DNA from: Planosporangium mesophilum
Lineage (GTDB): Bacteria > Actinomycetota > Actinomycetes > Mycobacteriales > Micromonosporaceae
NCBI RefSeq assembly: GCF_016863255.1
Contig: NZ_BOON01000032.1
Coordinates: 62,001-126,000, forward strand
Direction: 5' to 3'
DNA: 64,000 nucleotides
A model generated the notes under the pieces. The model was not told the origin of the DNA. It saw only the letters and a program-made list of their open reading frames with translations, and searched no databases. Numbering within the stretch: position 1 is the stretch's first letter; every line of letters begins with the position of its first letter. The position numbers and the translations under genes were made by a program. Positions 1 through 64,000 of this stretch are shown piece after piece.

Positions 1-733
1 CCTCGGACAGGTCGTGGGTGATGAACACCATCGTCTTGCCGACCTCGTGGTGCAGCCGGATGACCTCGTTCTGCATGTCGCGGCGGATCAGCGGGTCGAG
101 GGCGGAGAACGGCTCGTCGAAGAAGAGCACGTCCGGGTCGCCGGCGAGCGCCCGGGCCAGCCCGACCCGCTGCTGCATGCCACCGGAGAGCTGGTCGGGG
201 TACGAGTTCTCGTACCCGCCGAGGCCCACCAGCTCGATGACCTCCATGGCGCGGCGGATGCGCTCGGCGCGGCCGGTACCACGGATCTCCAGCCCGTACG
301 AGACGTTGTCGACGACCCGCCGGTACGGCAGCAGCCCGAAGTGCTGGAAGACCATGGAGAACTTGTGCCGGCGCAGTTCCCGCAGCCGCTTCTTGTCGGC
401 GTGCAGGATGTCCTCGCCCTCGAAGACCACCTCACCGGCGGTCGGCTCGACGAGCCGGGTCAGGCACCGTACCAGCGTGGACTTGCCCGAGCCGGACAGC
501 CCCATCACGACGAACACCTCGCCGGGCGCCACGTCGAACGACACCTCGCGTACCGCGGCGGTGCACCGGGCCCGCTCCATCAGCTCGCGCCGGGACAGCG
601 CGGCCAGCTCCGGCGAGCGGGGCACCTGGTCGGCCTTGGGGCCGAACACCTTCCACAGCTCCCGGACCGAGATGACGGGGGAGCGGCCGTCGGTCGGCTG
701 CTGGCGCGGTGGCGCCGCCGTCTCAGTACTCAT
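1..733 (-). CDS. proV: Glycine betaine/proline ABC transporter ATP-binding protein (partial)
   Basis: ATPase of a quaternary-amine importer acting at the inner face of the membrane. The 244 codons present hold a Walker [10 protein letters not shown] (about residues 78-86), the signature LSGGMQQR (182-189) and a Walker [14 protein letters not shown]. The N-terminal extension and the spacing match ProV/OpuAA rather than general amino-acid ATPases. The 3' end, including any CBS domains, lies beyond the left edge. The ATG at 733 follows an AAAAGAGG ribosome site. It is the last visible gene of the leftward choline operon, 57 bp after betB, so betaine or choline import is the likely role. Permease and binding protein are probably just outside the window. 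Confidence 0.93.
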
Positions 734-790
734 GAGGCCTCTTTTCTGCGGGCGGCTTCTGTCCGGCTCGACGGTCGCGTCCGGCACCGC

Positions 791-2260
791 TCAGCCGCGG
801 AACCAGTGCTGGGGGCGGGGGTCGATGTTCTGCCAGATGTGCTTGGTCTCGCGGTACTCGTCCAGCCCGGTCGGGCCGAGTTCGCGGCCGATACCGGACT
901 GCTTGAAACCGCCCCACTCCGCCTGGGGTACGTACGGGTGGTAGTCGTTGATCCAGACCGTGCCGTGGCGCAGCCGCCCCGCGACCCGCTGCGCCTTGCC
1001 GGCGTCGCTGGTCCAGACCGCCCCGGCCAGGCCGTAGTCGGTGTCGTTGCCGATGCGCACCGCGTCATCTTCGTCGATGAACGTCTCCACGGTGAGGACC
1101 GGACCGAAGGACTCGTCGCGGACCACGGTCATGCCGGCGTGACAGTTGTCGAGCACAGTCGGACGGTAATAGAAGCCGCCGGCGAGCGGGGGGTCGTCGG
1201 GGCGGCGGCCGCCGCAGCGCAGCACCGCGCCCTCGGCGACGCCGGCCGCGACGTACGCCTCCACCTTGGACCGGTGCGCCTCCGAGATCAGCGGGCCGGT
1301 CTCGGCCTCGCCGTCGAACGGGCCGCCGAGGCGGATCCGCTCGGCGCGGGCCACCACGGCATCGACGAACGCGTCGTGGATGGACTCCTCCACCACGAGC
1401 CGGGCGCCGGCCGAGCAGACCTGGCCGGAGTGCAGGAAAATCGCGGTGAGCGCGAAATCGACGGCGGTGTCGAAGTCGGCGTCGGCGAAGACGATGTTGG
1501 GGTTCTTTCCGCCGAGTTCGAGGGCGACCCGCTTCACCGTCGCGGCGGCGGCCCCCATGATGCCGCGCCCGGTGGCCAGCCCGCCGGTGAACGACACCAG
1601 GTCGACGTCCGGGTGCTCGGCCAGCGGCGCGCCGACCTCGGCGCCCGCGCCGAGGACGAGGTTGGCGGTACCGGCCGGCAGCCCGGCCTCGTCCAGCAGC
1701 CGCATCAGCAGAATCGCGGTCGACGGCGTCAGCTCGCTGGGCTTGAGGACGAAGGTGTTGCCGGCGGCGAGCGCCGGCGCGACCTTCCACGAGGTCTGGA
1801 GCAGCGGATAGTTCCAGGGTGTGATGAGCCCGCACACGCCGAGCGGCTCGTGGACCACCCGGCTGATGGCGTCGGCGCGGCCGGTGTCGATGACCCGCCC
1901 GCTGTCGGTACCGGCGATGCCCGCGTAGTACCTGAAACAGGCGGCCACGTCGGCCATGTCGTATTCGCTCTCGACCAGGCGCTTGCCGGTGTCGAGCGAC
2001 TCCGCGCGGGCGAGCTCGTCCTTGTCGCGTTCGATCAGCTCGGCGACGCGGTACAGCAGCGCGCCGCGCTCACGCGCCGGGGTCGCCGGCCACGGCCCTT
2101 CGTCGAACGCGCGCCGGGCCGCGGCGATCGCGGCCACGGTGTCCTCGCGGGTGGCCTCGGCGACGGTGGCGACGAGGCTGCCGTCGGCGGGGCAGCGGAT
2201 GTCCCGCTGGCCGCCGTTCACCGGCTCGCGCCACTCTCCTCCGACGAACAGTTGCTTCAC
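791..2260 (-). CDS. betB: Betaine aldehyde dehydrogenase
   Basis: NAD(P)-dependent aldehyde dehydrogenase of 489 residues, proposed to oxidise betaine aldehyde to glycine betaine in the cytosol. Visible family hallmarks are the TPWNYP motif (about 148-153), the catalytic Glu in ELGGKNP (near 248) and the catalytic Cys in GQVCSAG (near 282). Length is typical of the family. I chose the GTG at 2260 because a GGAG lies 7 bases upstream; an 18-codon longer frame exists but has no ribosome site. Substrate assignment rests on the position between choline dehydrogenase and a betaine ABC ATPase. A general aldehyde dehydrogenase role cannot be excluded from sequence alone. Confidence 0.93.
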   Translation of the reverse strand: MKQLFVGGEWREPVNGGQRDIRCPADGSLVATVAEATREDTVAAIAAARRAFDEGPWPATPARERGALLYRVAELIERDKDELARAESLDTGKRLVESEYDMADVAACFRYYAGIAGTDSGRVIDTGRADAISRVVHEPLGVCGLITPWNYPLLQTSWKVAPALAAGNTFVLKPSELTPSTAILLMRLLDEAGLPAGTANLVLGAGAEVGAPLAEHPDVDLVSFTGGLATGRGIMGAAAATVKRVALELGGKNPNIVFADADFDTAVDFALTAIFLHSGQVCSAGARLVVEESIHDAFVDAVVARAERIRLGGPFDGEAETGPLISEAHRSKVEAYVAAGVAEGAVLRCGGRRPDDPPLAGGFYYRPTVLDNCHAGMTVVRDESFGPVLTVETFIDEDDAVRIGNDTDYGLAGAVWTSDAGKAQRVAGRLRHGTVWINDYHPYVPQAEWGGFKQSGIGRELGPTGLDEYRETKHIWQNIDPRPQHWFRG

Positions 2261-2365
2261 AGAAAGGCTCCAAGTTGCGTTATGCGCATCGCCCCGCTCG
2301 ATGAGAAACATCACCCTCCCCTGTCGGGCGGAGCGGCGTCAAGGGTGGGCCCATATTTCGCCCGG

Positions 2366-4030
2366 TCAGCGACCCCGTCCGTGGCGATAGAACTGGACGG
2401 ACGACGGCGCCAGCGGGGTGTTGCCGAGGATCAGGTCGGCGGCCTTCTCTGCCACCATCATCACCGGGGCGTAGATGTTGCCGTTCGTGACGTACGGCAT
2501 CACCGAGGCGTCGACCACCCGCAGCCCTTCCAGGCCGTGGACCCGCATGCTCGTCGGGTCCACCACGGACAGCTCGTCGGTGCCCATCTTCGCGGTACAG
2601 GACGGGTGCAGCGCCGTCTCGCCCTCCCTCGCCACCCAGTCGAGGACCTCCTCGTCGGTCGCGACCGACGGGCCGGGCGAGATCTCGCCGCCGTTGAAGG
2701 CGTCCAGCGCGGGCTGGTTGAGGATGGCGCGGGAGACCCGGATCGCCTCCACCCACTCCCGACGGTCCTGCTCGGTGGAGAGGTAGTTGAAGCGCAGTGC
2801 CGGGTGTACCCGCGGGTCCCGGCTCTTGATCTTCACCGAGCCGCGGGCGTCGGAGTACATCGGACCCACGTGGACCTGGTACCCGTGCCCGCCGGACGGG
2901 GCCGACCCGTCGTAGCGGACCGCGATCGGCAGGAAGTGGAACATCAGGTTCGGGTACGCCACGTCGTCGTTGCTGCGCGCGAAGCCGCCCGCCTCGAAGT
3001 GGTTGGTGGCCCCGGGCCCCTTGCGCAGGAACAGCCACTGCGCGCCGATCCACGGGGCGCGCCACTTCGCCAGGTACGGCTGCATCGACACCGGCTGGGT
3101 GCAGGCGTACTGGACGTACACCTCCAGGTGGTCCTGCAGGTTCTCGCCGACGCCGGGGAGGTGGTGCACCGGGTCGATGTCCAGCGCGCGCAGCTCGGCG
3201 GCGTTGCCCACCCCGGACAGCTGCAGGATCTGCGGCGTGTTGATGGCGCCGCCGCAGAGGATGACCTCGCCCGCGTACACCCGGCGGGGCGTGCGGGAGC
3301 CGCCCTTGGTGTACTCGACGCCGGTCGCGCGCCGGCCCTCGAAGAGCACCCGGCTGACGAAGGACCGGGTACGCACCTCCAGGTTGGGCCGCTTCATCGC
3401 CGGGTGCAGGTACGCCCGGGCCGCCGACAGCCGCCGCCCGTTGCGGACGTTGCGGTCGAACGGGGCGAAGCCCTCCTGCTGCTCGCCGTTGACGTCCGTG
3501 GTCAGCGGGTACCCGGCCTGCTTCGCGGCCTCCATCATGGCGCCGAACAGCGGGTTGGTGGCGGGGCCGCGCTCCAGTACCAGCGGGCCGTCGTGGCCGC
3601 GGAACGGATCGTCCGGGTCGGCCGCGAGGCAGTTCTCCATCTTGTTGAAGTACGGCAGGCAGTGGGCGTAGTCCCAGGTCTGCATGCCCGGGTCGGCGCC
3701 CCACCGCTCGAAGTCCATCGGGTTGCCCCGCTGGAAGATCATCCCGTTGATGCTGCTCGAACCGCCGAGTACCTTGCCCCGGGCGTGGTAGATGCGCCGG
3801 TTGTGCATGTACGGCTCGGGCTCGGACTCGTACTTCCAGTCGTAGAACCGGCTGCCGATGGGGAACGTCAGCGCCGCCGGCATGTGGATGAAGACGTCCC
3901 ACGGGTAGTCGGCGCGCCCCGCCTCCAGTACCAGGACCCGGTTGGACGGGTCGGCCGACAGCCGGTTGGCCAGCGCGCTACCGGCGGAGCCGCCGCCGAC
4001 GATGATGAAGTCGTACCGCTGTGACGTCAT
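2366..4030 (-). CDS. betA: Choline dehydrogenase (GMC oxidoreductase)
   Basis: FAD-dependent GMC-family flavoprotein of 554 residues, proposed to oxidise choline to betaine aldehyde. The N-terminus carries the FAD-binding [16 protein letters not shown], followed by the GMC signature around [13 protein letters not shown]. The C-terminus has the BetA-like [17 protein letters not shown] with the active-site region ahead of it. The ATG at 4030 follows a GAGG 6 bases upstream; an upstream GTG 33 bases earlier is less convincing. It lies 7 bp downstream of the Rieske ferredoxin gene and 105 bp upstream of betB, in one leftward operon. Other GMC alcohol oxidases look similar, but the betB neighbour makes choline the best substrate. 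Confidence 0.93.
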
Positions 4031-4037
4031 GTGAACC

Positions 4038-4409
4038 TCATTTCGCCCCGTCAGTGAGGGCACTGTCGGCGACGGCCGGGCCGGGTGGGAGATTGGGCGC
4101 CTCGGTGGACAGGGTCACGTGGACGACCCCGTCGACCACCTCGACCGCGTGCGTGCGTACCGGCCTCTTCGCCGGCGGCGCGTCCACCCGCCCGGTACGA
4201 AGGTCGAACTTCGAGGCGTGCAGGGGGCACTCGACCTCGCACCCCTCCAGCCAGCCGTCCGCCAGCGACGCGTCCTGGTGGGTACAGGTGTCGTCGATCG
4301 CGAACACCTGGCCGTCCTCCGTGTGGAAGATCGCCACCGGCGGCTCGACCGCCCACCGGTACGCCTCCCCGGGCGGGATGGCGGAGAGCGGGCAGACGGG
4401 GTGCGTCAT
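4038..4409 (-). CDS. Rieske-type [2Fe-2S] ferredoxin
   Basis: Small 123-residue soluble electron carrier of the BphF type. The cluster ligands are C42-x-H44 and C61-x2-H64 (CTH, then CPLH). There is no oxygenase or membrane domain. The start ATG overlaps the reductase stop (ATGA), with AGGAG 8 bases upstream, so the two are translationally coupled. The most likely partners are the BphA4-like reductase just upstream and, as terminal acceptor, the Rieske betaine monooxygenase at 16019. NirD-like assimilatory proteins share the fold, but no nitrite reductase is near. Confidence 0.9.
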
Positions 4410-5626
4410 GCGGAAACTCCTGGAGTCATGAGGGCCGGGGCGGCGGCAGGCACGCGCAGTTGACGGCGCCAGCGGGTGAAGAGTTTCGGTTGGTTCATGG
4501 CGAGCGCGGCCACGAATTGACCGTCGCGCTCGTACAGGGCGAGGAAGCTGCGGTCGTCGGGATGGCCCTCGATGATCCTTACCGCGTCGCCGTCCGTGCG
4601 GTGGCCCGCGAACTGGATGCGCACGCCGTACTGGTCCGACCAGAAGTACGGCGCCGGCGCGTACTCCCGGCGGGGATTGTCAACGGTGCCGCCGAGCAGC
4701 GTCGCGACGGCGGCCGCCGGCTGCTCGTGGGCGTGCGTCCAGTGTTCGGTACGGGTGACGCGCCGCGTGTACGGCGAGAACGACACCGCGCAGTCGCCGG
4801 TCGCGACGACGCCGGGCAGCTTGGTCGCGCCCGCCGCGTCGGTGACGACGCCACCGGCGAGCTCAAGGCCGGAGCCGGCCAGCCACTCCACATTGGGCTG
4901 CGCACCGACGCCCACGACCACGACGTCGGCCGGCAGCAGGGTGCCGTCGGCGAGCTCGACGGCCGTGACCCGCTCCGAGCCGAGCAGCCGGGCGACGCCG
5001 GTACCGGTCAGCAGGCGGACGCCGTGGTCGGCGTGCAGGCCGGCGCAGACCGTTCCCATCTCGACCCCGAGCGGGCCGGCGAGCGGGACGGGGAGCGCCT
5101 CGACGACCGTGACGTCGAGGCCGAGGCTGCGGGCGCTGGAGGCGACCTCCGCGCCGATGAAGCCGGCGCCGATGACGACGAGGCGCTCGGCGGCGGCCAG
5201 GTCGGCGCGCAGCGCCACCGCGTCGTCCAGGGTGCGCAGGGTGTGAACGCCGGCGAGGCCTCCCGTACCGGGCAGTTGCCGGGCGCGGGCGCCGGTCGCG
5301 AGGACGACGGCGTCGGCCCGGATCTCGGTACCGTCGGCGAGGGTGATGCCGCGGTCGTGGGCGTCGAGGCGTACGGCGGTGGCGCCCAGGCGCCAGTCGA
5401 CCGCCAGGTCCTCGTCGGGGTCGCCGAGGGCGAGATCAGCCGCGGCGCACCGGCCGGTGAGGAAGTCTTTGGACAGCGGCGGCCGGTCGTACGGTTCGTG
5501 CCGCTCGGCGCCGATCGCCACGATCTCGCCGTCGTAGCCCTGCCCGCGCAGGGCGCGGACAGCGGCCAGGCCGGCCAGCGAGGCGCCGACGACCGCAATG
5601 CTGCGTAGCGCGCCGGTACCGGTCAC
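4406..5626 (-). CDS. NAD(P)H:ferredoxin reductase, BphA4-like FAD protein
   Basis: Pyridine-nucleotide disulfide oxidoreductase-fold flavoprotein of 406 residues that passes electrons from NAD(P)H to a [2Fe-2S] ferredoxin. It shows an N-terminal FAD-binding VVGASLAGLAAVRAL, the RPPLSKDFL segment typical of ferredoxin reductases of ring-hydroxylating systems, and a second dinucleotide fold VIGAGFIGAEVAS. The GTG at 5626 is preceded by GGAGGAGGG. It is the first gene of the leftward operon and is coupled to the Rieske ferredoxin by a 4-bp overlap. With that gene it probably forms the electron-transfer chain for the betaine monooxygenase of this island (inference). Confidence 0.9.
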   Translation of the reverse strand: MTGTGALRSIAVVGASLAGLAAVRALRGQGYDGEIVAIGAERHEPYDRPPLSKDFLTGRCAAADLALGDPDEDLAVDWRLGATAVRLDAHDRGITLADGTEIRADAVVLATGARARQLPGTGGLAGVHTLRTLDDAVALRADLAAAERLVVIGAGFIGAEVASSARSLGLDVTVVEALPVPLAGPLGVEMGTVCAGLHADHGVRLLTGTGVARLLGSERVTAVELADGTLLPADVVVVGVGAQPNVEWLAGSGLELAGGVVTDAAGATKLPGVVATGDCAVSFSPYTRRVTRTEHWTHAHEQPAAAVATLLGGTVDNPRREYAPAPYFWSDQYGVRIQFAGHRTDGDAVRIIEGHPDDRSFLALYERDGQFVAALAMNQPKLFTRWRRQLRVPAAAPALMTPGVSA

Positions 5627-5646
5627 GACACCCGCCCTCCTCCGTT

Positions 5647-5680
5647 GTGGAATGTGAAACAGCTCGTGAGATACGCAACA
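5647..5680 (-). promoter_or_regulatory. Candidate operator: two 15-bp direct repeats upstream of the choline operon
   Basis: Read on the minus strand, 5680-5666 is TGTTGCGTATCTCAC and 5661-5647 is TGTTTCACATTCCAC, two related 15-mers 19 bp apart, ending 20 bp before the GTG of the reductase gene. The first matches TGTTGCGTATTCCAC at 13378-13392, ahead of the dimethylglycine dehydrogenase gene, in 13 of 15 positions. A binding site for the neighbouring IclR regulator is the simplest reading. Confidence 0.5.
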
Positions 5681-5714
5681 GCGTGCATGGCAGTCCGGGG
5701 CGAGTCAAGACGCG

Positions 5715-5727
5715 AAACAGGCTGTTT
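5715..5727. promoter_or_regulatory. 13-bp perfect inverted repeat in the divergent promoter region
   Basis: AAACAG-g-CTGTTT lies between the divergent reductase and IclR genes and abuts the 22-bp tandem repeats. It is short, but it sits where an operator would be expected. Confidence 0.35.
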
Positions 5728-5791
5728 ACCCGTCGGGTGATCTCGCCTTACCCGTCGGGTGATCTCGCCTTGCCCGTCGAGTGATCTCGCC
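5726..5791. repeat. Three 22-bp tandem repeats upstream of the IclR gene
   Basis: Units at 5726-5747, 5748-5769 and 5770-5791 read TTACCCGTCGGGTGATCTCG plus CC. The first two are identical and the third differs at two positions. Each contains the small inverted repeat CCCGtCGGG (CCCGtCGAG in the third). A 22-bp period puts copies on nearly the same helix face. The array ends 30 bp before the IclR start codon. Confidence 0.9.
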
Positions 5792-5821
5792 GCAGTGGAG
5801 AATGTCGCTTATCGTTGCGCC

Positions 5822-6610
5822 ATGAGCAACCCTGCTGAGGCCCGTACCGAGTCCGGCCCCGTGCTCGTCCAGTCGGTCGACCGAGCGCTGAGCATCCTCG
5901 AGATCCTGGCCCGCCGCCGGGACGTCGGCGTCACCGAGATCGGCAGGGAGTTGGGTGTCCACAAGTCGACGGCGTTCCGGCTGCTCGCGGTGCTGGAGAA
6001 CCGCGGTTTCGTGGAGCAGGCGGAGGAGCGTGGGTCGTACCGGCTGGGCTTCGGGATCGTACGGCTGGCCGGCGCGATCGGGGCGCAGCTCGACCTGACC
6101 AGGCAGAGCCGGTCGGCGTGCGAGCAGCTCGCCGCCGACCTGGGGGAGACCGTCAACATCGCGATCTTCGACAACGACCGCGCCGTGAACGTCACCCAGG
6201 TCCTCGGCGCCGCCTCGATCGCCAGCCAGAACTGGGTCGGCAAGCAGACCCCGCTGCACGCCACCTCCAGCGGCAAGGTGCTGCTGGCGCACGCCCCGAC
6301 CAGTGTCCGGGCGCCCATCGTGGCGGGTCCGCACGAGCGGTTCACCGAGGCGACCATCACCGACCCGGCCGAGCTCAAGGCCGAGCTGGACCGGGTACGG
6401 GAAGCCGGCTGGGGCAGCACCGCCGAGGAGTACGAGGTGGGCCTCAACGCCCTCGCGGCGCCGGTACGGGGGGCGGACGGCAGCGTCGTCGCCGCGCTCA
6501 GCATCTCCGGCCCGGCCTACCGCCTGGCGCCGGAGTCCTTCCCGGAGATCGCGGCCCGGGTCGTCGCCGCGGCCGGCGAGGTCAGCTCGCGGATGGGGTA
6601 CTTCGGCTAA
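5822..6610 (+). CDS. IclR-family transcriptional regulator
   Basis: Regulator of 262 residues with an N-terminal winged helix ([17 protein letters not shown], then a helix-turn-helix through about residue 75) and a C-terminal effector-binding IclR domain. It is divergent from the choline operon and immediately upstream of glyA, so it is the obvious candidate regulator of this island; the ligand could be choline, betaine or a demethylated product. The ATG at 5822 has no good Shine-Dalgarno sequence and may be leaderless or poorly initiated. An upstream in-frame ATG at 5759 would run through the 22-bp repeats and is unlikely. Confidence 0.92.
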
Positions 6611-6627
6611 CTCTCTCCAGCGAACTC

Positions 6628-6644
6628 GTTGTATCACGCGCAAC
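6628..6644. promoter_or_regulatory. Inverted repeat upstream of glyA
   Basis: GTTG-tatcacgcg-CAAC sits 45 bp before the glyA start and resembles the GTTGCGTAT-type motifs upstream of the other choline genes, though the match is weaker. It may be a further regulator site. Confidence 0.3.
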
Positions 6645-6689
6645 GCGCGGCGTATGGTGCAACCCACGCCGCCGCGAAGGAGTCTGCCC

Positions 6690-7976
6690 ATGGTGCCTGT
6701 CGATTCCCGCACGCTGCTCGACCTGCCGCTCGCTGAGCTCGACCCGGAGGTCGCCCAGGCCGTCGGCCAGGAACTGCGCCGCCAGCAGTCGACCCTGGAG
6801 ATGATCGCCTCGGAGAACTTCGCCCCGCGCGCCGTGATGGAGGCGCAGGGCTCGGTGCTCACGAACAAGTACGCCGAGGGCTATCCGGGCCGCCGCTACT
6901 ACGGCGGGTGCGAGTACGTCGACGTCACCGAGCAGCTGGCCATCGACCGGGTGAAGGCGCTGTTCGGCGCCGAGTACGCCAACGTGCAGCCGCACTCCGG
7001 CGCGCAGGCCAACGCGGCCGCCATGATGGCGCTGCTCACGCCGGGCGACACCATCCTCGGTCTGGACCTCGCCCACGGCGGGCACCTCACCCACGGCATG
7101 CGGATCAACTTCTCCGGCAAGCTGTACAACGTCGTCGCGTACCACGTCCGCGAATCCGACTGCCTGGTCGACATGGACGAGGTCGAGCGGCTCGCCCGGG
7201 AGCACCGGCCCAAGCTCATCATCGCCGGCTGGTCGGCGTACCCGCGCCAGCTGGACTTCGCGCACTTCCGGCGGATCGCCGACGAGGTCGGCGCGTACCT
7301 CATGGTGGACATGGCGCACTTCGCCGGCCTGGTCGCGACCGGCCTGCACCCCAACCCGGTACCGCACGCGCACGTGGTCACCACGACCACGCACAAGACG
7401 CTCGGCGGCCCGCGCGGCGGGGTCATCCTGAGCGGCGAGGCCGACCTGGGCAAGAAGCTAGCCTCCGCGGTCTTCCCCGGCCAGCAGGGCGGCCCGCTCG
7501 AGCACGTCATCGCGGCGAAGGCGGTCGCCTTCAAGGTGGCCGCGTCGTCCGCCTTTGCCGAACGCCAGCAGCGCACGCTCGACGGCGCCCGCATCCTCGC
7601 CGAGCGGCTGACCACCACCGACCCGGCCGCCGGGGTGAAGGTGCTGACCGGTGGCACCGACGTGCACCTGGTCCTGGTCGACCTCCGCGCCTCGGCGCTC
7701 GACGGTCAGCAGGCCGAGGACCGGCTGCACCACATCGGCATCACGGTCAACCGCAACGCCGTACCCTTCGACCCGCGACCCCCGATGGTCACCTCCGGCC
7801 TGCGCATCGGCACCCCCGCGCTGGCCACCCGGGGCTTCGCCGCCGACGACTTCCGCGAGGTGGCCGACATCATCGCGACCGCGCTGGAGCCGGGGTACGA
7901 CGACGCGCTCGGAGAGAAGCTGCGCGGGCGCGTCACCGACCTGGCCGGCCGGCACCCCCTGTACCCGGAGCTGTGA
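6690..7976 (+). CDS. glyA: Serine hydroxymethyltransferase
   Basis: PLP enzyme of 428 residues interconverting glycine plus 5,10-methylene-THF and serine plus THF. The SENFAP and [13 protein letters not shown] blocks and the PLP lysine in [14 protein letters not shown] (K236) are intact. The ATG at 6690 has an AAGGAG 7 bases upstream. Here it would turn glycine from betaine demethylation, together with methylene-THF from dimethylglycine/sarcosine oxidation, into serine for the dehydratase at 17157. It is followed by purU after 3 bp. It is probably a catabolic paralogue rather than the housekeeping copy (inference from context). Confidence 0.95.
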
Positions 7977-7979
7977 CCC

Positions 7980-8843
7980 ATGAATGACCACGTACGCGAC
8001 TACATCCTTACCTTGACCTGCCCGGACCGGCCGGGCATCGTCCACTCGGTCACCGGGTTCCTGGTCGCGAACGACTGCAACATCGTGGAGAACCAGCAGT
8101 TCGGCGACCAGGACTCCGGCCTCTTCTTCATGCGGGTGAACTTCCAGCGCCCCGGCGCCGACCTCGACGTCGCCGCGCTGCGGGCGCGGTTCGCCGCGAC
8201 CACGGCCCGCCCCGACATGGAGTGGGGGCTGTACGCCTCCGACGACCGGCCGCGGCTGCTGCTGATGGTCTCCAAGCTGGGGCACTGCCTCAACGACCTG
8301 CTGTTCCGGTGGAGCATCGGCTCGCTGAACGCCGAGGTCGTCGGCATCGTCTCCAACCACCCGGACTTCGCCGAGCTGGCCGCCTCGTACAAGCTGCCGT
8401 ACCACCACGTGCCGGTGACCCCGCAGACGAAGCCGGAGGCGGAGGCGCGCCTGCTGGAGGTCGTCGAGGAGCACCAGGTCGACCTGGTCGTGCTGGCCCG
8501 GTACATGCAGGTCCTGTCGGCGGGGCTGTGTGAGAAGCTCGCCGGCCGGGCCGTGAACATCCATCACTCGTTCCTGCCCAGCTTCGCCGGTGCGAGGCCC
8601 TACCATCAGGCGTACGAGCGGGGCGTGAAGCTCATCGGAGCCACGGCCCACTTCGTGACGCCGGACCTCGACGAGGGGCCGATCATCGAGCAGGAGGTGG
8701 CGCGGGTCGATCACACCCGTACCCCCGCCCAGCTCACCGCGATCGGCCGTGAGGTGGAATGTCTGGCGCTGGCCCACGCGGTGCAGGCGATCGTCGAGCG
8801 CCGGGTCCTGCTCAACGGCAACCGCACGATCGTCTTCCGCTAA
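7980..8843 (+). CDS. purU: Formyltetrahydrofolate deformylase
   Basis: Hydrolyses 10-formyl-THF to formate and THF. The protein has 287 residues: an N-terminal ACT domain (about 1-85, [13 protein letters not shown]) and a formyltransferase-fold catalytic domain with N193, H195 ([10 protein letters not shown]) and the Asp of [10 protein letters not shown]. It begins 3 bp after glyA. In choline and sarcosine degradation this enzyme releases excess folate-bound C1 units and regenerates THF, which fits its place between glyA and a formaldehyde dehydrogenase. Confidence 0.95.
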
Positions 8844-8862
8844 CGGATCTACAGGAGAGCAC

Positions 8863-9948
8863 ATGGCACACGAGGTACGTGGAGTCGTCGCCCGCGGCAA
8901 GGGCGCGCCGGTATCGGTGGAGACGATCATCGTTCCGGACCCCGGCCCGGGGGAGGCCCTGGTGAAGGTGCAGGCGTGCGGCGTCTGCCACACCGACCTG
9001 CACTACCGCGAGGGCGGCATCAACGACGAGTTCCCGTTCCTGCTCGGCCACGAGGCGGCCGGCGTCGTGGAGGCCGTCGGTGAGGGCGTTACCGAGGTGG
9101 CCCCCGGCGACTTCGTCGTCCTCAACTGGCGCGCGGTCTGCGGCCAGTGCCGGGCCTGCCTGCGCGGCCGGCCGTGGTACTGCTTCAACACCCACAACGC
9201 CAAGCAGAAGATGACCCTGGCCGACGGTACCGAGCTGTCGCCGGCCCTGGGCATCGGCGCGTTCGTGGAGAAGACCCTGGTCGCCGCCGGCCAGTGCACC
9301 AAGGTGGACCCGAGCGCGTCGCCGGCCGCCGTCGGCCTGCTCGGCTGTGGCGTCATGGCCGGTCTCGGCGCCGCCATCAACACCGGCGCGGTGGGTCGCG
9401 GTGACAGCGTCGCCGTCATCGGCTGCGGCGGCGTCGGCAACGCGGCGATCGCCGGCGCCCGGCTGGCCGGCGCGGCGAAGATCATCGGTGTCGACCTGGA
9501 CGCACGTAAGCTCGAGTGGGCGAAGAACCTGGGCGCGACCGACGTCGTCAACGCCAAGGACGGCGACCCGGTCGAGGCGATCCGGGCGCTCACCGGTGGC
9601 AACGGCGCCGACGTCGTCATCGACGCGGTCGGCCGCCCGGAGACGTACAAGCAGGCGTTCTACGCCCGCGACCTGGCCGGCACCGTCGTGCTCGTCGGCG
9701 TACCGACCCCGGAGATGAAGCTCGAACTGCCGCTGCTGGACGTCTTCGGCCGCGGTGGTTCGCTCAAGTCCTCCTGGTACGGCGACTGCCTGCCGTCGCG
9801 CGACTTCCCGATGCTGGTCGACCTGTACCAGCAGGGCCGTCTCGACCTCGACGCGTTCGTCTCCGAGAAGATCGCGCTCGACGACGTGGAGAAGGCGTTC
9901 GAGAAGATGCACCACGGCGACGTGCTGCGCTCGGTGGTCATCTTCTGA
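8863..9948 (+). CDS. mscR: S-(hydroxymethyl)mycothiol dehydrogenase
   Basis: Zinc-dependent class III-type alcohol dehydrogenase of 361 residues that oxidises the mycothiol adduct of formaldehyde. Catalytic zinc ligands are C42 and H63/E64 (GHE motif); structural zinc ligands are C93, C96, C99 and C107. The nucleotide fold is [15 protein letters not shown]. The close match to the mycothiol rather than glutathione branch ([14 protein letters not shown]) is from family knowledge. AGGAG precedes the ATG at 8863. Formaldehyde would come from betaine monooxygenase. Coupled to the next gene by a TGATG overlap. Confidence 0.92.
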
Positions 9949-10577
9949 TGACGGCCCGCATCGAACACCTCGTCACCTCCGGCACCTTCAGCCTGGACGG
10001 CGGCACCTGGGACGTCGACAACAACGTCTGGCTGGTGGGCGACGACAACGAGGTCATCGTCATCGACGCGCCGCACGACGCGTCCGCGATCGCTTCGGCG
10101 GTCGCCGGTCGGCGGGTGGTCGCGATCGCCTGCACGCACGCCCATGACGACCACGTACGGGTGGCGCCCGAACTGGCGGAGGCCACCGGGGCGCCGGTCC
10201 TGCTGCACCCGGGCGACCGGGTCGTGTGGGACCTGACCCACCCGGAGCGGGCGCCCGACGGCGAGCTGGCCGACGGGCAGCGGTTCGCGGTGGCCGGCAT
10301 CGAGCTGGAGGTGCGGCACACGCCCGGGCACGCGCCCGGGGCGGTGTGTTTCTACGCCCCCGACCTGGGCGTGGTCTTCACCGGGGACACCCTGTTCAAG
10401 GGCGGGCCCGGTGCGACCGGCCGGTCGTACAGCGACTTCCCGACCATTGTGGACTCGATCCGCAAGCGCCTGCTCGTGCTGCCGCCGGAGACGGTGGTGC
10501 ACACGGGCCACGGCGACAGCACGACGATCGGGGCCGAGGCCGGGGACGTGGAGGAGTGGCTGGCTCGGGGTCACTGA
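9948..10577 (+). CDS. Metallo-beta-lactamase-fold hydrolase, probable mycothiol thioester hydrolase
   Basis: 209-residue MBL-fold enzyme with the metal motif THAHDDH (H64, H66, D68, H69), a following GHAPG histidine, the bridging GDTLF aspartate and a C-terminal TGHGD. The TGATG overlap with mscR means translational coupling. The same gene order (mscR then an MBL protein) is known in mycobacteria. It probably completes formaldehyde oxidation by hydrolysing S-formylmycothiol to formate and mycothiol; that function is an inference, since the family also has glyoxalase II-like members. Confidence 0.85.
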   Translation: MTARIEHLVTSGTFSLDGGTWDVDNNVWLVGDDNEVIVIDAPHDASAIASAVAGRRVVAIACTHAHDDHVRVAPELAEATGAPVLLHPGDRVVWDLTHPERAPDGELADGQRFAVAGIELEVRHTPGHAPGAVCFYAPDLGVVFTGDTLFKGGPGATGRSYSDFPTIVDSIRKRLLVLPPETVVHTGHGDSTTIGAEAGDVEEWLARGH

Positions 10578-10635
10578 GCGAGCAGGTCGGGTCGGCCGTC
10601 GTCCGCGGTGGTGACTGCGGGCGGCGGCCGAACGG

Positions 10636-11997
10636 CTACGTCCGCGCGGACTGGTAAGCCGCGGTCGACTCGACGGCCGGTGCCGCTGGCTGAACGGGAA
10701 CCCCGCGCGCGACGGCCGGCCCGGTGCGATCCCACGTCGTGAGCGCATACCAGCCGAGCAGGCCGAGCGGGTACGCGAAGTAGCCCCACCGGGTCGCGGG
10801 CGCGAGGGTGAAGATCACGGCGTAGATCCCTGCGAGGTAGCGCACCGCTGCCGCCAGTCCGGCCGGCGGCCGGAGCACCACCAGGATGCACGTACCCACG
10901 ATCGCGGCGGCCAGCAGGCCGATGGAGACCCAGTGGCCGGCGCTACCCGTACCGGCGAGGAGGTGGCCCGGCAGTGAGCTTGCCGCCGTCGTCTTCCGCT
11001 GGGTGAGCCCGAGCGGGAACAGCACCGTGTTGCGGAAGAGATCGGACGGTGCGGCCAGGGCGGCCGGGGCAGTGGCCACGAACGACCCGGCGGCGGTTAC
11101 CGCGACCGCCACGGTGAACCGAAGTGCTGGCCGTATGCCGTTGCGCACCAGCAGCATCGCGACCAGTACCGGCACGGCCGGCCAGGCCGTTGCTTTCATC
11201 GCGCACGCCACGCCCAGGGCCAGCCCGGCCAGAACCACCCGCGACGGCACGATGAGCAGCGCCAGGGACAGGAACAGCAGCGCCATGACCGGGATGTCGG
11301 TCCCGCCGAGGGTCAACGGCTGTGCCAGCAGCGGTGCGGCGAACGCGATGGCGGTGCAGCCCAAGGCGTCGGAGACACCGGCTCGACGGAAAGCCGCCCA
11401 CAGCAGGAGCACACCACTGGCCCCGAACCACAGTCGGGGGTTTCCCGCCCAGCCGGGCAGCCCCAACGCATGGGGCAACCCGAAGACGGCCAGCGCGGAG
11501 CCGTACGGGTTGTAGGACTCCGGATCGTACAGCCGGGTGCCGTCCAGGTAGGGCGTTCCGTGGTGGAGCAGCAGCTCCCCGGCCCGCGACACCACGGTCA
11601 GGGCGCCTTCGCCCACCCTGGGCAGGTCGCGGCCACCCGTGGCGCGCCACAGCAGCGGTCCGCCCAGCGCGCCGGTGAGCGCGAGGACGACCGCGGCCTG
11701 CCGTCCGTACGAGCGCCAGAGCGTCGCGGACGCCGTTGCCGCCAGGTAGCCGCCCGCGGCCCACGTCCCCCACGACCGCTGCACCGGCTGGTCGGAGAAG
11801 CAGGCCACCGCCGCCGCGAAGGCGGCGCACGCCGCGTACCAGCCGATTGTCCTTCCGCGATCCACGCGCGTCGCCGCCCTCAACGGCCTGCGGTCCCCGA
11901 TCAATCGGACTCGCTTCGAGGTCGTCGCATGAACGTCCTTCCCCCGTGTGTGTTCCCAAGCTCCGAGCAGCCTTGTGGAAGCGAGAGGACATGTCAA
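10636..11997 (-). CDS. Polytopic membrane protein, GT87/DUF2029-like
   Basis: 453-residue integral membrane protein with roughly ten hydrophobic segments. The loop after the second or third segment has GTPYLDGTRLYDPESYNPYG, which resembles polyprenyl-phosphate-mannose-dependent mannosyltransferases of the GT87/DUF2029 group. The start is uncertain; the first 50 residues are basic and poorly hydrophobic, so the true start may be further in. It is convergent with the MBL gene and interrupts the choline island. No partner gene is near, so a role in lipoglycan or wall mannan assembly is only a suggestion. Confidence 0.7.
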   Translation of the reverse strand: MTCPLASTRLLGAWEHTRGKDVHATTSKRVRLIGDRRPLRAATRVDRGRTIGWYAACAAFAAAVACFSDQPVQRSWGTWAAGGYLAATASATLWRSYGRQAAVVLALTGALGGPLLWRATGGRDLPRVGEGALTVVSRAGELLLHHGTPYLDGTRLYDPESYNPYGSALAVFGLPHALGLPGWAGNPRLWFGASGVLLLWAAFRRAGVSDALGCTAIAFAAPLLAQPLTLGGTDIPVMALLFLSLALLIVPSRVVLAGLALGVACAMKATAWPAVPVLVAMLLVRNGIRPALRFTVAVAVTAAGSFVATAPAALAAPSDLFRNTVLFPLGLTQRKTTAASSLPGHLLAGTGSAGHWVSIGLLAAAIVGTCILVVLRPPAGLAAAVRYLAGIYAVIFTLAPATRWGYFAYPLGLLGWYALTTWDRTGPAVARGVPVQPAAPAVESTAAYQSART

Positions 11998-12066
11998 TCC
12001 GTTTAAATCTATCGATGTCAGGCGCCGGGCGGGCCGGATGGAAGGCTCGGTCGGACCAGTTCGACA

Positions 12067-12267
12067 ATGTTCACCGGCGAGGCGGTAGCAACGCTCGCGG
12101 GCGCGATCGTCGGACCCGCCATCGCGCAGGCACTTTCGATGACCTGGGCCGCCTGCGCCGCCGGGACGTTGACTCTCCTGAGTGGAGTTGCTGCCGTGCT
12201 GCTGCTGCCGAGGAACGCGCCGCGGCTCGACCAGCAGTCGGAGGCCGATTCTCAGGCGGCGAGCTGA
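12067..12267 (+). pseudogene. MFS transporter C-terminal remnant
   Basis: A 66-codon frame with strong third-position GC encodes two hydrophobic segments (ATLAGAIVGPAIAQAL and WAACAAGTLTLLSGVAAVLL) followed by a charged tail, the pattern of helices 11-12 of a major facilitator. No other transporter helices are found upstream, so this looks like the end of a decayed gene. A genuine small membrane protein is possible but less likely. Confidence 0.5.
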
Positions 12268-12377
12268 ACCGCTGCCGGGTCTGGACCCTGTACCGGCCTC
12301 CGGAGCTGGAACCGCTCAAGCGGGTCGACGAGGCCCGCTACCGTCTCGGCCTGCCGAACACCTTCGACCTCGGATAA
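12268..12377 (+). pseudogene. Unidentified coding remnant
   Basis: An open stretch ending in TAA at 12375-12377 reads as about 36 residues with strong actinomycete codon use, including ELEPLKRVDEARYRLGLP and a terminal NTFDLG. It lacks a start of its own and lies directly behind the MFS remnant. I do not recognise the family. With the preceding fragment it fills the 380-bp gap between two intact leftward genes. Confidence 0.35.
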
Positions 12378-12378
12378 G

Positions 12379-13203
12379 TCATTGGTCGAGGAACGCGAGG
12401 GTGGCCGTGGCGAACAGCGGCGAGCTGACGATGTTGTAGTGGGTCACCCCGGGCAGGATCGCGAGTGCGTGTCCGCCCTTCGGTCGGCCCTCGTTCATCC
12501 AGCCGCCGTCGCGCAAGCCCCCGTCGAGCAGGTTGAAGACCTCGACGAAGTGGCTCGGCGGCGCCATGTCGGCATCGGCGGCGACGATGAGTGTCGGCAC
12601 CTGGAGACCGCGGACCTCCTCGGTGAGGTCGAAGTCCTGCGCCATCGCCTCGCCGATCTTGTCCAGCAGTCGGGGGAAGTCTTCGGGGCGCGGCGCGACC
12701 CGCTGGTAGAGCTCGTACATCGGGGTGTCCTTCATGAACTCGGCGGCGGCCGCGTTCACCTGGCCCTGCTGCGCGAGTATCTCCGGATACACGGCGTCGC
12801 GCCGGAGGAAAATCGAGGCCGCGACGAGCCGGCCGACCTTGGCCGGGTACCTCGCCGCGATGCGTAGCGCCACCCCGCCGCCGAGCGAGTAGCCCACGAC
12901 GTCCGGCTTGTCCAACCCGAGGTGGTCGATGAGCGCCGCGATGTCGTCGGCCATGAACCACAGGTCGATCGGGCGGTCGATGTCGGCGGTCCGGCCGTGC
13001 CCCTGCAGGTCGACGGTGATGACCTGATGGTGCTCGGCCAGCGCGGGAAGCGCCGGCCCGAACATCTCGCCGGAGCCGAGCCCGCCGTGCAGCAGGATCA
13101 GCGGCCGCCCGGCCCCGTGCGTCTGGAAGTACAGGTTGATGCCGTTGACGTCCGCGTACTGGCCGGTGCCCCTGGCGTCGGTGGCCCGATCGGTGTCGGT
13201 CAC
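12379..13203 (-). CDS. Alpha/beta hydrolase
   Basis: 274-residue alpha/beta hydrolase-fold enzyme with the oxyanion-hole motif LLHGGLGSG, the nucleophile elbow GYSLGGG, an acid near PTLIVAADADM and the catalytic His in GVTHYN. The GTG at 13203 is chosen because AAGGAG lies 7 bases upstream; a longer in-frame extension to 13416 would cover the promoter of the divergent dehydrogenase gene. The closest general types are enol-lactonase or epoxide-hydrolase-like enzymes. The substrate is not evident, and it need not belong to the choline pathway. Confidence 0.85.
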   Translation of the reverse strand: MTDTDRATDARGTGQYADVNGINLYFQTHGAGRPLILLHGGLGSGEMFGPALPALAEHHQVITVDLQGHGRTADIDRPIDLWFMADDIAALIDHLGLDKPDVVGYSLGGGVALRIAARYPAKVGRLVAASIFLRRDAVYPEILAQQGQVNAAAAEFMKDTPMYELYQRVAPRPEDFPRLLDKIGEAMAQDFDLTEEVRGLQVPTLIVAADADMAPPSHFVEVFNLLDGGLRDGGWMNEGRPKGGHALAILPGVTHYNIVSSPLFATATLAFLDQ

Positions 13204-13353
13204 GGTGCTACTCCTTGCGTCGTTGCTGGTGGAGTGCTGCCTACGTCCGGCAACGACTCTAAGGTCGCGCCGACGTGCGTGGGGGACGACCGCCGCAATC
13301 AGGTCTGCAACCGTGGCCTGCCACCCCGATCGAACGACAGATGTACCTATTGA

Positions 13354-15933
<2,580 letters not shown>

Positions 15934-16018
15934 CGCTCGCCCACCCAGCCCGCCAACTAACCGCTCCGACCTGGCGATGCGGTTCCGCGTCGCCCGAAGT
16001 CCTCCTCGAGGTGTCACC

Positions 16019-17140
16019 GTGACCGCAACCAGCCTGCCCTCCAGCCTCATCCCGACGCTGCCCGGACACCACTACACCGATCCGGTCATCTTCGGACTGG
16101 AGCAGTCACGCATCTTCGAGAACATGTGGTTCTGCGCCGTGCGCTCGGCCGACCTGCCCAACCCGGGCAGCTTCCAGTCGGTGCAGATCGGCCGGGAGAG
16201 CGTCCTCGTGGTACGCGGACGCGACGGCCAGCTGCGCGCCTTCCTCAACATCTGCCGCCACCGGGGCGCGAAGCTGTGCACCGAGGACACCGGCGAGGTC
16301 AAGCGCGCCTTCCAGTGCCCGTACCACGCCTGGACGTACGGGCTGGACGGCAAGCTCGTCGCGGCGCCCAACCTGACGAAGATGCCCGACATCGACCGTA
16401 CCGAGTACGGACTGGTCAACGTGCACCTGCGGGAGTGGCTCGGGTACGCCTGGGTGTGCCTGGCAGACGAGCCACCATCCTTTGAGGACGATGTGCTCGG
16501 CGCGGTGACGGAGCGGCTCGGCACGCTGGAGGCGATCGACTCGTACGAGATCGAGGACCTCGCGGTCGGCAAGCGGATCCGGTACGACGTGAAGGCCAAC
16601 TGGAAGCTCATCGTCGAGAACTTCATGGAGTGCTACCACTGCGCGACGATCCACCCGGAGCTGACCGAGGTGCTGCCGGAGTTCGCCGACGGCTACGCCG
16701 CGCAGTACTACGTGGGCCACGGCGCCGAGTTCGGCGACGAGATCAAGGGCTTCACGGTCGACGGCAGCGAGGGCTTCGACAAGCTGCCCGGCGTGAGTGA
16801 CGACCAGGACCGGCGCTACTACGCCATCACCATCAAGCCGCAGGTTTTCATCAACCTGGTGCCCGACCACATCATCTTCCACCGGATGTACCCGCTCGCT
16901 TCAGACCGCACGATCGTGGAGTGCGACTGGCTGTACTCCAAGGAGGTCGTCGCGTCGGGTAAGGACGTGTCCCGTTCGGTCGAGCTGTTCCACCGGGTCA
17001 ACGTCCAGGACTTCGACGCGTGTGAGCGCTGCCAGCCGGCGATGAACTCCCGGGCGTACACCAGGGGCGGAGTCCTGGTGCCGTCGGAGCACCACATCGG
17101 GGCGTTCCACGACTGGGTCACCGCCAAGATCGGCAACTGA
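16019..17140 (+). CDS. gbcA: Glycine betaine monooxygenase, Rieske oxygenase component
   Basis: Rieske non-haem iron oxygenase of 373 residues that would demethylate glycine betaine to dimethylglycine and formaldehyde. The [2Fe-2S] ligands are C79-x-H81 and C100-x2-H103; the mononuclear iron motif is [15 protein letters not shown] (H207, H212), with a later Asp in VQDFDACE as probable third ligand. GTG at 16019 follows GAGG. It lies 85 bp after the dehydrogenase gene and 16 bp before sdaA. The usual GbcB FNR-type reductase is not adjacent; the Rieske ferredoxin and reductase at 4038-5626 are the likely donors. Stachydrine or carnitine oxygenases are related alternatives. Confidence 0.88.
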
Positions 17141-17156
17141 TGAGCCGGGGCACCTC

Positions 17157-18530
17157 ATGAGTCTCAGCGTCTTCGACCTGTTCTCGATCGGGATCGGACC
17201 GTCCAGTTCGCACACGGTCGGCCCGATGCGGGCGGCGGCCACCTTCGCGCAGGCGCTTCTAGACGGTGGCGTCCTCGCTGCCACCGCGACCGTCGAGGCC
17301 GAGTTGTTCGGCTCCCTCGGCGCCACCGGGCACGGCCACGGCACGCCGAAGGCCGTCCTGCTCGGGCTGGAGGGGCACCGGCCGGAGTCGGTCGACCCGG
17401 ACGCCGCCGAGCACCGGCTGGCCGAGATCCGCGAGGCCGGGCAGCTTCGGCTGCTGGGCCGGCACCCGATCGCGTTCACCGAAGACGCGCACCTGACGCT
17501 GCACCGGCGGAGGTCGCTGCCGTACCACTCCAACGGCATGCGGTTCTGCGCCCTTGACGCGGGCGGCGCGGTCCTGTCGCAGCGCACGTACTACTCGGTC
17601 GGCGGCGGCTTCGTCGTCGACGAGTCGGCGGCCGGTGCGGACCGCATCAAGCCGGACACCACGCCGCTGCGGTACCCGTTCACCACCGGCGCCCAGTTGC
17701 TGCGGCACTGCGCCGAGTCCGGCCTGTCCATCAGCGACGTCATGCTGGCCAACGAGAAGGCCTGGCGTACCGAAGCGGAGATCCGGGCCGGGCTGCTCGG
17801 CATCTGGAAGGTCATGGGGGAGTGCGTCGAGGCCGGCTGCGGCCGGGAGGGCGTACTCCCGGGCGGCCTGAAGGTCCGCCGCCGGGCGGCCGCCCTGCGC
17901 CGGTCCCTGGAGGAGGGCGCCGGTGACGACGGCGGGCTGCGCGCGATGGACTGGGTCGCCCTGTACGCCCTGGCGGTGAACGAGGAGAACGCCGCCGGGG
18001 GCAGGATCGTGACCGCCCCGACCAACGGCGCGGCCGGGATCATCCCGGCCGTCCTGCACTACTACACGCGGTTCGTACCCGGAGCCGACGACGACGGCGT
18101 GGTCCGGTTCCTGCTCGCCGCCGGCGCGGTGGGCGTGCTGTTCAAGGAGAACGCGTCGATCTCCGGCGCAGAGGTCGGCTGCCAGGGCGAGGTCGGCTCC
18201 GCCTGCTCGATGGCCGCGGCAGGCCTGGCCGAGGTGCTCGGCGGTACGCCGGCGCAGGTGGAGAACGCCGCCGAGATCGGCATGGAGCACAACCTGGGCC
18301 TGACCTGCGACCCGGTCGGCGGCCTGGTCCAGATCCCGTGCATCGAGCGGAACGCCGTCGCGGCGATCAAGGCGATCACCGGGGCGCGGATCGCGCTGCG
18401 CGGGGACGGCCAGCACCACGTCTCCCTCGACAAGGTCATCAAGACCATGCGGGAGACCGGCGCCGACATGAAGACCAAGTACAAGGAGACCGCGCGCGGC
18501 GGCCTCGCCGTCAATGTGATCGAGTGTTGA
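17157..18530 (+). CDS. sdaA: L-serine ammonia-lyase (iron-sulfur type)
   Basis: 457-residue single-chain L-serine dehydratase converting serine to pyruvate and ammonia. The N-terminal [15 protein letters not shown] substrate motif and the C-terminal catalytic domain ([14 protein letters not shown], cysteines in [12 protein letters not shown] and [14 protein letters not shown] for a 4Fe-4S cluster) are all present. It begins 16 bp after the oxygenase gene, in one transcript. It closes the pathway from choline to central metabolism: glycine is made into serine by GlyA, then pyruvate here. Confidence 0.94.
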
Positions 18531-18555
18531 GCCCCGCGTCTGTCGAGCCCTGAGT

Positions 18556-18963
18556 TCAGGCGTCCTCGCGGTGGGGGTTCTCCAGTCGGAAGAAGTTGCT
18601 CTGCCGGCCGTCGGCCAGCTGCTGCTGGAAGATGAAGTTCAGTTCGCGGCGATCGAAAGTGTCGAACCAGTCGTCCCAGCTCACGTGCCTGAGCCGCTCA
18701 TTGTCGCCGATCGGCGGGAAGTCGAAGGTCAACACGCCGAGGGTCCCGGTCTCCGGGTGCTCGGTGCCGGCCACGGTGGCGGGCACCGCGCCGCGCTCCT
18801 CCGCCCACCGTCTGATGACGTCGTGGTTGGTGGTGACGTACACCTTCCCCGGCTCGGCCCGCAGCTCGTCCGGCGAGTTGACCACCTCGGCGTACATCAG
18901 CGACCTCGACGTGGCCTTGCCGGTGCGCACGCCCGGAGTTCGGCCGGCCCTCCGCTGGGTCAT
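18556..18963 (-). CDS. Conserved hypothetical protein
   Basis: 135-residue soluble protein without a recognised domain. It starts with a basic arginine-rich tail (about 1-22), then a folded region with VYVTTNHDVIRRWAEERGA and an acidic, aromatic C-terminus (HVSWDDWFDTFDRREL, LNFIFQQQ). ATG at 18963 is chosen because GGAGGG stands 7 bases upstream; the longer upstream frame has no coding character. Convergent with sdaA. The mixture of a basic tail and acidic tail suggests a small regulatory or nucleic-acid-linked protein, but no function can be assigned. Confidence 0.75.
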   Translation of the reverse strand: MTQRRAGRTPGVRTGKATSRSLMYAEVVNSPDELRAEPGKVYVTTNHDVIRRWAEERGAVPATVAGTEHPETGTLGVLTFDFPPIGDNERLRHVSWDDWFDTFDRRELNFIFQQQLADGRQSNFFRLENPHREDA

Positions 18964-19333
18964 GGCGACCCTCCTCGTGTCGCGGCTACGTGTGTGGCCT
19001 CTACCCGCCACCAGCCACCGAAACCTGCCCGCCGTCCGCCAGCAGCTGGAACGGCGACGGTGGACCTTCCGGAACCTGCCCCGGACAACGCGCTGCTCGG
19101 CCTGGTGCGCCTGCACGTCGACCGTCGTGACCTGGTGGCCAACCGGGCCAAGCCGGTCACACGCGCCATCACCGACGAGCACGAGGCGTGGGCGGCCACG
19201 GCCGACGACCGCCGCAAGAAGTGACCCCGGGCCTCGCTGTTGAACGAGGAACCTCACTTCCTGCTCGACGGCTCGCGGACCTGCTCGCTGCGCAAGCACC
19301 CCGTCCCGCCGCGCGGGGCCGGCTGACCGCGGA
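18964..19333 (+). other. Gap with possible decayed coding sequence
   Basis: This 370-bp interval has no complete gene. On the plus strand 19060-19224 is a 54-codon GTG frame with clear GC3 bias (contains RLHVDRRDLVANRAKP, ending DDRRKK). A neighbouring frame from 19233 to 19326 is also coding-like (contains HFLLDGSRTCSLRKHP). They may be frameshifted pieces of one former gene. I do not recognise it. Confidence 0.3.
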
Positions 19334-19774
19334 TCAGTCGATTCGCTGGGCCAAGTTCACGAGGACCCCCTCGGGTCCGCGCACGGACGCCATGCGCCAG
19401 ATGCCCTCGTACTGACCGACGCCGCCGACCAGGTGGTAGCCGTCCGCGGCGAGCCGGTCGACGATCGCCTGAAGGTCGTCCACTTCGAACGTCACGTTGC
19501 GCAGCCCCAGTTCGTTCGGCATGGGGTCGGGCGAACCCGGTTCGTGGTCAGGGCGGATGAAGCTCGACAGTTCCAGCCCGGTTCCTCCGCCGGGCGGCCG
19601 CAGCATGACGATCTCGGTACGGGAGTCAGGGATGCCGATGACGGTGTCCAGGAACTCGCCCTCCAGAACCGTCCGGCCCTCGGCCTCGAAGCCCAGCCCG
19701 ACGAAGAAGTCCGTCACCGTGTCGAGATCTCTGACGGTGATGCCGACGTGATCGAAGCGCCGGATAGGCGACAT
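19334..19774 (-). CDS. VOC-superfamily (glyoxalase/dioxygenase fold) protein
   Basis: 146-residue protein covering the paired beta-alpha-beta-beta-beta modules of the vicinal oxygen chelate fold. RRFDHVGITVRDLD at the start supplies the first metal histidine, ELGLRNVTFEVDDL opens the second module, and RGPEGVLVNLAQRI ends with the typical glutamate strand. Similar to methylmalonyl-CoA-epimerase- or lactoylglutathione-lyase-like proteins of unknown substrate. No close operon partner: the TetR gene lies 162 bp upstream on the same strand. Confidence 0.85.
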   Translation of the reverse strand: MSPIRRFDHVGITVRDLDTVTDFFVGLGFEAEGRTVLEGEFLDTVIGIPDSRTEIVMLRPPGGGTGLELSSFIRPDHEPGSPDPMPNELGLRNVTFEVDDLQAIVDRLAADGYHLVGGVGQYEGIWRMASVRGPEGVLVNLAQRID

Positions 19775-19936
19775 GGGGTACGTCCTCCTGCGTTCGTCCG
19801 TCAGGTCAGGTTCTCACTGGTGCGCTCGTCCGCGCGCCGCAGGTCCGGCGCGTGCGTGGGTCCGGCGCCTGCCTGGAGCGTCGCCCACTTCGCCGCCCGG
19901 CTGTCGTTCGAGACCGACGTCAGCGACGTGCGGCGG

Positions 19937-20521
19937 TCAGCTGCGACTGCTGACGGGGGTACGCAGCCCGGCGAACACGATGCCAAGCGTGCGCTCGCGC
20001 AGGTCTTCGTCCCAGCCGCGCTGCAGCGCGCCCTGACACAGGCTCTCCAACAGCGCCATCACCTCGTCGAGCCGGACGTCGGCGCGGATCGCGCCGGCCC
20101 GCTGTCCGCGCGCCAGTAGTTCCCGGACGGCGTCGGTGAGCGAGGTGACCGGTCCGGCGATGGGCACGTCGAGCCCTTCGGCGCCGAGCAGGCTCACCAC
20201 GGTCCGGTTCGCGGCGGTCCGCCGTACCAGCTGAGCGAAGAACTCGAACAGCGCCGTCGCCGTATCTCCGTGGGCGAGAAGGGCCGCCGCGTCGGCGGTG
20301 ACCTGCTCAAGCAGTTGCTTCATCAGCGCGCGCAGCAGGTCGGTCTTGGTCGGGAAGTGCCGGAACACGGTGCCGATGGCGACGCCGGCCCGCCGTGCGA
20401 CCTCCTCTGTGGACGCGCGCGGGCCGCCGTCGGCGAACACCTCCTCCGCCGCGGCCAGGATCCGGGCGCGGTTGCGCTGCGCGTCCGCGCGCACCGGCCG
20501 GCTCTGCGCGTCCGCGCGCAC
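19937..20521 (-). CDS. TetR-family transcriptional regulator
   Basis: TetR regulator with a typical N-terminal helix-turn-helix (RARILAAAEEVFADGG, then ARRAGVAIGTVFRHFPTKTDLL) and a ligand-binding C-terminal half. The longest frame starts at GTG 20587, but that would place two operator palindromes inside the gene; GTG 20521 (194 residues) or GTG 20494 leaves them upstream. The N-terminus holds a duplicated PVRADAQ segment with a 9-residue period. Divergent from the NTF2-like gene, which it probably represses together with itself. The inducer is unknown. Confidence 0.88.
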   Translation of the reverse strand: MRADAQSRPVRADAQRNRARILAAAEEVFADGGPRASTEEVARRAGVAIGTVFRHFPTKTDLLRALMKQLLEQVTADAAALLAHGDTATALFEFFAQLVRRTAANRTVVSLLGAEGLDVPIAGPVTSLTDAVRELLARGQRAGAIRADVRLDEVMALLESLCQGALQRGWDEDLRERTLGIVFAGLRTPVSSRS

Positions 20522-20546
20522 GGGTAGGACCGCTCCACTGGACAAG

Positions 20547-20590
20547 ATGAGTCTCCACTCATTATCGTCAGTTTCCTGAGTCGACACTCA
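20547..20590. promoter_or_regulatory. Two TetR-type operator palindromes
   Basis: ATGAGT-ctcc-ACTCAT (20547-20562) and TGAGT-cgac-ACTCA (20577-20590) share the form TGAGTnnnnACTCA, with centres 29 bp apart. They lie between the TetR gene and the NTF2-like gene, 18 bp before the start of the latter. This is the classical layout of an autoregulated divergent TetR promoter. Confidence 0.75.
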
Positions 20591-20608
20591 TCTTAGGAGG
20601 GTGGTCCC

Positions 20609-21013
20609 ATGGGTGCCGCGGCGCGTGAGGTGTTCGATCGGATGCGACAACAGTGGTTCGGCCGTCCCGGTCCTCTCACCGGTGACGACCTCGCTGACGA
20701 TGTGATCATCGAAGCGCCGTTCGCCGCACCGGGTCGGCCGACCAGAATCGAGGGCAGACAGCGATTTCTCGAATTCGCCAACCCGCAGCGGGCCACGCTG
20801 CCGGTCCACCTCGACGACTGCCGCACCGTCGCGATCCACGACACGACGGACCCGGACACGATCATCGTCGAGTACGAGTTGACCGGCACGTCCACCAGGA
20901 CGAACGAGCAGTCCACGGTCGCCTTCATCGCCGTACTGACGGTCCGCAACGGCAAGGTCGCGCTCTGGCGGGAGTATCAGAACACCCTGGCCATGCTGCA
21001 GGCACTGGGTTAG
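20609..21013 (+). CDS. NTF2-like/SnoaL-type small protein
   Basis: 134-residue single-domain protein of the NTF2 alpha-plus-beta barrel type: an N-terminal helix, PLTGDDLADDVIIEAPFA, a central strand block VHLDDCRTVAIHD, and a C-terminal YELTGTSTRT...AVLTVRNGKVALWREYQNT. Family members are isomerases, small hydrolases or binding proteins; nothing identifies the ligand. AGGAGGG is 10 bases before the ATG. Its promoter carries the two TetR operators, so it is likely induced by the TetR ligand and may bind or modify it. Confidence 0.8.
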   Translation: MGAAAREVFDRMRQQWFGRPGPLTGDDLADDVIIEAPFAAPGRPTRIEGRQRFLEFANPQRATLPVHLDDCRTVAIHDTTDPDTIIVEYELTGTSTRTNEQSTVAFIAVLTVRNGKVALWREYQNTLAMLQALG

Positions 21014-21040
21014 GCCGCCCGCTCGGTCGGGCGGGCGGCC
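21013..21040 (+). terminator. Stem-loop terminator after the NTF2-like gene
   Basis: Perfect 10-bp GC stem (GGCCGCCCGC with GCGGGCGGCC) and an 8-nt loop starting at the stop codon. There is no T tract, as is common in actinomycetes. Confidence 0.65.
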
Positions 21041-21048
21041 CGGTGCGG

Positions 21049-21167
21049 AGTCGGCTCCGTATGAATCGGCTCCATATGAAATCGGCTCGGCGTGGAGATG
21101 CGGGCCATCTCGGCCGGTGCCGTCTCAGTCGGCGCCGGCCCGGTTGGTGCGGTCTCAGTCGGCGCCG
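21049..21167. repeat. Two small direct-repeat sets
   Basis: From about 21049 the string TCGGCTCCGTATGAA and two near-copies of its TCGGCTC core recur every 15-16 bp. At 21116-21137 and 21146-21167 a 22-mer containing GTCTCAGTCGGCGCCG is repeated with one mismatch (30-bp period); the second copy reaches the end of the STAS gene. Function unknown. Confidence 0.65.
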
Positions 21168-21535
21168 ACGAGGGCGGCGTCGTCGCTGGGGGCTGCCGGC
21201 AGCCCGAGCATGACGTCGACACCGAGGACGCGGAGGATGCGCGCGGCGAACGCGCTGACGGCGGTCAGCCGTAGCCGTACGCCTATCTGTTGGCTGATGC
21301 GCTGGGCAACGACGAGGGTGCCGATGCCCGTCGAATCGATGAATCCAAGGCCACGGAGATCGAGACCGATGGCGGTGATGTCACCGCGATTGAGGAGTGC
21401 GGTGATCGCGGACCGAAGTTGGTCGGCGGTCGCGCAGTCGAGCTCGCCGCGTACCACCACGACGACCTCGCCACGACCGACAGACTCGACTCCGATCCGC
21501 AGCTTCGACTGCTCTGGGGGGACTGCGGTGTCCAT
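21155..21535 (-). CDS. STAS-domain anti-sigma factor antagonist
   Basis: 126-residue STAS protein of the SpoIIAA/RsbV type. It shows the VVVVVRGELDCATADQLRSAI opening and the phosphorylatable serine in LGFIDSTGIGTLVVAQ, after which the family is recognised. No anti-sigma kinase or sigma gene lies beside it, so the partner is elsewhere. It may act with the orphan receiver protein upstream at 21746, which is on the same strand 210 bp away. The final VGAD residues coincide with a 22-bp direct repeat. Confidence 0.9.
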   Translation of the reverse strand: MDTAVPPEQSKLRIGVESVGRGEVVVVVRGELDCATADQLRSAITALLNRGDITAIGLDLRGLGFIDSTGIGTLVVAQRISQQIGVRLRLTAVSAFAARILRVLGVDVMLGLPAAPSDDAALVGAD

Positions 21536-21745
21536 AGTTTGGTCATCCTAGTCACACAGTGGGCGGTAGCGTGAGAGTCGGCGGCGTGCCAATACGGCAT
21601 CGATCGGAGTCGGTGCTCACCCTATTGGTGGCCGCCGATATCCGATCATCCGAAGTGCCGCTTGCCCGTGGCCCGATGCCCGCGTGCGGGGCCGGGTCGA
21701 CCGCTGCGAGAACCTTCCCGAGCCGGCCGGGCTGGTGTCCGACCG

Positions 21746-22150
21746 CTAGGGCGCGACGTCGGACCGCAGGTGCACGTGGTGGCGCCGGGCGTTGGCGAGC
21801 ACGGTCTGAACCTGGCTGGTCAGTTCCTCGGGCGAGACCGGTTTGCGCAGCAGGCGCGCGATCCTGGGTAGCTCGGTCGCGTCGATCTCGGTCCAGCCGC
21901 CGGTCACCGCGATGATGGGAAGGTCCGCGACGGCGGGATCGGCCCTGATCGCGGCGGCCAGTTCCAGACCGGTCATGCCCGGGGTCATGGTGACGTCGGT
22001 GAGCAGGAGATCCGGACGTTGCTGGTGTACCTCGGCCAGGGCGGAGTCGGCGTCCTTGCAGGGCACGACGGAGTGCCCGGCGCGCGTGAGGATGTGCGTG
22101 TACGACTCGAGGAGGTCGCTGTCGCCTTCCGCGATCACCACGCTCGCCAT
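21746..22150 (-). CDS. Single-domain response regulator (receiver)
   Basis: 134-residue CheY-like receiver without output domain. The phospho-acceptor Asp is in DLLLTDVTMTP (near 52), the Thr switch in IIAVTGG and the conserved Lys in RLLRKPVS. The acidic pocket reads AEGDSD rather than the usual DD pair, so metal binding may be slightly altered. It probably relays phosphate for a kinase encoded elsewhere; the STAS gene downstream on the same strand is the only signalling neighbour. Confidence 0.9.
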   Translation of the reverse strand: MASVVIAEGDSDLLESYTHILTRAGHSVVPCKDADSALAEVHQQRPDLLLTDVTMTPGMTGLELAAAIRADPAVADLPIIAVTGGWTEIDATELPRIARLLRKPVSPEELTSQVQTVLANARRHHVHLRSDVAP

Positions 22151-22221
22151 GAACTCTCCCTCGGTCGTTCGGGGGATGGTATCGAAGAAATGACCAGGGC
22201 GCCCGCCCGGTAATCCGTTAC

Positions 22222-22354
22222 CGAAAGTTTTCGACCGTGTCAGTCGGCCGGCGACCTTTGCGGGTCAGGATCGATCCTCCATAGGAGACCGCACGCTTGA
22301 CCTTCGGTGAAGGCATTGACTACCTTCGTTCCAAAGGTTTTCGGAAAGTTTCGG
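22222..22354. promoter_or_regulatory. LacI-type operator palindromes upstream of the GH115 gene
   Basis: CGAAA-gt-TTTCG at 22222-22233 is a perfect inverted repeat, and CGGAAAGTTTCGG at 22342-22354 is a near copy. Read in reverse they fit CGAAACTTTCG, a palindrome reported upstream of streptomycete xylanase genes. The second site is 27 bp before the start codon. No LacI regulator is encoded nearby, so control would be in trans. Confidence 0.5.
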
Positions 22355-22381
22355 ATCGAGCAACCCCGTGGAGATTCCGAA

Positions 22382-25300
22382 ATGAGAAGGTCCGTCTCCG
22401 TCCTCGCCGACGCCCCGGCCCCCGCGTACCCGGGCCGGCCCACGACGACGCTCCGGCGGCTGCTGCTTCCGTTGGTGGCCGTGGCCGCCGCCGCACCCGC
22501 CGTCGCCGTGATCCCGGCGCAGGCGGCAGCGCCGGCCCAGCCGGCCGTGTCCTCCGGCGACCTCGGGCACGACCCGGGGGCGTACATCTCCACGGTCGCC
22601 GCGCCCCTGAGCTTCCCGCTCGTGGCGGCCGGGCGGGCCACGCCGCTCGTGGTCAGCGGGCGCGACCACCCGGGCGTGGTACGGGTCGTGGGCGACCTGC
22701 GCGCCGACCTCAAGCGGGTCACGGGCGTCGAACCCGCCGTCTCCGCGGACCGGATCCCGGCGGGCAGTAGCGACGTCGTGCTCGTCGGCACCATCGGCGC
22801 CAGCCCGCTCGTCGACGACCTCGTGAAGGCCGGGAGACTCGACGTGACCGGCATCGCGGGGAAGTGGGAGACGACGCTGGAGCAGGTCGTGCACAACCCG
22901 TGGCCGGGCGTACGCCGCGCGTTCGTGATCGCCGGCAGCGACCAGCGTGGCACGATCTACGGCGCCTACGACGTCTCCAGGCAGATCGGGGTCTCGCCGT
23001 GGTACTGGTGGGACGACGTACCGGCGCGCCACCAGGACGCGCTCTACGTGCTGCCCGGCCGCCACAGCCAGGGCACGCCGGCGGTCAAGTACCGGGGCTT
23101 CTTCATCAACGACGAGAACCCTGCACTGGGCACCTGGGCGCCCGGCTACTTCGGTCCCGGCAAGGCGCCCGGCTACCCGGGTGGGTTCAACAAGGACTTC
23201 TTCGCCAAGGTCTTCGAGACGATGCTGCGGCTCAAGGCCAACTACCTGTGGCCGGCGGTGTGGGGCCGGGCGTTCGCCGAGGACGACCCCGAGAACCACG
23301 CGACCGCCAAGGCGTACGGCGTGGTGATGGGTACCTCGCACGAGGCGCCGATGATGCGGGGCATCGAGGAGTGGAACCGGCACGCCGTACCCGCGGTCCG
23401 CGACGGCGACGGGAACATCACCAAGCCGGGCAGCGACCCGTACGGCGGAACCGGCGAGTGGAGCTTCCGCCGTAACGGTGAGGCCATCAAGCAGTACTGG
23501 ACCGACGGCGCCGAACGCATGAGGGAACAGGACTTCGAGGGCGTGATAACCCTCGGCATGCGCGGCAACGGCGACGTCGGCCTGCCCGACGGTGACGGCA
23601 TCGATCTGATGCACAACATCATCAGCAGCGAGCGCCAGATCCTTGCCGAGACCGGGCTGATCGGGGCCCCGCAGGTGCAGACCTTGTACAAGGAGGTCCA
23701 GCGGTACTGGGACTCCGGCTACCGGCCACCGGACGACGTCACGGTCGTGTTCTGCGACGACAACTGGGGCAACATGCGCAAGCTGCCGGATGCCAGCCTT
23801 CCCGAGCGCAGCGGCGGCTACGGCATGTACTACCACTTCGACTACGTCGGTGGCGGCCGCAACTACAAGTGGGTCGACACCGTCAACCTGGCCAACACCT
23901 GGGAGCAGTTGAACACGACGTACCGCCACGGCGTCGACCGGCTCTGGGTGGTCAACGTGGGCGACATGAAGAACGAGGAGCTTCCGCTCCAGTTCTTCCT
24001 CGACTACGCCTGGGACCCGAGCCGCTGGCCGATCGAGCGGCTGGGGGAGTGGGAGCGGCGGTACGCGGCGCAGAACTTCGGGCCGCGGTACGCCACCGAG
24101 ATCGCCGACGTGCTCCACGCGTACGGCAGGTTGCAGGCGCGCCGCAAGCCGGAGCTGCTCAACCGGCACATCAGCGTGGACCCCACCAAGGACCTCGCCA
24201 CCGACTCCTCGGCGGTGGTCTACGACGACCAGGGCAACCCGTTCAGCCTGACCGACTACCGGGAGATGAGCCGGGTCACCGAGGAGTGGCGGCGGCTGGC
24301 AGATCGGGCCGACCGGATCGGGCGGTCGCTGCCGCCGGCGTACCAGGACGCCTACTACCAGCTGGTGCTCTACCAGACGAAGGCCACCGCCAACCTGTAC
24401 GCGCTGCGCGAGGCGGAGTTCACCAACATCCTGTACGCCAAGCAGGGGCGCGCGGCCACCAATGACTTCGCCGCCGTCACCGAGGCCCGGTTCGCCGACG
24501 ACCAGGCGATGTCGGACTACTACAACGACACGCTCGCCGGCGGGAAGTGGCGCGGCTTCCAGACCCAGCCGAAGATCGACTACGGCGACGTGGCCCGGTA
24601 CGGGCCGAACGCGCCCTGGCAGCAGCCCGAGCTGAACAACGTGGCCCTGCCCGACGTCATCTTCCCGGCGGTCCAGCGGATCCAGGTCCCGGCCGGCGCC
24701 GAGCTGGGCGTGGCGATCGACGGCTCCGACAAGTGGTGGCCGGCGCAGCCGGCGGCAGCAGCGGAGCCGGCCGCGCAGGAGCCGCCGGTCCTGCCGACGT
24801 TCAGCCCGTACCAGAGCCAGCCGGCGCAGTACCTCGAGGTGTTCAACCGGGGCTCGGCCCCGTTCGACTACACCGTCACGCCGGCGGTGCCGTGGCTGAC
24901 CGCCGACCACGCTCGCGGTCGGGTCGACAAGCAGGTCCGGGTCACCCTCCGGGTGGACTGGAAGCGGGCGCCGAAGGGGACGACGACCGTACCCGTCGTG
25001 GTCTCCGGGCCGAACGGGCGCAGCGTCACGGTCCGGGCCGTCGTGGACAACCCGGCCGGCGCGGCGCCGCGCGGATTCGTCGAGGCCAACGGGTACGTCT
25101 CGATCGAGGCCGAGCACTACACGCGTGCCGTGAACGGCGGCGGGGTCTCCTGGAAGCGCATCCCGGACATCGGCCGGACCGCGTCCGGCATGCAGTCGTC
25201 GCCGGTCACCGCGCCGAGCCGGACGCCGGGCGGCGACAGTCCGCGGCTGGAGTACGCGATGACCCTGACCACGACCGGGCCGGTCACGGTCTGGGCGTAC

Positions 25301-25612
25301 CTGTCGCCCCGTAACAACGTGCATCCGACGGAGGGGCTGCGGTACGCGGTGTCGATCGACGGCGGGGCGCCGCAGATCGTCAACGTCACCACCACCACCG
25401 GCGCCGACGACACCCGGATGAACCGGCAGTGGGAGCGGAACACCTCCGACAACGTCAACCGCACGGCCACCACGCACCTGATCGGTACGCCGGGGGTGCA
25501 CACCCTGAAGTTGTGGATGGTCGACCCGACCGTGGTGGTACAGAAGCTCGTCGTGGACACCGGCGGCCTGAAGCCCAGCTACCTCGGTCCGCCGGAGAGC
25601 CTGCGGCGGTGA
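22382..25612 (+). CDS. Secreted GH115 xylan alpha-1,2-glucuronidase
   Basis: 1076-residue exported glycoside hydrolase. A signal peptide (basic start, hydrophobic LLLPLVAVAAAAPAVAVIPAQA) precedes a GH115 body containing WYWWDDVPARH, RGFFINDENPALGTWAP, LKANYLWPAVWGRAF and GTSHEAPMMRG, blocks characteristic of the family, then C-terminal beta domains with a second BNR/CBM-like module (SIEAEHYTRA onward). It removes 4-O-methylglucuronic acid from glucuronoxylan. ATG 22382 follows GGAG. It stands alone: no other xylanolytic gene is within the window. Xylan-type operators lie upstream. Confidence 0.92.
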   Translation: MRRSVSVLADAPAPAYPGRPTTTLRRLLLPLVAVAAAAPAVAVIPAQAAAPAQPAVSSGDLGHDPGAYISTVAAPLSFPLVAAGRATPLVVSGRDHPGVVRVVGDLRADLKRVTGVEPAVSADRIPAGSSDVVLVGTIGASPLVDDLVKAGRLDVTGIAGKWETTLEQVVHNPWPGVRRAFVIAGSDQRGTIYGAYDVSRQIGVSPWYWWDDVPARHQDALYVLPGRHSQGTPAVKYRGFFINDENPALGTWAPGYFGPGKAPGYPGGFNKDFFAKVFETMLRLKANYLWPAVWGRAFAEDDPENHATAKAYGVVMGTSHEAPMMRGIEEWNRHAVPAVRDGDGNITKPGSDPYGGTGEWSFRRNGEAIKQYWTDGAERMREQDFEGVITLGMRGNGDVGLPDGDGIDLMHNIISSERQILAETGLIGAPQVQTLYKEVQRYWDSGYRPPDDVTVVFCDDNWGNMRKLPDASLPERSGGYGMYYHFDYVGGGRNYKWVDTVNLANTWEQLNTTYRHGVDRLWVVNVGDMKNEELPLQFFLDYAWDPSRWPIERLGEWERRYAAQNFGPRYATEIADVLHAYGRLQARRKPELLNRHISVDPTKDLATDSSAVVYDDQGNPFSLTDYREMSRVTEEWRRLADRADRIGRSLPPAYQDAYYQLVLYQTKATANLYALREAEFTNILYAKQGRAATNDFAAVTEARFADDQAMSDYYNDTLAGGKWRGFQTQPKIDYGDVARYGPNAPWQQPELNNVALPDVIFPAVQRIQVPAGAELGVAIDGSDKWWPAQPAAAAEPAAQEPPVLPTFSPYQSQPAQYLEVFNRGSAPFDYTVTPAVPWLTADHARGRVDKQVRVTLRVDWKRAPKGTTTVPVVVSGPNGRSVTVRAVVDNPAGAAPRGFVEANGYVSIEAEHYTRAVNGGGVSWKRIPDIGRTASGMQSSPVTAPSRTPGGDSPRLEYAMTLTTTGPVTVWAYLSPRNNVHPTEGLRYAVSIDGGAPQIVNVTTTTGADDTRMNRQWERNTSDNVNRTATTHLIGTPGVHTLKLWMVDPTVVVQKLVVDTGGLKPSYLGPPESLRR

Positions 25613-25616
25613 CTCC

Positions 25617-25656
25617 GTTGACGCCCCTCCCCGTGATCACGGGGAGGGGCGTCAAC
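25617..25656. terminator. 40-bp perfect palindrome, bidirectional terminator
   Basis: A 20-bp arm running from GTTGACGCC to CCCCGTGA is followed immediately by its exact complement, centred on GTGATCAC. It separates the convergent GH115 and LysR genes and contains the LysR stop codon, so it can serve both transcripts. Confidence 0.8.
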
Positions 25657-26578
25657 GCAGCAGCTCCACGCCGGACGGGAGGGTGCCGCGCTGCCGGCTC
25701 TCCTCCAGGTACGCGAAGAGCGCGTCGCGCAGCGCCTGGGCGGCGTGCGACAGCGGGGCCTCGCGCCGGTGGGCCAGGGCGATCGTGCGCGGGATGCCCG
25801 GCGGCGCGAGGGGCGTGGAGACCAGCGACGGCCGGCCGGCGAGGACGATGCCGGGGACCACGGCGGCGCCGAGTCCGGCCTCGACGAGGCTGAGGACGGC
25901 GTCCATCTCGCCGCCCTCGACGGTGAACGACGGGGTGAAGCCGGCCCGGCGGCAGGCTTCGAGGGTGGTGTCGCGCAGGTCGTAGCCGGCGCGGAACATC
26001 ACCAGCGGCTGGTCGCGCAGGTCGGTGACGCGCAGCGCGCCGTCCGGGGTGGGCAGCGAGGTGGTGGAGGCGACGACGAGGCTCTCCCGTACCAGCGGCT
26101 CGGTCAGCAGGGCGGGGTCGGCACCGTCGGTGGGCTGCACGATCAGGGCCAGGTCCAGCCCGCCCTGGCCCAGGTTGCGGACCAGGTCCTGCGAGCCGCC
26201 CTCCTCGATGTACAGCTCGATCTCGGGGAACTCGGAGTGGAAGCGGCGCAGCAGCCTCGGTACCAGCGACACGCACAGGCTGGGTGTGGCCCCGAGCCGC
26301 ACCCGGCCCCGGCGCAGCCCGACGAGGTTTCCGACCTCCCGGCGGGCGGTGTCGACGTCGGCGAGGATCCGGATGGCGAGCGGGAGCAGGGTTTCCCCGG
26401 CGGCGGTCAGGACCACGTTTCCCCGCCCGCGCTCGAACAGCGGCGCGCCGAGGTCCGCCTCGAGGCTGTGAATCTGCTTACTCAGAGAAGGCTGCGCGAC
26501 CCCGACCTTTTCGGCGGCTTGAGTGAAATGTCGGGTTTTTGCCACTGCGACGAAGTATCGGAGCTGCTGTAGCTGCAC
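25652..26578 (-). CDS. LysR-family transcriptional regulator
   Basis: 308-residue LysR regulator with an N-terminal winged helix (LRYFVAVAKTRHFTQAAEKVGVAQPSLSKQI in two parts across residues 6-36) and a periplasmic-binding-protein-like effector domain. It is divergent from sdhC, the arrangement usual for this regulator in actinomycetes, and probably controls succinate dehydrogenase expression in response to carbon or oxygen state (inference). The ATG at 26578 is 5 bp from a T-N11-A palindrome, so autoregulation is likely. Confidence 0.92.
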   Translation of the reverse strand: MQLQQLRYFVAVAKTRHFTQAAEKVGVAQPSLSKQIHSLEADLGAPLFERGRGNVVLTAAGETLLPLAIRILADVDTARREVGNLVGLRRGRVRLGATPSLCVSLVPRLLRRFHSEFPEIELYIEEGGSQDLVRNLGQGGLDLALIVQPTDGADPALLTEPLVRESLVVASTTSLPTPDGALRVTDLRDQPLVMFRAGYDLRDTTLEACRRAGFTPSFTVEGGEMDAVLSLVEAGLGAAVVPGIVLAGRPSLVSTPLAPPGIPRTIALAHRREAPLSHAAQALRDALFAYLEESRQRGTLPSGVELLR

Positions 26579-26582
26579 CCAT

Positions 26583-26597
26583 ATAGCCTACGGCTAT
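26583..26597. promoter_or_regulatory. LysR-type binding site
   Basis: ATAGCC-tac-GGCTAT is a perfect 15-bp inverted repeat containing the T-N11-A pattern of LysR boxes (T26584, A26596). It lies between the divergent LysR and sdhC genes. Confidence 0.65.
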
Positions 26598-26655
26598 TGA
26601 CTCTGTGTGTGTCATGCATTGGACGAATCATGAACCAGCTCCTACCGTCGCGTAC

Positions 26656-27354
26656 ATGGCGATCGCGACCGCGCCACGGGTGAAAGCACCACTCCGCACC
26701 ACCGTCGGACAGAAGGTTCTGATGGCGGTGACCGGTGTTCTGCTGGTGCTGTTCCTCGTCGTGCACATGCTGGGCAACTTGAAGATCTTCGTGGGCGCGG
26801 CGGCGTTCGACCACTACGCGCACTGGCTGCGTGACCTCGGCAGCCCGCTGCTGCCGCACACCTGGTACCTGTGGATCCAGCGCGCCGTGCTGACCTTCGC
26901 GGTGGTCGGCCACATCTGGGCCGCCACCTCGCTCGCGCTGCGCGCGAAGGCCGCCCGGCCGGTCAAGTACGCCCACCGAGCCAAGGTCCAGGGCAGCTAC
27001 GCGGCGCGCACGATGCGCTGGGGCGGTGTGATCATCCTGCTCTTCGTGATCTACCACATCCTCGACCTGACCACGGGCAACCTCAACCCGGTCGCGGACA
27101 AGGCGCACCCGTACGCGAACGTCGTCGCCGACTTCGCGCCCGGTCGCTGGTACGTCACGCTCTTCTACACGCTGGCGATCCTCTCGATCGGCTTCCACCT
27201 GCGCCACGGCATCTTCAGCGCGCTGCGCACGCTGGGCCAGCAGACCGAGAAGGGCCAGCGGCGGAACCGGGCCATCGCGCTCGGCGTCGCGGTGGTGCTC
27301 TGCGCCGGCTACCTGTCCGTGCCGTTCGCCGTACTCACGGGATTGGTGAGCTGA
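26656..27354 (+). CDS. sdhC: Succinate dehydrogenase cytochrome b subunit
   Basis: 232-residue membrane anchor with five hydrophobic segments and histidines suited to two haems (VVHMLGN, YAHWL, VVGHIW, VIYHILD, GFHLRHG), i.e. a type B, Bacillus-like fused anchor with no separate SdhD. It passes electrons to menaquinone at the membrane. The ATG at 26656 lacks a clear ribosome site and the transcript may start very near it. It is followed after 1 bp by sdhA. Confidence 0.93.
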
Positions 27355-27355
27355 A

Positions 27356-29296
27356 TTGAGCCTGTACACCGAGGGTGAGCCGATCCGGGACACCAAGGCC
27401 CCGGACGGCCCCATCGAGACCCGCTGGGAGCGGCGCCGCTTCTCCGCGAAGCTCGTCAACCCCGCCAACAAGCGCAAGATGACCGTGATCGTGGTCGGCA
27501 CCGGCCTGGCCGGTGGCTCGGCCGCCGCCACGCTCGGCGAGCTCGGCTACCACGTCAAGTCGTACTGCTACCAGGACAGCCCCCGCCGGGCGCACTCGAT
27601 CGCCGCGCAGGGCGGCATCAATGCGGCCAAGAACTACCGCAACGACGGCGACTCGGTCTACCGGCTGTTCTACGACACCGTGAAGGGCGGCGACTTCCGC
27701 GCCCGCGAGTCGAACGTCCACCGGCTCGCCGAGGTATCGGTCAACATCATCGACCAGGCCGTGGCCCAGGGGGTGCCGTTCGCCCGCGAGTACGGCGGCC
27801 TGCTCGACACCCGGTCGTTCGGCGGTACCCAGGTATCCCGGACCTTCTACGCCCGTGGCCAGACAGGCCAGCAGCTGCTGCTGGGCGCGTACCAGGCCCT
27901 GGAGCGCCAGATCGCGGCCGGCAACGTCGAGATGAACGCCCGGCACGAGATGCTGGAGCTGATCATCGTCGACGGCCGGGCCCGCGGCATCGTGGTCCGC
28001 GACCTGGTGACCGGTGAGATCACGACCGAGTTCGCGGACGCCGTGGTGCTCGCCTCCGGCGGGTACGGCAACGTGTTCTTCCTGTCGACCAACGCCAAGG
28101 GCTGCAACGTCACGGCGACGTGGCGGGCGCACCGCAAGGGCGCGCTCTTCGCCAACCCGTGCTACACGCAGATCCACCCGACCTGCATCCCGCAGTCCGG
28201 CGACCACCAGTCGAAGCTCACGCTGATGAGCGAGTCGCTGCGTAACGACGGCCGGGTGTGGGTGCCGAAGCGGGCCGAGGACTGCGGCAAGCCGGCCGCG
28301 GACATCCCGGAGGACGACCGCGACTACTACCTGGAGCGCATCTACCCGGCGTTCGGCAACCTGGTCCCGCGCGACATCGCCTCCCGGGCCGCGAAGAACG
28401 TCTGCGACGAGGGTCGCGGCGTCGGTCCCGGCGGGCTCGGCGTGTACCTGGACTTCGCGGACGCCATCAAGCGGCTGGGCCGCCCGGCCGTCGAGGCGAA
28501 GTACGGCAACCTCTTCGAGATGTACGAGCGGATCACCGGCGAGGACCCGTACCAGGTGCCGATGCGCATCTACCCGGCCGTCCACTACACGATGGGTGGC
28601 CTGTGGGTCGACTACGACCTGCAGTCGACCATCCCCGGCCTGTTCGTGATCGGTGAGGCCAACTTCTCCGACCATGGTGCGAACCGCCTCGGCGCCTCGG
28701 CCCTGATGCAGGGCCTGGCCGACGGCTACTTCGTGCTCCCGAACACGATCGGCGACTACCTGGCCACCGGCTCGTTCGAGAAGGTCGACGCCGGCCACCC
28801 GGCAGCGATCGAGGCGCGCCAGCAGGTCGAGGGCCGGATCGCCAAGCTGCTGTCGATCAAGGGCGACCGGACCGTCGACTCGTTCCACCGCGAACTCGGC
28901 CACATCATGTGGGAGTACTGCGGCATGGAGCGCACCGAGGCCGGGCTGACCAAGGCCATCGAGCTGATCCGCAACCTGCGCGACGAGTTCTGGCAGCGGG
29001 TGCGGGTGCTCGGCGACGGCGAGGGCCTCAACCAGGCCCTGGAGCGGGCCGGCCGGGTGGCCGACTTCTTCGAGCTCGCCGAGCTGATGTGCATCGACGC
29101 GCTGCACCGCGAGGAGTCCTGCGGCGGCCACTTCCGGGCCGAGAGCCAGACCCCCGACGGTGAGGCCCAGCGTGACGACGAGCGCTTCAGCTACGTCGCC
29201 GCCTGGGAGTACGCCGGTACCGGCGAACCGCCGGTGCTGCGCAAGGAAGACCTGAATTTCGAGTACGTCCACCCGAGCCAGCGGAGCTACAAGTGA
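27356..29296 (+). CDS. sdhA: Succinate dehydrogenase/fumarate reductase flavoprotein subunit
   Basis: 646-residue catalytic subunit. It has the FAD-binding [19 protein letters not shown], the covalent FAD histidine in [18 protein letters not shown], the substrate-site HPTCIP and the late NRLGASAL segment. A TTG start at 27356 comes 1 bp after the sdhC stop, with GGTGAG upstream. The order C-A-B and the long N-terminal extension before the FAD fold are typical of the actinobacterial type B enzyme. Confidence 0.95.
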
Positions 29297-30036
29297 ACCT
29301 GACCCTGCGCGTTTGGCGCCAGAAGGGCCCGCAGGACAAGGGCCGGATGGTGAGCTACCAGGTGACCGACGTGTCGCCGGACATGTCCTTCCTGGAGATG
29401 CTCGACATGCTCAACGAGCGGCTGACCCTCGAGGGCGAGGAGCCGGTCGCGTTCGACCACGACTGCCGCGAGGGCATCTGCGGCGCGTGCAGCATGGTCA
29501 TCAACGGCACGGCGCACGGCCCGCAGAAGCTGACCACCACGTGCCAGCTGCACATGCGGACCTTCTCCGACGGCGACACGATCGACATCGAGCCGTGGCG
29601 GGCGAAGGCGTTCCCGGTCATCAAGGACCTGGTCGTCAACCGCGGCGCGTTCGACAAGATCATCCAGGCGGGTGGCTTCATCTCGGCGCCGACCGGTTCC
29701 GCGCCCGAGGCGCACTCGACGCCGGTACCCAAGGCCGACGCCGACGAGGCGTTCGACGCGGCGACCTGCATCGCCTGCGGTGCCTGCGTGGCGGCCTGCC
29801 CGAACGGCTCCGGCATGCTGTTCACCGCCGCGAAGATCACCCACCTGGGCCTGCTGCCCCAGGGCCAGCCCGAGCGGGACTCCCGCGTGGTGAACATGCT
29901 CGCCGCGCACGACGAGGCCGGCTTCGGCGGCTGCACCAACGCCGGTGAGTGCACGGCGGTGTGCCCGAAGGGCATCCCGCTGACCACGATCGGCCGGCTC
30001 AACCGCGACTTCATCAAGGCCAGCGGCAAGCGGTAG
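29293..30036 (+). CDS. sdhB: Succinate dehydrogenase iron-sulfur subunit
   Basis: 247-residue subunit with an N-terminal plant-type 2Fe-2S domain ([11 protein letters not shown], then a fourth Cys in TTCQLH) and a C-terminal ferredoxin-like domain with [14 protein letters not shown] and [16 protein letters not shown] cysteines for the 4Fe-4S and 3Fe-4S clusters. GTG start overlaps the sdhA stop (GTGA). Completes the menaquinone-linked complex II. Confidence 0.95.
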
Positions 30037-30075
30037 CAGCAACCGGTCTTGGCCGGGGCGGCGGGTAGCTGTGAT

Positions 30076-30114
30076 CGGTGGCCGGGCAGGTGCCAAGCTC
30101 CTGCCCGGCCACCG
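30076..30114 (+). terminator. Terminator hairpin after sdhCAB
   Basis: Perfect 15-bp stem CGGTGGCCGGGCAGG with CCTGCCCGGCCACCG and a 9-nt loop, 40 bp after the sdhB stop. It also lies just past the end of the convergent DUF1992 gene. Confidence 0.8.
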
Positions 30115-30140
30115 ACCCTGAGGCGGTTCTGGCGCGACAG

Positions 30141-30674
30141 CTATTGCGGCGCGAGATGGTCAGGCGATCCTTCGGACCGCTGGCGCCGGCGGGCGAGCCG
30201 CTGCCACCACCTGGTCGGTCCGGACGAGGGGTTGTCCGTCGTGGGCGCGGTAGGCGCCACGCCAGCCGTGGCGGCTTCCCGCTCGGCGCGCCATTGCCGC
30301 ACGATGCTGTCCGCGTTCGCCGGCCGGACGGTCCACGGGCCCGATGGCGCCCGCAGCCAGTCTGCGACCTGCCGGTTGAGTTCGGCCACGACCTCGCGTA
30401 CGGCCTGCTCTGAGCGCAGGCCGCGGACCGTGTCGGGTAGCTGCTCGATCTGTCTGCGTAGCCGCAGCGGCGTGGGCAACAGCGCGTCGGTGGACACGCC
30501 CTCCCGGCGCAGGTAGTTCTTCACCCACCACAACTCGTCATCCGGCGCTCCCTGCTCGGGCAGGGGCTTGCCGGCGCCGGGCAGGTCGTCGAACGCGCCG
30601 CGATCCGCCGCCTCACGGATCTGTCTGTCGACCCAGGTCTCGAAGTCGATGCCCGGTGGCTTGCGCTCGGCCAT
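30141..30674 (-). CDS. DUF1992 (DnaJ-homologue subfamily C28-like) protein
   Basis: 177-residue soluble protein. The N-terminal ~80 residues match DUF1992: an IDRQI-type helix (WVDRQIREAADRGAFDDLPGAGKPL) followed by DDELWWVKNYLRREGV. The C-terminal half is helical and ends in a basic stretch (RWWQRLARRRQRSEG). Widely conserved in actinomycetes; no biochemical function is established. Convergent with the sdh operon. Confidence 0.88.
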   Translation of the reverse strand: MAERKPPGIDFETWVDRQIREAADRGAFDDLPGAGKPLPEQGAPDDELWWVKNYLRREGVSTDALLPTPLRLRRQIEQLPDTVRGLRSEQAVREVVAELNRQVADWLRAPSGPWTVRPANADSIVRQWRAEREAATAGVAPTAPTTDNPSSGPTRWWQRLARRRQRSEGSPDHLAPQ

Positions 30675-30728
30675 GGTGCGATTATCCCCGACGCTTCGCG
30701 GCGGCGGCCGGTCGCGATGCGGTTCGGG

Positions 30729-31454
30729 TCAGGCGAGAGCCGTCGCCAGGGTGACCACGGAGGCCGCGATCAGCCCGCCGAGGACGATGAGGCGGAACCG
30801 GGCGACGCTGACCAGCGCGAAGATCTTGTTGCCCAGGTACCACCCGGCGAGCACGGCCGGCACCCCGACCAGCGCGACGGTGCCCACGCTCCGGTTGACG
30901 TGGCCGGTAACGGCGAACCCGAGCACTCCGATCGTCCCGCAGCCGGCGAAGACCGCGGCGAGGGTCGCCCGGAAGGGGCGCGGTGGGAACTCCATGGCCT
31001 GGAACGCGGCGACCAGCGGCGGGCCGTTCACCCCGATCGACGTGGTCAGCGCACCGCAGACCAGCCCGACGACCGCCGTCGTGGCGACCCCGCCGGGCAC
31101 CCGGAACCCACGCCAGGTCATCAGCGTGAAGACGAGTACCACGAGTGCGATGCCCACGGTCAGGACGCGCGCCGGCAGGGCCGTCAGCGCCAGCAGCCCG
31201 AGCGGCATGCCGACGACCGCCGCGACGAGAACGCGTGCGACCGTACGCCACCGGACGAAGCCCCGGTCGTGCAGCGCGGTCACGCTGGTGAGCAGGACGG
31301 CCACCATCGACGACCCGACGACGGCGGCGCGCGGACCCGAGACCAGGGCCAGCAGCGGGACCGCGACGAGGGAGAACCCGAACCCGCTCACCGCCTGGGC
31401 GAACGCGGCGACCAGCAGGATTGCGAACGCGGCGGCGATCTGTGCGAGCTCCAC
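30729..31454 (-). CDS. TauE/SafE-family membrane permease
   Basis: 241-residue membrane protein with seven to eight hydrophobic segments, including the first-repeat FAQAVSGFGFSLVAVPLL and the second-repeat TSIGVNGPPLVAAFQAM, the two re-entrant signatures of the TauE/SafE/DUF81 family. Members export sulfite, sulfoacetate or related small organic acids, but the substrate here is not indicated by neighbours. GTG start at 31454. A terminator hairpin separates it from copC upstream, so it is probably transcribed on its own. Confidence 0.85.
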   Translation of the reverse strand: MELAQIAAAFAILLVAAFAQAVSGFGFSLVAVPLLALVSGPRAAVVGSSMVAVLLTSVTALHDRGFVRWRTVARVLVAAVVGMPLGLLALTALPARVLTVGIALVVLVFTLMTWRGFRVPGGVATTAVVGLVCGALTTSIGVNGPPLVAAFQAMEFPPRPFRATLAAVFAGCGTIGVLGFAVTGHVNRSVGTVALVGVPAVLAGWYLGNKIFALVSVARFRLIVLGGLIAASVVTLATALA

Positions 31455-31478
31455 GTGCTTCGGGCAACCAATCGGCGA

Positions 31479-31510
31479 GATCCACGGCGTCCGACCGGAC
31501 GCCGTGGATC
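31479..31510 (-). terminator. Terminator hairpin after the copC-like gene
   Basis: 15-bp perfect stem GATCCACGGCGTCCG with CGGACGCCGTGGATC and a 2-nt gap, 4 bp past the copC stop codon on the minus strand. Confidence 0.75.
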
Positions 31511-31513
31511 ACC

Positions 31514-32068
31514 CTACCGACGGGCGGTCCGGTTGCGGACGGTCGCTACGACGGTCGCGGTCGCCATGCCGATGAGGGCGACCAGCCCGATCCACGGTAG
31601 GGCCGCCAGCACCGGGTTCGAGCGGGCCTGGACGGCGCCGCCGGTCGTCGACAGCGCCGGCAGGGCCCGGCCCGCGCACGCGGCCGGGGCGGCCGGTGGC
31701 TGGCCCGACGGCAGGACCTGGAAGTAGTACCGGCTCTGCTGCGGATCCCCGTCCGCGGCCACGGTGGAGTACGACACGGCGTACGTGCCCGGTTGCCGCA
31801 GCTCGGCGACGGACAGGCAGAGCGTGGCTCCGTTCACCAGCAGCGGCCGGCCGACGGCGACCGGCTTGTCTCCCGGGCCGGCGACGCTGACCCGGTGCGG
31901 GCCGGCGCCGCGCAGCGGGGCGAACGTCAGGCCGATCACGCGGGCACCGGGGGCGACCTTGTCACCAGGGCCGGGTGACGCGCTGACCAGGGCACTGTGC
32001 GCCGACGCCGGCGCCGGGACGGCGAGCGCCCCCGCGACCAGCGCCAGGATGATCAGAAGTCGGCGCAT
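31514..32068 (-). CDS. CopC-domain exported protein with C-terminal membrane anchor
   Basis: 184-residue protein: signal peptide (MRRLLIILALVAGALAVPAPASA), a CopC-type beta domain beginning at the mature HSALVSASPGPGD, with GTYAVSYSTVAADGDPQQ near its end, a Pro/Ala linker and a C-terminal helix (AALPWIGLVALIGMATATVVA). Mature N-terminal His is the usual copper ligand. Start ATG at 32068 overlaps the end of the SOD-like gene by 16 bp. Probably binds copper at the outer membrane face and may hand it to, or protect, the SOD-like lipoprotein (inference). Confidence 0.85.
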   Translation of the reverse strand: MRRLLIILALVAGALAVPAPASAHSALVSASPGPGDKVAPGARVIGLTFAPLRGAGPHRVSVAGPGDKPVAVGRPLLVNGATLCLSVAELRQPGTYAVSYSTVAADGDPQQSRYYFQVLPSGQPPAAPAACAGRALPALSTTGGAVQARSNPVLAALPWIGLVALIGMATATVVATVRNRTARR

Positions 32069-32640
32069 GCCAGCCGGTTGTCCATCGCGTCCATGGGGTG
32101 GACCACCAGCGCGCGGGCGCCGTCGCCGACCTTGCGGTCGTTGTGTACGGTCGCCGTCCCCGCACCCGCGGCGTCGGCGGTGAAGCCCAGGTGAACCTCG
32201 TTGGGGGGCGTGGCCGGGCCGGCCGGGTCGAACATGAAGTGCGGGCCGCCGTTGCCCTTGGCGCAGGCCTGGGCGTGCAGGTGGGCCATGTACTCCTGGC
32301 CGGGTGTGAGCCCGGTCATCCTGACCGTGACCGTCGTACCCGTACCGTCCTGCGCCAGCCAAGCGGTGCCTGCCGCGGCGTCGGTACCGGGCGGCCGGGT
32401 GTCCAGCAGCGTGAAGGCGGACTTCTTGGCGCCGTCGATCCGGTCCGCCGGGGTGGCGGACGGGTCGGACATCGGCATCCGGGACGCCGTGGGGCCCGAT
32501 GACATGGTCGAGTGATCGTTATCCGAGCCGTGCGTCGTCGCGCCGCAGCCACCAGCGAGGGCCGCGGCGGCCAGCAGCCCGGCGGCCACGGCGGCCGCCC
32601 GTACCGGTCGGCGGGTGCGCGTTACTGAAGAGAAACTCAC
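32053..32640 (-). CDS. Cu/Zn superoxide dismutase-like lipoprotein
   Basis: 195-residue predicted lipoprotein (lipobox LAGGCG, about residues 28-33) with a SOD_Cu-like beta barrel: HLH in YMAHLHAQAC, a PHFMFDP block matching the GGHFNP region, VHLGF where the zinc loop should be, and RALVVHPMDAMDNRLACADF at the end. Four copper-type histidines are visible, but the zinc-loop Asp is not evident, so it may be copper-only or non-catalytic. GTG start. Overlaps and is probably coupled to the copC-like gene. Confidence 0.75.
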   Translation of the reverse strand: MSFSSVTRTRRPVRAAAVAAGLLAAAALAGGCGATTHGSDNDHSTMSSGPTASRMPMSDPSATPADRIDGAKKSAFTLLDTRPPGTDAAAGTAWLAQDGTGTTVTVRMTGLTPGQEYMAHLHAQACAKGNGGPHFMFDPAGPATPPNEVHLGFTADAAGAGTATVHNDRKVGDGARALVVHPMDAMDNRLACADF

Positions 32641-32680
32641 GTCAGGTAGTCGTCCGGTGGGCCGGAAAGGTTCCGGTACG

Positions 32681-33655
32681 TCAGGAGTCGGTCATGAGCT
32701 GCCTCGTGACGTCGGCGCAGACGCCGGCACCGTACGACAGCCCGCGTGACCCGTCGTACCGGGTGAGGACGGAAAGGACCCACCGGTCCTGGACGGCCAG
32801 GCAGGCGACGTGCCAGCTGCCGTCGGCGTTGATCAGCGTCCAGCCGTTCTTGATCGCGGTGGTCGCGGCGGTGCTGGCGGGCAGGGCGTCGACGACGCCG
32901 AACCGGCCCTCGCCGCGTACCTGACGCATCTGGGTGAGGATCCAGGGCGTCCAGGTACGGCCGGCGGCGCGCCCGTCCGCGACGCACAGGCCGAGCCGGG
33001 CGGCGTCGTCCGCGGTGACCTGGGTCCTGCTCCACCAGCCGTTGACCGCGGTGGTGCCGGTCAGGCCGCAGGTCGAGATCATGCGGCTGACCACGGCGTT
33101 GCCGCCGTCGAGCCGGTAGATGTCCTCGGCGGCCAGGTCGTCGCTGTCACGGATCATGGTGGTCAGCTCGGCCAGGCGTTGCTGGGTGGGGGTCCCGCCG
33201 CCGGCGGCCTGCTGTCGCAGGTAGTCCGCCGCGATCCAGACCTTGATCATCGACTCGGTACTGCTGGTGGCGTCGGCGTGGTTGGCCGAGCCGGAGATGG
33301 CGCCGGTCCGGCGGTCCAGCAGCGACCAGGACAGGAAGCCGTCGACGCTCACGTCCACGGTCCGGGGCGTCAGCACGGGAGCGCCGGCGGCAGCGGTACT
33401 CGCGGCCGATCCGGCCGGTACACCGCCGCGTCCGGCGTGGGCGGCGGCGGACAGCCGGTGGCCGGCGACGACGACCCCGGCGGTGCCGACGCAGGCCAGC
33501 AGGACCGCCACCAGAGCCAGCCGGCCGGGCAGGCGCCGCCGGCGCTGGGGCGTACGGGTGCTGGGCGTCGCGGCGGCCGCGGAGCGGTAGACCGTGCCGC
33601 GCGGTCGCTGCGGGGAGGTCGGGCGCGGCGGCCCGTCCCACCTCGGGTTGTTCAC
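32681..33655 (-). CDS. Membrane-anchored serine hydrolase of the class A beta-lactamase/PBP fold
   Basis: 324-residue protein with a cytoplasmic Pro/Arg-rich N-terminus, one signal-anchor helix (ALVAVLLACVGTAGVVVAG, about 47-65) and an extracellular penicillin-recognising fold. The SxxK motif is in STESMIKVWIAADYL; SDD replaces the SDN triad, and KNG (AIKNGW) stands where KTG is expected. These changes argue against a true beta-lactamase; a D,D-peptidase-like or binding role is more likely. Long poorly ordered linker between anchor and domain. GTG start at 33655. Confidence 0.75.
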   Translation of the reverse strand: MNNPRWDGPPRPTSPQRPRGTVYRSAAAATPSTRTPQRRRRLPGRLALVAVLLACVGTAGVVVAGHRLSAAAHAGRGGVPAGSAASTAAAGAPVLTPRTVDVSVDGFLSWSLLDRRTGAISGSANHADATSSTESMIKVWIAADYLRQQAAGGGTPTQQRLAELTTMIRDSDDLAAEDIYRLDGGNAVVSRMISTCGLTGTTAVNGWWSRTQVTADDAARLGLCVADGRAAGRTWTPWILTQMRQVRGEGRFGVVDALPASTAATTAIKNGWTLINADGSWHVACLAVQDRWVLSVLTRYDGSRGLSYGAGVCADVTRQLMTDS

Positions 33656-33874
33656 TAGTTGCGCTCTCTCTTACCGGTACCGGGGCGAGGGACGTCCCCA
33701 GGGTCAGCGGCCGCGATGTGGCGGGCGTCAGGACGACGTTCGAGAAGTGTGAAGATCACCCAGGCCCCGCCGCTGCGGCACGCTTACACGACCTTTACGT
33801 GGGCTTTGCCGGATGCCAGCAGCCGGTGGGCAATCTGTAGCGGGTATCACCCCGACTCTGAGGAGCACGAACCG

Positions 33875-34303
33875 ATGAGACTGACTCGCAAGGTATTCGT
33901 CGTCGGCGCGGTCACGGCCGGCCTGCTGGGCGCGGGCGCCACCGCCGCCGTGGCCGCCACCCCGACGGCGGACAACGGCGCCGGTCGCCGGCCGGTCGCC
34001 GACGTCCAGCACCGGATCGACCAGCGCCTGGACAGGGTCACCGCGCGCACGGCCGAGGCCCGCAAGCGCGTCGACGCCAACCAGAAGCTGACCGCCGCGG
34101 AGAAGGCCAAGCTCAACGCCGACCTCGACAAGCTGGTCGCCGACGCGGCCACCGCCCGGAAGCAGGTCGACGCAGCCACCGACCGCGCCGGGCTGAAGGC
34201 CGCCAAGCCGGCACTGCAGGCGGTGAAGGCCGACGTCCAGCAGTTGCGTACCGATCGGAAGGCCGTCCGGGACGCCCACCGGACGCCCACCCCGGCCAAG
34301 TGA
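33875..34303 (+). CDS. Small secreted alpha-helical protein
   Basis: 142-residue exported protein. The signal peptide VFVVGAVTAGLLGAGATAAVAATP is followed by a charged, Ala/Lys-rich helical body (DVQHRIDQRLDRVTARTAEARKR and similar), likely coiled coil, without cysteines. AGGAG lies 9 bases before the ATG at 33875. Proteins of this appearance are common and uncharacterised in actinomycetes. It stands alone between the serine hydrolase gene and the hairpin repeat array. Confidence 0.75.
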   Translation: MRLTRKVFVVGAVTAGLLGAGATAAVAATPTADNGAGRRPVADVQHRIDQRLDRVTARTAEARKRVDANQKLTAAEKAKLNADLDKLVADAATARKQVDAATDRAGLKAAKPALQAVKADVQQLRTDRKAVRDAHRTPTPAK

Positions 34304-34340
34304 TCGCGGACGGACCGCCCCGGCGTTCGGGCGCCGGGGT

Positions 34341-34437
34341 GGCACCGTCAACCGGCCGTGCCGCCGGGGCGGCACCGTCAACCGGCCGTGCCGCCGCGGC
34401 GGCACCGTCAACCGGCCGTGCCGCCGGGGCGGCACCG
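34341..34437. repeat. Three 30-bp tandem repeats, each a hairpin
   Basis: Units at 34341-34370, 34371-34400 and 34401-34430 begin GGCACCGTCAACCGGCC and are followed by a 7-bp partial copy; they differ by a single base. Across unit borders GGCGGCAC pairs with GTGCCGCC, making successive hairpins with 12-nt loops. The array lies between the secreted helical protein and the response regulator. It has no spacers, so it is not CRISPR. Confidence 0.9.
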
Positions 34438-34481
34438 ACGGCGCGTTGGGCCGGGGCGTCGAGGCCACCGGGGCAGCCGGC

Positions 34482-35216
34482 ATGATGGGCGGCGTGACCG
34501 AGCGAGCGACGGGCAGGGGAGCCGAGCAGACCGCGGGCAAGGGGCTCGTCCTCGTCGTGGAGGACGAGCGGCCCATCGCCGACCTGGTCCGGCTGTACCT
34601 GGCCCGCGACGGCTTCGGGGTACACGTCGAGCACGACGGGGCCGCGGGGCTCGCCGCGGCGCGCCGGCTGCGGCCGGTCGCCTGCATCCTCGACATCGCC
34701 CTGCCGGGCCTGGACGGTACCGACGTGTGCCGGCGGCTGCGGGAGGCCGGCGACTGGACGCCTGTCATCTTCCTCACCGCCCGTGACGACGAGATCGACC
34801 GGATCGTCGGCCTCGAACTGGGCGCCGACGACTACGTCACCAAGCCGTTCAGTCCACGCGAGCTGGTCGCCCGGGTCAAGGCGCTGCTGCGGCGCGCGGC
34901 CGGACCGCAGGGGGAGGATCCGGTACGCCGGCTCGGGCCGATCACGGTCGACCCCGGCCGGCGCCTCGTCGACGTCGGCGGCACCCCGGTCACGCTGACG
35001 CCGACCGAGTTCGACCTGCTCGGGCACCTCGTCAGCCGGCCGGGCAGGGTCTTCACCCGCGAGGAGCTGCTCGCCTCGGTCTGGGGGTACGCCGCGCACG
35101 CCGGTACCCGTACCGTCGACGTCCACGTCGCACAGCTGCGCGGCAAGCTCGGTGACGCCGCCGCCCTGATCCACACGGTGCGCGGGGTCGGTTACACCGC
35201 CGACGACCGCCGATGA
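34482..35216 (+). CDS. OmpR-family response regulator
   Basis: 244-residue two-domain regulator. The receiver has the acidic VVEDER, the phospho-Asp in ACILDIALPGLDG, switch Thr in IFLTARD and Lys in YVTKPFSPREL. The C-terminal winged helix has TPTEFDLLGHLVSRPGRVFTREELL and the wing GVGYTADDRR. The start is uncertain: ATG 34482, or GTG 34494. Its stop overlaps the kinase start (ATGA at 35213). Target genes unknown; wall-related genes downstream are possible. Confidence 0.92.
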   Translation: MMGGVTERATGRGAEQTAGKGLVLVVEDERPIADLVRLYLARDGFGVHVEHDGAAGLAAARRLRPVACILDIALPGLDGTDVCRRLREAGDWTPVIFLTARDDEIDRIVGLELGADDYVTKPFSPRELVARVKALLRRAAGPQGEDPVRRLGPITVDPGRRLVDVGGTPVTLTPTEFDLLGHLVSRPGRVFTREELLASVWGYAAHAGTRTVDVHVAQLRGKLGDAAALIHTVRGVGYTADDRR

Positions 35217-36565
35217 TCCGTACCTTCTCCGCCCGGGCGATCCTGGTCACCTGCCTGACCGCGGTGGTCTCCGTGATGGTGACCACGGCGGTGGCGCTGC
35301 CGGTCGCGGTCGCCTCGGCCAATCGCCAGGCCAGGCAGGGGCTCGACGAGAAGGCCACCCTGGTGGGTGACGTACTGGTGAGCGCCCGGCCGGCCGAGCG
35401 GGAAAATCTGGTACGCGGCCTGCGCCAGCAGAGGATCCAGGTGTACCTGGTCCGCCGGGGCGTGGTCGACAGGCCCGGCCTGCCGCCGCGGGTCGTGAAG
35501 GCGGTCGCGGCCGGGCTGCCGGTGGACCAGCGGGCCACGATCGACGGGCAGCAGATGCTCGTCGCGGGGCGGCCCCTCGCGGCCAAGGGCAACAGCACAG
35601 CCGACGGCAATGGCGTCGTGCTGACCCGGCAGGCGGTCACCGGTACCGCCGGTCTGGTCCTGGGCAATCTCTGGCTCGCGCTCGTGGCCGGCCTGGTCGC
35701 GGGGTTGGCCGCCGGTGTCCTGCTGGCACGGCTGGTGACGACGCCGATCCGGGAGGCCGCCGCGGCGGCCGGGCGGCTGCGCTCCGGTGACCACACGGTA
35801 CGGCTGGCGGTCCGGTCGCCGGCCGAGGTGGCCGACCTGGCCGAGTCGTTCAACCAGCTCGCGGCGGCCCTGGCCACCAGCGAGGGACGCCAGCGCGACT
35901 TCCTGCTGTCGGTCTCCCACGAACTGCGGACCCCGCTGACGACCATTCGCGGGTACGCGGAGGCCCTCGCCGACGGCGTCGTCGGCCCCGACGGGGCGCC
36001 GAAGGCCGGCCACACCATGCTCGACGAGGCCGACCGGCTCGACCGGCTCATCTCCGACCTGCTCGTGCTGGCCCGGCTGGAGGCGGCCGACCTGCCGGTC
36101 GAGCCGATCCCGGTCGACCTGGTCGAGCTGATCGGGGCGGCGGCCGAGGCGTGGGGTGGTCGCTGCGCCCCGGTCGGCGTGGTGCTGGGTACCGAACTGC
36201 CCGACGCCCCCGTCGTGGTGCGCACCGACCCCGGGCGGATCCGGCAGGTCGTGGACGGCCTCTGCGAGAACGCGCTGCGGGTCGTACCGGCCGGTGCGCC
36301 GCTGGTACTCGCGGTACGGCCCGGCCCGGACTCGGGCGTGGTGGAGGTACGCGACGGCGGCCCCGGCTTCACCGACGACGACCTGGCCGTGGCGTTCGAG
36401 CGGGGTGCCCTGTACCAGCGGTACCGCGGCGTCCGGAAAGTCGGCAGCGGGCTGGGGCTGGCCCTGGCCGCGCGACTGGTGCGCCGGCTGGGCGGCGCGA
36501 TCGAGGCCGGTCACGCACCGGAGGGCGGCGCCAGGTTCACCGTGACGCTCCCGTACGCGCGCTAG
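35213..36565 (+). CDS. Sensor histidine kinase
   Basis: 450-residue membrane kinase: TM1 about 8-32, a ~110-residue extracellular sensor region, TM2 (NLWLALVAGLVAGLAAGVLL) running into a HAMP domain, a HisKA box with phospho-His in LLSVSHELRTPLTTIRGYAEA, and an HATPase domain with N box GLCENALR and G boxes RDGGPGF and GSGLGLALA. Translationally coupled to its response regulator. Its TAG stop shares the palindrome CTAG with the convergent DUF1501 stop. Confidence 0.94.
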   Translation: MIRTFSARAILVTCLTAVVSVMVTTAVALPVAVASANRQARQGLDEKATLVGDVLVSARPAERENLVRGLRQQRIQVYLVRRGVVDRPGLPPRVVKAVAAGLPVDQRATIDGQQMLVAGRPLAAKGNSTADGNGVVLTRQAVTGTAGLVLGNLWLALVAGLVAGLAAGVLLARLVTTPIREAAAAAGRLRSGDHTVRLAVRSPAEVADLAESFNQLAAALATSEGRQRDFLLSVSHELRTPLTTIRGYAEALADGVVGPDGAPKAGHTMLDEADRLDRLISDLLVLARLEAADLPVEPIPVDLVELIGAAAEAWGGRCAPVGVVLGTELPDAPVVVRTDPGRIRQVVDGLCENALRVVPAGAPLVLAVRPGPDSGVVEVRDGGPGFTDDDLAVAFERGALYQRYRGVRKVGSGLGLALAARLVRRLGGAIEAGHAPEGGARFTVTLPYAR

Positions 36566-37824
36566 GCGAGCAGGCCGTCGATCCGGCCGGACCAGCCGCC
36601 CAGGACCTTCCCCGGATCGGTGTGCAGGACACCGTCGAGCAGGCTGGCGTACGCGTCGCGGAAGTCGGTGGTGAACTTCAGGTCGCCGTCGTCGAGGTCG
36701 GTCAGGCTCGGCTGCCGACCGTAGAACCCGCCGCGTACCGGGGAGCCGAGCACGAACAGGTCGGACGCGGTGCCGTGGTCGGTGCCGTCGGAGGCGTTGG
36801 CCCGCACCCGCCGGCCGAACTCCGAGTAGACCGCGACCACCACCTTGCGGCCGGCGTCGGTACGGGCCATCCGGTCGGCGAACGCCGTCACCGCGCTGTC
36901 CAGTTCGGACAGTTGCCGGCGCTGGGCGATCTTCTCGTCGGCGTGGGTGTCGAACCCGCCGAGCGAGACCGAGAAGGCCCGGGTGGCGACGTTCGCCTCG
37001 ACACAGCGGGCGACCAGGTCGAGCTGGGCGGACAGGGCGGTGCGGCCACCGGTACCGGTGGCCTTGGGTTGGTTGTCGTCGGTGGCCGCACCGGACGACG
37101 GTGCGGGAGCCGCCGCCAGCTTGCCGACCATCGCGTCCACGGAGACCAGATCGGCGTACGCGCGGGCGGCGCGCGCCTGCAGCGGCGGCTCACCCGGCGC
37201 GGCCGTGCCGAAGCCGGCCAGCGTGGCGGGGGCCGGGCCCCGCGCCGGCACGCCGGCGCCGGAGACACCGCCCTCGCGCAGTGCGACGGCCGCGCCGGCG
37301 GTCGTCGCACCGGCGAGCACCGGCGGGAGCACCGGCTCGAAGGAGACCGCGTGGCGCGGGTCGCCGCCGGTCGCGTCCAGCCAACGACCCAGCCAGCCGG
37401 TGTTGCCGGGGCGGTCGGGCTGGCCGGTCTGCCAGATGTCCATGGATCGGAAGTGGCTGTGGTCCGGCTTGGGGTACCCGATACCCCGTACGATCGCCAG
37501 CCGGCCGGCGTCGAAGAGTCGCTTGAAGCCCGTCATGCCGGGGTTGAGGCCCAGGCTCTTGTCGAGGTGCAGCACCTCCTCGGGCCGGTACGCGAGATCG
37601 GGCCGGGCATCGTGGTAAGCCGGGTCCGCGTACGGGATGACCGTGTTGAGGCCGTCGTTGCCGCCGTAGAGGGTCACCAGGACCAGGGTCCGCGCGTCCG
37701 ACGGCCGGTCGCCGGCGGTCTCGAGGATGTGGCTGAGCCGGTACCCGACCGCCCCGGTGGCGAGCGTGGCGGCGCCCACGACACCGCTGGCGACGAGGAA
37801 CCTGCGGCGGGTCAGCATGTCCAT
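36562..37824 (-). CDS. DUF1501-family exported protein (Tat signal)
   Basis: 420-residue protein with a twin-arginine start (TRRRFLVASGVVGAATLATGAVG), then the alkaline-phosphatase-like DUF1501 fold: LVTLYGGNDGLNTVIPYADP, RSMDIWQTG, VSLGGFDTHADEK and VAVYSEFGRRVRANASDGTDHGTASDLFV, where metal-site histidines and aspartates cluster. Function of the family is not established; it is nearly always paired with DUF1800, as here (gene 11 bp upstream). Probably exported folded with a bound cofactor. Confidence 0.9.
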   Translation of the reverse strand: MDMLTRRRFLVASGVVGAATLATGAVGYRLSHILETAGDRPSDARTLVLVTLYGGNDGLNTVIPYADPAYHDARPDLAYRPEEVLHLDKSLGLNPGMTGFKRLFDAGRLAIVRGIGYPKPDHSHFRSMDIWQTGQPDRPGNTGWLGRWLDATGGDPRHAVSFEPVLPPVLAGATTAGAAVALREGGVSGAGVPARGPAPATLAGFGTAAPGEPPLQARAARAYADLVSVDAMVGKLAAAPAPSSGAATDDNQPKATGTGGRTALSAQLDLVARCVEANVATRAFSVSLGGFDTHADEKIAQRRQLSELDSAVTAFADRMARTDAGRKVVVAVYSEFGRRVRANASDGTDHGTASDLFVLGSPVRGGFYGRQPSLTDLDDGDLKFTTDFRDAYASLLDGVLHTDPGKVLGGWSGRIDGLLA

Positions 37825-37835
37825 TCGGCGTCTCC

Positions 37836-39152
37836 TCACATCACCGTGTACTCGGGGCTGGCCAGGCCCAGGGCGATCAGCCGGCGGACGTCGCCGGCGG
37901 CCGGGGCCAGGACCGTCCGGGTACGTTCGGTGAACGCGTCGACCACCAGCAGGCGGGCCAGCGCGTCGGATCGTTGCGCGACCGGTACGGCGGTGAGCCT
38001 GCCGGCCACACCCGGGTCGGCGTGGCCGGCGAGCAGGTCGGCCACGCGCAGCCGTACCTGTACGGCCGACGTGGACAGCCACGCGGTGCCGGCCGGCCAG
38101 CCGCCGACGCTCGGCGGTTTGAACGGGACCTGACCCAGCTGGTCCAGCCCCTGCAACAGCTGGCGTTGCTGCGCAGCGGGGAGCGCGCCGGGGCGGATGC
38201 CCAGCTGCCGCATGGCGCCGACGGCCCACTCCACCGGCTGCTTGACCAGCTGCCCTCGCGTAGAACCGAAGGCGGGGTCGGCCAGCACGGCCCGCAGCAG
38301 GGCGCCGACGTCACGGCCGGCCCGGTACGCGGTGACGAGACGATTGCCGGCGTCGGCCGGTACGGGGTCGCCGGACGCGTACCGCGACCACAGCCTCGCG
38401 GCCAGGAACTCGGCGTTGGCCGCCTGGGCGAGCAGGACGTCGGCGAGCCCGTCGGCGTCGAAGGCGCCGGTGGCGCCCAGGATCGTCTTCTGCCCGCCGT
38501 CGTGGCGCTTCGGGTCGAACACCGCCGTGCGCTGCGGCTGGTCGATCCGCCAGCCGGTGAGCGCCCGAGCGGCCTGCCGCACGTCGGCCTCGCCGTACCG
38601 GCCGATACCGAGGGTGAACAGCTCCATCAGCTCGCGGGCCAGGTTCTCGTTCGGCGCCCGTACCGTGTTCTTCTGCCCGTCCAGCCAGACGATCAGCGCC
38701 GGGTCCCGCAGCATCGCCTTGACCAGCACGCCGAAGTCGCCGGCACCGTACCGGTACAGCGTCTGCTGCTGAGTGAGCATCAGGTGGGCGTCGCGGACCT
38801 TCTCCACGGAGGTGGCCCAGTGGCCGTGCCAGTAGAAGGTCAGCTTCTCGCGCAGTTGGTGGTCGGCCTGGACCATCCGGTCCAGCCACCACAGCGTCAC
38901 CGTCGTGACCTGCTGGCGCTGCTGCTCGCGCGCCTTCTGCCGGGCGGCGGCGTCGGCCTTCGGGCCGGGTACCGCGACCGGTTCGAGCGCGGGCACGGGG
39001 GTACGGGCGGCGCCGGCGTCCTCGCCGGCCGGGGTGAACAGCGCGGTGACGGTCGCGTCGAGGCCGGCCCGCTCGGCGGCGTCGACGTCGTCGGCCCGAG
39101 GGCCGAAGGTGGCGCGGCGCAGCAGGTGCGCGAGCTCCGTGCGGGTGGCCAT
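37836..39152 (-). CDS. DUF1800-family protein
   Basis: 438-residue helical protein with the family opening HLLRRATFGP and the central LTFYWHGHWATS, NENLARELMELFTLGIGRYGEADVRQAARALTGWRID. No signal peptide is evident, so it may travel with its DUF1501 partner through the Tat system or act inside. Co-transcribed with the DUF1501 gene (11-bp gap). Function unknown; the pair is widespread in soil and aquatic bacteria. Confidence 0.9.
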   Translation of the reverse strand: MATRTELAHLLRRATFGPRADDVDAAERAGLDATVTALFTPAGEDAGAARTPVPALEPVAVPGPKADAAARQKAREQQRQQVTTVTLWWLDRMVQADHQLREKLTFYWHGHWATSVEKVRDAHLMLTQQQTLYRYGAGDFGVLVKAMLRDPALIVWLDGQKNTVRAPNENLARELMELFTLGIGRYGEADVRQAARALTGWRIDQPQRTAVFDPKRHDGGQKTILGATGAFDADGLADVLLAQAANAEFLAARLWSRYASGDPVPADAGNRLVTAYRAGRDVGALLRAVLADPAFGSTRGQLVKQPVEWAVGAMRQLGIRPGALPAAQQRQLLQGLDQLGQVPFKPPSVGGWPAGTAWLSTSAVQVRLRVADLLAGHADPGVAGRLTAVPVAQRSDALARLLVVDAFTERTRTVLAPAAGDVRRLIALGLASPEYTVM

Positions 39153-39208
39153 GGCCGGACTCTAGGGCGGGGATGTTCGGGTTCGGTAAGGCCCGGGTGC
39201 GGGCCGGG

Positions 39209-40708
39209 TCAGGCGGAGCTGTCGCGCTGGCTGGTGACGAGCCGGTTGCGGCCGGCCTCCTTCGCGGCGTACAGGGCCCGGTCCGCGGTCAGGGTGAGAT
39301 CGTCTGTCGTCAATACGTGGCCGGGGAGGATCGAGGCGCCGATGGAGACCGTGACCGTGATCAGGGTCTCACCGTCCACGGCGATGGGCGCGGTGGCCAT
39401 GCCGCGGCGGATCCGCTCGCCGATCGCGACGATATCGGCGTCGCCGGCGTGCGGGAGCAGGACGGCGAACTCCTCCCCGCCGTAGCGGGCGACGACGTCT
39501 CCGGGGCGTACCAGGCTGCGCAGCCGGTGGGCGATCTCGCACAGGACGCGGTCGCCACCGTGGTGGCCGTAGGTGTCGTTGACCCGCTTGAAGTGGTCCA
39601 CGTCGATGAGGAGCAGGCCGACCGAGAAGTCGGCGCGGTGGGTACGGGCGGCCTCGCTACGCAGCGCCTGCTGGAGGAAACGGCGGGTACGCAGGCCGGT
39701 GAGCGCGTCGGTGATGGCCATCTGGCGCTGTACCCGCACCATGGCCGCCATGCGGGCGATGACCAGGAGGAACATGGCCATGCAGGAGGCGGTGGCGAGC
39801 GGTACGTGCATGGGGGCGTGGCGCAGGTACTGCCCGAGCAGGGTCGCGGGTGCCAGCAGCGCGGCGACCGCGAGGACGGTCAGCCGCCCGGCGGTGGCGT
39901 CCGGGCCGGCGGCGGGGGAGTGCTCGGTCAACCGGGGCATGGACGGGTGCAGCGCGGCGGCGCCCAGCAGCGCGCCGACGAACATCCAGCCGGCGTCGAG
40001 GTAGTTGCCGTCCTCGTAGACGCCCAGCACCTGCTGCACGCCGTACACGGCGTCCACCACCAGCAGGAGGACCAGACCGCCCGACAGCAGGCGGAACGCC
40101 GGCGGACGGACCCCGGCGCCCAGCATCAACCGGGAGGCGACGGCGAGCAGCAGCAGGTCCATCACCGGGTAGGTGACCATGACCGCCCGGGCGAGCGGCG
40201 ACAGGTCGTCGGCGTGCGCGGACGGGCTGATGAGGAACACCCACGACAGGAGTCCCGCGCTGATGGCGATGATCGCGGCGTCGATCATGCTGGGGGCGTT
40301 CCACCCGGGCGTGCGGTACCGCACCAGCAGGAGCAGGCCGGCGGCGTACAGGGGGTACGCGGCCAGGTAGAGCGGGTCGGCGGGGGTGACGTCGGCGGTG
40401 GTCTCCAGCAGGAAGTGGTAGACGTCGAACATGAGGTCGGCGCTCGCGGTGACCAACTGACCGGCCGCCAGCAACAGCCACGGGCCCTTCCTGGTCGGTC
40501 GGTTGCGGTACACGCCGACCAGCAACGCCCCGACGCTGGACCAGATCACGATCGCGTAGGTGACCGTCTGCGCAGCCGGTCCGACCGATCCGAGCAGGGG
40601 TACGAGGTAGTAGAGCCCGGCCACGGCGGCCACGACTGCGAGGTAACCGACCCACAATGGCGGTCGGCGTCGTCGGGACGGCATCGGGACCTGAGCGGTG
40701 TTCGCCAC
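39209..40708 (-). CDS. Membrane-bound diguanylate cyclase (GGDEF)
   Basis: 499-residue protein: about eight or nine N-terminal transmembrane segments (to ~residue 320) then one GGDEF domain. The active-site loop is GGEEF and an RPGD inhibitory-site motif lies five residues upstream, so c-di-GMP synthesis with product inhibition is expected. DALTGLRTRRF begins the domain. No EAL domain is present. Start is GTG 40708 or ATG 40684; a much longer continuous frame upstream is antisense to the transpeptidase gene and rejected. Confidence 0.9.
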   Translation of the reverse strand: MANTAQVPMPSRRRRPPLWVGYLAVVAAVAGLYYLVPLLGSVGPAAQTVTYAIVIWSSVGALLVGVYRNRPTRKGPWLLLAAGQLVTASADLMFDVYHFLLETTADVTPADPLYLAAYPLYAAGLLLLVRYRTPGWNAPSMIDAAIIAISAGLLSWVFLISPSAHADDLSPLARAVMVTYPVMDLLLLAVASRLMLGAGVRPPAFRLLSGGLVLLLVVDAVYGVQQVLGVYEDGNYLDAGWMFVGALLGAAALHPSMPRLTEHSPAAGPDATAGRLTVLAVAALLAPATLLGQYLRHAPMHVPLATASCMAMFLLVIARMAAMVRVQRQMAITDALTGLRTRRFLQQALRSEAARTHRADFSVGLLLIDVDHFKRVNDTYGHHGGDRVLCEIAHRLRSLVRPGDVVARYGGEEFAVLLPHAGDADIVAIGERIRRGMATAPIAVDGETLITVTVSIGASILPGHVLTTDDLTLTADRALYAAKEAGRNRLVTSQRDSSA

Positions 40709-40770
40709 GGTACGAGCATGATCTACCGCGGGTGCCGGACGGTTGCAGGCGTGTGGCGGTGCGGTCCCCG

Positions 40771-42120
40771 TCAGTTCGCCGGCCGGGCCGACGCGGAAGG
40801 CGCCGGCGCGGGAGGCGCGGACGCGGGCGCCGGCGTCGGCAGTACGGCGGCCGGTGACAGGGCGCTTCCGGCGAGCCACTCGGCCCAGCTCAGGTTCCAG
40901 TCGCCGAGCCCGTCGGTCGGGTCGAGCGCGATACCGGTGTTGCGGACCTCGACGATGTCGCCGGGGCCGACGTTGTTGTAGAACCAGATCGCGTTCTCGG
41001 TACTGACGTTCAGGCAGCCGTGCGAGACGTCGCGGACGCCCTGGTCGGCCACGCTCCACGGGGCCGCGTGCACATACTCGCCCGCGTACGACAGGTGGGT
41101 GGTCCACTCGATCTGCCGGTCGTAGGCGTCCGGCCCGCTGGTGAGCCCGAAGCTCGCCGACGTCATCCGGGTGAGCGGTTCGTTGCCGAGCACCACGTGC
41201 ACGCCGCTGCGGGTACGGAAGTCGATGCGCTCGCCCTGCGCGCCGACGGTGGAGTCGTTCCGGCCCATCGAGGTCGGGATGTCGCGGACCGGCCGGCCGT
41301 CGACCGACACCAGGATGCGATGGGTCGCGGCGTCGGCGACCGCGACCTTCGCCGGGCCGACGGTGAACGAGGCGGAGGCGTTGTCCTGACCGTAGAGGCC
41401 GCGCCCCAGGTGCGCGCCGTACAGGTTGGCGTTGACGGTCACCCTGGTACCGGGCGGATAGTACGTCGGCGGTCGCCAGTGCAGCTCCTGGTCGCTGAAC
41501 CAGTGCCAGGCGCCGTCCAGGCGGGGCTCGGTGACGACCTGGAGCGCCCGCTCGGCGGCGGCCCGGTCCGGGATCTTCTCGTCGAACCACACGACGACCG
41601 GCTGGCCGACCCCGTACGTCCGCCGGTCCTCCAGCGCCCGGAGCGAGCTGGCCCGCAGGTACGCGAGCGTCAGGTTGGCCGGCTTGAGCGTGGTGAACGT
41701 GCTGGTCCGGGTCGCGCGCCGGCCGCCCGGATCGTGTACCACCGCGGTCAGCGCGTACCGCTTGTGGTAGCCCAGCCGGCCGATGGCGCGCCATCGGCGC
41801 CGGCCGGCGTCCAGCTCACCGGCCACCTTCCGGCCGTCGGGGTCGGTCAACGTGACCCGGTCAAGGGTCGCCGAGGCGGTGGTCACCGTCACCGGGTCCG
41901 TGACGGCCACGCCGTTGGTGTCGGGCCCGGGCGCGAACACCAGGTTCCCTGTCCACGCCGGGTCCCCGCCCGGGCCGAGCGACTGGGTGATGAACCGGTA
42001 CGCCACCGCCACCTGGTCCGAGGCGACCGTGGCCACCAGTACGAGCGCCAGCACGCCCGCGCCGAGGCCGTACCACAGGCGCTGCCGCGGCTGGGGAGCC
42101 GGAGACGCTGACACTCCCAT
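40771..42120 (-). CDS. L,D-transpeptidase (YkuD) with Ig-like domains
   Basis: 449-residue wall enzyme that forms 3-3 peptidoglycan cross-links outside the membrane. An N-terminal anchor helix (LWYGLGAGVLALVLVATVA) is followed by two Ig-like modules (roughly 60-250) and a YkuD catalytic domain with HLSYAGEYVHAAPWSV and the nucleophile Cys in VSHGCLNVS. The Pro/Ala-rich C-tail is low complexity. No lipobox is seen, unlike many relatives. Start at ATG 42120 is the likeliest of several. It lies just downstream of the sugar ABC genes on the same strand. Confidence 0.93.
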   Translation of the reverse strand: MGVSASPAPQPRQRLWYGLGAGVLALVLVATVASDQVAVAYRFITQSLGPGGDPAWTGNLVFAPGPDTNGVAVTDPVTVTTASATLDRVTLTDPDGRKVAGELDAGRRRWRAIGRLGYHKRYALTAVVHDPGGRRATRTSTFTTLKPANLTLAYLRASSLRALEDRRTYGVGQPVVVWFDEKIPDRAAAERALQVVTEPRLDGAWHWFSDQELHWRPPTYYPPGTRVTVNANLYGAHLGRGLYGQDNASASFTVGPAKVAVADAATHRILVSVDGRPVRDIPTSMGRNDSTVGAQGERIDFRTRSGVHVVLGNEPLTRMTSASFGLTSGPDAYDRQIEWTTHLSYAGEYVHAAPWSVADQGVRDVSHGCLNVSTENAIWFYNNVGPGDIVEVRNTGIALDPTDGLGDWNLSWAEWLAGSALSPAAVLPTPAPASAPPAPAPSASARPAN

Positions 42121-42165
42121 ACCGTGACACACCAGGGCCGACCGCGCTCGGCGGGCGGAACCGTC

Positions 42166-43086
42166 CTACTTCAACTGGCCGGCGGTCAGACCGGACTGCA
42201 CCTGGCGGTGGAAGGCGACGTACGCCAGCAGGACGGGCAGCATCGCGATCGTCATGCCCGCGAACAGTGCGCCGTAGTCGCCCCGGTACCCCTCGGTGAT
42301 CGCGAGCCCGGTCAGGCCCTGCGCGAGTACCCACCGCTGCTCGGCGCCCTGGCCCTGCATGAGCACGATCGGCAGCACGTACTGGTTCCAGTGGCTGAGG
42401 AAGTTGAAGATGGCCACGCTGAGCAGGCCGGCGCGGGCCATCGGCAGCATGACCCGGAAGAACAGTCCGAAGTGGCCACACCCGTCGACGAGCGCGGCCT
42501 CGCTGATCGAGTTCGGCAGCGCGCGGAAGACGGCGGTCAGGAAGAAGACAGTGAACGGCAGCGAGTAGGCCGTGTAGACGAGCATGAGGCCGGGCAGCGT
42601 GCCGAGCAGGCCGAGGTTCTTCACCACGAAGAACAGCGGTACCAGGGCGAGGAAGACCGGGAACATCATGCCGCCCACGAACAGGAAGTACGCCACGCGG
42701 TTGCCGCGGAACCGGTAGCGGGCGAGCACGTACGCGGCCATCGAGCCGAGCAGCATGGTCAGCGTCAACGAGCCGGCCACCACGATGACGCTGTTGACGA
42801 AGTAGGTGCCGATGTGCGCGGCGTTCCAGGCGCGTACCCAGTTGCTCCACCGCAGCGCGGACGGCAGCCCCCACGGGTCCGTCAGGATCTGCTCGTCGGT
42901 CTTGAACGAGCTGACCACGGCCCACAGCAGCGGGAAAGTGGTGAGCACCGCCCAGGCGACGAGGAACACGTGGGAGAAGGCGTCGACGATGCCCGAGTCG
43001 CGGCGCGGCGGCCGGTCTCCGGTACGGTCGGCGGGCGGCCGGCTCGTGCCGACCGCGGTCGGCGGGGGAGCGTCGGTGGTGGTCAA
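42166..43086 (-). CDS. Carbohydrate ABC transporter permease (NgcG-like)
   Basis: 306-residue inner-membrane permease with six hydrophobic segments and the MalG-type EAA loop (NSISEAALVDGCGHFGLFFRVMLPMARAG). The TTG at 43086, with AGAGAGG upstream, is preferred; longer frames overlap the first permease. Third gene of the leftward operon binding protein-permease-permease. No ATPase gene is present, so a shared MsiK-type ATPase is implied, as for other actinomycete sugar transporters. Confidence 0.9.
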   Translation of the reverse strand: MTTTDAPPPTAVGTSRPPADRTGDRPPRRDSGIVDAFSHVFLVAWAVLTTFPLLWAVVSSFKTDEQILTDPWGLPSALRWSNWVRAWNAAHIGTYFVNSVIVVAGSLTLTMLLGSMAAYVLARYRFRGNRVAYFLFVGGMMFPVFLALVPLFFVVKNLGLLGTLPGLMLVYTAYSLPFTVFFLTAVFRALPNSISEAALVDGCGHFGLFFRVMLPMARAGLLSVAIFNFLSHWNQYVLPIVLMQGQGAEQRWVLAQGLTGLAITEGYRGDYGALFAGMTIAMLPVLLAYVAFHRQVQSGLTAGQLK

Positions 43087-43097
43087 CTCCGGCCTCT

Positions 43098-44006
43098 CTA
43101 CAACTCGACGCGGTCGCGTTTGGTCAGGCGCAGGGCCAGGACCGCGACGGACAGGGTGAGGAAGAGCATCGCGACGCCGATGGCCGAGGCGTACCCGAAC
43201 TTCGCCTCGCCGAAGGCGGTGCTGTACAGCCGCAGACCGATGACGTCGGTCCGAAGGCCCGGACCGCCCTCGGTGATGATCTGGACCAGGGCGAAGCCGT
43301 CGAGCGCGACGATGGCCAGGTACACCCAGGCCACCTGCACGGTGTCCCACAGCAGCGGCAGCGTGATGCGCGCCAGCGTGGCGGCGCGCCCCGCCCCGTC
43401 CAGCAGCGCCGCCTCGTAGATGTCGCGTGGGATCGACTGCATCCCGGCGCCGAACAGCACCACGTAGAACCCGACGTTGCTCCAGACCATGACGGCCAGC
43501 ACGCACCAGAAGGCGAGGTTCGGGTCACCCAGCCAGGGGTGGGCGAGCGAACCCAGGCCGACCGCGCGCAGCGCACCGTTGATCAGGCCGCTGTTCGGCG
43601 CGTACATCTCCTTCCACAGCACGCCGATGATGGCTACCGACAGCACCTGCGGGAAGAAGTACACCAGGCGGTAGACCGCCGAGCCGCGGACGCCGCGCAC
43701 CCCCGCCCGGCCGCGGCGGCCCCCGACCATCAGCATGGACGCGAAGAACAGCCCGAGCACGATCGTCACCACGGGCATCACCACGAGCAGGATCGCGTTG
43801 TTGCGCAACGCGTTCCAGACGTAGTGGTCCGCGAACAACCGGCGGAGGTTGTCCACACCGACGAAGTGGGCCTCCGGCGACAGCCCGCCCCAGTCGGTCG
43901 TCGCGAGCTGGAACACCTGCACGTACGGCGACACGACGAACAGGGCGTACAGGACCAGCGGGGGGACCAGGAAGGTGGCGATGAACAGGCGCTTGCCGTG
44001 ACGCAT
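43098..44006 (-). CDS. Carbohydrate ABC transporter permease (NgcF-like)
   Basis: 302-residue MalF-type permease. It starts with RLFIATFLVPPLVLYALFVVSPYVQ and carries the EAA loop (RDIYEAALLDGAGRAATLARITLPL). It lies 18 bp after the binding-protein stop and 11 bp before the second permease. By its family and neighbours it probably imports N-acetylglucosamine, MurNAc or wall-derived disaccharides. Confidence 0.9.
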   Translation of the reverse strand: MRHGKRLFIATFLVPPLVLYALFVVSPYVQVFQLATTDWGGLSPEAHFVGVDNLRRLFADHYVWNALRNNAILLVVMPVVTIVLGLFFASMLMVGGRRGRAGVRGVRGSAVYRLVYFFPQVLSVAIIGVLWKEMYAPNSGLINGALRAVGLGSLAHPWLGDPNLAFWCVLAVMVWSNVGFYVVLFGAGMQSIPRDIYEAALLDGAGRAATLARITLPLLWDTVQVAWVYLAIVALDGFALVQIITEGGPGLRTDVIGLRLYSTAFGEAKFGYASAIGVAMLFLTLSVAVLALRLTKRDRVEL

Positions 44007-44024
44007 GGTTAGCTCGCGCTCCGA

Positions 44025-45461
44025 TCAGGTGCGCTTGTACTTCTTGATGGAGCTGTCCCGCGCGATCTCGTCGGCGCCTCGCTGGCACTGCTCCACGAAC
44101 TGGGCCGGGTTGATCCGCTTGGTCATCAGGTCGCCGCAGGCCGCGTCGACCAGGGTGCGCTCCAGCTTGCGGTAGTAGGAGTTGTACACCCAGTTGAAGG
44201 TCTTGTCGCCGGAGGCCTTCATCACCTTCGTCGCCGACTGCAGTCCCGGCGGCAGCGTCAGGCCCTCCTCGGCGCCCTGCACCGCGGTGAGGCTGCTGAC
44301 CCGCTTGGTGAAGTCGGCGGCGCCCTTGCGCGACAGCATGACGCGCAGGTACTCCAGGCCGCCGGGTACGTTCTTCGCCTTGGACGGCACGATGAACGGC
44401 TCACCCGAGGTGCCGCGCATCGCCTCGAACGGCAGCTTGTCGCCCTTGGTCAGGCTCGGCGTCGGCGCCACGGCCATCTGGAAGCCGGCGGGGGCGACCG
44501 CCTTCTGCTCGTTCTCCAGCCAGGAGCCGCAGGAGATGAAGACCGCGTTGCCCCGGCACCACTCGGTCTGCGACTGGATGTGGTCCATGCCCTCGGAGCC
44601 GGGCAGGATGTACCCGTCGACGGCGAGCTGGTAGTACGCCTCGGCGGCGGTCTTGATCGCGTCGTGCTTCCAGGCGTTGGGCTCGAGGTTGTCGATGGCG
44701 ACCAGAATGTCGGGGCCGGCCAGCTTGGCCGCCGCGGACAGGATCGGCCAGCTCATGTACCGCGGGTGCTTGCCCTGGTAGGTCCAGGGCGCCAGCCCGG
44801 CCGCCTTGATCTGCCTGCACAGCGCGATCATCTCGTCCCAGGTCTTCGGGTACTGCCAGCCGCGGTCGGCGAGTAGCTTGCCCGAGTACCAGATGCCGTA
44901 CGCGGTGTAGGTGTAGTTGAGGGCCATGGTCTTGCCGTCGTACGTACCGGGCAGCAGCGCGCCGGGCAGCAGCGTCTGGCGGACCGTCTTCTTCGGGTCG
45001 TCCAGGCTCGGCGCGTCGAGCAGCGGCGCCAGGTCGCTCAGCGCTCCCTGCGAGACCAGGCCGTTGAAGTCGATCTGGTTGCCGCCCGAGTTGTTGACGA
45101 CGTCCGGCGGGCTGCCGTCGACGAAGCGCGGCTGGAGCGTCTTGGAGATCTCGATGGTCGCGGAGTGCTTCACCTCCGCCTTCGGGTAGCGCTCCTTGTA
45201 CATCGCCTCGTGCGCCTTGGCGTACTCCTCGCCGAAGCCGCCGTTGAAGATGACCACCTCCAGCGGTGCGCTCTCCGATACGCCGAGGGGGTTGGCGCTG
45301 TTCTTCGCGCCGCCCGCCGCCTTGTCGTTGCCACCTCCGCCGCCCATGGCGCACGCCGACAGAACCCCGCCGCCGGTGGCGGCGAGGACCCCGGCCGCCG
45401 TGGCGCGCTGGAGGAGATCGCGGCGGCTGACGGACGAATCACTGGCACTCGGTGCTGACAT
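44025..45461 (-). CDS. Extracellular sugar-binding lipoprotein (NgcE family)
   Basis: 478-residue solute-binding protein with a twin-arginine/lipoprotein leader (SRRDLLQRATAAGVLAAT, lipobox LSAC) and a type 1 binding fold (LEVVIFNGGFGEEYAKAHEAMY, later NYTYTAYGIWYSGKLL, WTYQGKHPRYMSWP). The sequence resembles NgcE, the GlcNAc/chitobiose receptor of streptomycetes. Placed beside murQ, a murR-like gene and two wall hydrolases, the ligand may instead be MurNAc or a MurNAc disaccharide (inference). AGGAG precedes the ATG. Confidence 0.9.
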   Translation of the reverse strand: MSAPSASDSSVSRRDLLQRATAAGVLAATGGGVLSACAMGGGGGNDKAAGGAKNSANPLGVSESAPLEVVIFNGGFGEEYAKAHEAMYKERYPKAEVKHSATIEISKTLQPRFVDGSPPDVVNNSGGNQIDFNGLVSQGALSDLAPLLDAPSLDDPKKTVRQTLLPGALLPGTYDGKTMALNYTYTAYGIWYSGKLLADRGWQYPKTWDEMIALCRQIKAAGLAPWTYQGKHPRYMSWPILSAAAKLAGPDILVAIDNLEPNAWKHDAIKTAAEAYYQLAVDGYILPGSEGMDHIQSQTEWCRGNAVFISCGSWLENEQKAVAPAGFQMAVAPTPSLTKGDKLPFEAMRGTSGEPFIVPSKAKNVPGGLEYLRVMLSRKGAADFTKRVSSLTAVQGAEEGLTLPPGLQSATKVMKASGDKTFNWVYNSYYRKLERTLVDAACGDLMTKRINPAQFVEQCQRGADEIARDSSIKKYKRT

Positions 45462-45495
45462 TCGTGCTCTCCTGGGATCCGCAGTGTGATGGCGG

Positions 45496-47304
45496 CTATG
45501 TCGCCGACGGCGCCCAGCCGTCGGCCTGGAACTTGTTCGTGTCGCCGCTCTCGCCGGCGAACAGTGCCCCGCCCTTGTCCCGGACCGACACCCGGTCGAC
45601 GTAGACGCCGCGCCCCTGGCCGCTGCCGTCGGTGGTGTACCGCCAGCGCAGGTGCGTCGTGCCGGGGGCGAGCGCGGCCGACGCGCCCCACCAGCGCCGC
45701 CCGCCGTACCCGCTGAGCGTGCCGTCGGCGTCCCAGCGCCGGTCCGGCGCCCACAGCCGGAGGGTGACCGGTGCCCAGGTCGCGCCGCCGTCGCTGGAGG
45801 CCTCGACGTGGACCGGGTCGTAGCCGGGCTCGGTGTCGTACCACAGCAGGAACGACGCGTCGGCGCCGTCGGTCGCCGCCCGGCGCAGTGGCGCGGTGAG
45901 CGTCATGGTCGCGGCGTCGCGGTGCTCGGTCCGCCAGGCGGTACCGCCCCCGATCGGGCGTACCGGCATCGCGTCGGCGAGGTCCCGGGCGACCGCGCGG
46001 CGGGAGTTGTTGTTGCTGCCCCAGCCACGGTCGGGGTGTACCCGGTTGGTCAGCAGGATGACGAACGAGTGCGACAGCGGGTCCACCACGATCGAGGTAC
46101 CGGTGAAGCCGGTGTGGCCGAACGTGACCGGCGAGGACAGCCCGTCCATGTACCAGTGCTTGTTCAGTTCGAAGCCCAGCCCGCGCCGGCTCTCGGGGTC
46201 CCGGCTCTCCAGGTGGGCGTTGTCGTTGACCAACATCGAGCGGACCGTGCTCTCGCGCAGGATCCGCCGGCCCCGGTACTCCCCGCCGTTGAGCAGCATC
46301 TGGCAGAAGATCGCCAGGTCGTCCACGGTGGAGAAGACGCCCGCGTGCCCGGCGACGCCCTCGAGTGACCAGGCGTTCTCGTCGTGCACCTGGCCCCACA
46401 CCATCCCGCGGCCGGCGTACGGCTCGTACTCGGTCGCCGCGATCCGGGTGCGCTTGCCCGCGGGCGGGTTGTAGCCGGTGTCCACCATGGACAGCGGGTC
46501 GGTGATCCGGGTGCGTACCGCCTCGTCGAGCCGCTGCCCGGTCATCCGGCGCACCAGCTCGCCCAGCGTGATCAGGCCGAGGTCGGAGTACACGTACTGC
46601 TGACCCGGCGCCGCGCCCGGCATGAGCGGGGTGGCGAGCGCCGCGGCGAGCCGCGACGGCGGGTCGGGGTAGCTGCTCCACAGTGGCAGGAACGCGGGCA
46701 GCCCGCCGGTGTGCGTGAGCAGGTTGCGGACCGTCACCGCCTCCTTGCCGCCGGACGCGAACTCGGGCAGGTAGCGGGCGACCGGCGCGTCGAGGTCCAC
46801 CCGGCCCCGCTCCACCTCCTGCATCACCACGACACTGGTGAACAGCTTCGACACCGACGCCAGGTCGTAGATCGTGTCCGGCCGCGCGGGGATCTGCTGG
46901 TCCGCCGGGAGTTCGACGCCGACCCGCCCGGGCGGCGGGCCGACCTCGCTGTAGCGCACAGCCTTGCCGACGCCCGCGCGCTGCACGACGACGCCGTCCT
47001 TGGCGGCCAGTACGGACGCGCCCGCGTAGGTCGGGTGGGCGGCGTGGTCGGGGGTGGGGGACAGGTACCGCTCGAGGTCGGTGCGCATCCGGCCGATCGG
47101 CTCGGCGAGCAGGCCCACCTGCGCGGGCGTACCGTTGCGCAGGGTCCGGTGCGCGAACCGGATGTCAGCCGGCGACGCGCTCGGTGGGCCGCTGTTCGAT
47201 GTCGCGCCGCCGTTGGGTGCCGCATGGCCGGCCGGGGCGGCCATCGTGGTGGTGGCGACAACGGCGGCCACGGTCACCGGCAGTACGGCCCATCGACGGA
47301 TCAT
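45496..47304 (-). CDS. Secreted AmiE-like serine hydrolase with extra C-terminal domain
   Basis: 602-residue exported protein. After the signal peptide comes a beta-lactamase/esterase-type domain (about 60-455) with SxxK in ASVSKLFTS, YSD in YVYSDLGLI and HTG in FGHTGFTGTS. This matches AmiE (YbbE), the N-acetylmuramoyl-L-alanine amidase of the Bacillus MurNAc locus. A further ~130-residue beta-rich domain (TMTLTAPLRRA onward) is not part of the Bacillus enzyme and may bind wall sugar. GGAGGTG precedes the ATG. It starts the leftward operon that includes the binding protein and permeases. Confidence 0.85.
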   Translation of the reverse strand: MIRRWAVLPVTVAAVVATTTMAAPAGHAAPNGGATSNSGPPSASPADIRFAHRTLRNGTPAQVGLLAEPIGRMRTDLERYLSPTPDHAAHPTYAGASVLAAKDGVVVQRAGVGKAVRYSEVGPPPGRVGVELPADQQIPARPDTIYDLASVSKLFTSVVVMQEVERGRVDLDAPVARYLPEFASGGKEAVTVRNLLTHTGGLPAFLPLWSSYPDPPSRLAAALATPLMPGAAPGQQYVYSDLGLITLGELVRRMTGQRLDEAVRTRITDPLSMVDTGYNPPAGKRTRIAATEYEPYAGRGMVWGQVHDENAWSLEGVAGHAGVFSTVDDLAIFCQMLLNGGEYRGRRILRESTVRSMLVNDNAHLESRDPESRRGLGFELNKHWYMDGLSSPVTFGHTGFTGTSIVVDPLSHSFVILLTNRVHPDRGWGSNNNSRRAVARDLADAMPVRPIGGGTAWRTEHRDAATMTLTAPLRRAATDGADASFLLWYDTEPGYDPVHVEASSDGGATWAPVTLRLWAPDRRWDADGTLSGYGGRRWWGASAALAPGTTHLRWRYTTDGSGQGRGVYVDRVSVRDKGGALFAGESGDTNKFQADGWAPSAT

Positions 47305-47335
47305 CGCGCACCTCCACGGATGTCGATGTAAGAAT

Positions 47336-47348
47336 GAAGGTTTCCTTC
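47336..47348. promoter_or_regulatory. Inverted repeat in the AmiE/NamZ divergent promoter
   Basis: GAAGG-ttt-CCTTC is a perfect palindrome about 30 bp from the amiE-like start. Its reverse strand reads GAAGGAAACCTTC; the first nine bases recur at 48776, just ahead of the RpiR gene. A candidate MurR-type operator. Confidence 0.4.
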
Positions 47349-47432
47349 GTGGCTTTCAAGGGGCAGGAAGGTTCTTGCCACGACGGGGGTCGCGGGCTAG
47401 CTTGCCGACATGGCAGGACGGTAGGAGGAGCC

Positions 47433-48734
47433 ATGGATCGTCGTCGCCTGTTGGCCATCACCGGGGCCGCCACCGTCGCCACCGCCGGCGGTCTGGCGGG
47501 AGACCAGTGCTGCCCGGCGAGCGCTTCGGCCAAACCCGTTGCGCTGCCCCGATTCCCCGTTCGCACGGGCCTCGACAGGCTGGTCGAGACCGGTTGGGCG
47601 GCGGTGTCGGGACAGCGGATCGGGGTGATCTCCAACCCGACGGGGGTGGACCGCGGATATCGGCACCTGGTCGATCTCATGCACGCCGACGGGCGGGTAC
47701 GGGTGTCCGCGGTCTTCGGGCCGGAGCACGGCTTCCGGGGCTCCGCGCAGGCCGGTGGCAGTGAGGGCAGCGGCGTCGACCCCCGTACCGGCCTGGCCGT
47801 GTACGACGCCTACGGCGCCGGCCAGGACAAGTGGGCCGAGCTGTACGCCAGGTCCGGTGTGGAGACCGTCGTCTTCGACATCCAGGACGTCGGGGCCCGC
47901 TTCTACACGTACATCTGGACCCTGTACGACTCGATGGTCGCCGCGGCCCGTGCCGGGCTGCGCTACGTCGTGCTCGACCGTCCGAACCCGATCGGCGGCC
48001 GGGCGTACGGCCCGATGATGACCGCCGGCTTCACCTCCGGAGTCGGCAAGAAGGAGATCGTGCAGCAGCACGGCATGACCGTCGGCGAGCTGGCCCGCTT
48101 CTACAACGGCGAGTTCCTGCCGGCCGAGGCCGGCCGCGCGGTGGCGCTCGAGGTGGTGGCCTGCCGTGGCTGGTCGCCGGAGCTCATGGCCGGCGACACC
48201 GACGCGCCGTGGGTGCTGCCCAGCCCGAACATGCCCACGCCCGACACCGCGCTGGTCTACCCGGGCACCGGGATGTTCGAGGGCGTCGCGTCGATCACCG
48301 AGGGTCGCGGCACGACGCGGCCGTTCGAGCTCGTCGGCGGCCCCGACCTGGACTACCACTGGTCCGACCGGCTCAACGCGGCGGGCCTGCCCGGCGTCCG
48401 CTTCCGCGAGGCGTACTTCACGCCCACCTTCGGCAAGTTCACGGGGGCGCTGTGCGCGGGGGTGGAGGTGAAGGTGACCGACCAGCGGGCGTTCGACCCG
48501 GTCCGCACCGGGGTGGCGATGCTCGTCGAGGCCCGCAGGTACCCCTCCTTCGCCTGGCGGGCGGACTCCTGGGACCGGGTGCGACCGTACTGGATCGACA
48601 AGCTGACCGGCTCGGGCCGGCTGCGGACGATGATCGACGCCGGCGCGTCGACAGCCGACGTGGTGGGCGTGTGGAGCGCGGAGCTGGCCGCCTTCGAGGC
48701 GCGGCGACGGCAGTACCTTCTCTATCGACGTTAA
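47433..48734 (+). CDS. namZ: Exo-beta-N-acetylmuramidase, NamZ/DUF1343 family (GH171)
   Basis: 433-residue exported hydrolase. A basic, Tat-like leader (MDRRRLLAITGAATVATAGG) precedes the NamZ fold: IGVISNPTGVD, VFGPEHGFRGS (probable catalytic Glu), QDVGARFYTYIWTLYDSM, VLDRPNPIGG and PGTGMFEGVASITEGRGT. The family removes MurNAc from the non-reducing end of wall fragments. AGGAGGAG precedes the ATG at 47433. Divergent from the AmiE-like gene and 58 bp upstream of the RpiR gene, so it belongs to a MurNAc salvage unit. Confidence 0.9.
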   Translation: MDRRRLLAITGAATVATAGGLAGDQCCPASASAKPVALPRFPVRTGLDRLVETGWAAVSGQRIGVISNPTGVDRGYRHLVDLMHADGRVRVSAVFGPEHGFRGSAQAGGSEGSGVDPRTGLAVYDAYGAGQDKWAELYARSGVETVVFDIQDVGARFYTYIWTLYDSMVAAARAGLRYVVLDRPNPIGGRAYGPMMTAGFTSGVGKKEIVQQHGMTVGELARFYNGEFLPAEAGRAVALEVVACRGWSPELMAGDTDAPWVLPSPNMPTPDTALVYPGTGMFEGVASITEGRGTTRPFELVGGPDLDYHWSDRLNAAGLPGVRFREAYFTPTFGKFTGALCAGVEVKVTDQRAFDPVRTGVAMLVEARRYPSFAWRADSWDRVRPYWIDKLTGSGRLRTMIDAGASTADVVGVWSAELAAFEARRRQYLLYRR

Positions 48735-48775
48735 TCAATCACATGCGTCGCGAAGATTGACGGATCGCCCGAACC

Positions 48776-48792
48776 GAAGGAAACTTTTTCAC
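48776..48792 (+). promoter_or_regulatory. Candidate MurR operator overlapping the RpiR ribosome site
   Basis: GAAGGAAACTTTTTCAC lies directly before the RpiR ATG. It shares GAAGGAAAC with the palindrome at 47336-47348 and contains a GAAA-type half-site. AAGGA within it may also serve as the Shine-Dalgarno, so binding could block translation or transcription. Confidence 0.35.
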
Positions 48793-49725
48793 ATGACCTC
48801 CCACGGTGCCGATGCCACCGGCGCCGCGACCGGCGCGAGCGGGAGCACGCCGACCACGGTGAAAGCCCGCGGCCTGCTACCCTCCCTGTCCCCGGCCGAA
48901 CAGCGCGTCGCGCAGGTGGTGATCGCCGAGTCGGCCGGCGTCGCCCAGTTGACGATCACCGAACTCGCCCGGCGGGCGCAGACGTCGGAGACGACGGTGA
49001 TCCGCTTCTGCCGGACGATGGGGTTCGACGGCTATCCGCAGTTGCGCCTGACGCTCGCGACCGAGGCGGGACGGGCCCAGGACGGCGGCGTGTCGGGCAA
49101 GGGGATAGGCAGCGACATCAGCCCGAGCGACGACCTCACCGAGGTGGTCAAGAAGATCACGTTCGCCGACGCCCGGGCCATCGAGGAGACCGCGGCGCAG
49201 CTCGACGTCGCCGTGCTGGAGCGGGTGGTCGACGCCGTCGCGTCGGCCCGGCGGGTCGACATCTACGGCGTCGGGGCCAGCGCCTACGTCGCACAGGACT
49301 TCCAGCAGAAACTGCACCGCATCGGTCGGGTCGCGTACGCCTGGTCGGACCTGCACGTCGCGCTGACCAGCGCCGCACTGCTGGACGAGCGCGACGTCGC
49401 GTTCGGCATCTCGCACACCGGGGCCACGATGGACACCATCGAGGCGTTCGCGGAGGCCGGCCGGCGCGGCGCGCTGACCGTCGCGCTCACCAACTTCCCC
49501 AAGTCGCCGATCACCCGGGTGGCCGACCTCGTCCTCACGACGGCCGCCAGGGAGACCACCTTCCGCTCCGGCGCGATGGCCAGTCGCCTCGCCCAGTTGA
49601 CCGTCGTCGACTGCGTCTTCGTGGGCGTGGCGCAGCGGACGTACCCGCAGACCCGCGCCGCACTCGAGGCCACCTACGAGGCGGTACGGTCCCGGCGGGC
49701 CCGCCCGCAGCGGGAGCGCTGGTGA
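48793..49725 (+). CDS. murR: RpiR-family regulator, MurR-like
   Basis: 310-residue regulator with an N-terminal RpiR helix-turn-helix (LPSLSPAEQRVAQVV, then TITELARRAQTSETTVIRFCRTMG) and a C-terminal SIS sugar-phosphate domain (RRVDIYGVGASAYVAQDFQQKL). Its stop overlaps the murQ start (GTGA). By analogy with MurR it should sense MurNAc 6-phosphate and repress the surrounding genes. ATG at 48793 chosen; a TTG 36 bp earlier is in frame. Confidence 0.85.
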   Translation: MTSHGADATGAATGASGSTPTTVKARGLLPSLSPAEQRVAQVVIAESAGVAQLTITELARRAQTSETTVIRFCRTMGFDGYPQLRLTLATEAGRAQDGGVSGKGIGSDISPSDDLTEVVKKITFADARAIEETAAQLDVAVLERVVDAVASARRVDIYGVGASAYVAQDFQQKLHRIGRVAYAWSDLHVALTSAALLDERDVAFGISHTGATMDTIEAFAEAGRRGALTVALTNFPKSPITRVADLVLTTAARETTFRSGAMASRLAQLTVVDCVFVGVAQRTYPQTRAALEATYEAVRSRRARPQRERW

Positions 49726-50648
49726 CCGGGGTCAGCGACGGACTGGAGTGTCCGCCGACCGAAGAGCGGAATCCGCGGACGGTCAGCATTGACCGGTTGC
49801 CCGCGCTTGACGTCCTCCGGCTGCTCAACGCCGAGGACGCCACCGTGCCCGCCGCGGTCGCGGCGACGCTCCCGTACCTGGCAGAGGCGGTCGACCTGGC
49901 GGTCGCCGCGCTCGCTTCCGGGCACCGGCTGCACTACTTCGGCGCCGGTACCTCGGGGCGCCTCGCCGTGCTGGACTGCGCCGAGCTGCGCCCGACGTTC
50001 GGGCTGGAGCCGGGCCGCGTCGTCGCCCACCTGGCCGGTGGGCCCGCCGCGCTGACCAACCCGTCCGAGGCGGCCGAGGACGACGAGGACGACGGCGCGG
50101 CGGCCGCCGGCTCCGAGGTGGAGGCGGGCGACGTCGCCGTGGGCGTGACCGCCAGCGGGCGGACCCCGTACGTGGCCGGCGCGCTGCGCGAGGCCCGGGC
50201 CCGCGGCGCCGGTACCGTGCTCGTCTCGGCCAACCCCAGGTCACCGCTCGCGCCGCTGGCCGACATCCACGTCGCCTTCGACACCGGGCCGGAGGCGATC
50301 ACCGGCTCGACCCGGCTCAAGGCCGGCACCGCCCAGAAGCTGGTGCTCAACTCGCTGTCGACCGCCGTCATGATCCGGCTCGGCCGGACGTACTCGAACC
50401 TGATGACCGACATGGTCGCCAGCAACCGGAAGCTGCGGGCCCGGCAGGTCCGGATGCTGGCCCAGGCGACCGGCGCGGACTCCGACCTCTGCGCCGCCGC
50501 GCTGGCGGCCGCCGAGGGCGATCCGAAGGTCGCGCTGGTGACGCTGCTGTCATCGGCCACTGTGGATCAGGCCAGGCGAGCCCTCGCCGAGACCGGTGGC
50601 CTGGTCCACCGCGCGCTGCGCTCGGTGACGCCGCCGCCTCTCCCATGA
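49722..50648 (+). CDS. murQ: N-acetylmuramic acid 6-phosphate etherase
   Basis: 308-residue SIS-domain lyase that cleaves the lactyl ether of MurNAc-6-P to GlcNAc-6-P and lactate in the cytosol. It shows the family blocks TEERNPRTVSIDRLP, YFGAGTSGRLAVLDCAELRPTFG, GVTASGRTPYV and VLNSLSTAVMIRLGRTYSNLMTDM. Full length. GTG start coupled to murR. It requires a phosphorylated substrate, yet no MurNAc kinase or PTS gene is visible here. Confidence 0.95.
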   Translation: MTGVSDGLECPPTEERNPRTVSIDRLPALDVLRLLNAEDATVPAAVAATLPYLAEAVDLAVAALASGHRLHYFGAGTSGRLAVLDCAELRPTFGLEPGRVVAHLAGGPAALTNPSEAAEDDEDDGAAAAGSEVEAGDVAVGVTASGRTPYVAGALREARARGAGTVLVSANPRSPLAPLADIHVAFDTGPEAITGSTRLKAGTAQKLVLNSLSTAVMIRLGRTYSNLMTDMVASNRKLRARQVRMLAQATGADSDLCAAALAAAEGDPKVALVTLLSSATVDQARRALAETGGLVHRALRSVTPPPLP

Positions 50649-50699
50649 TCGCGGAAACCCTTCCGGGCGGGGGCCGGAAGGGTTTCCGCGATCATGGGA
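50641..50699. terminator. 26-bp-stem terminator between murQ and the MHS gene
   Basis: Two exact 26-nt arms (50641-50666 and 50674-50699) with a 7-nt loop. The left arm includes the murQ stop codon and CATGATCGCGGAAACCC. It ends 9 bp before the stop of the convergent transporter gene. A degenerate relative is at 55469-55522. Confidence 0.8.
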
Positions 50700-50708
50700 G
50701 AGTTTGGC

Positions 50709-52034
50709 TCAGACCGCCGGGGCCGGTGCGGCGGTACCGCTGACCGACGCCTGGCTCGGCTCGTCCGTGCGTCGCGGCATGAGGACCAGCGCGATCATGG
50801 CGACGACCGCGCAGCCCACGATGTACCAGCTGATCGCGGTGCTCGACCCGGTGCGCTGGTACAGGGCGGCCGCGATCAGCGGGGCGGGTCCACCTGCGAT
50901 CACCGACGCCAGCGCGTACCCCATGCCGGCGCCGCTATAGCGGACGTTGGTGCCGAAGCTCTCCGCGATCAGCGCCGCCTGCGGTCCGTACTGGATGTCG
51001 TGCACGACCAGGGATATCACGATGGCCAGCAGCACCATCCCGGACGAGCGGGTGTTCAGCAGGTGGAAGTACGGGAAGGCGTACAGGCCGGTGCACACGA
51101 TCCCGATGCCGTAGATCAGCTTGCGACCGAAGCGGTCGGACAGGTGGCCGAAGAGCGGGACGCTGATCAGGCCCAGCGCCGCGGCGACGAGGGTGTCGTT
51201 GAGCAGTACGCCGCGCGGGAGCTTGAGTTCCTGGGTGCCGTAGGTCAGCACGTACGTGATGAACAGGTAGAACGGCGCCTGCTCGGACAGCCGCACGAAG
51301 GCGGAGCTGAGGATCTCCCTCGGGTGCTCGCGGAACGCCGCCCACACCGGCTGCCGCACGACCGCCCGCTGCTGCTTGACCTCGACGAAGTCGGGGCTCT
51401 CCAGCACCCGTAGCCGCACGTACAGCCCGATCCCGATCAGGACCACGCTGAACAGGAACGGGATCCGCCACCCCCAGGTGGCGAACGCGTCGCCACTGAG
51501 GTTGCTGAACAGTCGGACCATCCCGGTGGACAACAGCAGGCCGAGCGGGACGCCGAGCTGCGGCATGCTGGCCATCAGTCCGCGGCGGGCTTTCGTGCCC
51601 CACTCCATGGAGAGCAGGACCGAGCCGCCCCACTCGCCACCGACGCCGATGCCCTGCAGCAGGCGCAGCAGGGTCAGCAGGATCGGGGCGGCCACGCCGA
51701 GCGTGGCGTACCCGGGCAGCACTCCCATCAGCGCGGTGGCGATCCCCATCAGCAGCAGGGTGGTGACCAGAGTGGCCTTGCGGCCGATCCGGTCACCGAA
51801 GTGGCCGAAGATGGCGGCGCCGACCGGCCGGGCGGCGAAGCCGACGAACAGGGTGGTGAACGACGCCAGGACGCCGGCGGTGGGTGAGCTGTGCGGGAAG
51901 AACAGCTTCGGGAACACGAGCGCGGCGACCGTTCCGTACAGGAAGAAGTCGTACCACTCGATGGTCGTGCCGACGGTGCTCGCGATGACGGCACGCCGGC
52001 GGTGGACGTGGTGCGGTTGGCTATCGGTCGACAT
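50709..52034 (-). CDS. MHS-family MFS transporter
   Basis: 441-residue 12-helix symporter of the metabolite:H+ family (ProP, ShiA, CitA relatives). It has the opening STVGTTIEWYDFFLYG, the loop 2-3 motif GHFGDRIGRKATLV, LQGIGVGGEWGGSVLL and GHLSDRFGRK in the second half. Substrates in the family include proline/betaine, shikimate and dicarboxylates; the neighbours do not fix the choice. Given the betaine island in this window a quaternary amine is possible but unsupported by position. Confidence 0.88.
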   Translation of the reverse strand: MSTDSQPHHVHRRRAVIASTVGTTIEWYDFFLYGTVAALVFPKLFFPHSSPTAGVLASFTTLFVGFAARPVGAAIFGHFGDRIGRKATLVTTLLLMGIATALMGVLPGYATLGVAAPILLTLLRLLQGIGVGGEWGGSVLLSMEWGTKARRGLMASMPQLGVPLGLLLSTGMVRLFSNLSGDAFATWGWRIPFLFSVVLIGIGLYVRLRVLESPDFVEVKQQRAVVRQPVWAAFREHPREILSSAFVRLSEQAPFYLFITYVLTYGTQELKLPRGVLLNDTLVAAALGLISVPLFGHLSDRFGRKLIYGIGIVCTGLYAFPYFHLLNTRSSGMVLLAIVISLVVHDIQYGPQAALIAESFGTNVRYSGAGMGYALASVIAGGPAPLIAAALYQRTGSSTAISWYIVGCAVVAMIALVLMPRRTDEPSQASVSGTAAPAPAV

Positions 52035-52127
52035 GGCCGCCTCCCACTGGGTCGGCCAGGTGGCCGCTCCACCAGTAGATCTGGATGTTGCGGTTCCGTG
52101 TCGGGCTTGTCAAGAGATCGCGTACCG

Positions 52128-52166
52128 TCGATGCACCCGGACGGGTCACCCGTCCGGGTGCATCGA
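52128..52166 (-). terminator. Terminator hairpin after the coiled-coil secreted protein gene
   Basis: 19-bp arms (TCGATGCACCCGGACGGGT and its complement) with a single-base loop. It begins 18 bp past the stop codon at 52184 and lies upstream of the MHS transporter gene. Confidence 0.8.
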
Positions 52167-52183
52167 CACAGGTCGCCGCGTTT

Positions 52184-53215
52184 CTACTGCACCGAAAGGT
52201 GTACGTGGTTGGTGTGGTCGCCGGACGGGGTGCCGTCACCGTTGCGGTAGGCCCGCCAGCCGGTGGACGGCAGCCAGATCTGGCGGAACCAGATGACGTA
52301 CAGCACCCCGAGGCGTTGGGCGTTGGCCACGTACCAGGCAGCGAGCCGGTTGCCGTAGTCGCGGTCGGCGCCGGTGGCCACGCCGCCGAAGCCGCCAGCC
52401 GAGGCGGCCCAGTCGCAGGCCCGGCCCCGGGGGTGCTCGCCGCCGTCCTCCTGTGGCCGGTAGCAGGATACGAAGTGGTTGAAGCCGGCGGCCTTGGTCT
52501 GCTGGTACGCGTGCAGCGTGCGTGGGGTGAGGCAGCCGGAGGTCGTCGGGTCGTCGGCCGAGCAGGACTCGGGGGCCAGGGTGCCGTCCGCCCGGCGCGG
52601 TACCCCCGTCGGGACGAAGCCGCCGCCGGAGCCCGGCCCGACCACCTTCTGCCCGCCGCCGACCGGGGCGAGGGCCTTCTCGGCGGCCTGCTTGCGCTTG
52701 GCCATCTCCGCGACCTGTGCCTGCTGGACCTTGATCTCGTTGTCCAGCGCGGCCTGCTGGCGACGCTGGGTGGCCGCTGTCTCGTTCAGGCGGCGTAGCT
52801 GCGCGTCGTCGAGCCGGACCCGGGTCTCCAGGGCGGTGGCGCGCTGGAGCAGTCCGGTGGGGGATTCGCTGTCGACGAGGACGGCCAGTCCGCTGACCCG
52901 GCCGCTCTTGTAGGCGCGCGCGGCGACCTCGCCGATCTGGGCGGTGACGTCGGCCATCGCCGCGTCGGTGGCGCGCATCTGCTCGGTGAGCTGCGCCTGG
53001 CGCGCCTTGGACGTCTCCAGCCGGGCCGTGGCGTCGTTGAACCCCTTCGCGGCGGCATCGAGCTGGTCACGCAGGGACACGCCGCCGCCCTCCGGTCCGG
53101 GAGTGGCGGGCTCGGCGCGTACGGGCCCCGCCGGCAGGATTCCGACCAGGACGGCCACGGCGAGCAGGACCGCCAGGGACAGCGTCGAACGGAAACGGAC
53201 GTTGGGCAGGGTCAC
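52184..53215 (-). CDS. Secreted coiled-coil protein with C-terminal extracellular domain
   Basis: 343-residue exported protein. Signal peptide (LSLAVLLAVAVLVGILPAGPVRA), then a long coiled coil (about 50-190) of the kind found in NlpC/P60 or FtsX-partner wall proteins, then a C-terminal ~140-residue domain with two cysteine pairs, ending RNGDGTPSGDHTNHVHLSVQ. That domain resembles the ARB-07466-type C-terminal domains of mycobacterial-like wall proteins. The HxH near the end could hold metal. No NlpC catalytic triad is present. GTG start. A ~120-nt leader may precede it. Confidence 0.8.
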   Translation of the reverse strand: MTLPNVRFRSTLSLAVLLAVAVLVGILPAGPVRAEPATPGPEGGGVSLRDQLDAAAKGFNDATARLETSKARQAQLTEQMRATDAAMADVTAQIGEVAARAYKSGRVSGLAVLVDSESPTGLLQRATALETRVRLDDAQLRRLNETAATQRRQQAALDNEIKVQQAQVAEMAKRKQAAEKALAPVGGGQKVVGPGSGGGFVPTGVPRRADGTLAPESCSADDPTTSGCLTPRTLHAYQQTKAAGFNHFVSCYRPQEDGGEHPRGRACDWAASAGGFGGVATGADRDYGNRLAAWYVANAQRLGVLYVIWFRQIWLPSTGWRAYRNGDGTPSGDHTNHVHLSVQ

Positions 53216-53458
53216 GTACGGATTCCTTCGTCCTCACCGCCTGCTGGCGGGGCCGGAGGGCTTGAGCCGGCGGCGACCAGCCGTGGCCGATCTTCACGGC
53301 CTGGTGACGGTGGTCGGCCCTGACACTAGCCAGCCGTCGGGCAGGCCCCTAACCATCTAATTCATTGCTAAGGAAGTCAGAGGAAAGTCACTACGTAGCA
53401 GGTAAATTACGCACGCTCCGTGCTGCTCTGACTTCGCGGTGTGTCGGATGGACCGCGC

Positions 53459-53854
53459 TCAGCCGAGCGCGGCGACGATGCGGTCGCGGGCGTCGTCCAG
53501 CTTCGCCGCCGGTACGTTGCTGTCGGCCCGGGCGAAGTCGAAATCCTCCAGTCCCCAGGCGGGGAAGACGTGGACGTGGGCGTGCGGTACCTCGAAGCCG
53601 GCGATCACCAGACCGGCACGGGGTGCGTCGAAGGCGCGGCGGACCGCGGCGCCGATCCGGCCGCTGACGACCATGAGGTGGCCCTGCAGGTCGGGTTCGA
53701 TCGTCGTCCAGTCGTCGACCTCCTGCCGCGGTACGACGAGGGTGTGCCCGGGGGTGATCGGGGCGATGGTCAGGAAGGCGACCACCCTGTCGTCGGTCCA
53801 GACGAACCGGCCCGGCAGCTCGCCGTTGATGATCTTCGTGAAGAGCGTCGGCAT
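53459..53854 (-). CDS. HIT-family protein (histidine triad)
   Basis: 131-residue nucleotide hydrolase/transferase of the HIT family with [32 protein letters not shown] and the triad HAHVHVFP. Probably acts on adenosine nucleotide conjugates. The ATG at 53854 lacks a clear ribosome site; a longer in-frame extension overlaps the divergent DsbA-like gene and is rejected. Confidence 0.92.
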
Positions 53855-53943
53855 GGCGTGATTGTGCCGGGTGCGCGCACGCGACGCGGTCCCGGCCGAC
53901 CCCGGTTGCGGCCGGGACGGCCGGCAGGCGGAAGCTGATAGGG

Positions 53944-54555
53944 ATGCTGCGCTACTACTTCGACGTCGTGTGCCCGTACAGCTACCTCCTGATGCCCGAG
54001 GTGGAGGCCGCCGAGGACGCCGGTATCCCCGTGGAGTGGGTACCGTTCGAGCTGCGCCCCGCACCCGCCGAGTTGCCCGAGCCGCGGGGCAAGTACATCC
54101 GCGATCACTGGCGTGACCACGTGTACCCGCTCGCCCTCGCCTACGGCATCGAGATCCACGTCCCGGTGTACCAGCCGCGTTCGACGCTGTCGCTGGCCGC
54201 GTGCCTGTGGGCGCAGGACGAGGGTGCCGGCCGGGCCTGGCGGGAGGGGGTGCAGCGCGCCTTCTTCATCGAAGGTCGCGACGTCAACGACGAACGCACG
54301 CTGCGCCGCGTCGCCGTCGAGAGCGGGCTGAGCCCCGACGGCGCGATCGCCGCGGCGTGGGAGCCGGAGAGGCAGGCCCGCCTGCGGAGCCTCCGTGAGG
54401 AGGCCTCGGCGATCGGGGTGCAGGGCGTACCCTCGCTCGCCGTCGACGACAAGCTCGTGTTCTTCGGGGCTCCGCCGCCCGGGCGGGTCGCCACCGCGCT
54501 CGACGGATGGGACGGCGACGCGGCGGACCTGGCCGCCAGGCTACGGGCGGTCTGA
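53944..54555 (+). CDS. DsbA-family thioredoxin-fold oxidoreductase (FrnE/HCCA-isomerase-like)
   Basis: 203-residue cytosolic protein. It begins [15 protein letters not shown], with CPYS at the active-site position (a single Cys rather than CxxC), a helical insertion, and the cis-proline loop [12 protein letters not shown]. This is the FrnE / 2-hydroxychromene-2-carboxylate isomerase branch of the DsbA family. The lone Cys favours isomerase or glutathione-transferase-like chemistry over disulfide exchange. Transcribed divergently from the HIT gene. Confidence 0.85.
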
Positions 54556-54590
54556 CACGCCTGCCGCCCGGCTACGGGCGGTGAGTGGGA

Positions 54591-55421
54591 TCAGGCGGTG
54601 GCCGAGGTCGCGCCGCTGAGCCGGATCAGCTCCGGGAGGGCCACGCCGAGCGGCGCGTCCACGGTGACCGCGGCGTAGCGGTCGCCGCGGGTCGGGCCCT
54701 GGTTGACGATCGCAATCGGGATGCCGAGCTTCGCGGCCCGCAGTACGAACCGGTGCCCGGACATCACCGTCAACGACGACCCGAGTACGAGCAGCACGCG
54801 CGCGCTCTGTACCAGATCGAAGCAGGTCTGTACCCGGTCGGCCGGTACGGTCTCGCCGAAGAAGACGACGTCCGGCTTCAACATGCCGCCGCACAGTTCG
54901 CAGTCGACCGTCCGGAACCCCTCGACGTCGGAGTCCCGCAGGTCCACGTCGCCGTCCGGGTTGACGGCGGTGACCCGCGCGTCGAACTCCGGGTTCGCCT
55001 CGTGCAGCCGGCGCTCCAACTCCTCCCGGGAGAGCCTGTCGCCGCAGATGAGGCAGGTGACCCGGGCCAGGTTGCCGTGCAGTTCGACGACGTCCCGGGC
55101 GCCACCGGCCTGATGGAGGCCGTCCACGTTCTGGGTCACCACGCCGGCCAGCAGGCCGCGCCGTTGCATGTCCGCCACCGCGCGGTGTCCCGCGTTCGGG
55201 TCGGCCCGGGCGATGGTCCGCCAGCCGAGGTGGCTGCGGGCCCAGTACCGCTGCCGTGCGGCAGCGTCGCCGGTGAAGGTCTGGTACGTCATCGGGGTGT
55301 TCCGGCGCATCGACCCGCTGGGTCCCCGGTAGTCCGGGATCCCGGACTCGGTCGACAGTCCCGCCCCGCTGAGCACCATGACGCCACCGCGCGCCACGTA
55401 CTCCGCCAGCTTCTCGATCAC
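54591..55421 (-). CDS. NAD-dependent protein deacetylase (sirtuin)
   Basis: 276-residue Sir2 enzyme. It carries the NAD-binding [31 protein letters not shown], the catalytic His in ELHGNL and two cysteine pairs for zinc (CLIC and CELC, about 75 residues apart). [12 protein letters not shown] and [11 protein letters not shown] close the Rossmann fold. GTG at 55421 is chosen since upstream sequence has no coding character. Likely removes acyl groups from metabolic proteins. Convergent with the DsbA-like gene. Confidence 0.93.
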
Positions 55422-55468
55422 GCATCCATGCTGCCTCACCGCGGTGGGCAGCCCACGAATCCTCCAGC

Positions 55469-55522
55469 ATGATCCTGGAAACTTTTCCGGGTTCCAACGC
55501 GGAACGTCTCCGTGATCACGGC
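55469..55522. repeat. Degenerate copy of the intergenic palindrome at 50641
   Basis: CATGATCCTGGAAACTTTTC at 55469 (23-nt comparison through 55491) matches 19 of 23 positions of the arm at 50644-50666, and the far side (CGGAACGTCTCCGTGATCAC) resembles its second arm. The stem is now imperfect. It lies between the sirtuin gene and a small hypothetical gene. Confidence 0.55.
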
Positions 55523-55530
55523 GGCCGTTT

Positions 55531-55728
55531 CTAGGCGGCGTTCCGGTAGGCCGGGGGTGGAGAGGACCACGGGCCGGCGATCGGTCGCGTGGCCTGGGCC
55601 TCCTCGTCGTCACCGTGGCCGCTGATCTCCACGACGACCTCCTCGCCGGCCCACGTCACGCGTACCGCGCACGGCCAGAGCATCTCGGTCGGGTCCATCC
55701 GGAACGTGTTGCCGCCTTCTGAAGCCAT
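55531..55728 (-). CDS. Small hypothetical protein
   Basis: 65-residue frame with normal codon use: a segment MDPTEMLWPCAVRVTWAGEEVVVEIS of beta character, an acidic GHGDDEEAQ and a Pro-rich tail. ATG at 55728 follows GGGTGGCAC; a 103-codon form starting further up is also possible. I do not recognise the family. It lies between sirtuin and the MerR gene, all on the same strand. Confidence 0.5.
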   Translation of the reverse strand: MASEGGNTFRMDPTEMLWPCAVRVTWAGEEVVVEISGHGDDEEAQATRPIAGPWSSPPPAYRNAA

Positions 55729-55845
55729 GTGCCACCCATCGGCCCCCGGTGGTGGTGGCTGAGGCTTCCCGGCGATCGGGCCCGATCGGCGGATGACCGG
55801 TGGCCGGTCGGCGGACGGGTCTGCAGCCCCGCCCACCATGATCCG

Positions 55846-56586
55846 TTACAGGTTGCGCTCGGCGTACACCCGCATGGCGTCACGCACGAACTCCGCCGTG
55901 CCGGCACCGTGCCGGTCGTAGTTCGCCGTGAACCGCGGGTCGGCGACGTACATCTCGCCCAGCCCGATCACGTACTCCTTCGTCGGGTTCATCGTGATCG
56001 ACAGCCAGTCGACGTGACGCCGGACGATCTCCTGCACCTCGTCGCCGTCAACGGCCGTACCCGCCAGGTACGCCGTGCCGTAGTCCTTCGCGATGTCGAG
56101 ATGCCGCTGCTGGTACGCCTTCTTCTCGGCGTCGCTGAGCGAGCGCCACCAGCGGTCGGCCTTCTCGTACGCCTTGCGGCCCCAGCGCTCGGTCACCTCC
56201 TGCTCGTACCGGCTGTGGTCGAACCCGTCGAACACCTCCTCCGCCATCAGTTGCTCACCTCCTTCCGTCTTCCGCAGGGTCGTCTTCACCGACTCGATCT
56301 GCCGCCCGATCCGCTCGCGCTCCTGCTCCAGCAGCGCCAGATGGGTGCGCAGCGCGGCGACGGTGTCCCGCTGCCCGTCGAGCACCTCGGCGATGGCCGG
56401 CAGTCCGAGACCGAGGTCCCGCAGCAGCAGGATCCGCTGCAGCCGGACCAGGCGGTCCTGGTCGTAGTACCGATACCCGTTGCCGCCGATCCGGCTCGGT
56501 TCGAGCAGCCCGACCTGGCCGTAGTGGCGTAGCGTGCGACTGGTGGTACCGGCCAGGCGCGCGATCTCCTGGATCGACCACTCCAT
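55846..56586 (-). CDS. MerR-family regulator with TipAS-type ligand domain
   Basis: 246-residue TipAL-like activator. The N-terminal MerR helix-turn-helix (SIQEIARLAGTTSRTLRHYGQVGLL) is followed by a long dimer coiled coil (about 75-115) and a C-terminal TipAS domain (WGRKAYEKADRWWRSLSDAEKK, YVADPRFTANYDRHGAGTAEFVRDAM). TipAS proteins trap thiopeptide antibiotics; in this copy the usual capture cysteine is not seen, so ligand binding may be non-covalent. Its promoter shows a MerR-type 19-bp spacer with palindrome, indicating autoactivation. Confidence 0.92.
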   Translation of the reverse strand: MEWSIQEIARLAGTTSRTLRHYGQVGLLEPSRIGGNGYRYYDQDRLVRLQRILLLRDLGLGLPAIAEVLDGQRDTVAALRTHLALLEQERERIGRQIESVKTTLRKTEGGEQLMAEEVFDGFDHSRYEQEVTERWGRKAYEKADRWWRSLSDAEKKAYQQRHLDIAKDYGTAYLAGTAVDGDEVQEIVRRHVDWLSITMNPTKEYVIGLGEMYVADPRFTANYDRHGAGTAEFVRDAMRVYAERNL

Positions 56587-56629
56587 CGCTCACTCCCTCT
56601 CGACCGTTGGCGCCCTCGTCGGTGCTTCC

Positions 56630-56660
56630 AGGCTAGAAGTTGACGTGACGTCAACGTCAA
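56630..56660 (-). promoter_or_regulatory. MerR-type promoter with 19-bp spacer and palindromic operator
   Basis: On the minus strand a -35 TTGACG (56660-56655) and a -10 TAGCCT (56635-56630) are separated by exactly 19 bp. The spacer holds GTTGACGT-g-ACGTCAAC (56639-56655). This is the layout MerR activators need in order to realign the promoter elements. Confidence 0.8.
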
Positions 56661-56709
56661 GCCGCGACGGCGGGAGCCCTAGGATCGGCCTCGACCGGGA
56701 GGTGAGGAC

Positions 56710-57471
56710 GTGTCGGTCGGCTCGGAGGCGTGGCACGCCGCCCGCGCAGCGGCGGCCGCGGCGCGGGTGGAGATCGCCGAGTTCTCCGGCCCCTCCGTGC
56801 CGATCGTCCAGGACATCGTCGACCAGGTCTGGGGGCCCGGGCAGGCACCGCACCCCAGCCTGCTGCTGGCGCTCGCCCACGCCGGTAATCCGCTGCTGGT
56901 GGCGACCCGCGACGGGCGCCCGGCCGGTCTCGCGCTCGGCTTCCTGGGCTGGAGCGGTGGCTTCCACGTCCACTCCCACATGACGGCCGTGACCGGCGGC
57001 GAGCGCTCCGGCGGCGTGGGTTACGCGCTCAAGCTGTGGCAGCGGGCCGTCTGCCTGCGGGCGGGCATCGACGAGGTGCGCTGGACCTACGACCCGCTCA
57101 TCGCCCGCAACGCGCACTTCAACCTCGTGAAGCTCGGCGCCGAGGTGGTGGCGTTCCGGCCGGACTTCTACGGGGCGATGGACGACACCGTCAACGCCGG
57201 CGACCGCAGCGACCGGTTCGAGGTGTCGTGGCGGCTGCGCTCGGAGCGGGTACTGGAGGCGGTCGCCGGGCGGCGGCGGCCGTTGGACCACGCCGCCGGG
57301 TCACTCGACATTCCCGTCGACTACGAGCAGCTGCGGCGTACCGCGCCGGACGAGGCCGCCGCGACCCGGCTGCGGGTACGCGAGGCCCTGGAGCGGGCCT
57401 GGTCGGCGGGGCTGGGCGTGGACTGGTCGCAGGGCCGGTACGTCTTCGTCGACCGCGAGGCCGCGCGGTGA
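56710..57471 (+). CDS. Predicted GNAT-superfamily acetyltransferase-like protein
   Basis: 253-residue protein of the COG3375 type. It contains PLLVATRDGRPAGLALGFLGW, HVHSHMTAVTGGERSGGVGYALKLWQRA (acyl-CoA loop-like, GGVG) and IDEVRWTYDPLIARNAHFNLVKLGA, the signature stretch of this group. GTG at 56710 follows GGGAGG. Divergent from the MerR gene. Substrate unknown; no partner downstream. Confidence 0.8.
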   Translation: MSVGSEAWHAARAAAAAARVEIAEFSGPSVPIVQDIVDQVWGPGQAPHPSLLLALAHAGNPLLVATRDGRPAGLALGFLGWSGGFHVHSHMTAVTGGERSGGVGYALKLWQRAVCLRAGIDEVRWTYDPLIARNAHFNLVKLGAEVVAFRPDFYGAMDDTVNAGDRSDRFEVSWRLRSERVLEAVAGRRRPLDHAAGSLDIPVDYEQLRRTAPDEAAATRLRVREALERAWSAGLGVDWSQGRYVFVDREAAR

Positions 57472-58210
57472 GTCCCGGCGCCGTCGGCGGCATCGCAATA
57501 GCAGGATGTCCCCGATCCGGGGATAGGCGCCGACGCTCCCGGCGCGGAATCATTGCCCTCGCTGCGGCTACGAAAGGTGATCGTACGGCGACTGACCGGC
57601 GCATTGTTTTGCCTGAATGGGTAATCGGGCGAGGCGGCGGGCGTTGACCGGCTGTGCCGCGTATGTACGGTACCGGCTGGTTGTCGGTTCTTGCATGTCG
57701 CCATTTGTAGCTAATCGATCAACGCATTGTCATAATCTTGATCGTCGTAGCGTTCGCGGTGACGACGGCAACACTCCGCCATCGGGCGTGCTCCGCTGCC
57801 GGAACCCGGCCCTGACCTGTTGATTTCGCCCCTGCGGCGGCTTATCCGACATGACGCTTTCGTCGCTTGTGGACCTGTTATTTGCGCCGATTCGGCCGTT
57901 ATGGGTGGTCAAGTGCATTGTCGGTGATATATGTCACGCCTGATTCCACAAAGGTCCCCTGTCCTCAATGCAGGCCGTCTCCCTAAGCTCCTGGTGCCCG
58001 CTGATCGGTCGTATTCTCAGCGGGCACTTTTGCTGTGCGAAAGGGGATGGCAACCGCGCGTAATCGGTATGCCGAGGCGACCTGATGATGACCGAATCGT
58101 CTATTGCGACGATTCCGATGCGGTGTCAATGTCGCAGTCTGCGGTGATCGACCGCTCGGGGTCGGGGGTTTTGACGTGCCCCCATGGGGCGACAACTGGA
58201 GGACTCGCTG
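57472..58210 (+). other. Lower-GC intergenic region ahead of the glycosyltransferase operon
   Basis: About 740 bp with markedly more A and T than its surroundings and no frame with actinomycete codon bias. It contains a TATAAT-like tCATAAT near 57730, a GTGATATATGTCAC palindrome-like stretch near 57927, and an intrinsic terminator at 57994-58031. It may hold a leader RNA, a small RNA gene or promoters for the operon. No named riboswitch was recognised. Confidence 0.5.
57994..58031 (+). terminator. Intrinsic terminator with T run
   Basis: GTGCCCGCTGA pairs with TCAGCGGGCAC (11 bp) around a 12-nt loop, followed by TTTT. It is the only hairpin in the window with a clear U tract. It lies 180 bp before the first glycosyltransferase gene on the same strand and can end a short upstream RNA or attenuate the operon. 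Confidence 0.8.
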
Positions 58211-59212
58211 ATGAATCGTGCTTTCGACCCGGGTGTTCAGCCTGCCCGGGAGGGCCGATCCCCGACCGTCAGCGTCATCGTCCCCACCCTCAACGAGGAG
58301 CAGAATCTCCCGTACGTGTTCGAGCGGTTACCGGAAGGCATATCCGAGGTGATCCTGGTCGACGGCGGCTCGGTCGACCGGACCGTCGAGGTGGCCCGCG
58401 AACTGCATCCGCCGATCAAGGTCGTGCACCAGACGCGCACCGGCAAGGGCAATGCCCTGGCGTGCGGCTTCGCGGCGAGCGCCGGGGACATCCTCGTCAT
58501 GATCGACGCGGACGGGTCGACGGACCCGTCCGAGATCCCTCGCTTCATCGACGCCCTGCTGGCGGGCGCGGACTACGCCAAAGGCTCCCGGTTTCGGCCG
58601 GGCGGCGGCAGCCACGACATCACCCGGCTGCGGCGGCTGGGCAACCGCGGCCTCAACGGCATCGTGAACGTGCTGTTCGGCACCAGATTCACCGACCTGT
58701 GTTACGGCTACAACGCCTTCTGGCGCAGTGCCCTGCCGTACCTCGACCTCCCCGACGTCGACCTGCCGCGGTCGGCCGACGGGCAGAAGCTGTGGGGTGA
58801 CGGGTTTGAGATCGAAACCCTGATCACGGTACGGGCGGCGCGGCACAAGCTGCGCATCCAGGAAGTCGCGAGCGTCGAGTTCCCCCGGCTGCACGGGGTC
58901 AGCAACCTCAACGCGGTCAGCGACGGCATCCGGGTGCTGCGCACGATCTTCCGCGAGTACCGGCGGGAGAAGCCGCAGCCGTCCGTTCCCGGGCCGGTCG
59001 GCGCCGCGTCGGGCGCGGCGCCGGCGACGGAGTCTGCGGTGCCGGCGACGGAGTCCGCGGCGCCGGCGACGGAGTCGGTCGCCCGGCCGACGAACGGCCA
59101 CCGCGCGGGTACCGAGCGCCACGGCGTCCCCTTGTCGCCGCTGAAGATACCGGCCCAGCGGCGGTCCGCCCCGCCGCGTCGCGAGGTCGATGTCGTGACC
59201 GCCGAGGAGTAA
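58211..59212 (+). CDS. Family 2 glycosyltransferase (polyprenol-phosphate-type)
   Basis: 333-residue GT2 enzyme. The N-terminal GT-A fold has VSVIVPTLNEEQNLPYVFE, VDGGSVDRT and the metal motif MIDADGSTDPSEI, as in dolichol/undecaprenol-phosphate sugar transferases; LWGDGFEIETLITVRAA is also typical. No membrane helices. The C-tail is low complexity with three 7-residue PATESA repeats (21-bp DNA repeats at 59020-59082). GGAGGA precedes ATG 58211. First gene of a cell-surface polysaccharide operon. Confidence 0.9.
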   Translation: MNRAFDPGVQPAREGRSPTVSVIVPTLNEEQNLPYVFERLPEGISEVILVDGGSVDRTVEVARELHPPIKVVHQTRTGKGNALACGFAASAGDILVMIDADGSTDPSEIPRFIDALLAGADYAKGSRFRPGGGSHDITRLRRLGNRGLNGIVNVLFGTRFTDLCYGYNAFWRSALPYLDLPDVDLPRSADGQKLWGDGFEIETLITVRAARHKLRIQEVASVEFPRLHGVSNLNAVSDGIRVLRTIFREYRREKPQPSVPGPVGAASGAAPATESAVPATESAAPATESVARPTNGHRAGTERHGVPLSPLKIPAQRRSAPPRREVDVVTAEE

Positions 59213-59220
59213 CGAGCACC

Positions 59221-60198
59221 ATGAACCACTCGGCGGTCAGCGTCGTGATCCCGTGCCACACCGAACGCCGCTGGCCTCAGCTGGTCCGTGCGGTCGGATC
59301 GGTCTTCGCCCAGCAGCCACGGCCGATCGAGGTCGTGGTCGCCGTCGACCACAACGAGACGCTGTACGAGCGGGCCGTCCGCGAGCTTCCCGGCGTGACC
59401 GTGCTCGCCAACCGCTTCCAGCGCGGGGTGTCGGGCAACCGCAACACCGGCGTCCGGCACACCACCACCGAGGTCGTCGCGCTGCTCGACGACGACGCGT
59501 ACGCCCATCCGGGCTGGCTCGCCGGCCTGGTGGCGCCGTTCGCCGACCCGGCGGTGGTGGGTACCGGGGGAGCGATCCGGCCGGACTGGGAACGCCCCCG
59601 CCCGGCGTGGTTCCCGGACGAGTTCCTGTGGGTGGTCGGCGGTTCGTACACCGGCATGCCCGCCGAGACCGCGCCCATCCGGAACGTATGGTCGGCCAGC
59701 ATGGCTGTGCGCCGCGACGTGTTCGACCTGGTGGACGGTTTCCGCGTCGGCTTCGGCAAGGTCGGCGACCGCAGCCGGCCCGAGGACACCGACCTGTGCA
59801 TCCGGATGAGCAACGCCACCGGCGGCCGCTGGATGTACGTCCCGGGCGCGCTCATCGACCACCCGGTCGAGGCGGCGCGCACCCGGCTCCGCTTCTTTCT
59901 GCACCGCTGCTACCAGGAGGGCCGCGGCAAGGTCGAGATGGCGCGGCTCAACGACGGAGGCGAGAGCCTCGGCTCGGAGCGCAGCTATCTCACCCGTACC
60001 CTGCCGCGCGCCGTCGGTCGCGGACTGGCCGACGCCGTACGGGGACGCGGCGCCGCCAACGCGGCGAAGGCCGGCGCGGTGCTGGCCGGCGTCGCGGCGG
60101 CGGCCGTCGGCGGCGTGGCCGAACTCGTACACGGGCAGCGGCCGGAGCGGGTCAGGCCCGCCGTGGCAGTGAACGCCGGCGCGGAGGCTCGCCAATGA
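59221..60198 (+). CDS. Family 2 glycosyltransferase
   Basis: 325-residue GT2 enzyme: VSVVIPCHTERRWPQLVRAVGSV, GVSGNRNTGVRH, the DxD-type LLDDDAYAHPGW and a later EDTDLCIRM. The C-terminus has a hydrophobic segment (AGAVLAGVAAAAVGGVAELV) that may attach it to the membrane. Starts 8 bp after the preceding gene; its stop overlaps the next start. Probably adds a sugar to an extracellular polysaccharide. Confidence 0.9.
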   Translation: MNHSAVSVVIPCHTERRWPQLVRAVGSVFAQQPRPIEVVVAVDHNETLYERAVRELPGVTVLANRFQRGVSGNRNTGVRHTTTEVVALLDDDAYAHPGWLAGLVAPFADPAVVGTGGAIRPDWERPRPAWFPDEFLWVVGGSYTGMPAETAPIRNVWSASMAVRRDVFDLVDGFRVGFGKVGDRSRPEDTDLCIRMSNATGGRWMYVPGALIDHPVEAARTRLRFFLHRCYQEGRGKVEMARLNDGGESLGSERSYLTRTLPRAVGRGLADAVRGRGAANAAKAGAVLAGVAAAAVGGVAELVHGQRPERVRPAVAVNAGAEARQ

Positions 60199-61526
60199 CT
60201 CAGGCCGGGACGACCGGGGACCGCCGACTGCCCGCGCTCGTGTCCGAGGTGGACATCGTGCGACCGGTACCGGCGTTCCCCGCCGTCGACCGGGACGGCC
60301 GTCGGGTGGAGCGGGTCTGGTTACTGGTACGGGTCTTCGACGAGCCGGTCGGCTCGGTGACCGTCGACGTCCCCGATGGGGGCTTGTCCGCCACCGACGT
60401 CGCCTCCGCGGTCGACGCCGCCCACGGCCCGGCCGTACGGTCCCGGCTGGCCGCGGCCGGCGCGGTGGTCGGACCGGAGCTACCGGTCGAGGGCGTGCCG
60501 GTCGCCGGCGCCCCGGCCTTCCTCGCCCGCCGCGAGGAGGTGCTGCGCACGGCACCACCGATCACCGTCGTGGTGTGTACCCGTGAGCGCCCCGGGCCGC
60601 TGGCGCGCTGCCTGGACAGCCTGCTCGCCCAGGCCTACCCGCGGTTCCGGGTCCTGGTCGTGGACAACGCCCCGGTCACCGACGCGACCGAGCGGGTCGT
60701 CAAGGAGGCCTCCAACCGCGGCCCGGTGGAGTACCTGCGCGCGCCGCTGCCCGGCCTGTCGTACGCCCGGAACGCGGCCGTGACGGCGGCCGGCGGCGAG
60801 ATCCTCGCCTGGCTCGACGACGACGAGGTGGCCGACCGGCACTGGCTGGCCGAGGTGGCCCGCGCGCTCGCCGACCATCCGGGCGCGGACGTGGTGTCGG
60901 GCGTGATCGTGCCGGCCGAGCTGGAGACCCGGGCCCAGATCTGGTTCGAGCAGTTCGGCGGGCACAGCAAGGGTCGCGGCTTCACCCCGGCGGTGTTCTC
61001 CCCGGCCACCGCTCACCTGCAGAGCCCGCTGTACCCGCTGCCGCCGTTCGGTACCGGGGCGAACATGACGTTCCGGCCCGGGGTCATCGAGGGCATCGGC
61101 GGGTTCGACGCGGCGCTCGGTGCCGGTACGCCGGCCATGGGGTCGGAGGACACCCTCGCGTTCACGCGCGTCCTGCTGGGCGGCGGCACGATCGTCTACC
61201 AGCCGACCGCGCTGACCTGGCACTACCACCGGCGTGACCTGGACGGGCTGCGCCGGCAGATGATCGGGTACGGCGCCGGCCTCACCGCCGCGTACACCAG
61301 CCTCATCCTGAGCGATCCGCGGGTCCTGGTCGGGCTGGCCCGGCTCGTCCCGACCGCGCTGCGTGACCTCACCTCCGATGACAGCCTGCGCTCGGCAGGT
61401 CTGGAAGCGGACTTCCCGCGCGAGCTGATGGGCGCCAACCGGCGCGGCATGCTCACCGGCCCGTTCCGCTACCTCGCCGGTCGGCGGCGCAACCGGCGGC
61501 TGCGGGCGGGGTCGGGTGGGACGTGA
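60195..61526 (+). CDS. Family 2 glycosyltransferase with N-terminal extension
   Basis: 443-residue enzyme. The first ~110 residues form an extra domain of unknown role (SEVDIVRPVPAFPAVD, VERVWLLVRVFDEPVGSV). The GT-A domain follows: ITVVVCTRERPGPLARCLDSLL, VVDNAPVTD, LSYARNAAVTAAGGEILAWLDDDEVAD and the acceptor-side GSEDTLAF. A hydrophobic stretch near the end may touch the membrane. Start overlaps the previous stop (ATGA). Confidence 0.88.
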   Translation: MTQAGTTGDRRLPALVSEVDIVRPVPAFPAVDRDGRRVERVWLLVRVFDEPVGSVTVDVPDGGLSATDVASAVDAAHGPAVRSRLAAAGAVVGPELPVEGVPVAGAPAFLARREEVLRTAPPITVVVCTRERPGPLARCLDSLLAQAYPRFRVLVVDNAPVTDATERVVKEASNRGPVEYLRAPLPGLSYARNAAVTAAGGEILAWLDDDEVADRHWLAEVARALADHPGADVVSGVIVPAELETRAQIWFEQFGGHSKGRGFTPAVFSPATAHLQSPLYPLPPFGTGANMTFRPGVIEGIGGFDAALGAGTPAMGSEDTLAFTRVLLGGGTIVYQPTALTWHYHRRDLDGLRRQMIGYGAGLTAAYTSLILSDPRVLVGLARLVPTALRDLTSDDSLRSAGLEADFPRELMGANRRGMLTGPFRYLAGRRRNRRLRAGSGGT

Positions 61527-63931
61527 CCGGCCGACAGCCCGACCGGCGCGACCCGTACGCGCCCGCGGATCCGGCCGACGCGGCCGTGTTCCGGGCGATG
61601 GGTCCGCCGCGGCAGCCCGGTGTGCCGCATCAGCCCGGTGTGCCGTATCAGCCCGGTGTGCCGCGGCAGCCGGGTCCGGTACAGCAGCCGGGACCGTCGC
61701 CGCGACAAGCTCAGCAGTCCAGACGGGACGGTGAGCCGGACCGCGGGCCGGCGCCGCACCCGCGCGATCCGCGAGCACAGCGGGACCCGCGAGCGCAGCG
61801 GGATCCGCGGGGGCAGGGCGACCCGCGGGGGCAGGGCGACCCGCGGGGGCAGGGCGACCCACGAGCCCGACGCGACGCCCCGGCCGCTCCGCCGGACGAC
61901 GCGACCGCCTTGCTGCCCAGGGTGCCGAGCCCCAGGGTTCCGCCGCCGCAGCGTCCAAGGGTTCCGCCGCCGAGCGACAGTACGGTCGTCATCCCGAAGG
62001 TGCCGGCTGCGCCGCCCGTACCACGGCCGATCCCCACGCAGCGCCGACCGCAGCCGCCCGGCGGGCCGGGCCACACGCGGGGCAGAAGGCCCGGCAGCGC
62101 GCCGCGCCGCCCACGTGCGGTCCGGCTCCCGGTCCTCGGCCTCGCCCCCCAGCTGCTGGCGCTGTCGGCGGCCGGGGTGCTGCTCGTGGCCTTCGCGTAC
62201 GCCGGTGGCCGAACCGGCGCCGCCTGGGCCAGCACGGCGTACTGGGTCGGCCAGGTGGTCGTCTACACCCCGATCGTGTTCCGGCTGCTGTCGCGCCGGC
62301 TGACCGGGGTGACCGAGTCGTTCCTGCTCGCCATGGGGCTGGCGGTCAACCAGTACATGCTCAAGTGGATGTTCAGTCCGGATCAGTTCCGGTTCCCCGA
62401 CGAGCTTCAGCACTGGCTGTCGACCACGATCGTGCTCGAGACCGGCCGGCTGTTCCAGCCCAACAGCGCGCTGCCGGTCGCGGCGCACTTCCCGGGGCTG
62501 GAGGAGATGGGCTCGGCGCTGGTCTCACTGACCGGCCTGTCGGTGACCGACGCGGGCCTGCTCACGGCCGGCGTACTGCGGCTGGTCTTCGTCGGCGCGC
62601 TGTTCATGATGGTCCGCCGCGCCGGGGGCTCCCCGTCGTTGGCCGGCGCCACCTGCGCCATCTACGCGACGGCCCTGCACTACCTGTTCTTCAACGCCAT
62701 GTACATCTACCAGACGGCGGCCCTGCCGTTCCTGATGCTGGCGATCTGGGCGACCCGGTCCTGGCGGTCCAGAGAGCCCGGGTACGTGCCGTACGCGGTG
62801 GTCGGCGTCGCGTCGGTGGCGGTGGTCGCCGTCTCCCACCACATCACGGCGATGGCGATGGTCGGCACGCTCGGCCTGCTGGCCCTCTGTGACCTGGTCT
62901 TCCCGGCGACCCACAAGCGGCGCAGCGCGCTCGCCCTCGCCGTCACGGCGGTCGTGGTCGTCGTGGCGTGGGTTCTGCTCGTCGCCAACGAGATCATCGA
63001 CTATCTCGGCGCGCCGCTGCAGTCGATGCTGGCGTCGCTGACGCAGATCTTCGCGGGCGGCGGATCGAAGGTGTCCGTCGCGCCGGGCAACCCGCTGTGG
63101 CAGCTCGGTATCCAGGCGGCGGCCCTGCTCAGCCTGCTTGTCCTGCTCGCGCGCGCCAGCTGGGTCGCGCTCCGCAAGCGTGAGCGCGACGCCTGGCAGT
63201 GGGCCGTCCTGGTCGGCTCGGTCGCGTTCTTCGCCACCAGCGGACTGCGGTTCGTGGGCGCGCAGGGCCCGGAGCTGGCCGGACGCGCGTCCACCTTCAC
63301 CTACGTACCCATGTCGATGCTGGCCGCCGCGACCATCGTGGACTGGCGACGGGGGCTGCGCCCGCACACCTGGCCCGGTCCGCTGGGCCGGCTGACGGTG
63401 AACGCGCGATGGGCCCGGCCGGCGCCGCTGGGCGCGGCGATGGCCACGCTGCTGATGCTGGCCGCGCGGGCCGGCGGCTGGCCCCCGTACTGGGAGCACC
63501 TGCCGGGCAAGTACCTGGTGTCCGGGTTCGAGCGCTCGGTCGTCGGGGAGAACGTGACCGCCGCCTGGTGGACGGGGGAGGCGCTGGGGTGGCGCAACCG
63601 GTTCGCGGCCGACCTGAGCGGGGCGACGCTGGTCTCCACCTACGGCCGTCAGGACCCGGTCGGTGAGGCGGCGGACCTGTACTACGATCCCGTCTGGGGC
63701 CTGCGGGACCAGCAGATCCTCCAGTCGCTGCAGATCGACTACCTGTGGGTCGACGTGCGGATGTCGCAGCAGCTTCCCGCGTCCGGGGTCTACTTCGTCG
63801 TCGACCCGAAGGCTCAGCGGCACGTGACCCCGGTGCCACTGGAGAACCTGGTCAAGTTCGACCACATCCCGGGGGTCAACCTCGTCTACGACAGCGGGAA
63901 CATCCGGATCTACGACGTGAGGGGCGCATGA
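61523..63931 (+). CDS. Polytopic membrane protein with low-complexity N-terminus
   Basis: 802-residue protein. Residues ~1-190 are a cytoplasmic Pro/Gln/Arg-rich tail with QPGVPHQ- and RGQGDP-type repeats (18-bp DNA repeats near 61801-61860). From ~195 about 11-12 transmembrane helices follow, with an extracellular C-terminal domain (VVGENVTAAWWTGEAL onward). The layout resembles GT-C or polysaccharide polymerase proteins, but no catalytic motif is certain. GTG start overlaps the preceding stop; its own stop overlaps the next gene. Confidence 0.8.
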   Translation: MTGRQPDRRDPYAPADPADAAVFRAMGPPRQPGVPHQPGVPYQPGVPRQPGPVQQPGPSPRQAQQSRRDGEPDRGPAPHPRDPRAQRDPRAQRDPRGQGDPRGQGDPRGQGDPRARRDAPAAPPDDATALLPRVPSPRVPPPQRPRVPPPSDSTVVIPKVPAAPPVPRPIPTQRRPQPPGGPGHTRGRRPGSAPRRPRAVRLPVLGLAPQLLALSAAGVLLVAFAYAGGRTGAAWASTAYWVGQVVVYTPIVFRLLSRRLTGVTESFLLAMGLAVNQYMLKWMFSPDQFRFPDELQHWLSTTIVLETGRLFQPNSALPVAAHFPGLEEMGSALVSLTGLSVTDAGLLTAGVLRLVFVGALFMMVRRAGGSPSLAGATCAIYATALHYLFFNAMYIYQTAALPFLMLAIWATRSWRSREPGYVPYAVVGVASVAVVAVSHHITAMAMVGTLGLLALCDLVFPATHKRRSALALAVTAVVVVVAWVLLVANEIIDYLGAPLQSMLASLTQIFAGGGSKVSVAPGNPLWQLGIQAAALLSLLVLLARASWVALRKRERDAWQWAVLVGSVAFFATSGLRFVGAQGPELAGRASTFTYVPMSMLAAATIVDWRRGLRPHTWPGPLGRLTVNARWARPAPLGAAMATLLMLAARAGGWPPYWEHLPGKYLVSGFERSVVGENVTAAWWTGEALGWRNRFAADLSGATLVSTYGRQDPVGEAADLYYDPVWGLRDQQILQSLQIDYLWVDVRMSQQLPASGVYFVVDPKAQRHVTPVPLENLVKFDHIPGVNLVYDSGNIRIYDVRGA

Positions 63932-64000
63932 GACCGGCCGCTCTCCACCGCGACGCCGTGCCCGTCCTGGCCGCCGTCCTCGCGGTGGTCGCGGCGGCGG
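63928..64000 (+). CDS. Start of an exported or membrane protein gene (partial)
   Basis: An ATG at 63928 overlaps the stop of the preceding gene (ATGA). The 24 codons present read as a short basic N-terminus followed by a hydrophobic stretch (VPVLAAVLAVVAAA), i.e. a signal peptide or first membrane helix. The rest lies beyond the window. It continues the polysaccharide operon. Confidence 0.7.
   Translation, partial: MRPAALHRDAVPVLAAVLAVVAAA

Follow-up and report, generated by a model that had tools for sequence, protein, structure and literature searches.

Transcription-attenuation leaders place a terminator within a long 5' UTR, and RfaH and LoaP are NusG paralogs that control the read-through of polysaccharide operons. 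A parallel might be drawn between these systems and the DNA ahead of a polysaccharide operon of Planosporangium mesophilum (GCF_016863255.1, contig NZ_BOON01000032.1), for which a window of 64,000 nt, corresponding to positions 62,001–126,000 of the contig on the forward strand, was analyzed. As in attenuation leaders, a promoter-like site is followed by a long, apparently untranslated leader and a predicted intrinsic terminator before the first gene, and as in the RfaH/LoaP systems this terminator stands ahead of a long polysaccharide operon. Unlike the attenuation leaders, no antiterminator fold, convincing regulatory leader peptide, known ligand domain or conservation was seen here, and unlike the RfaH/LoaP systems the genome was found to carry one NusG gene.

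Actinoplanes missouriensis is presumably a member of the same family as the source organism. In the available parts of the reports on it, polysaccharide clusters termed wps-1 to wps-3, gsf and imp are described (PMC13390465, PMC12691653), which are like the present operon as polysaccharide clusters; compared by description, their gene content offers no obvious match to the GTa-GTb-GTc-Mem order found here. Those parts hold no description of the leaders of the wps, gsf and imp clusters (PMC13390465, PMC12691653), and the leader studied here is mentioned neither in them nor in the available part of a study of Streptomyces transcript ends (PMC13390465, PMC12691653, PMC12207403). Judged by title, a literature search returned no work on the attenuation of a polysaccharide operon in actinomycetes.

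The operon opens with three family 2 glycosyltransferases recognized by domain search, namely GTa (58211–59212), GTb (59221–60198) and GTc (60195–61526), followed by Mem (61523–63931), a large protein without a Pfam or NCBIfam match that appears by eye to be a membrane protein; all four lie on the forward strand. Past the window, the operon goes on with genes for a DUF1616 protein, for a protein of 518 aa that looks like a flippase by eye and lacks a Pfam match, and for one more family 2 glycosyltransferase; farther on, outside the operon, lie a glycoside hydrolase 26, a polysaccharide deacetylase, a DpgA-type synthase and a cellulase. The gene upstream, also on the forward strand, is an ORF of 253 aa (56710–57471) that has no Pfam or NCBIfam match, is acetyltransferase-like by eye only and has a 63% identical relative in the congener G002. 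Beside it, on the reverse strand (55846–56586), is a gene for a MerR-type regulator with a TipAS antibiotic-recognition domain.

The intervening 739 nt (57472–58210, no strand assigned) are the non-coding promoter and 5' leader region of the operon. Their G+C content of 60.6%, against a mean of 71.3% for the surrounding 109 kb, makes them the lowest-G+C spot in that entire stretch (10,827 windows of 739 nt, step 10), with no window outside the region as low and the second-lowest at 62.5%. In the first 675 nt, no frame has a coding composition: the G+C per codon position remains between 0.46 and 0.74 in the three frames, which is flat compared with the 0.70/0.51/0.90 of the downstream gene, and a hidden gene was rejected on this ground. 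The short ORFs at 57851–57943 and 57968–58063, the latter of which crosses the terminator hairpin discussed below, do not look like genes by eye, with neither runs of codons nor good ribosome sites seen in them; the second has no ribosome site that convinces on inspection. The low G+C content and the absence of a coding frame, both claimed in an earlier note on this DNA, are thus borne out. A repeat or mobile element was likewise rejected: with 40 of 56 candidates scored, 41 matches in the organism's own genome reach E 10 or better, and apart from the leader itself all 40 are short. Smaller features include a direct repeat at 57814/57872 with 19 of 25 positions identical (equalled or bettered in 2 of 60 shuffles), an inverted repeat GAATCGTC-N6-GACGATTC between the terminator and the first gene (58094–58115, no strand assigned), which may be due to chance, and a ribosome-binding site GGAGGA on the forward strand (58198–58203), recognized by eye, for the ATG at 58211. 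The shuffles behind the hairpin, motif, promoter and repeat counts are first-order resamplings of our own.

Within this region lies a hairpin on the forward strand (57994–58027), found by inverted-repeat listing, scan and folding, in which the arms GTGCCCGCTGA (57994–58004) and TCAGCGGGCAC (58017–58027) form 11 perfect pairs around a 12-nt loop. It is followed by a U-tract, TTTT (58028–58031), read from the sequence, and T accounts for 6 of the first 10 bases past the stem. Hence, both hallmarks of an intrinsic terminator, a stable G+C-rich hairpin and a U-rich tract directly after its stem, are present. The fold reaches −27.2 kcal/mol over 61 nt (z −3.9; 1 of 200 shuffles as good), its pairs retain probabilities of 0.91–1.0 within the full leader, and an equally high hairpin-plus-T score arises in 2 of 1000 shuffles when the leader alone is shuffled and in 3 of 20 when the entire window is, one strand being scored. 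The element is directed forward, with no T-tract past the stem visible by eye on the opposite strand. In the available part of the Streptomyces study (PMC12207403), 3–4 T are reported after the stem, strong-U-tract terminators are reported to be rare, and transcripts end at a median of 66–76 nt beyond the gene; the 6 T in 10 of the leader hairpin exceed that 3–4, and its TTTT, short by general standards, would be ample by those of Streptomyces as given there. As judged from its bases and predicted fold, 57994–58031 is a good terminator-like hairpin, and its release of RNA in the cell is a prediction.

A standard terminator scan misses this hairpin because the loops allowed are limited to 3–8 nt. 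The scan used here (stems of at least 8 with no more than one mismatch, and T at 4 or more of 6 positions) yields 17 candidates on both strands of the window, the leader hairpin included, of which 9 are on the forward strand, where it is the sole perfect stem. This number is at chance level because four shuffles gave 5–14 candidates on one strand. A reverse-strand candidate at 45387–45365, with a perfect 10-bp stem and a TTCTGT tail, outscores the leader hairpin (9.1 vs 8.4), and T-runs of five occur at 26536 and 48785. Thus, the predicted intrinsic terminator that the earlier note placed at 58031 stands, and its description as the only U-tract terminator of the window was an overstatement. 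Elsewhere in the window, at 26501–26540, a one-mismatch hairpin is followed by TTTTT and might be a second U-tract terminator, the unconstrained fold of which differs.

Upstream of the hairpin on the forward strand is a promoter-like site, TTGACC-N16-TACGGT (57644–57671, hereafter P1), the expected RNA start of which lies near 57679. It was compared with 40 ortholog leaders, drawn from 103 loci (L011–L113) by a GTb match of at least 55% identity together with a GTc match; L036, L061 and L063 were removed before counting as repeats of L013, L014 and L015, L084, L090 and L094 were also removed from the 57 comparison loci, and the related genomes among the ortholog leaders render these non-independent. 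The pattern TTGACN-N16-18-TANNNT occurs in 29 of the 40 (0.3 expected in shuffles). Its spacer is 16 nt in 28 of the 29, and its −35 element lies 110–113 nt before the start codon in 27, the other two having 90 and 100 nt. The start codons used for this spacing are preceded by a Shine-Dalgarno-like sequence and were chosen by us where several were possible, a second candidate being found 125–155 nt from the promoter in several orthologs. With a matrix of these 29 promoters, P1 scores 17.2, the highest value on the forward strand of the window (next 16.0 and 14.3) and above that of all 78 tiles of 739 nt spanning 1–57642; the consensus with a 16-nt spacer arises in 24 of 5000 leader shuffles, and with spacers of 16–18 in 54 of 5000. 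The interval between the terminator and the gene attains 2.5 at best, against 17.2 for P1. Since the matrix was built from related loci and differs little from the general TTGACN/TANNNT consensus, the match at P1 speaks for a good promoter more than for the same promoter. The remaining 11 of the 40 ortholog leaders do not exceed 9.1 with it, so that the matrix could overlook a promoter located past the terminator. Within the spacer of the conserved ortholog promoter, an operator-like palindrome, TTGACGCTACGTAGCG, is often encountered (e.g., L037, L038, L043).

The position of P1 is one respect in which this locus departs from its relatives. Actinoplanes and its relatives (29 leaders among L014, L015 and L037–L072) share with it the GTa-GTb-GTc order, an AT-rich region and TTGACN-N16-TANNNT; they differ in that the promoter is about 110 nt away from the start codon with no terminator intervening, and in that a divergent gene lies upstream, a sulfotransferase by eye in the 5 loci translated. 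Here, P1 lies 567 nt from the start codon of the first gene, and with 110–113 nt in the orthologs this amounts to roughly 450 extra nt in the leader.

Thus, a promoter match displaced relative to the orthologs, a hairpin with a U-tract and low-G+C, non-coding DNA occur together at this locus, and by its sequence the layout of an attenuator is present, with P1 at 57644, the terminator at 57994–58031 and the ATG at 58211. A terminator within a long operon leader is the best-supported account because P1, 567 nt upstream of the first gene, resembles the promoter of the orthologous operons and the terminator falls between it and the gene. Use of P1 would give a leader of about 530 nt with the terminator about 350 nt in. 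Under the attenuation reading, transcription would most likely start near 57679 from P1, and RNA polymerase, in making a leader RNA of about 530 nt, would at about 350 nt meet the intrinsic terminator at 57994–58031, which by default would release an RNA of ~350 nt; the read-through fraction would transcribe the glycosyltransferase operon, and the terminator would thereby lower, and possibly condition, its expression. We infer the use of P1, the working of the terminator, read-through into the operon and any regulation, and we regard this reading, i.e., P1 with a ~530-nt leader and a terminator ahead of the polysaccharide operon, as tentative, its chance falling somewhat short of even.

The same succession of P1, some 350 nt, a terminator and a further 180 nt would fit equally well a small RNA gene beside an operon with a promoter of its own: P1 and the terminator would bound a stand-alone ~350-nt RNA, and the operon promoter would be in 58032–58190. 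P1 and the terminator indeed form a self-contained unit, and the 180 nt left after the latter give room for the ~110-nt promoter-to-start layout of the orthologs. We nevertheless hold such a gene to be unlikely, as the leader has short matches only elsewhere in its own genome, none of the 353 other family genomes (two candidates scored in each) holds a match that convinces, no stable fold extends past the terminator, and the matrix detects no promoter-like site downstream of it.

The hairpin might also be a plain insulator, stopping read-through from the upstream gene at the end of a long 3' UTR, with the operon promoter between 58032 and 58190. Such an arrangement is seen in L011, where a 12-bp hairpin, by eye close behind the stop codon of the upstream gene, is followed by about 190 nt and then by GTa; here, too, the upstream and downstream genes run in the same direction. 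However, 523 nt with P1 among them separate the terminator from the stop codon of the upstream ORF, as against the median of 66–76 nt given for Streptomyces transcripts (PMC12207403), a nearer hairpin is available, and the absence of a promoter-like site downstream of the terminator bears on this account as well, so that we deem it improbable. The nearer structure, a large G+C-rich hairpin on the forward strand that includes the upstream ORF's stop codon (57461–57547; z −1.55, 15 of 200 shuffles as good), is a weak candidate that could possibly be a U-less terminator of that gene.

As to how an attenuated leader might be controlled, Rfam gives 0 matches at gathering scores in the window, and a search of 57300–58350 at E 10 returned a best match of E 2.6, far below the gathering score of that family. 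The whole leader folds like its shuffles (z −0.67), with no excess structure, no stable fold beyond the terminator, and neither a ligand domain nor a convincing leader peptide found in it. A mutually exclusive antiterminator fold was not found either: blocking the 3' arm of the terminator costs ~20 kcal/mol relative to the alternative fold, and in the leader cut before that arm the 5' arm pairs elsewhere with a probability of at most 0.43. A riboswitch or known RNA was rejected on these grounds, i.e., the silence of Rfam, the z-score and the ~20 kcal/mol by which the terminator is the more stable. No NusG paralog was detected, a search of the genome at a threshold of E 0.01 giving a single NusG match. 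In the lack of a built-in switching fold, any control would have to come from a trans factor or from translation that crosses the hairpin. Consequently, of the regulated leader or small RNA that the earlier note envisaged, the terminator in a long operon leader is the part best supported, and the riboswitch is the part that found no support.

The terminator appears to be peculiar to this lineage. None of the 29 ortholog leaders with the conserved promoter has a candidate between it and the gene, and within the 900 nt scanned only 3 of the 40 hold a candidate above a low cut-off of 3 (L011, L013 and L041). In L011 the score is 11.5, against 8.4 here, for the hairpin that follows, by eye, the stop codon of the gene upstream; in L041 it is 8.1, for a hairpin some 350 nt upstream of the promoter and, therefore, outside the leader RNA. 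Matches to the leader DNA in 61 genomes, its own included, were limited to the leader itself and one 25-nt match in G052, and in 354 family genomes, again its own included, to the leader itself and one 36-nt G+C-rich match in G351 (two candidates per genome scored), which on reading showed no link to the leader. A profile of 34 Actinoplanes-group leaders has its best match in the window within the leader (57835–57874), at a non-significant E of 1.4 and not collinear with the CRP-type site considered below. The proposal of a small RNA or regulated leader had named in advance, as evidence against itself, poor conservation among relatives that carry the operon, and this is largely what was found, with 0 of 29 terminators between promoter and gene and no convincing DNA match in the 353 other genomes. 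In the congener G003, a Mem gene of 78% identity is on a 3.1-kb contig that ends short of the leader, and neither the first gene nor the upstream ORF has a close match in that assembly; from these comparisons, with the G003 contig stopping short, the leader with its terminator appears to be lineage-specific.

AT-richness itself is widespread in such leaders: a 450-nt minimum of 62% G+C or less is found in 28 of the 40 ortholog leaders, and one as low as here (56.4%) in 10, with 64% as the lowest such minimum in 32 stretches inside the operon. One might, therefore, see here an ordinary promoter region, long and AT-rich, that holds several sites for regulators, among them one of CRP type at 57924, and in which the hairpin is incidental. 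That site, the palindrome GTGATATATGTCAC (57924–57937, no strand assigned), has the core GTGA-N6-TCAC and lacks the T and A that flank this core in the full consensus. The core is present once in the window (0.91 expected by chance), arises in 39 of 5000 leader shuffles, and, after first being noticed by eye in this leader, was counted in 17 of the 40 ortholog leaders (0.55 expected) and 4 of the 57 other loci (0.6 expected). Regulators of the CRP type are encoded in the genome, with 16 HTH_Crp_2 matches, 6 of them over the cut-off. Against an incidental hairpin stands the rarity of a hairpin plus U-tract by chance (2 of 1000 leader shuffles). Moreover, the CRP-type site is 280 nt downstream of P1 as opposed to about 240 nt upstream of the promoter in the orthologs, a difference in placement that makes the sites not collinear. 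Its outer bases also do not fit the full TGTGA-N6-TCACA, which is found at two other places in the genome, and no −10 element was seen by eye at the usual distances from it. An incidental hairpin is hence, in our estimation, quite improbable, and the putative CRP-type site at 57924 is suggestive as a sequence match, its function being uncertain.

Other regulator motifs are features of the ortholog leaders. In the Actinoplanes group (among L037–L065), GTGA-N6-TCAC lies about 350–400 nt upstream of the GTa match and is, by its recurrence, probably a conserved regulator site of the operon or of the divergent gene that is sulfotransferase-like by eye. The motif ACNCWGNGTNA, which we take to be BldD-like, is present in 12 of the 40 ortholog leaders (0.3 expected). 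The TcrA box of Actinoplanes missouriensis, GCA(A/C)CCG-N4-GCA(A/C)CCG, is given in the available part of the report on it (PMC12691653). Direct repeats resembling that box are seen about 400–450 nt upstream in Actinoplanes-group leaders (e.g., L043, L048, L051), strict forms in 2 and relaxed forms in 13 or 14 of the 40 ortholog leaders, with under 1 expected. The TcrA box, as well as BldD-type and some alternative sigma-factor patterns, are absent from the present leader.

The boundary of the operon is, by comparison with one congener, a real evolutionary junction. In G002, the relative of the upstream ORF is directly followed by genes that are M20 peptidase- and racemase-like by eye, and the interval from 57436 to about 76640, near which similarity resumes, spans ~19 kb here versus ~2.3 kb there; the ~19-kb segment holds the polysaccharide genes, the DpgA-type synthase and the glycoside hydrolases. 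Remnants of the G002 genes or of the Actinoplanes sulfotransferase-like gene were sought in the leader, with a best E of 1.7. As to horizontal acquisition of the operon boundary, of which the earlier note took the AT-richness to be a possible mark, the operon does lie in a segment absent from this place in G002; the AT-richness alone is no mark of foreign DNA, since the orthologous leaders are AT-rich too (28 of 40).

A fuller version of the attenuation reading would have ~450 nt and a terminator inserted in this lineage between a conserved promoter and the operon, the terminator being overcome by a factor acting in trans or by ribosomes translating a leader ORF across the hairpin, and also yielding the ~350-nt RNA; in this complete form we consider it doubtful. 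Should the hairpin be an insulator only, the region would be an ordinary one. As it stands, a promoter so displaced, with a terminator between it and the operon, may be seen as a concrete case, open to testing, of one lineage gaining a leader.
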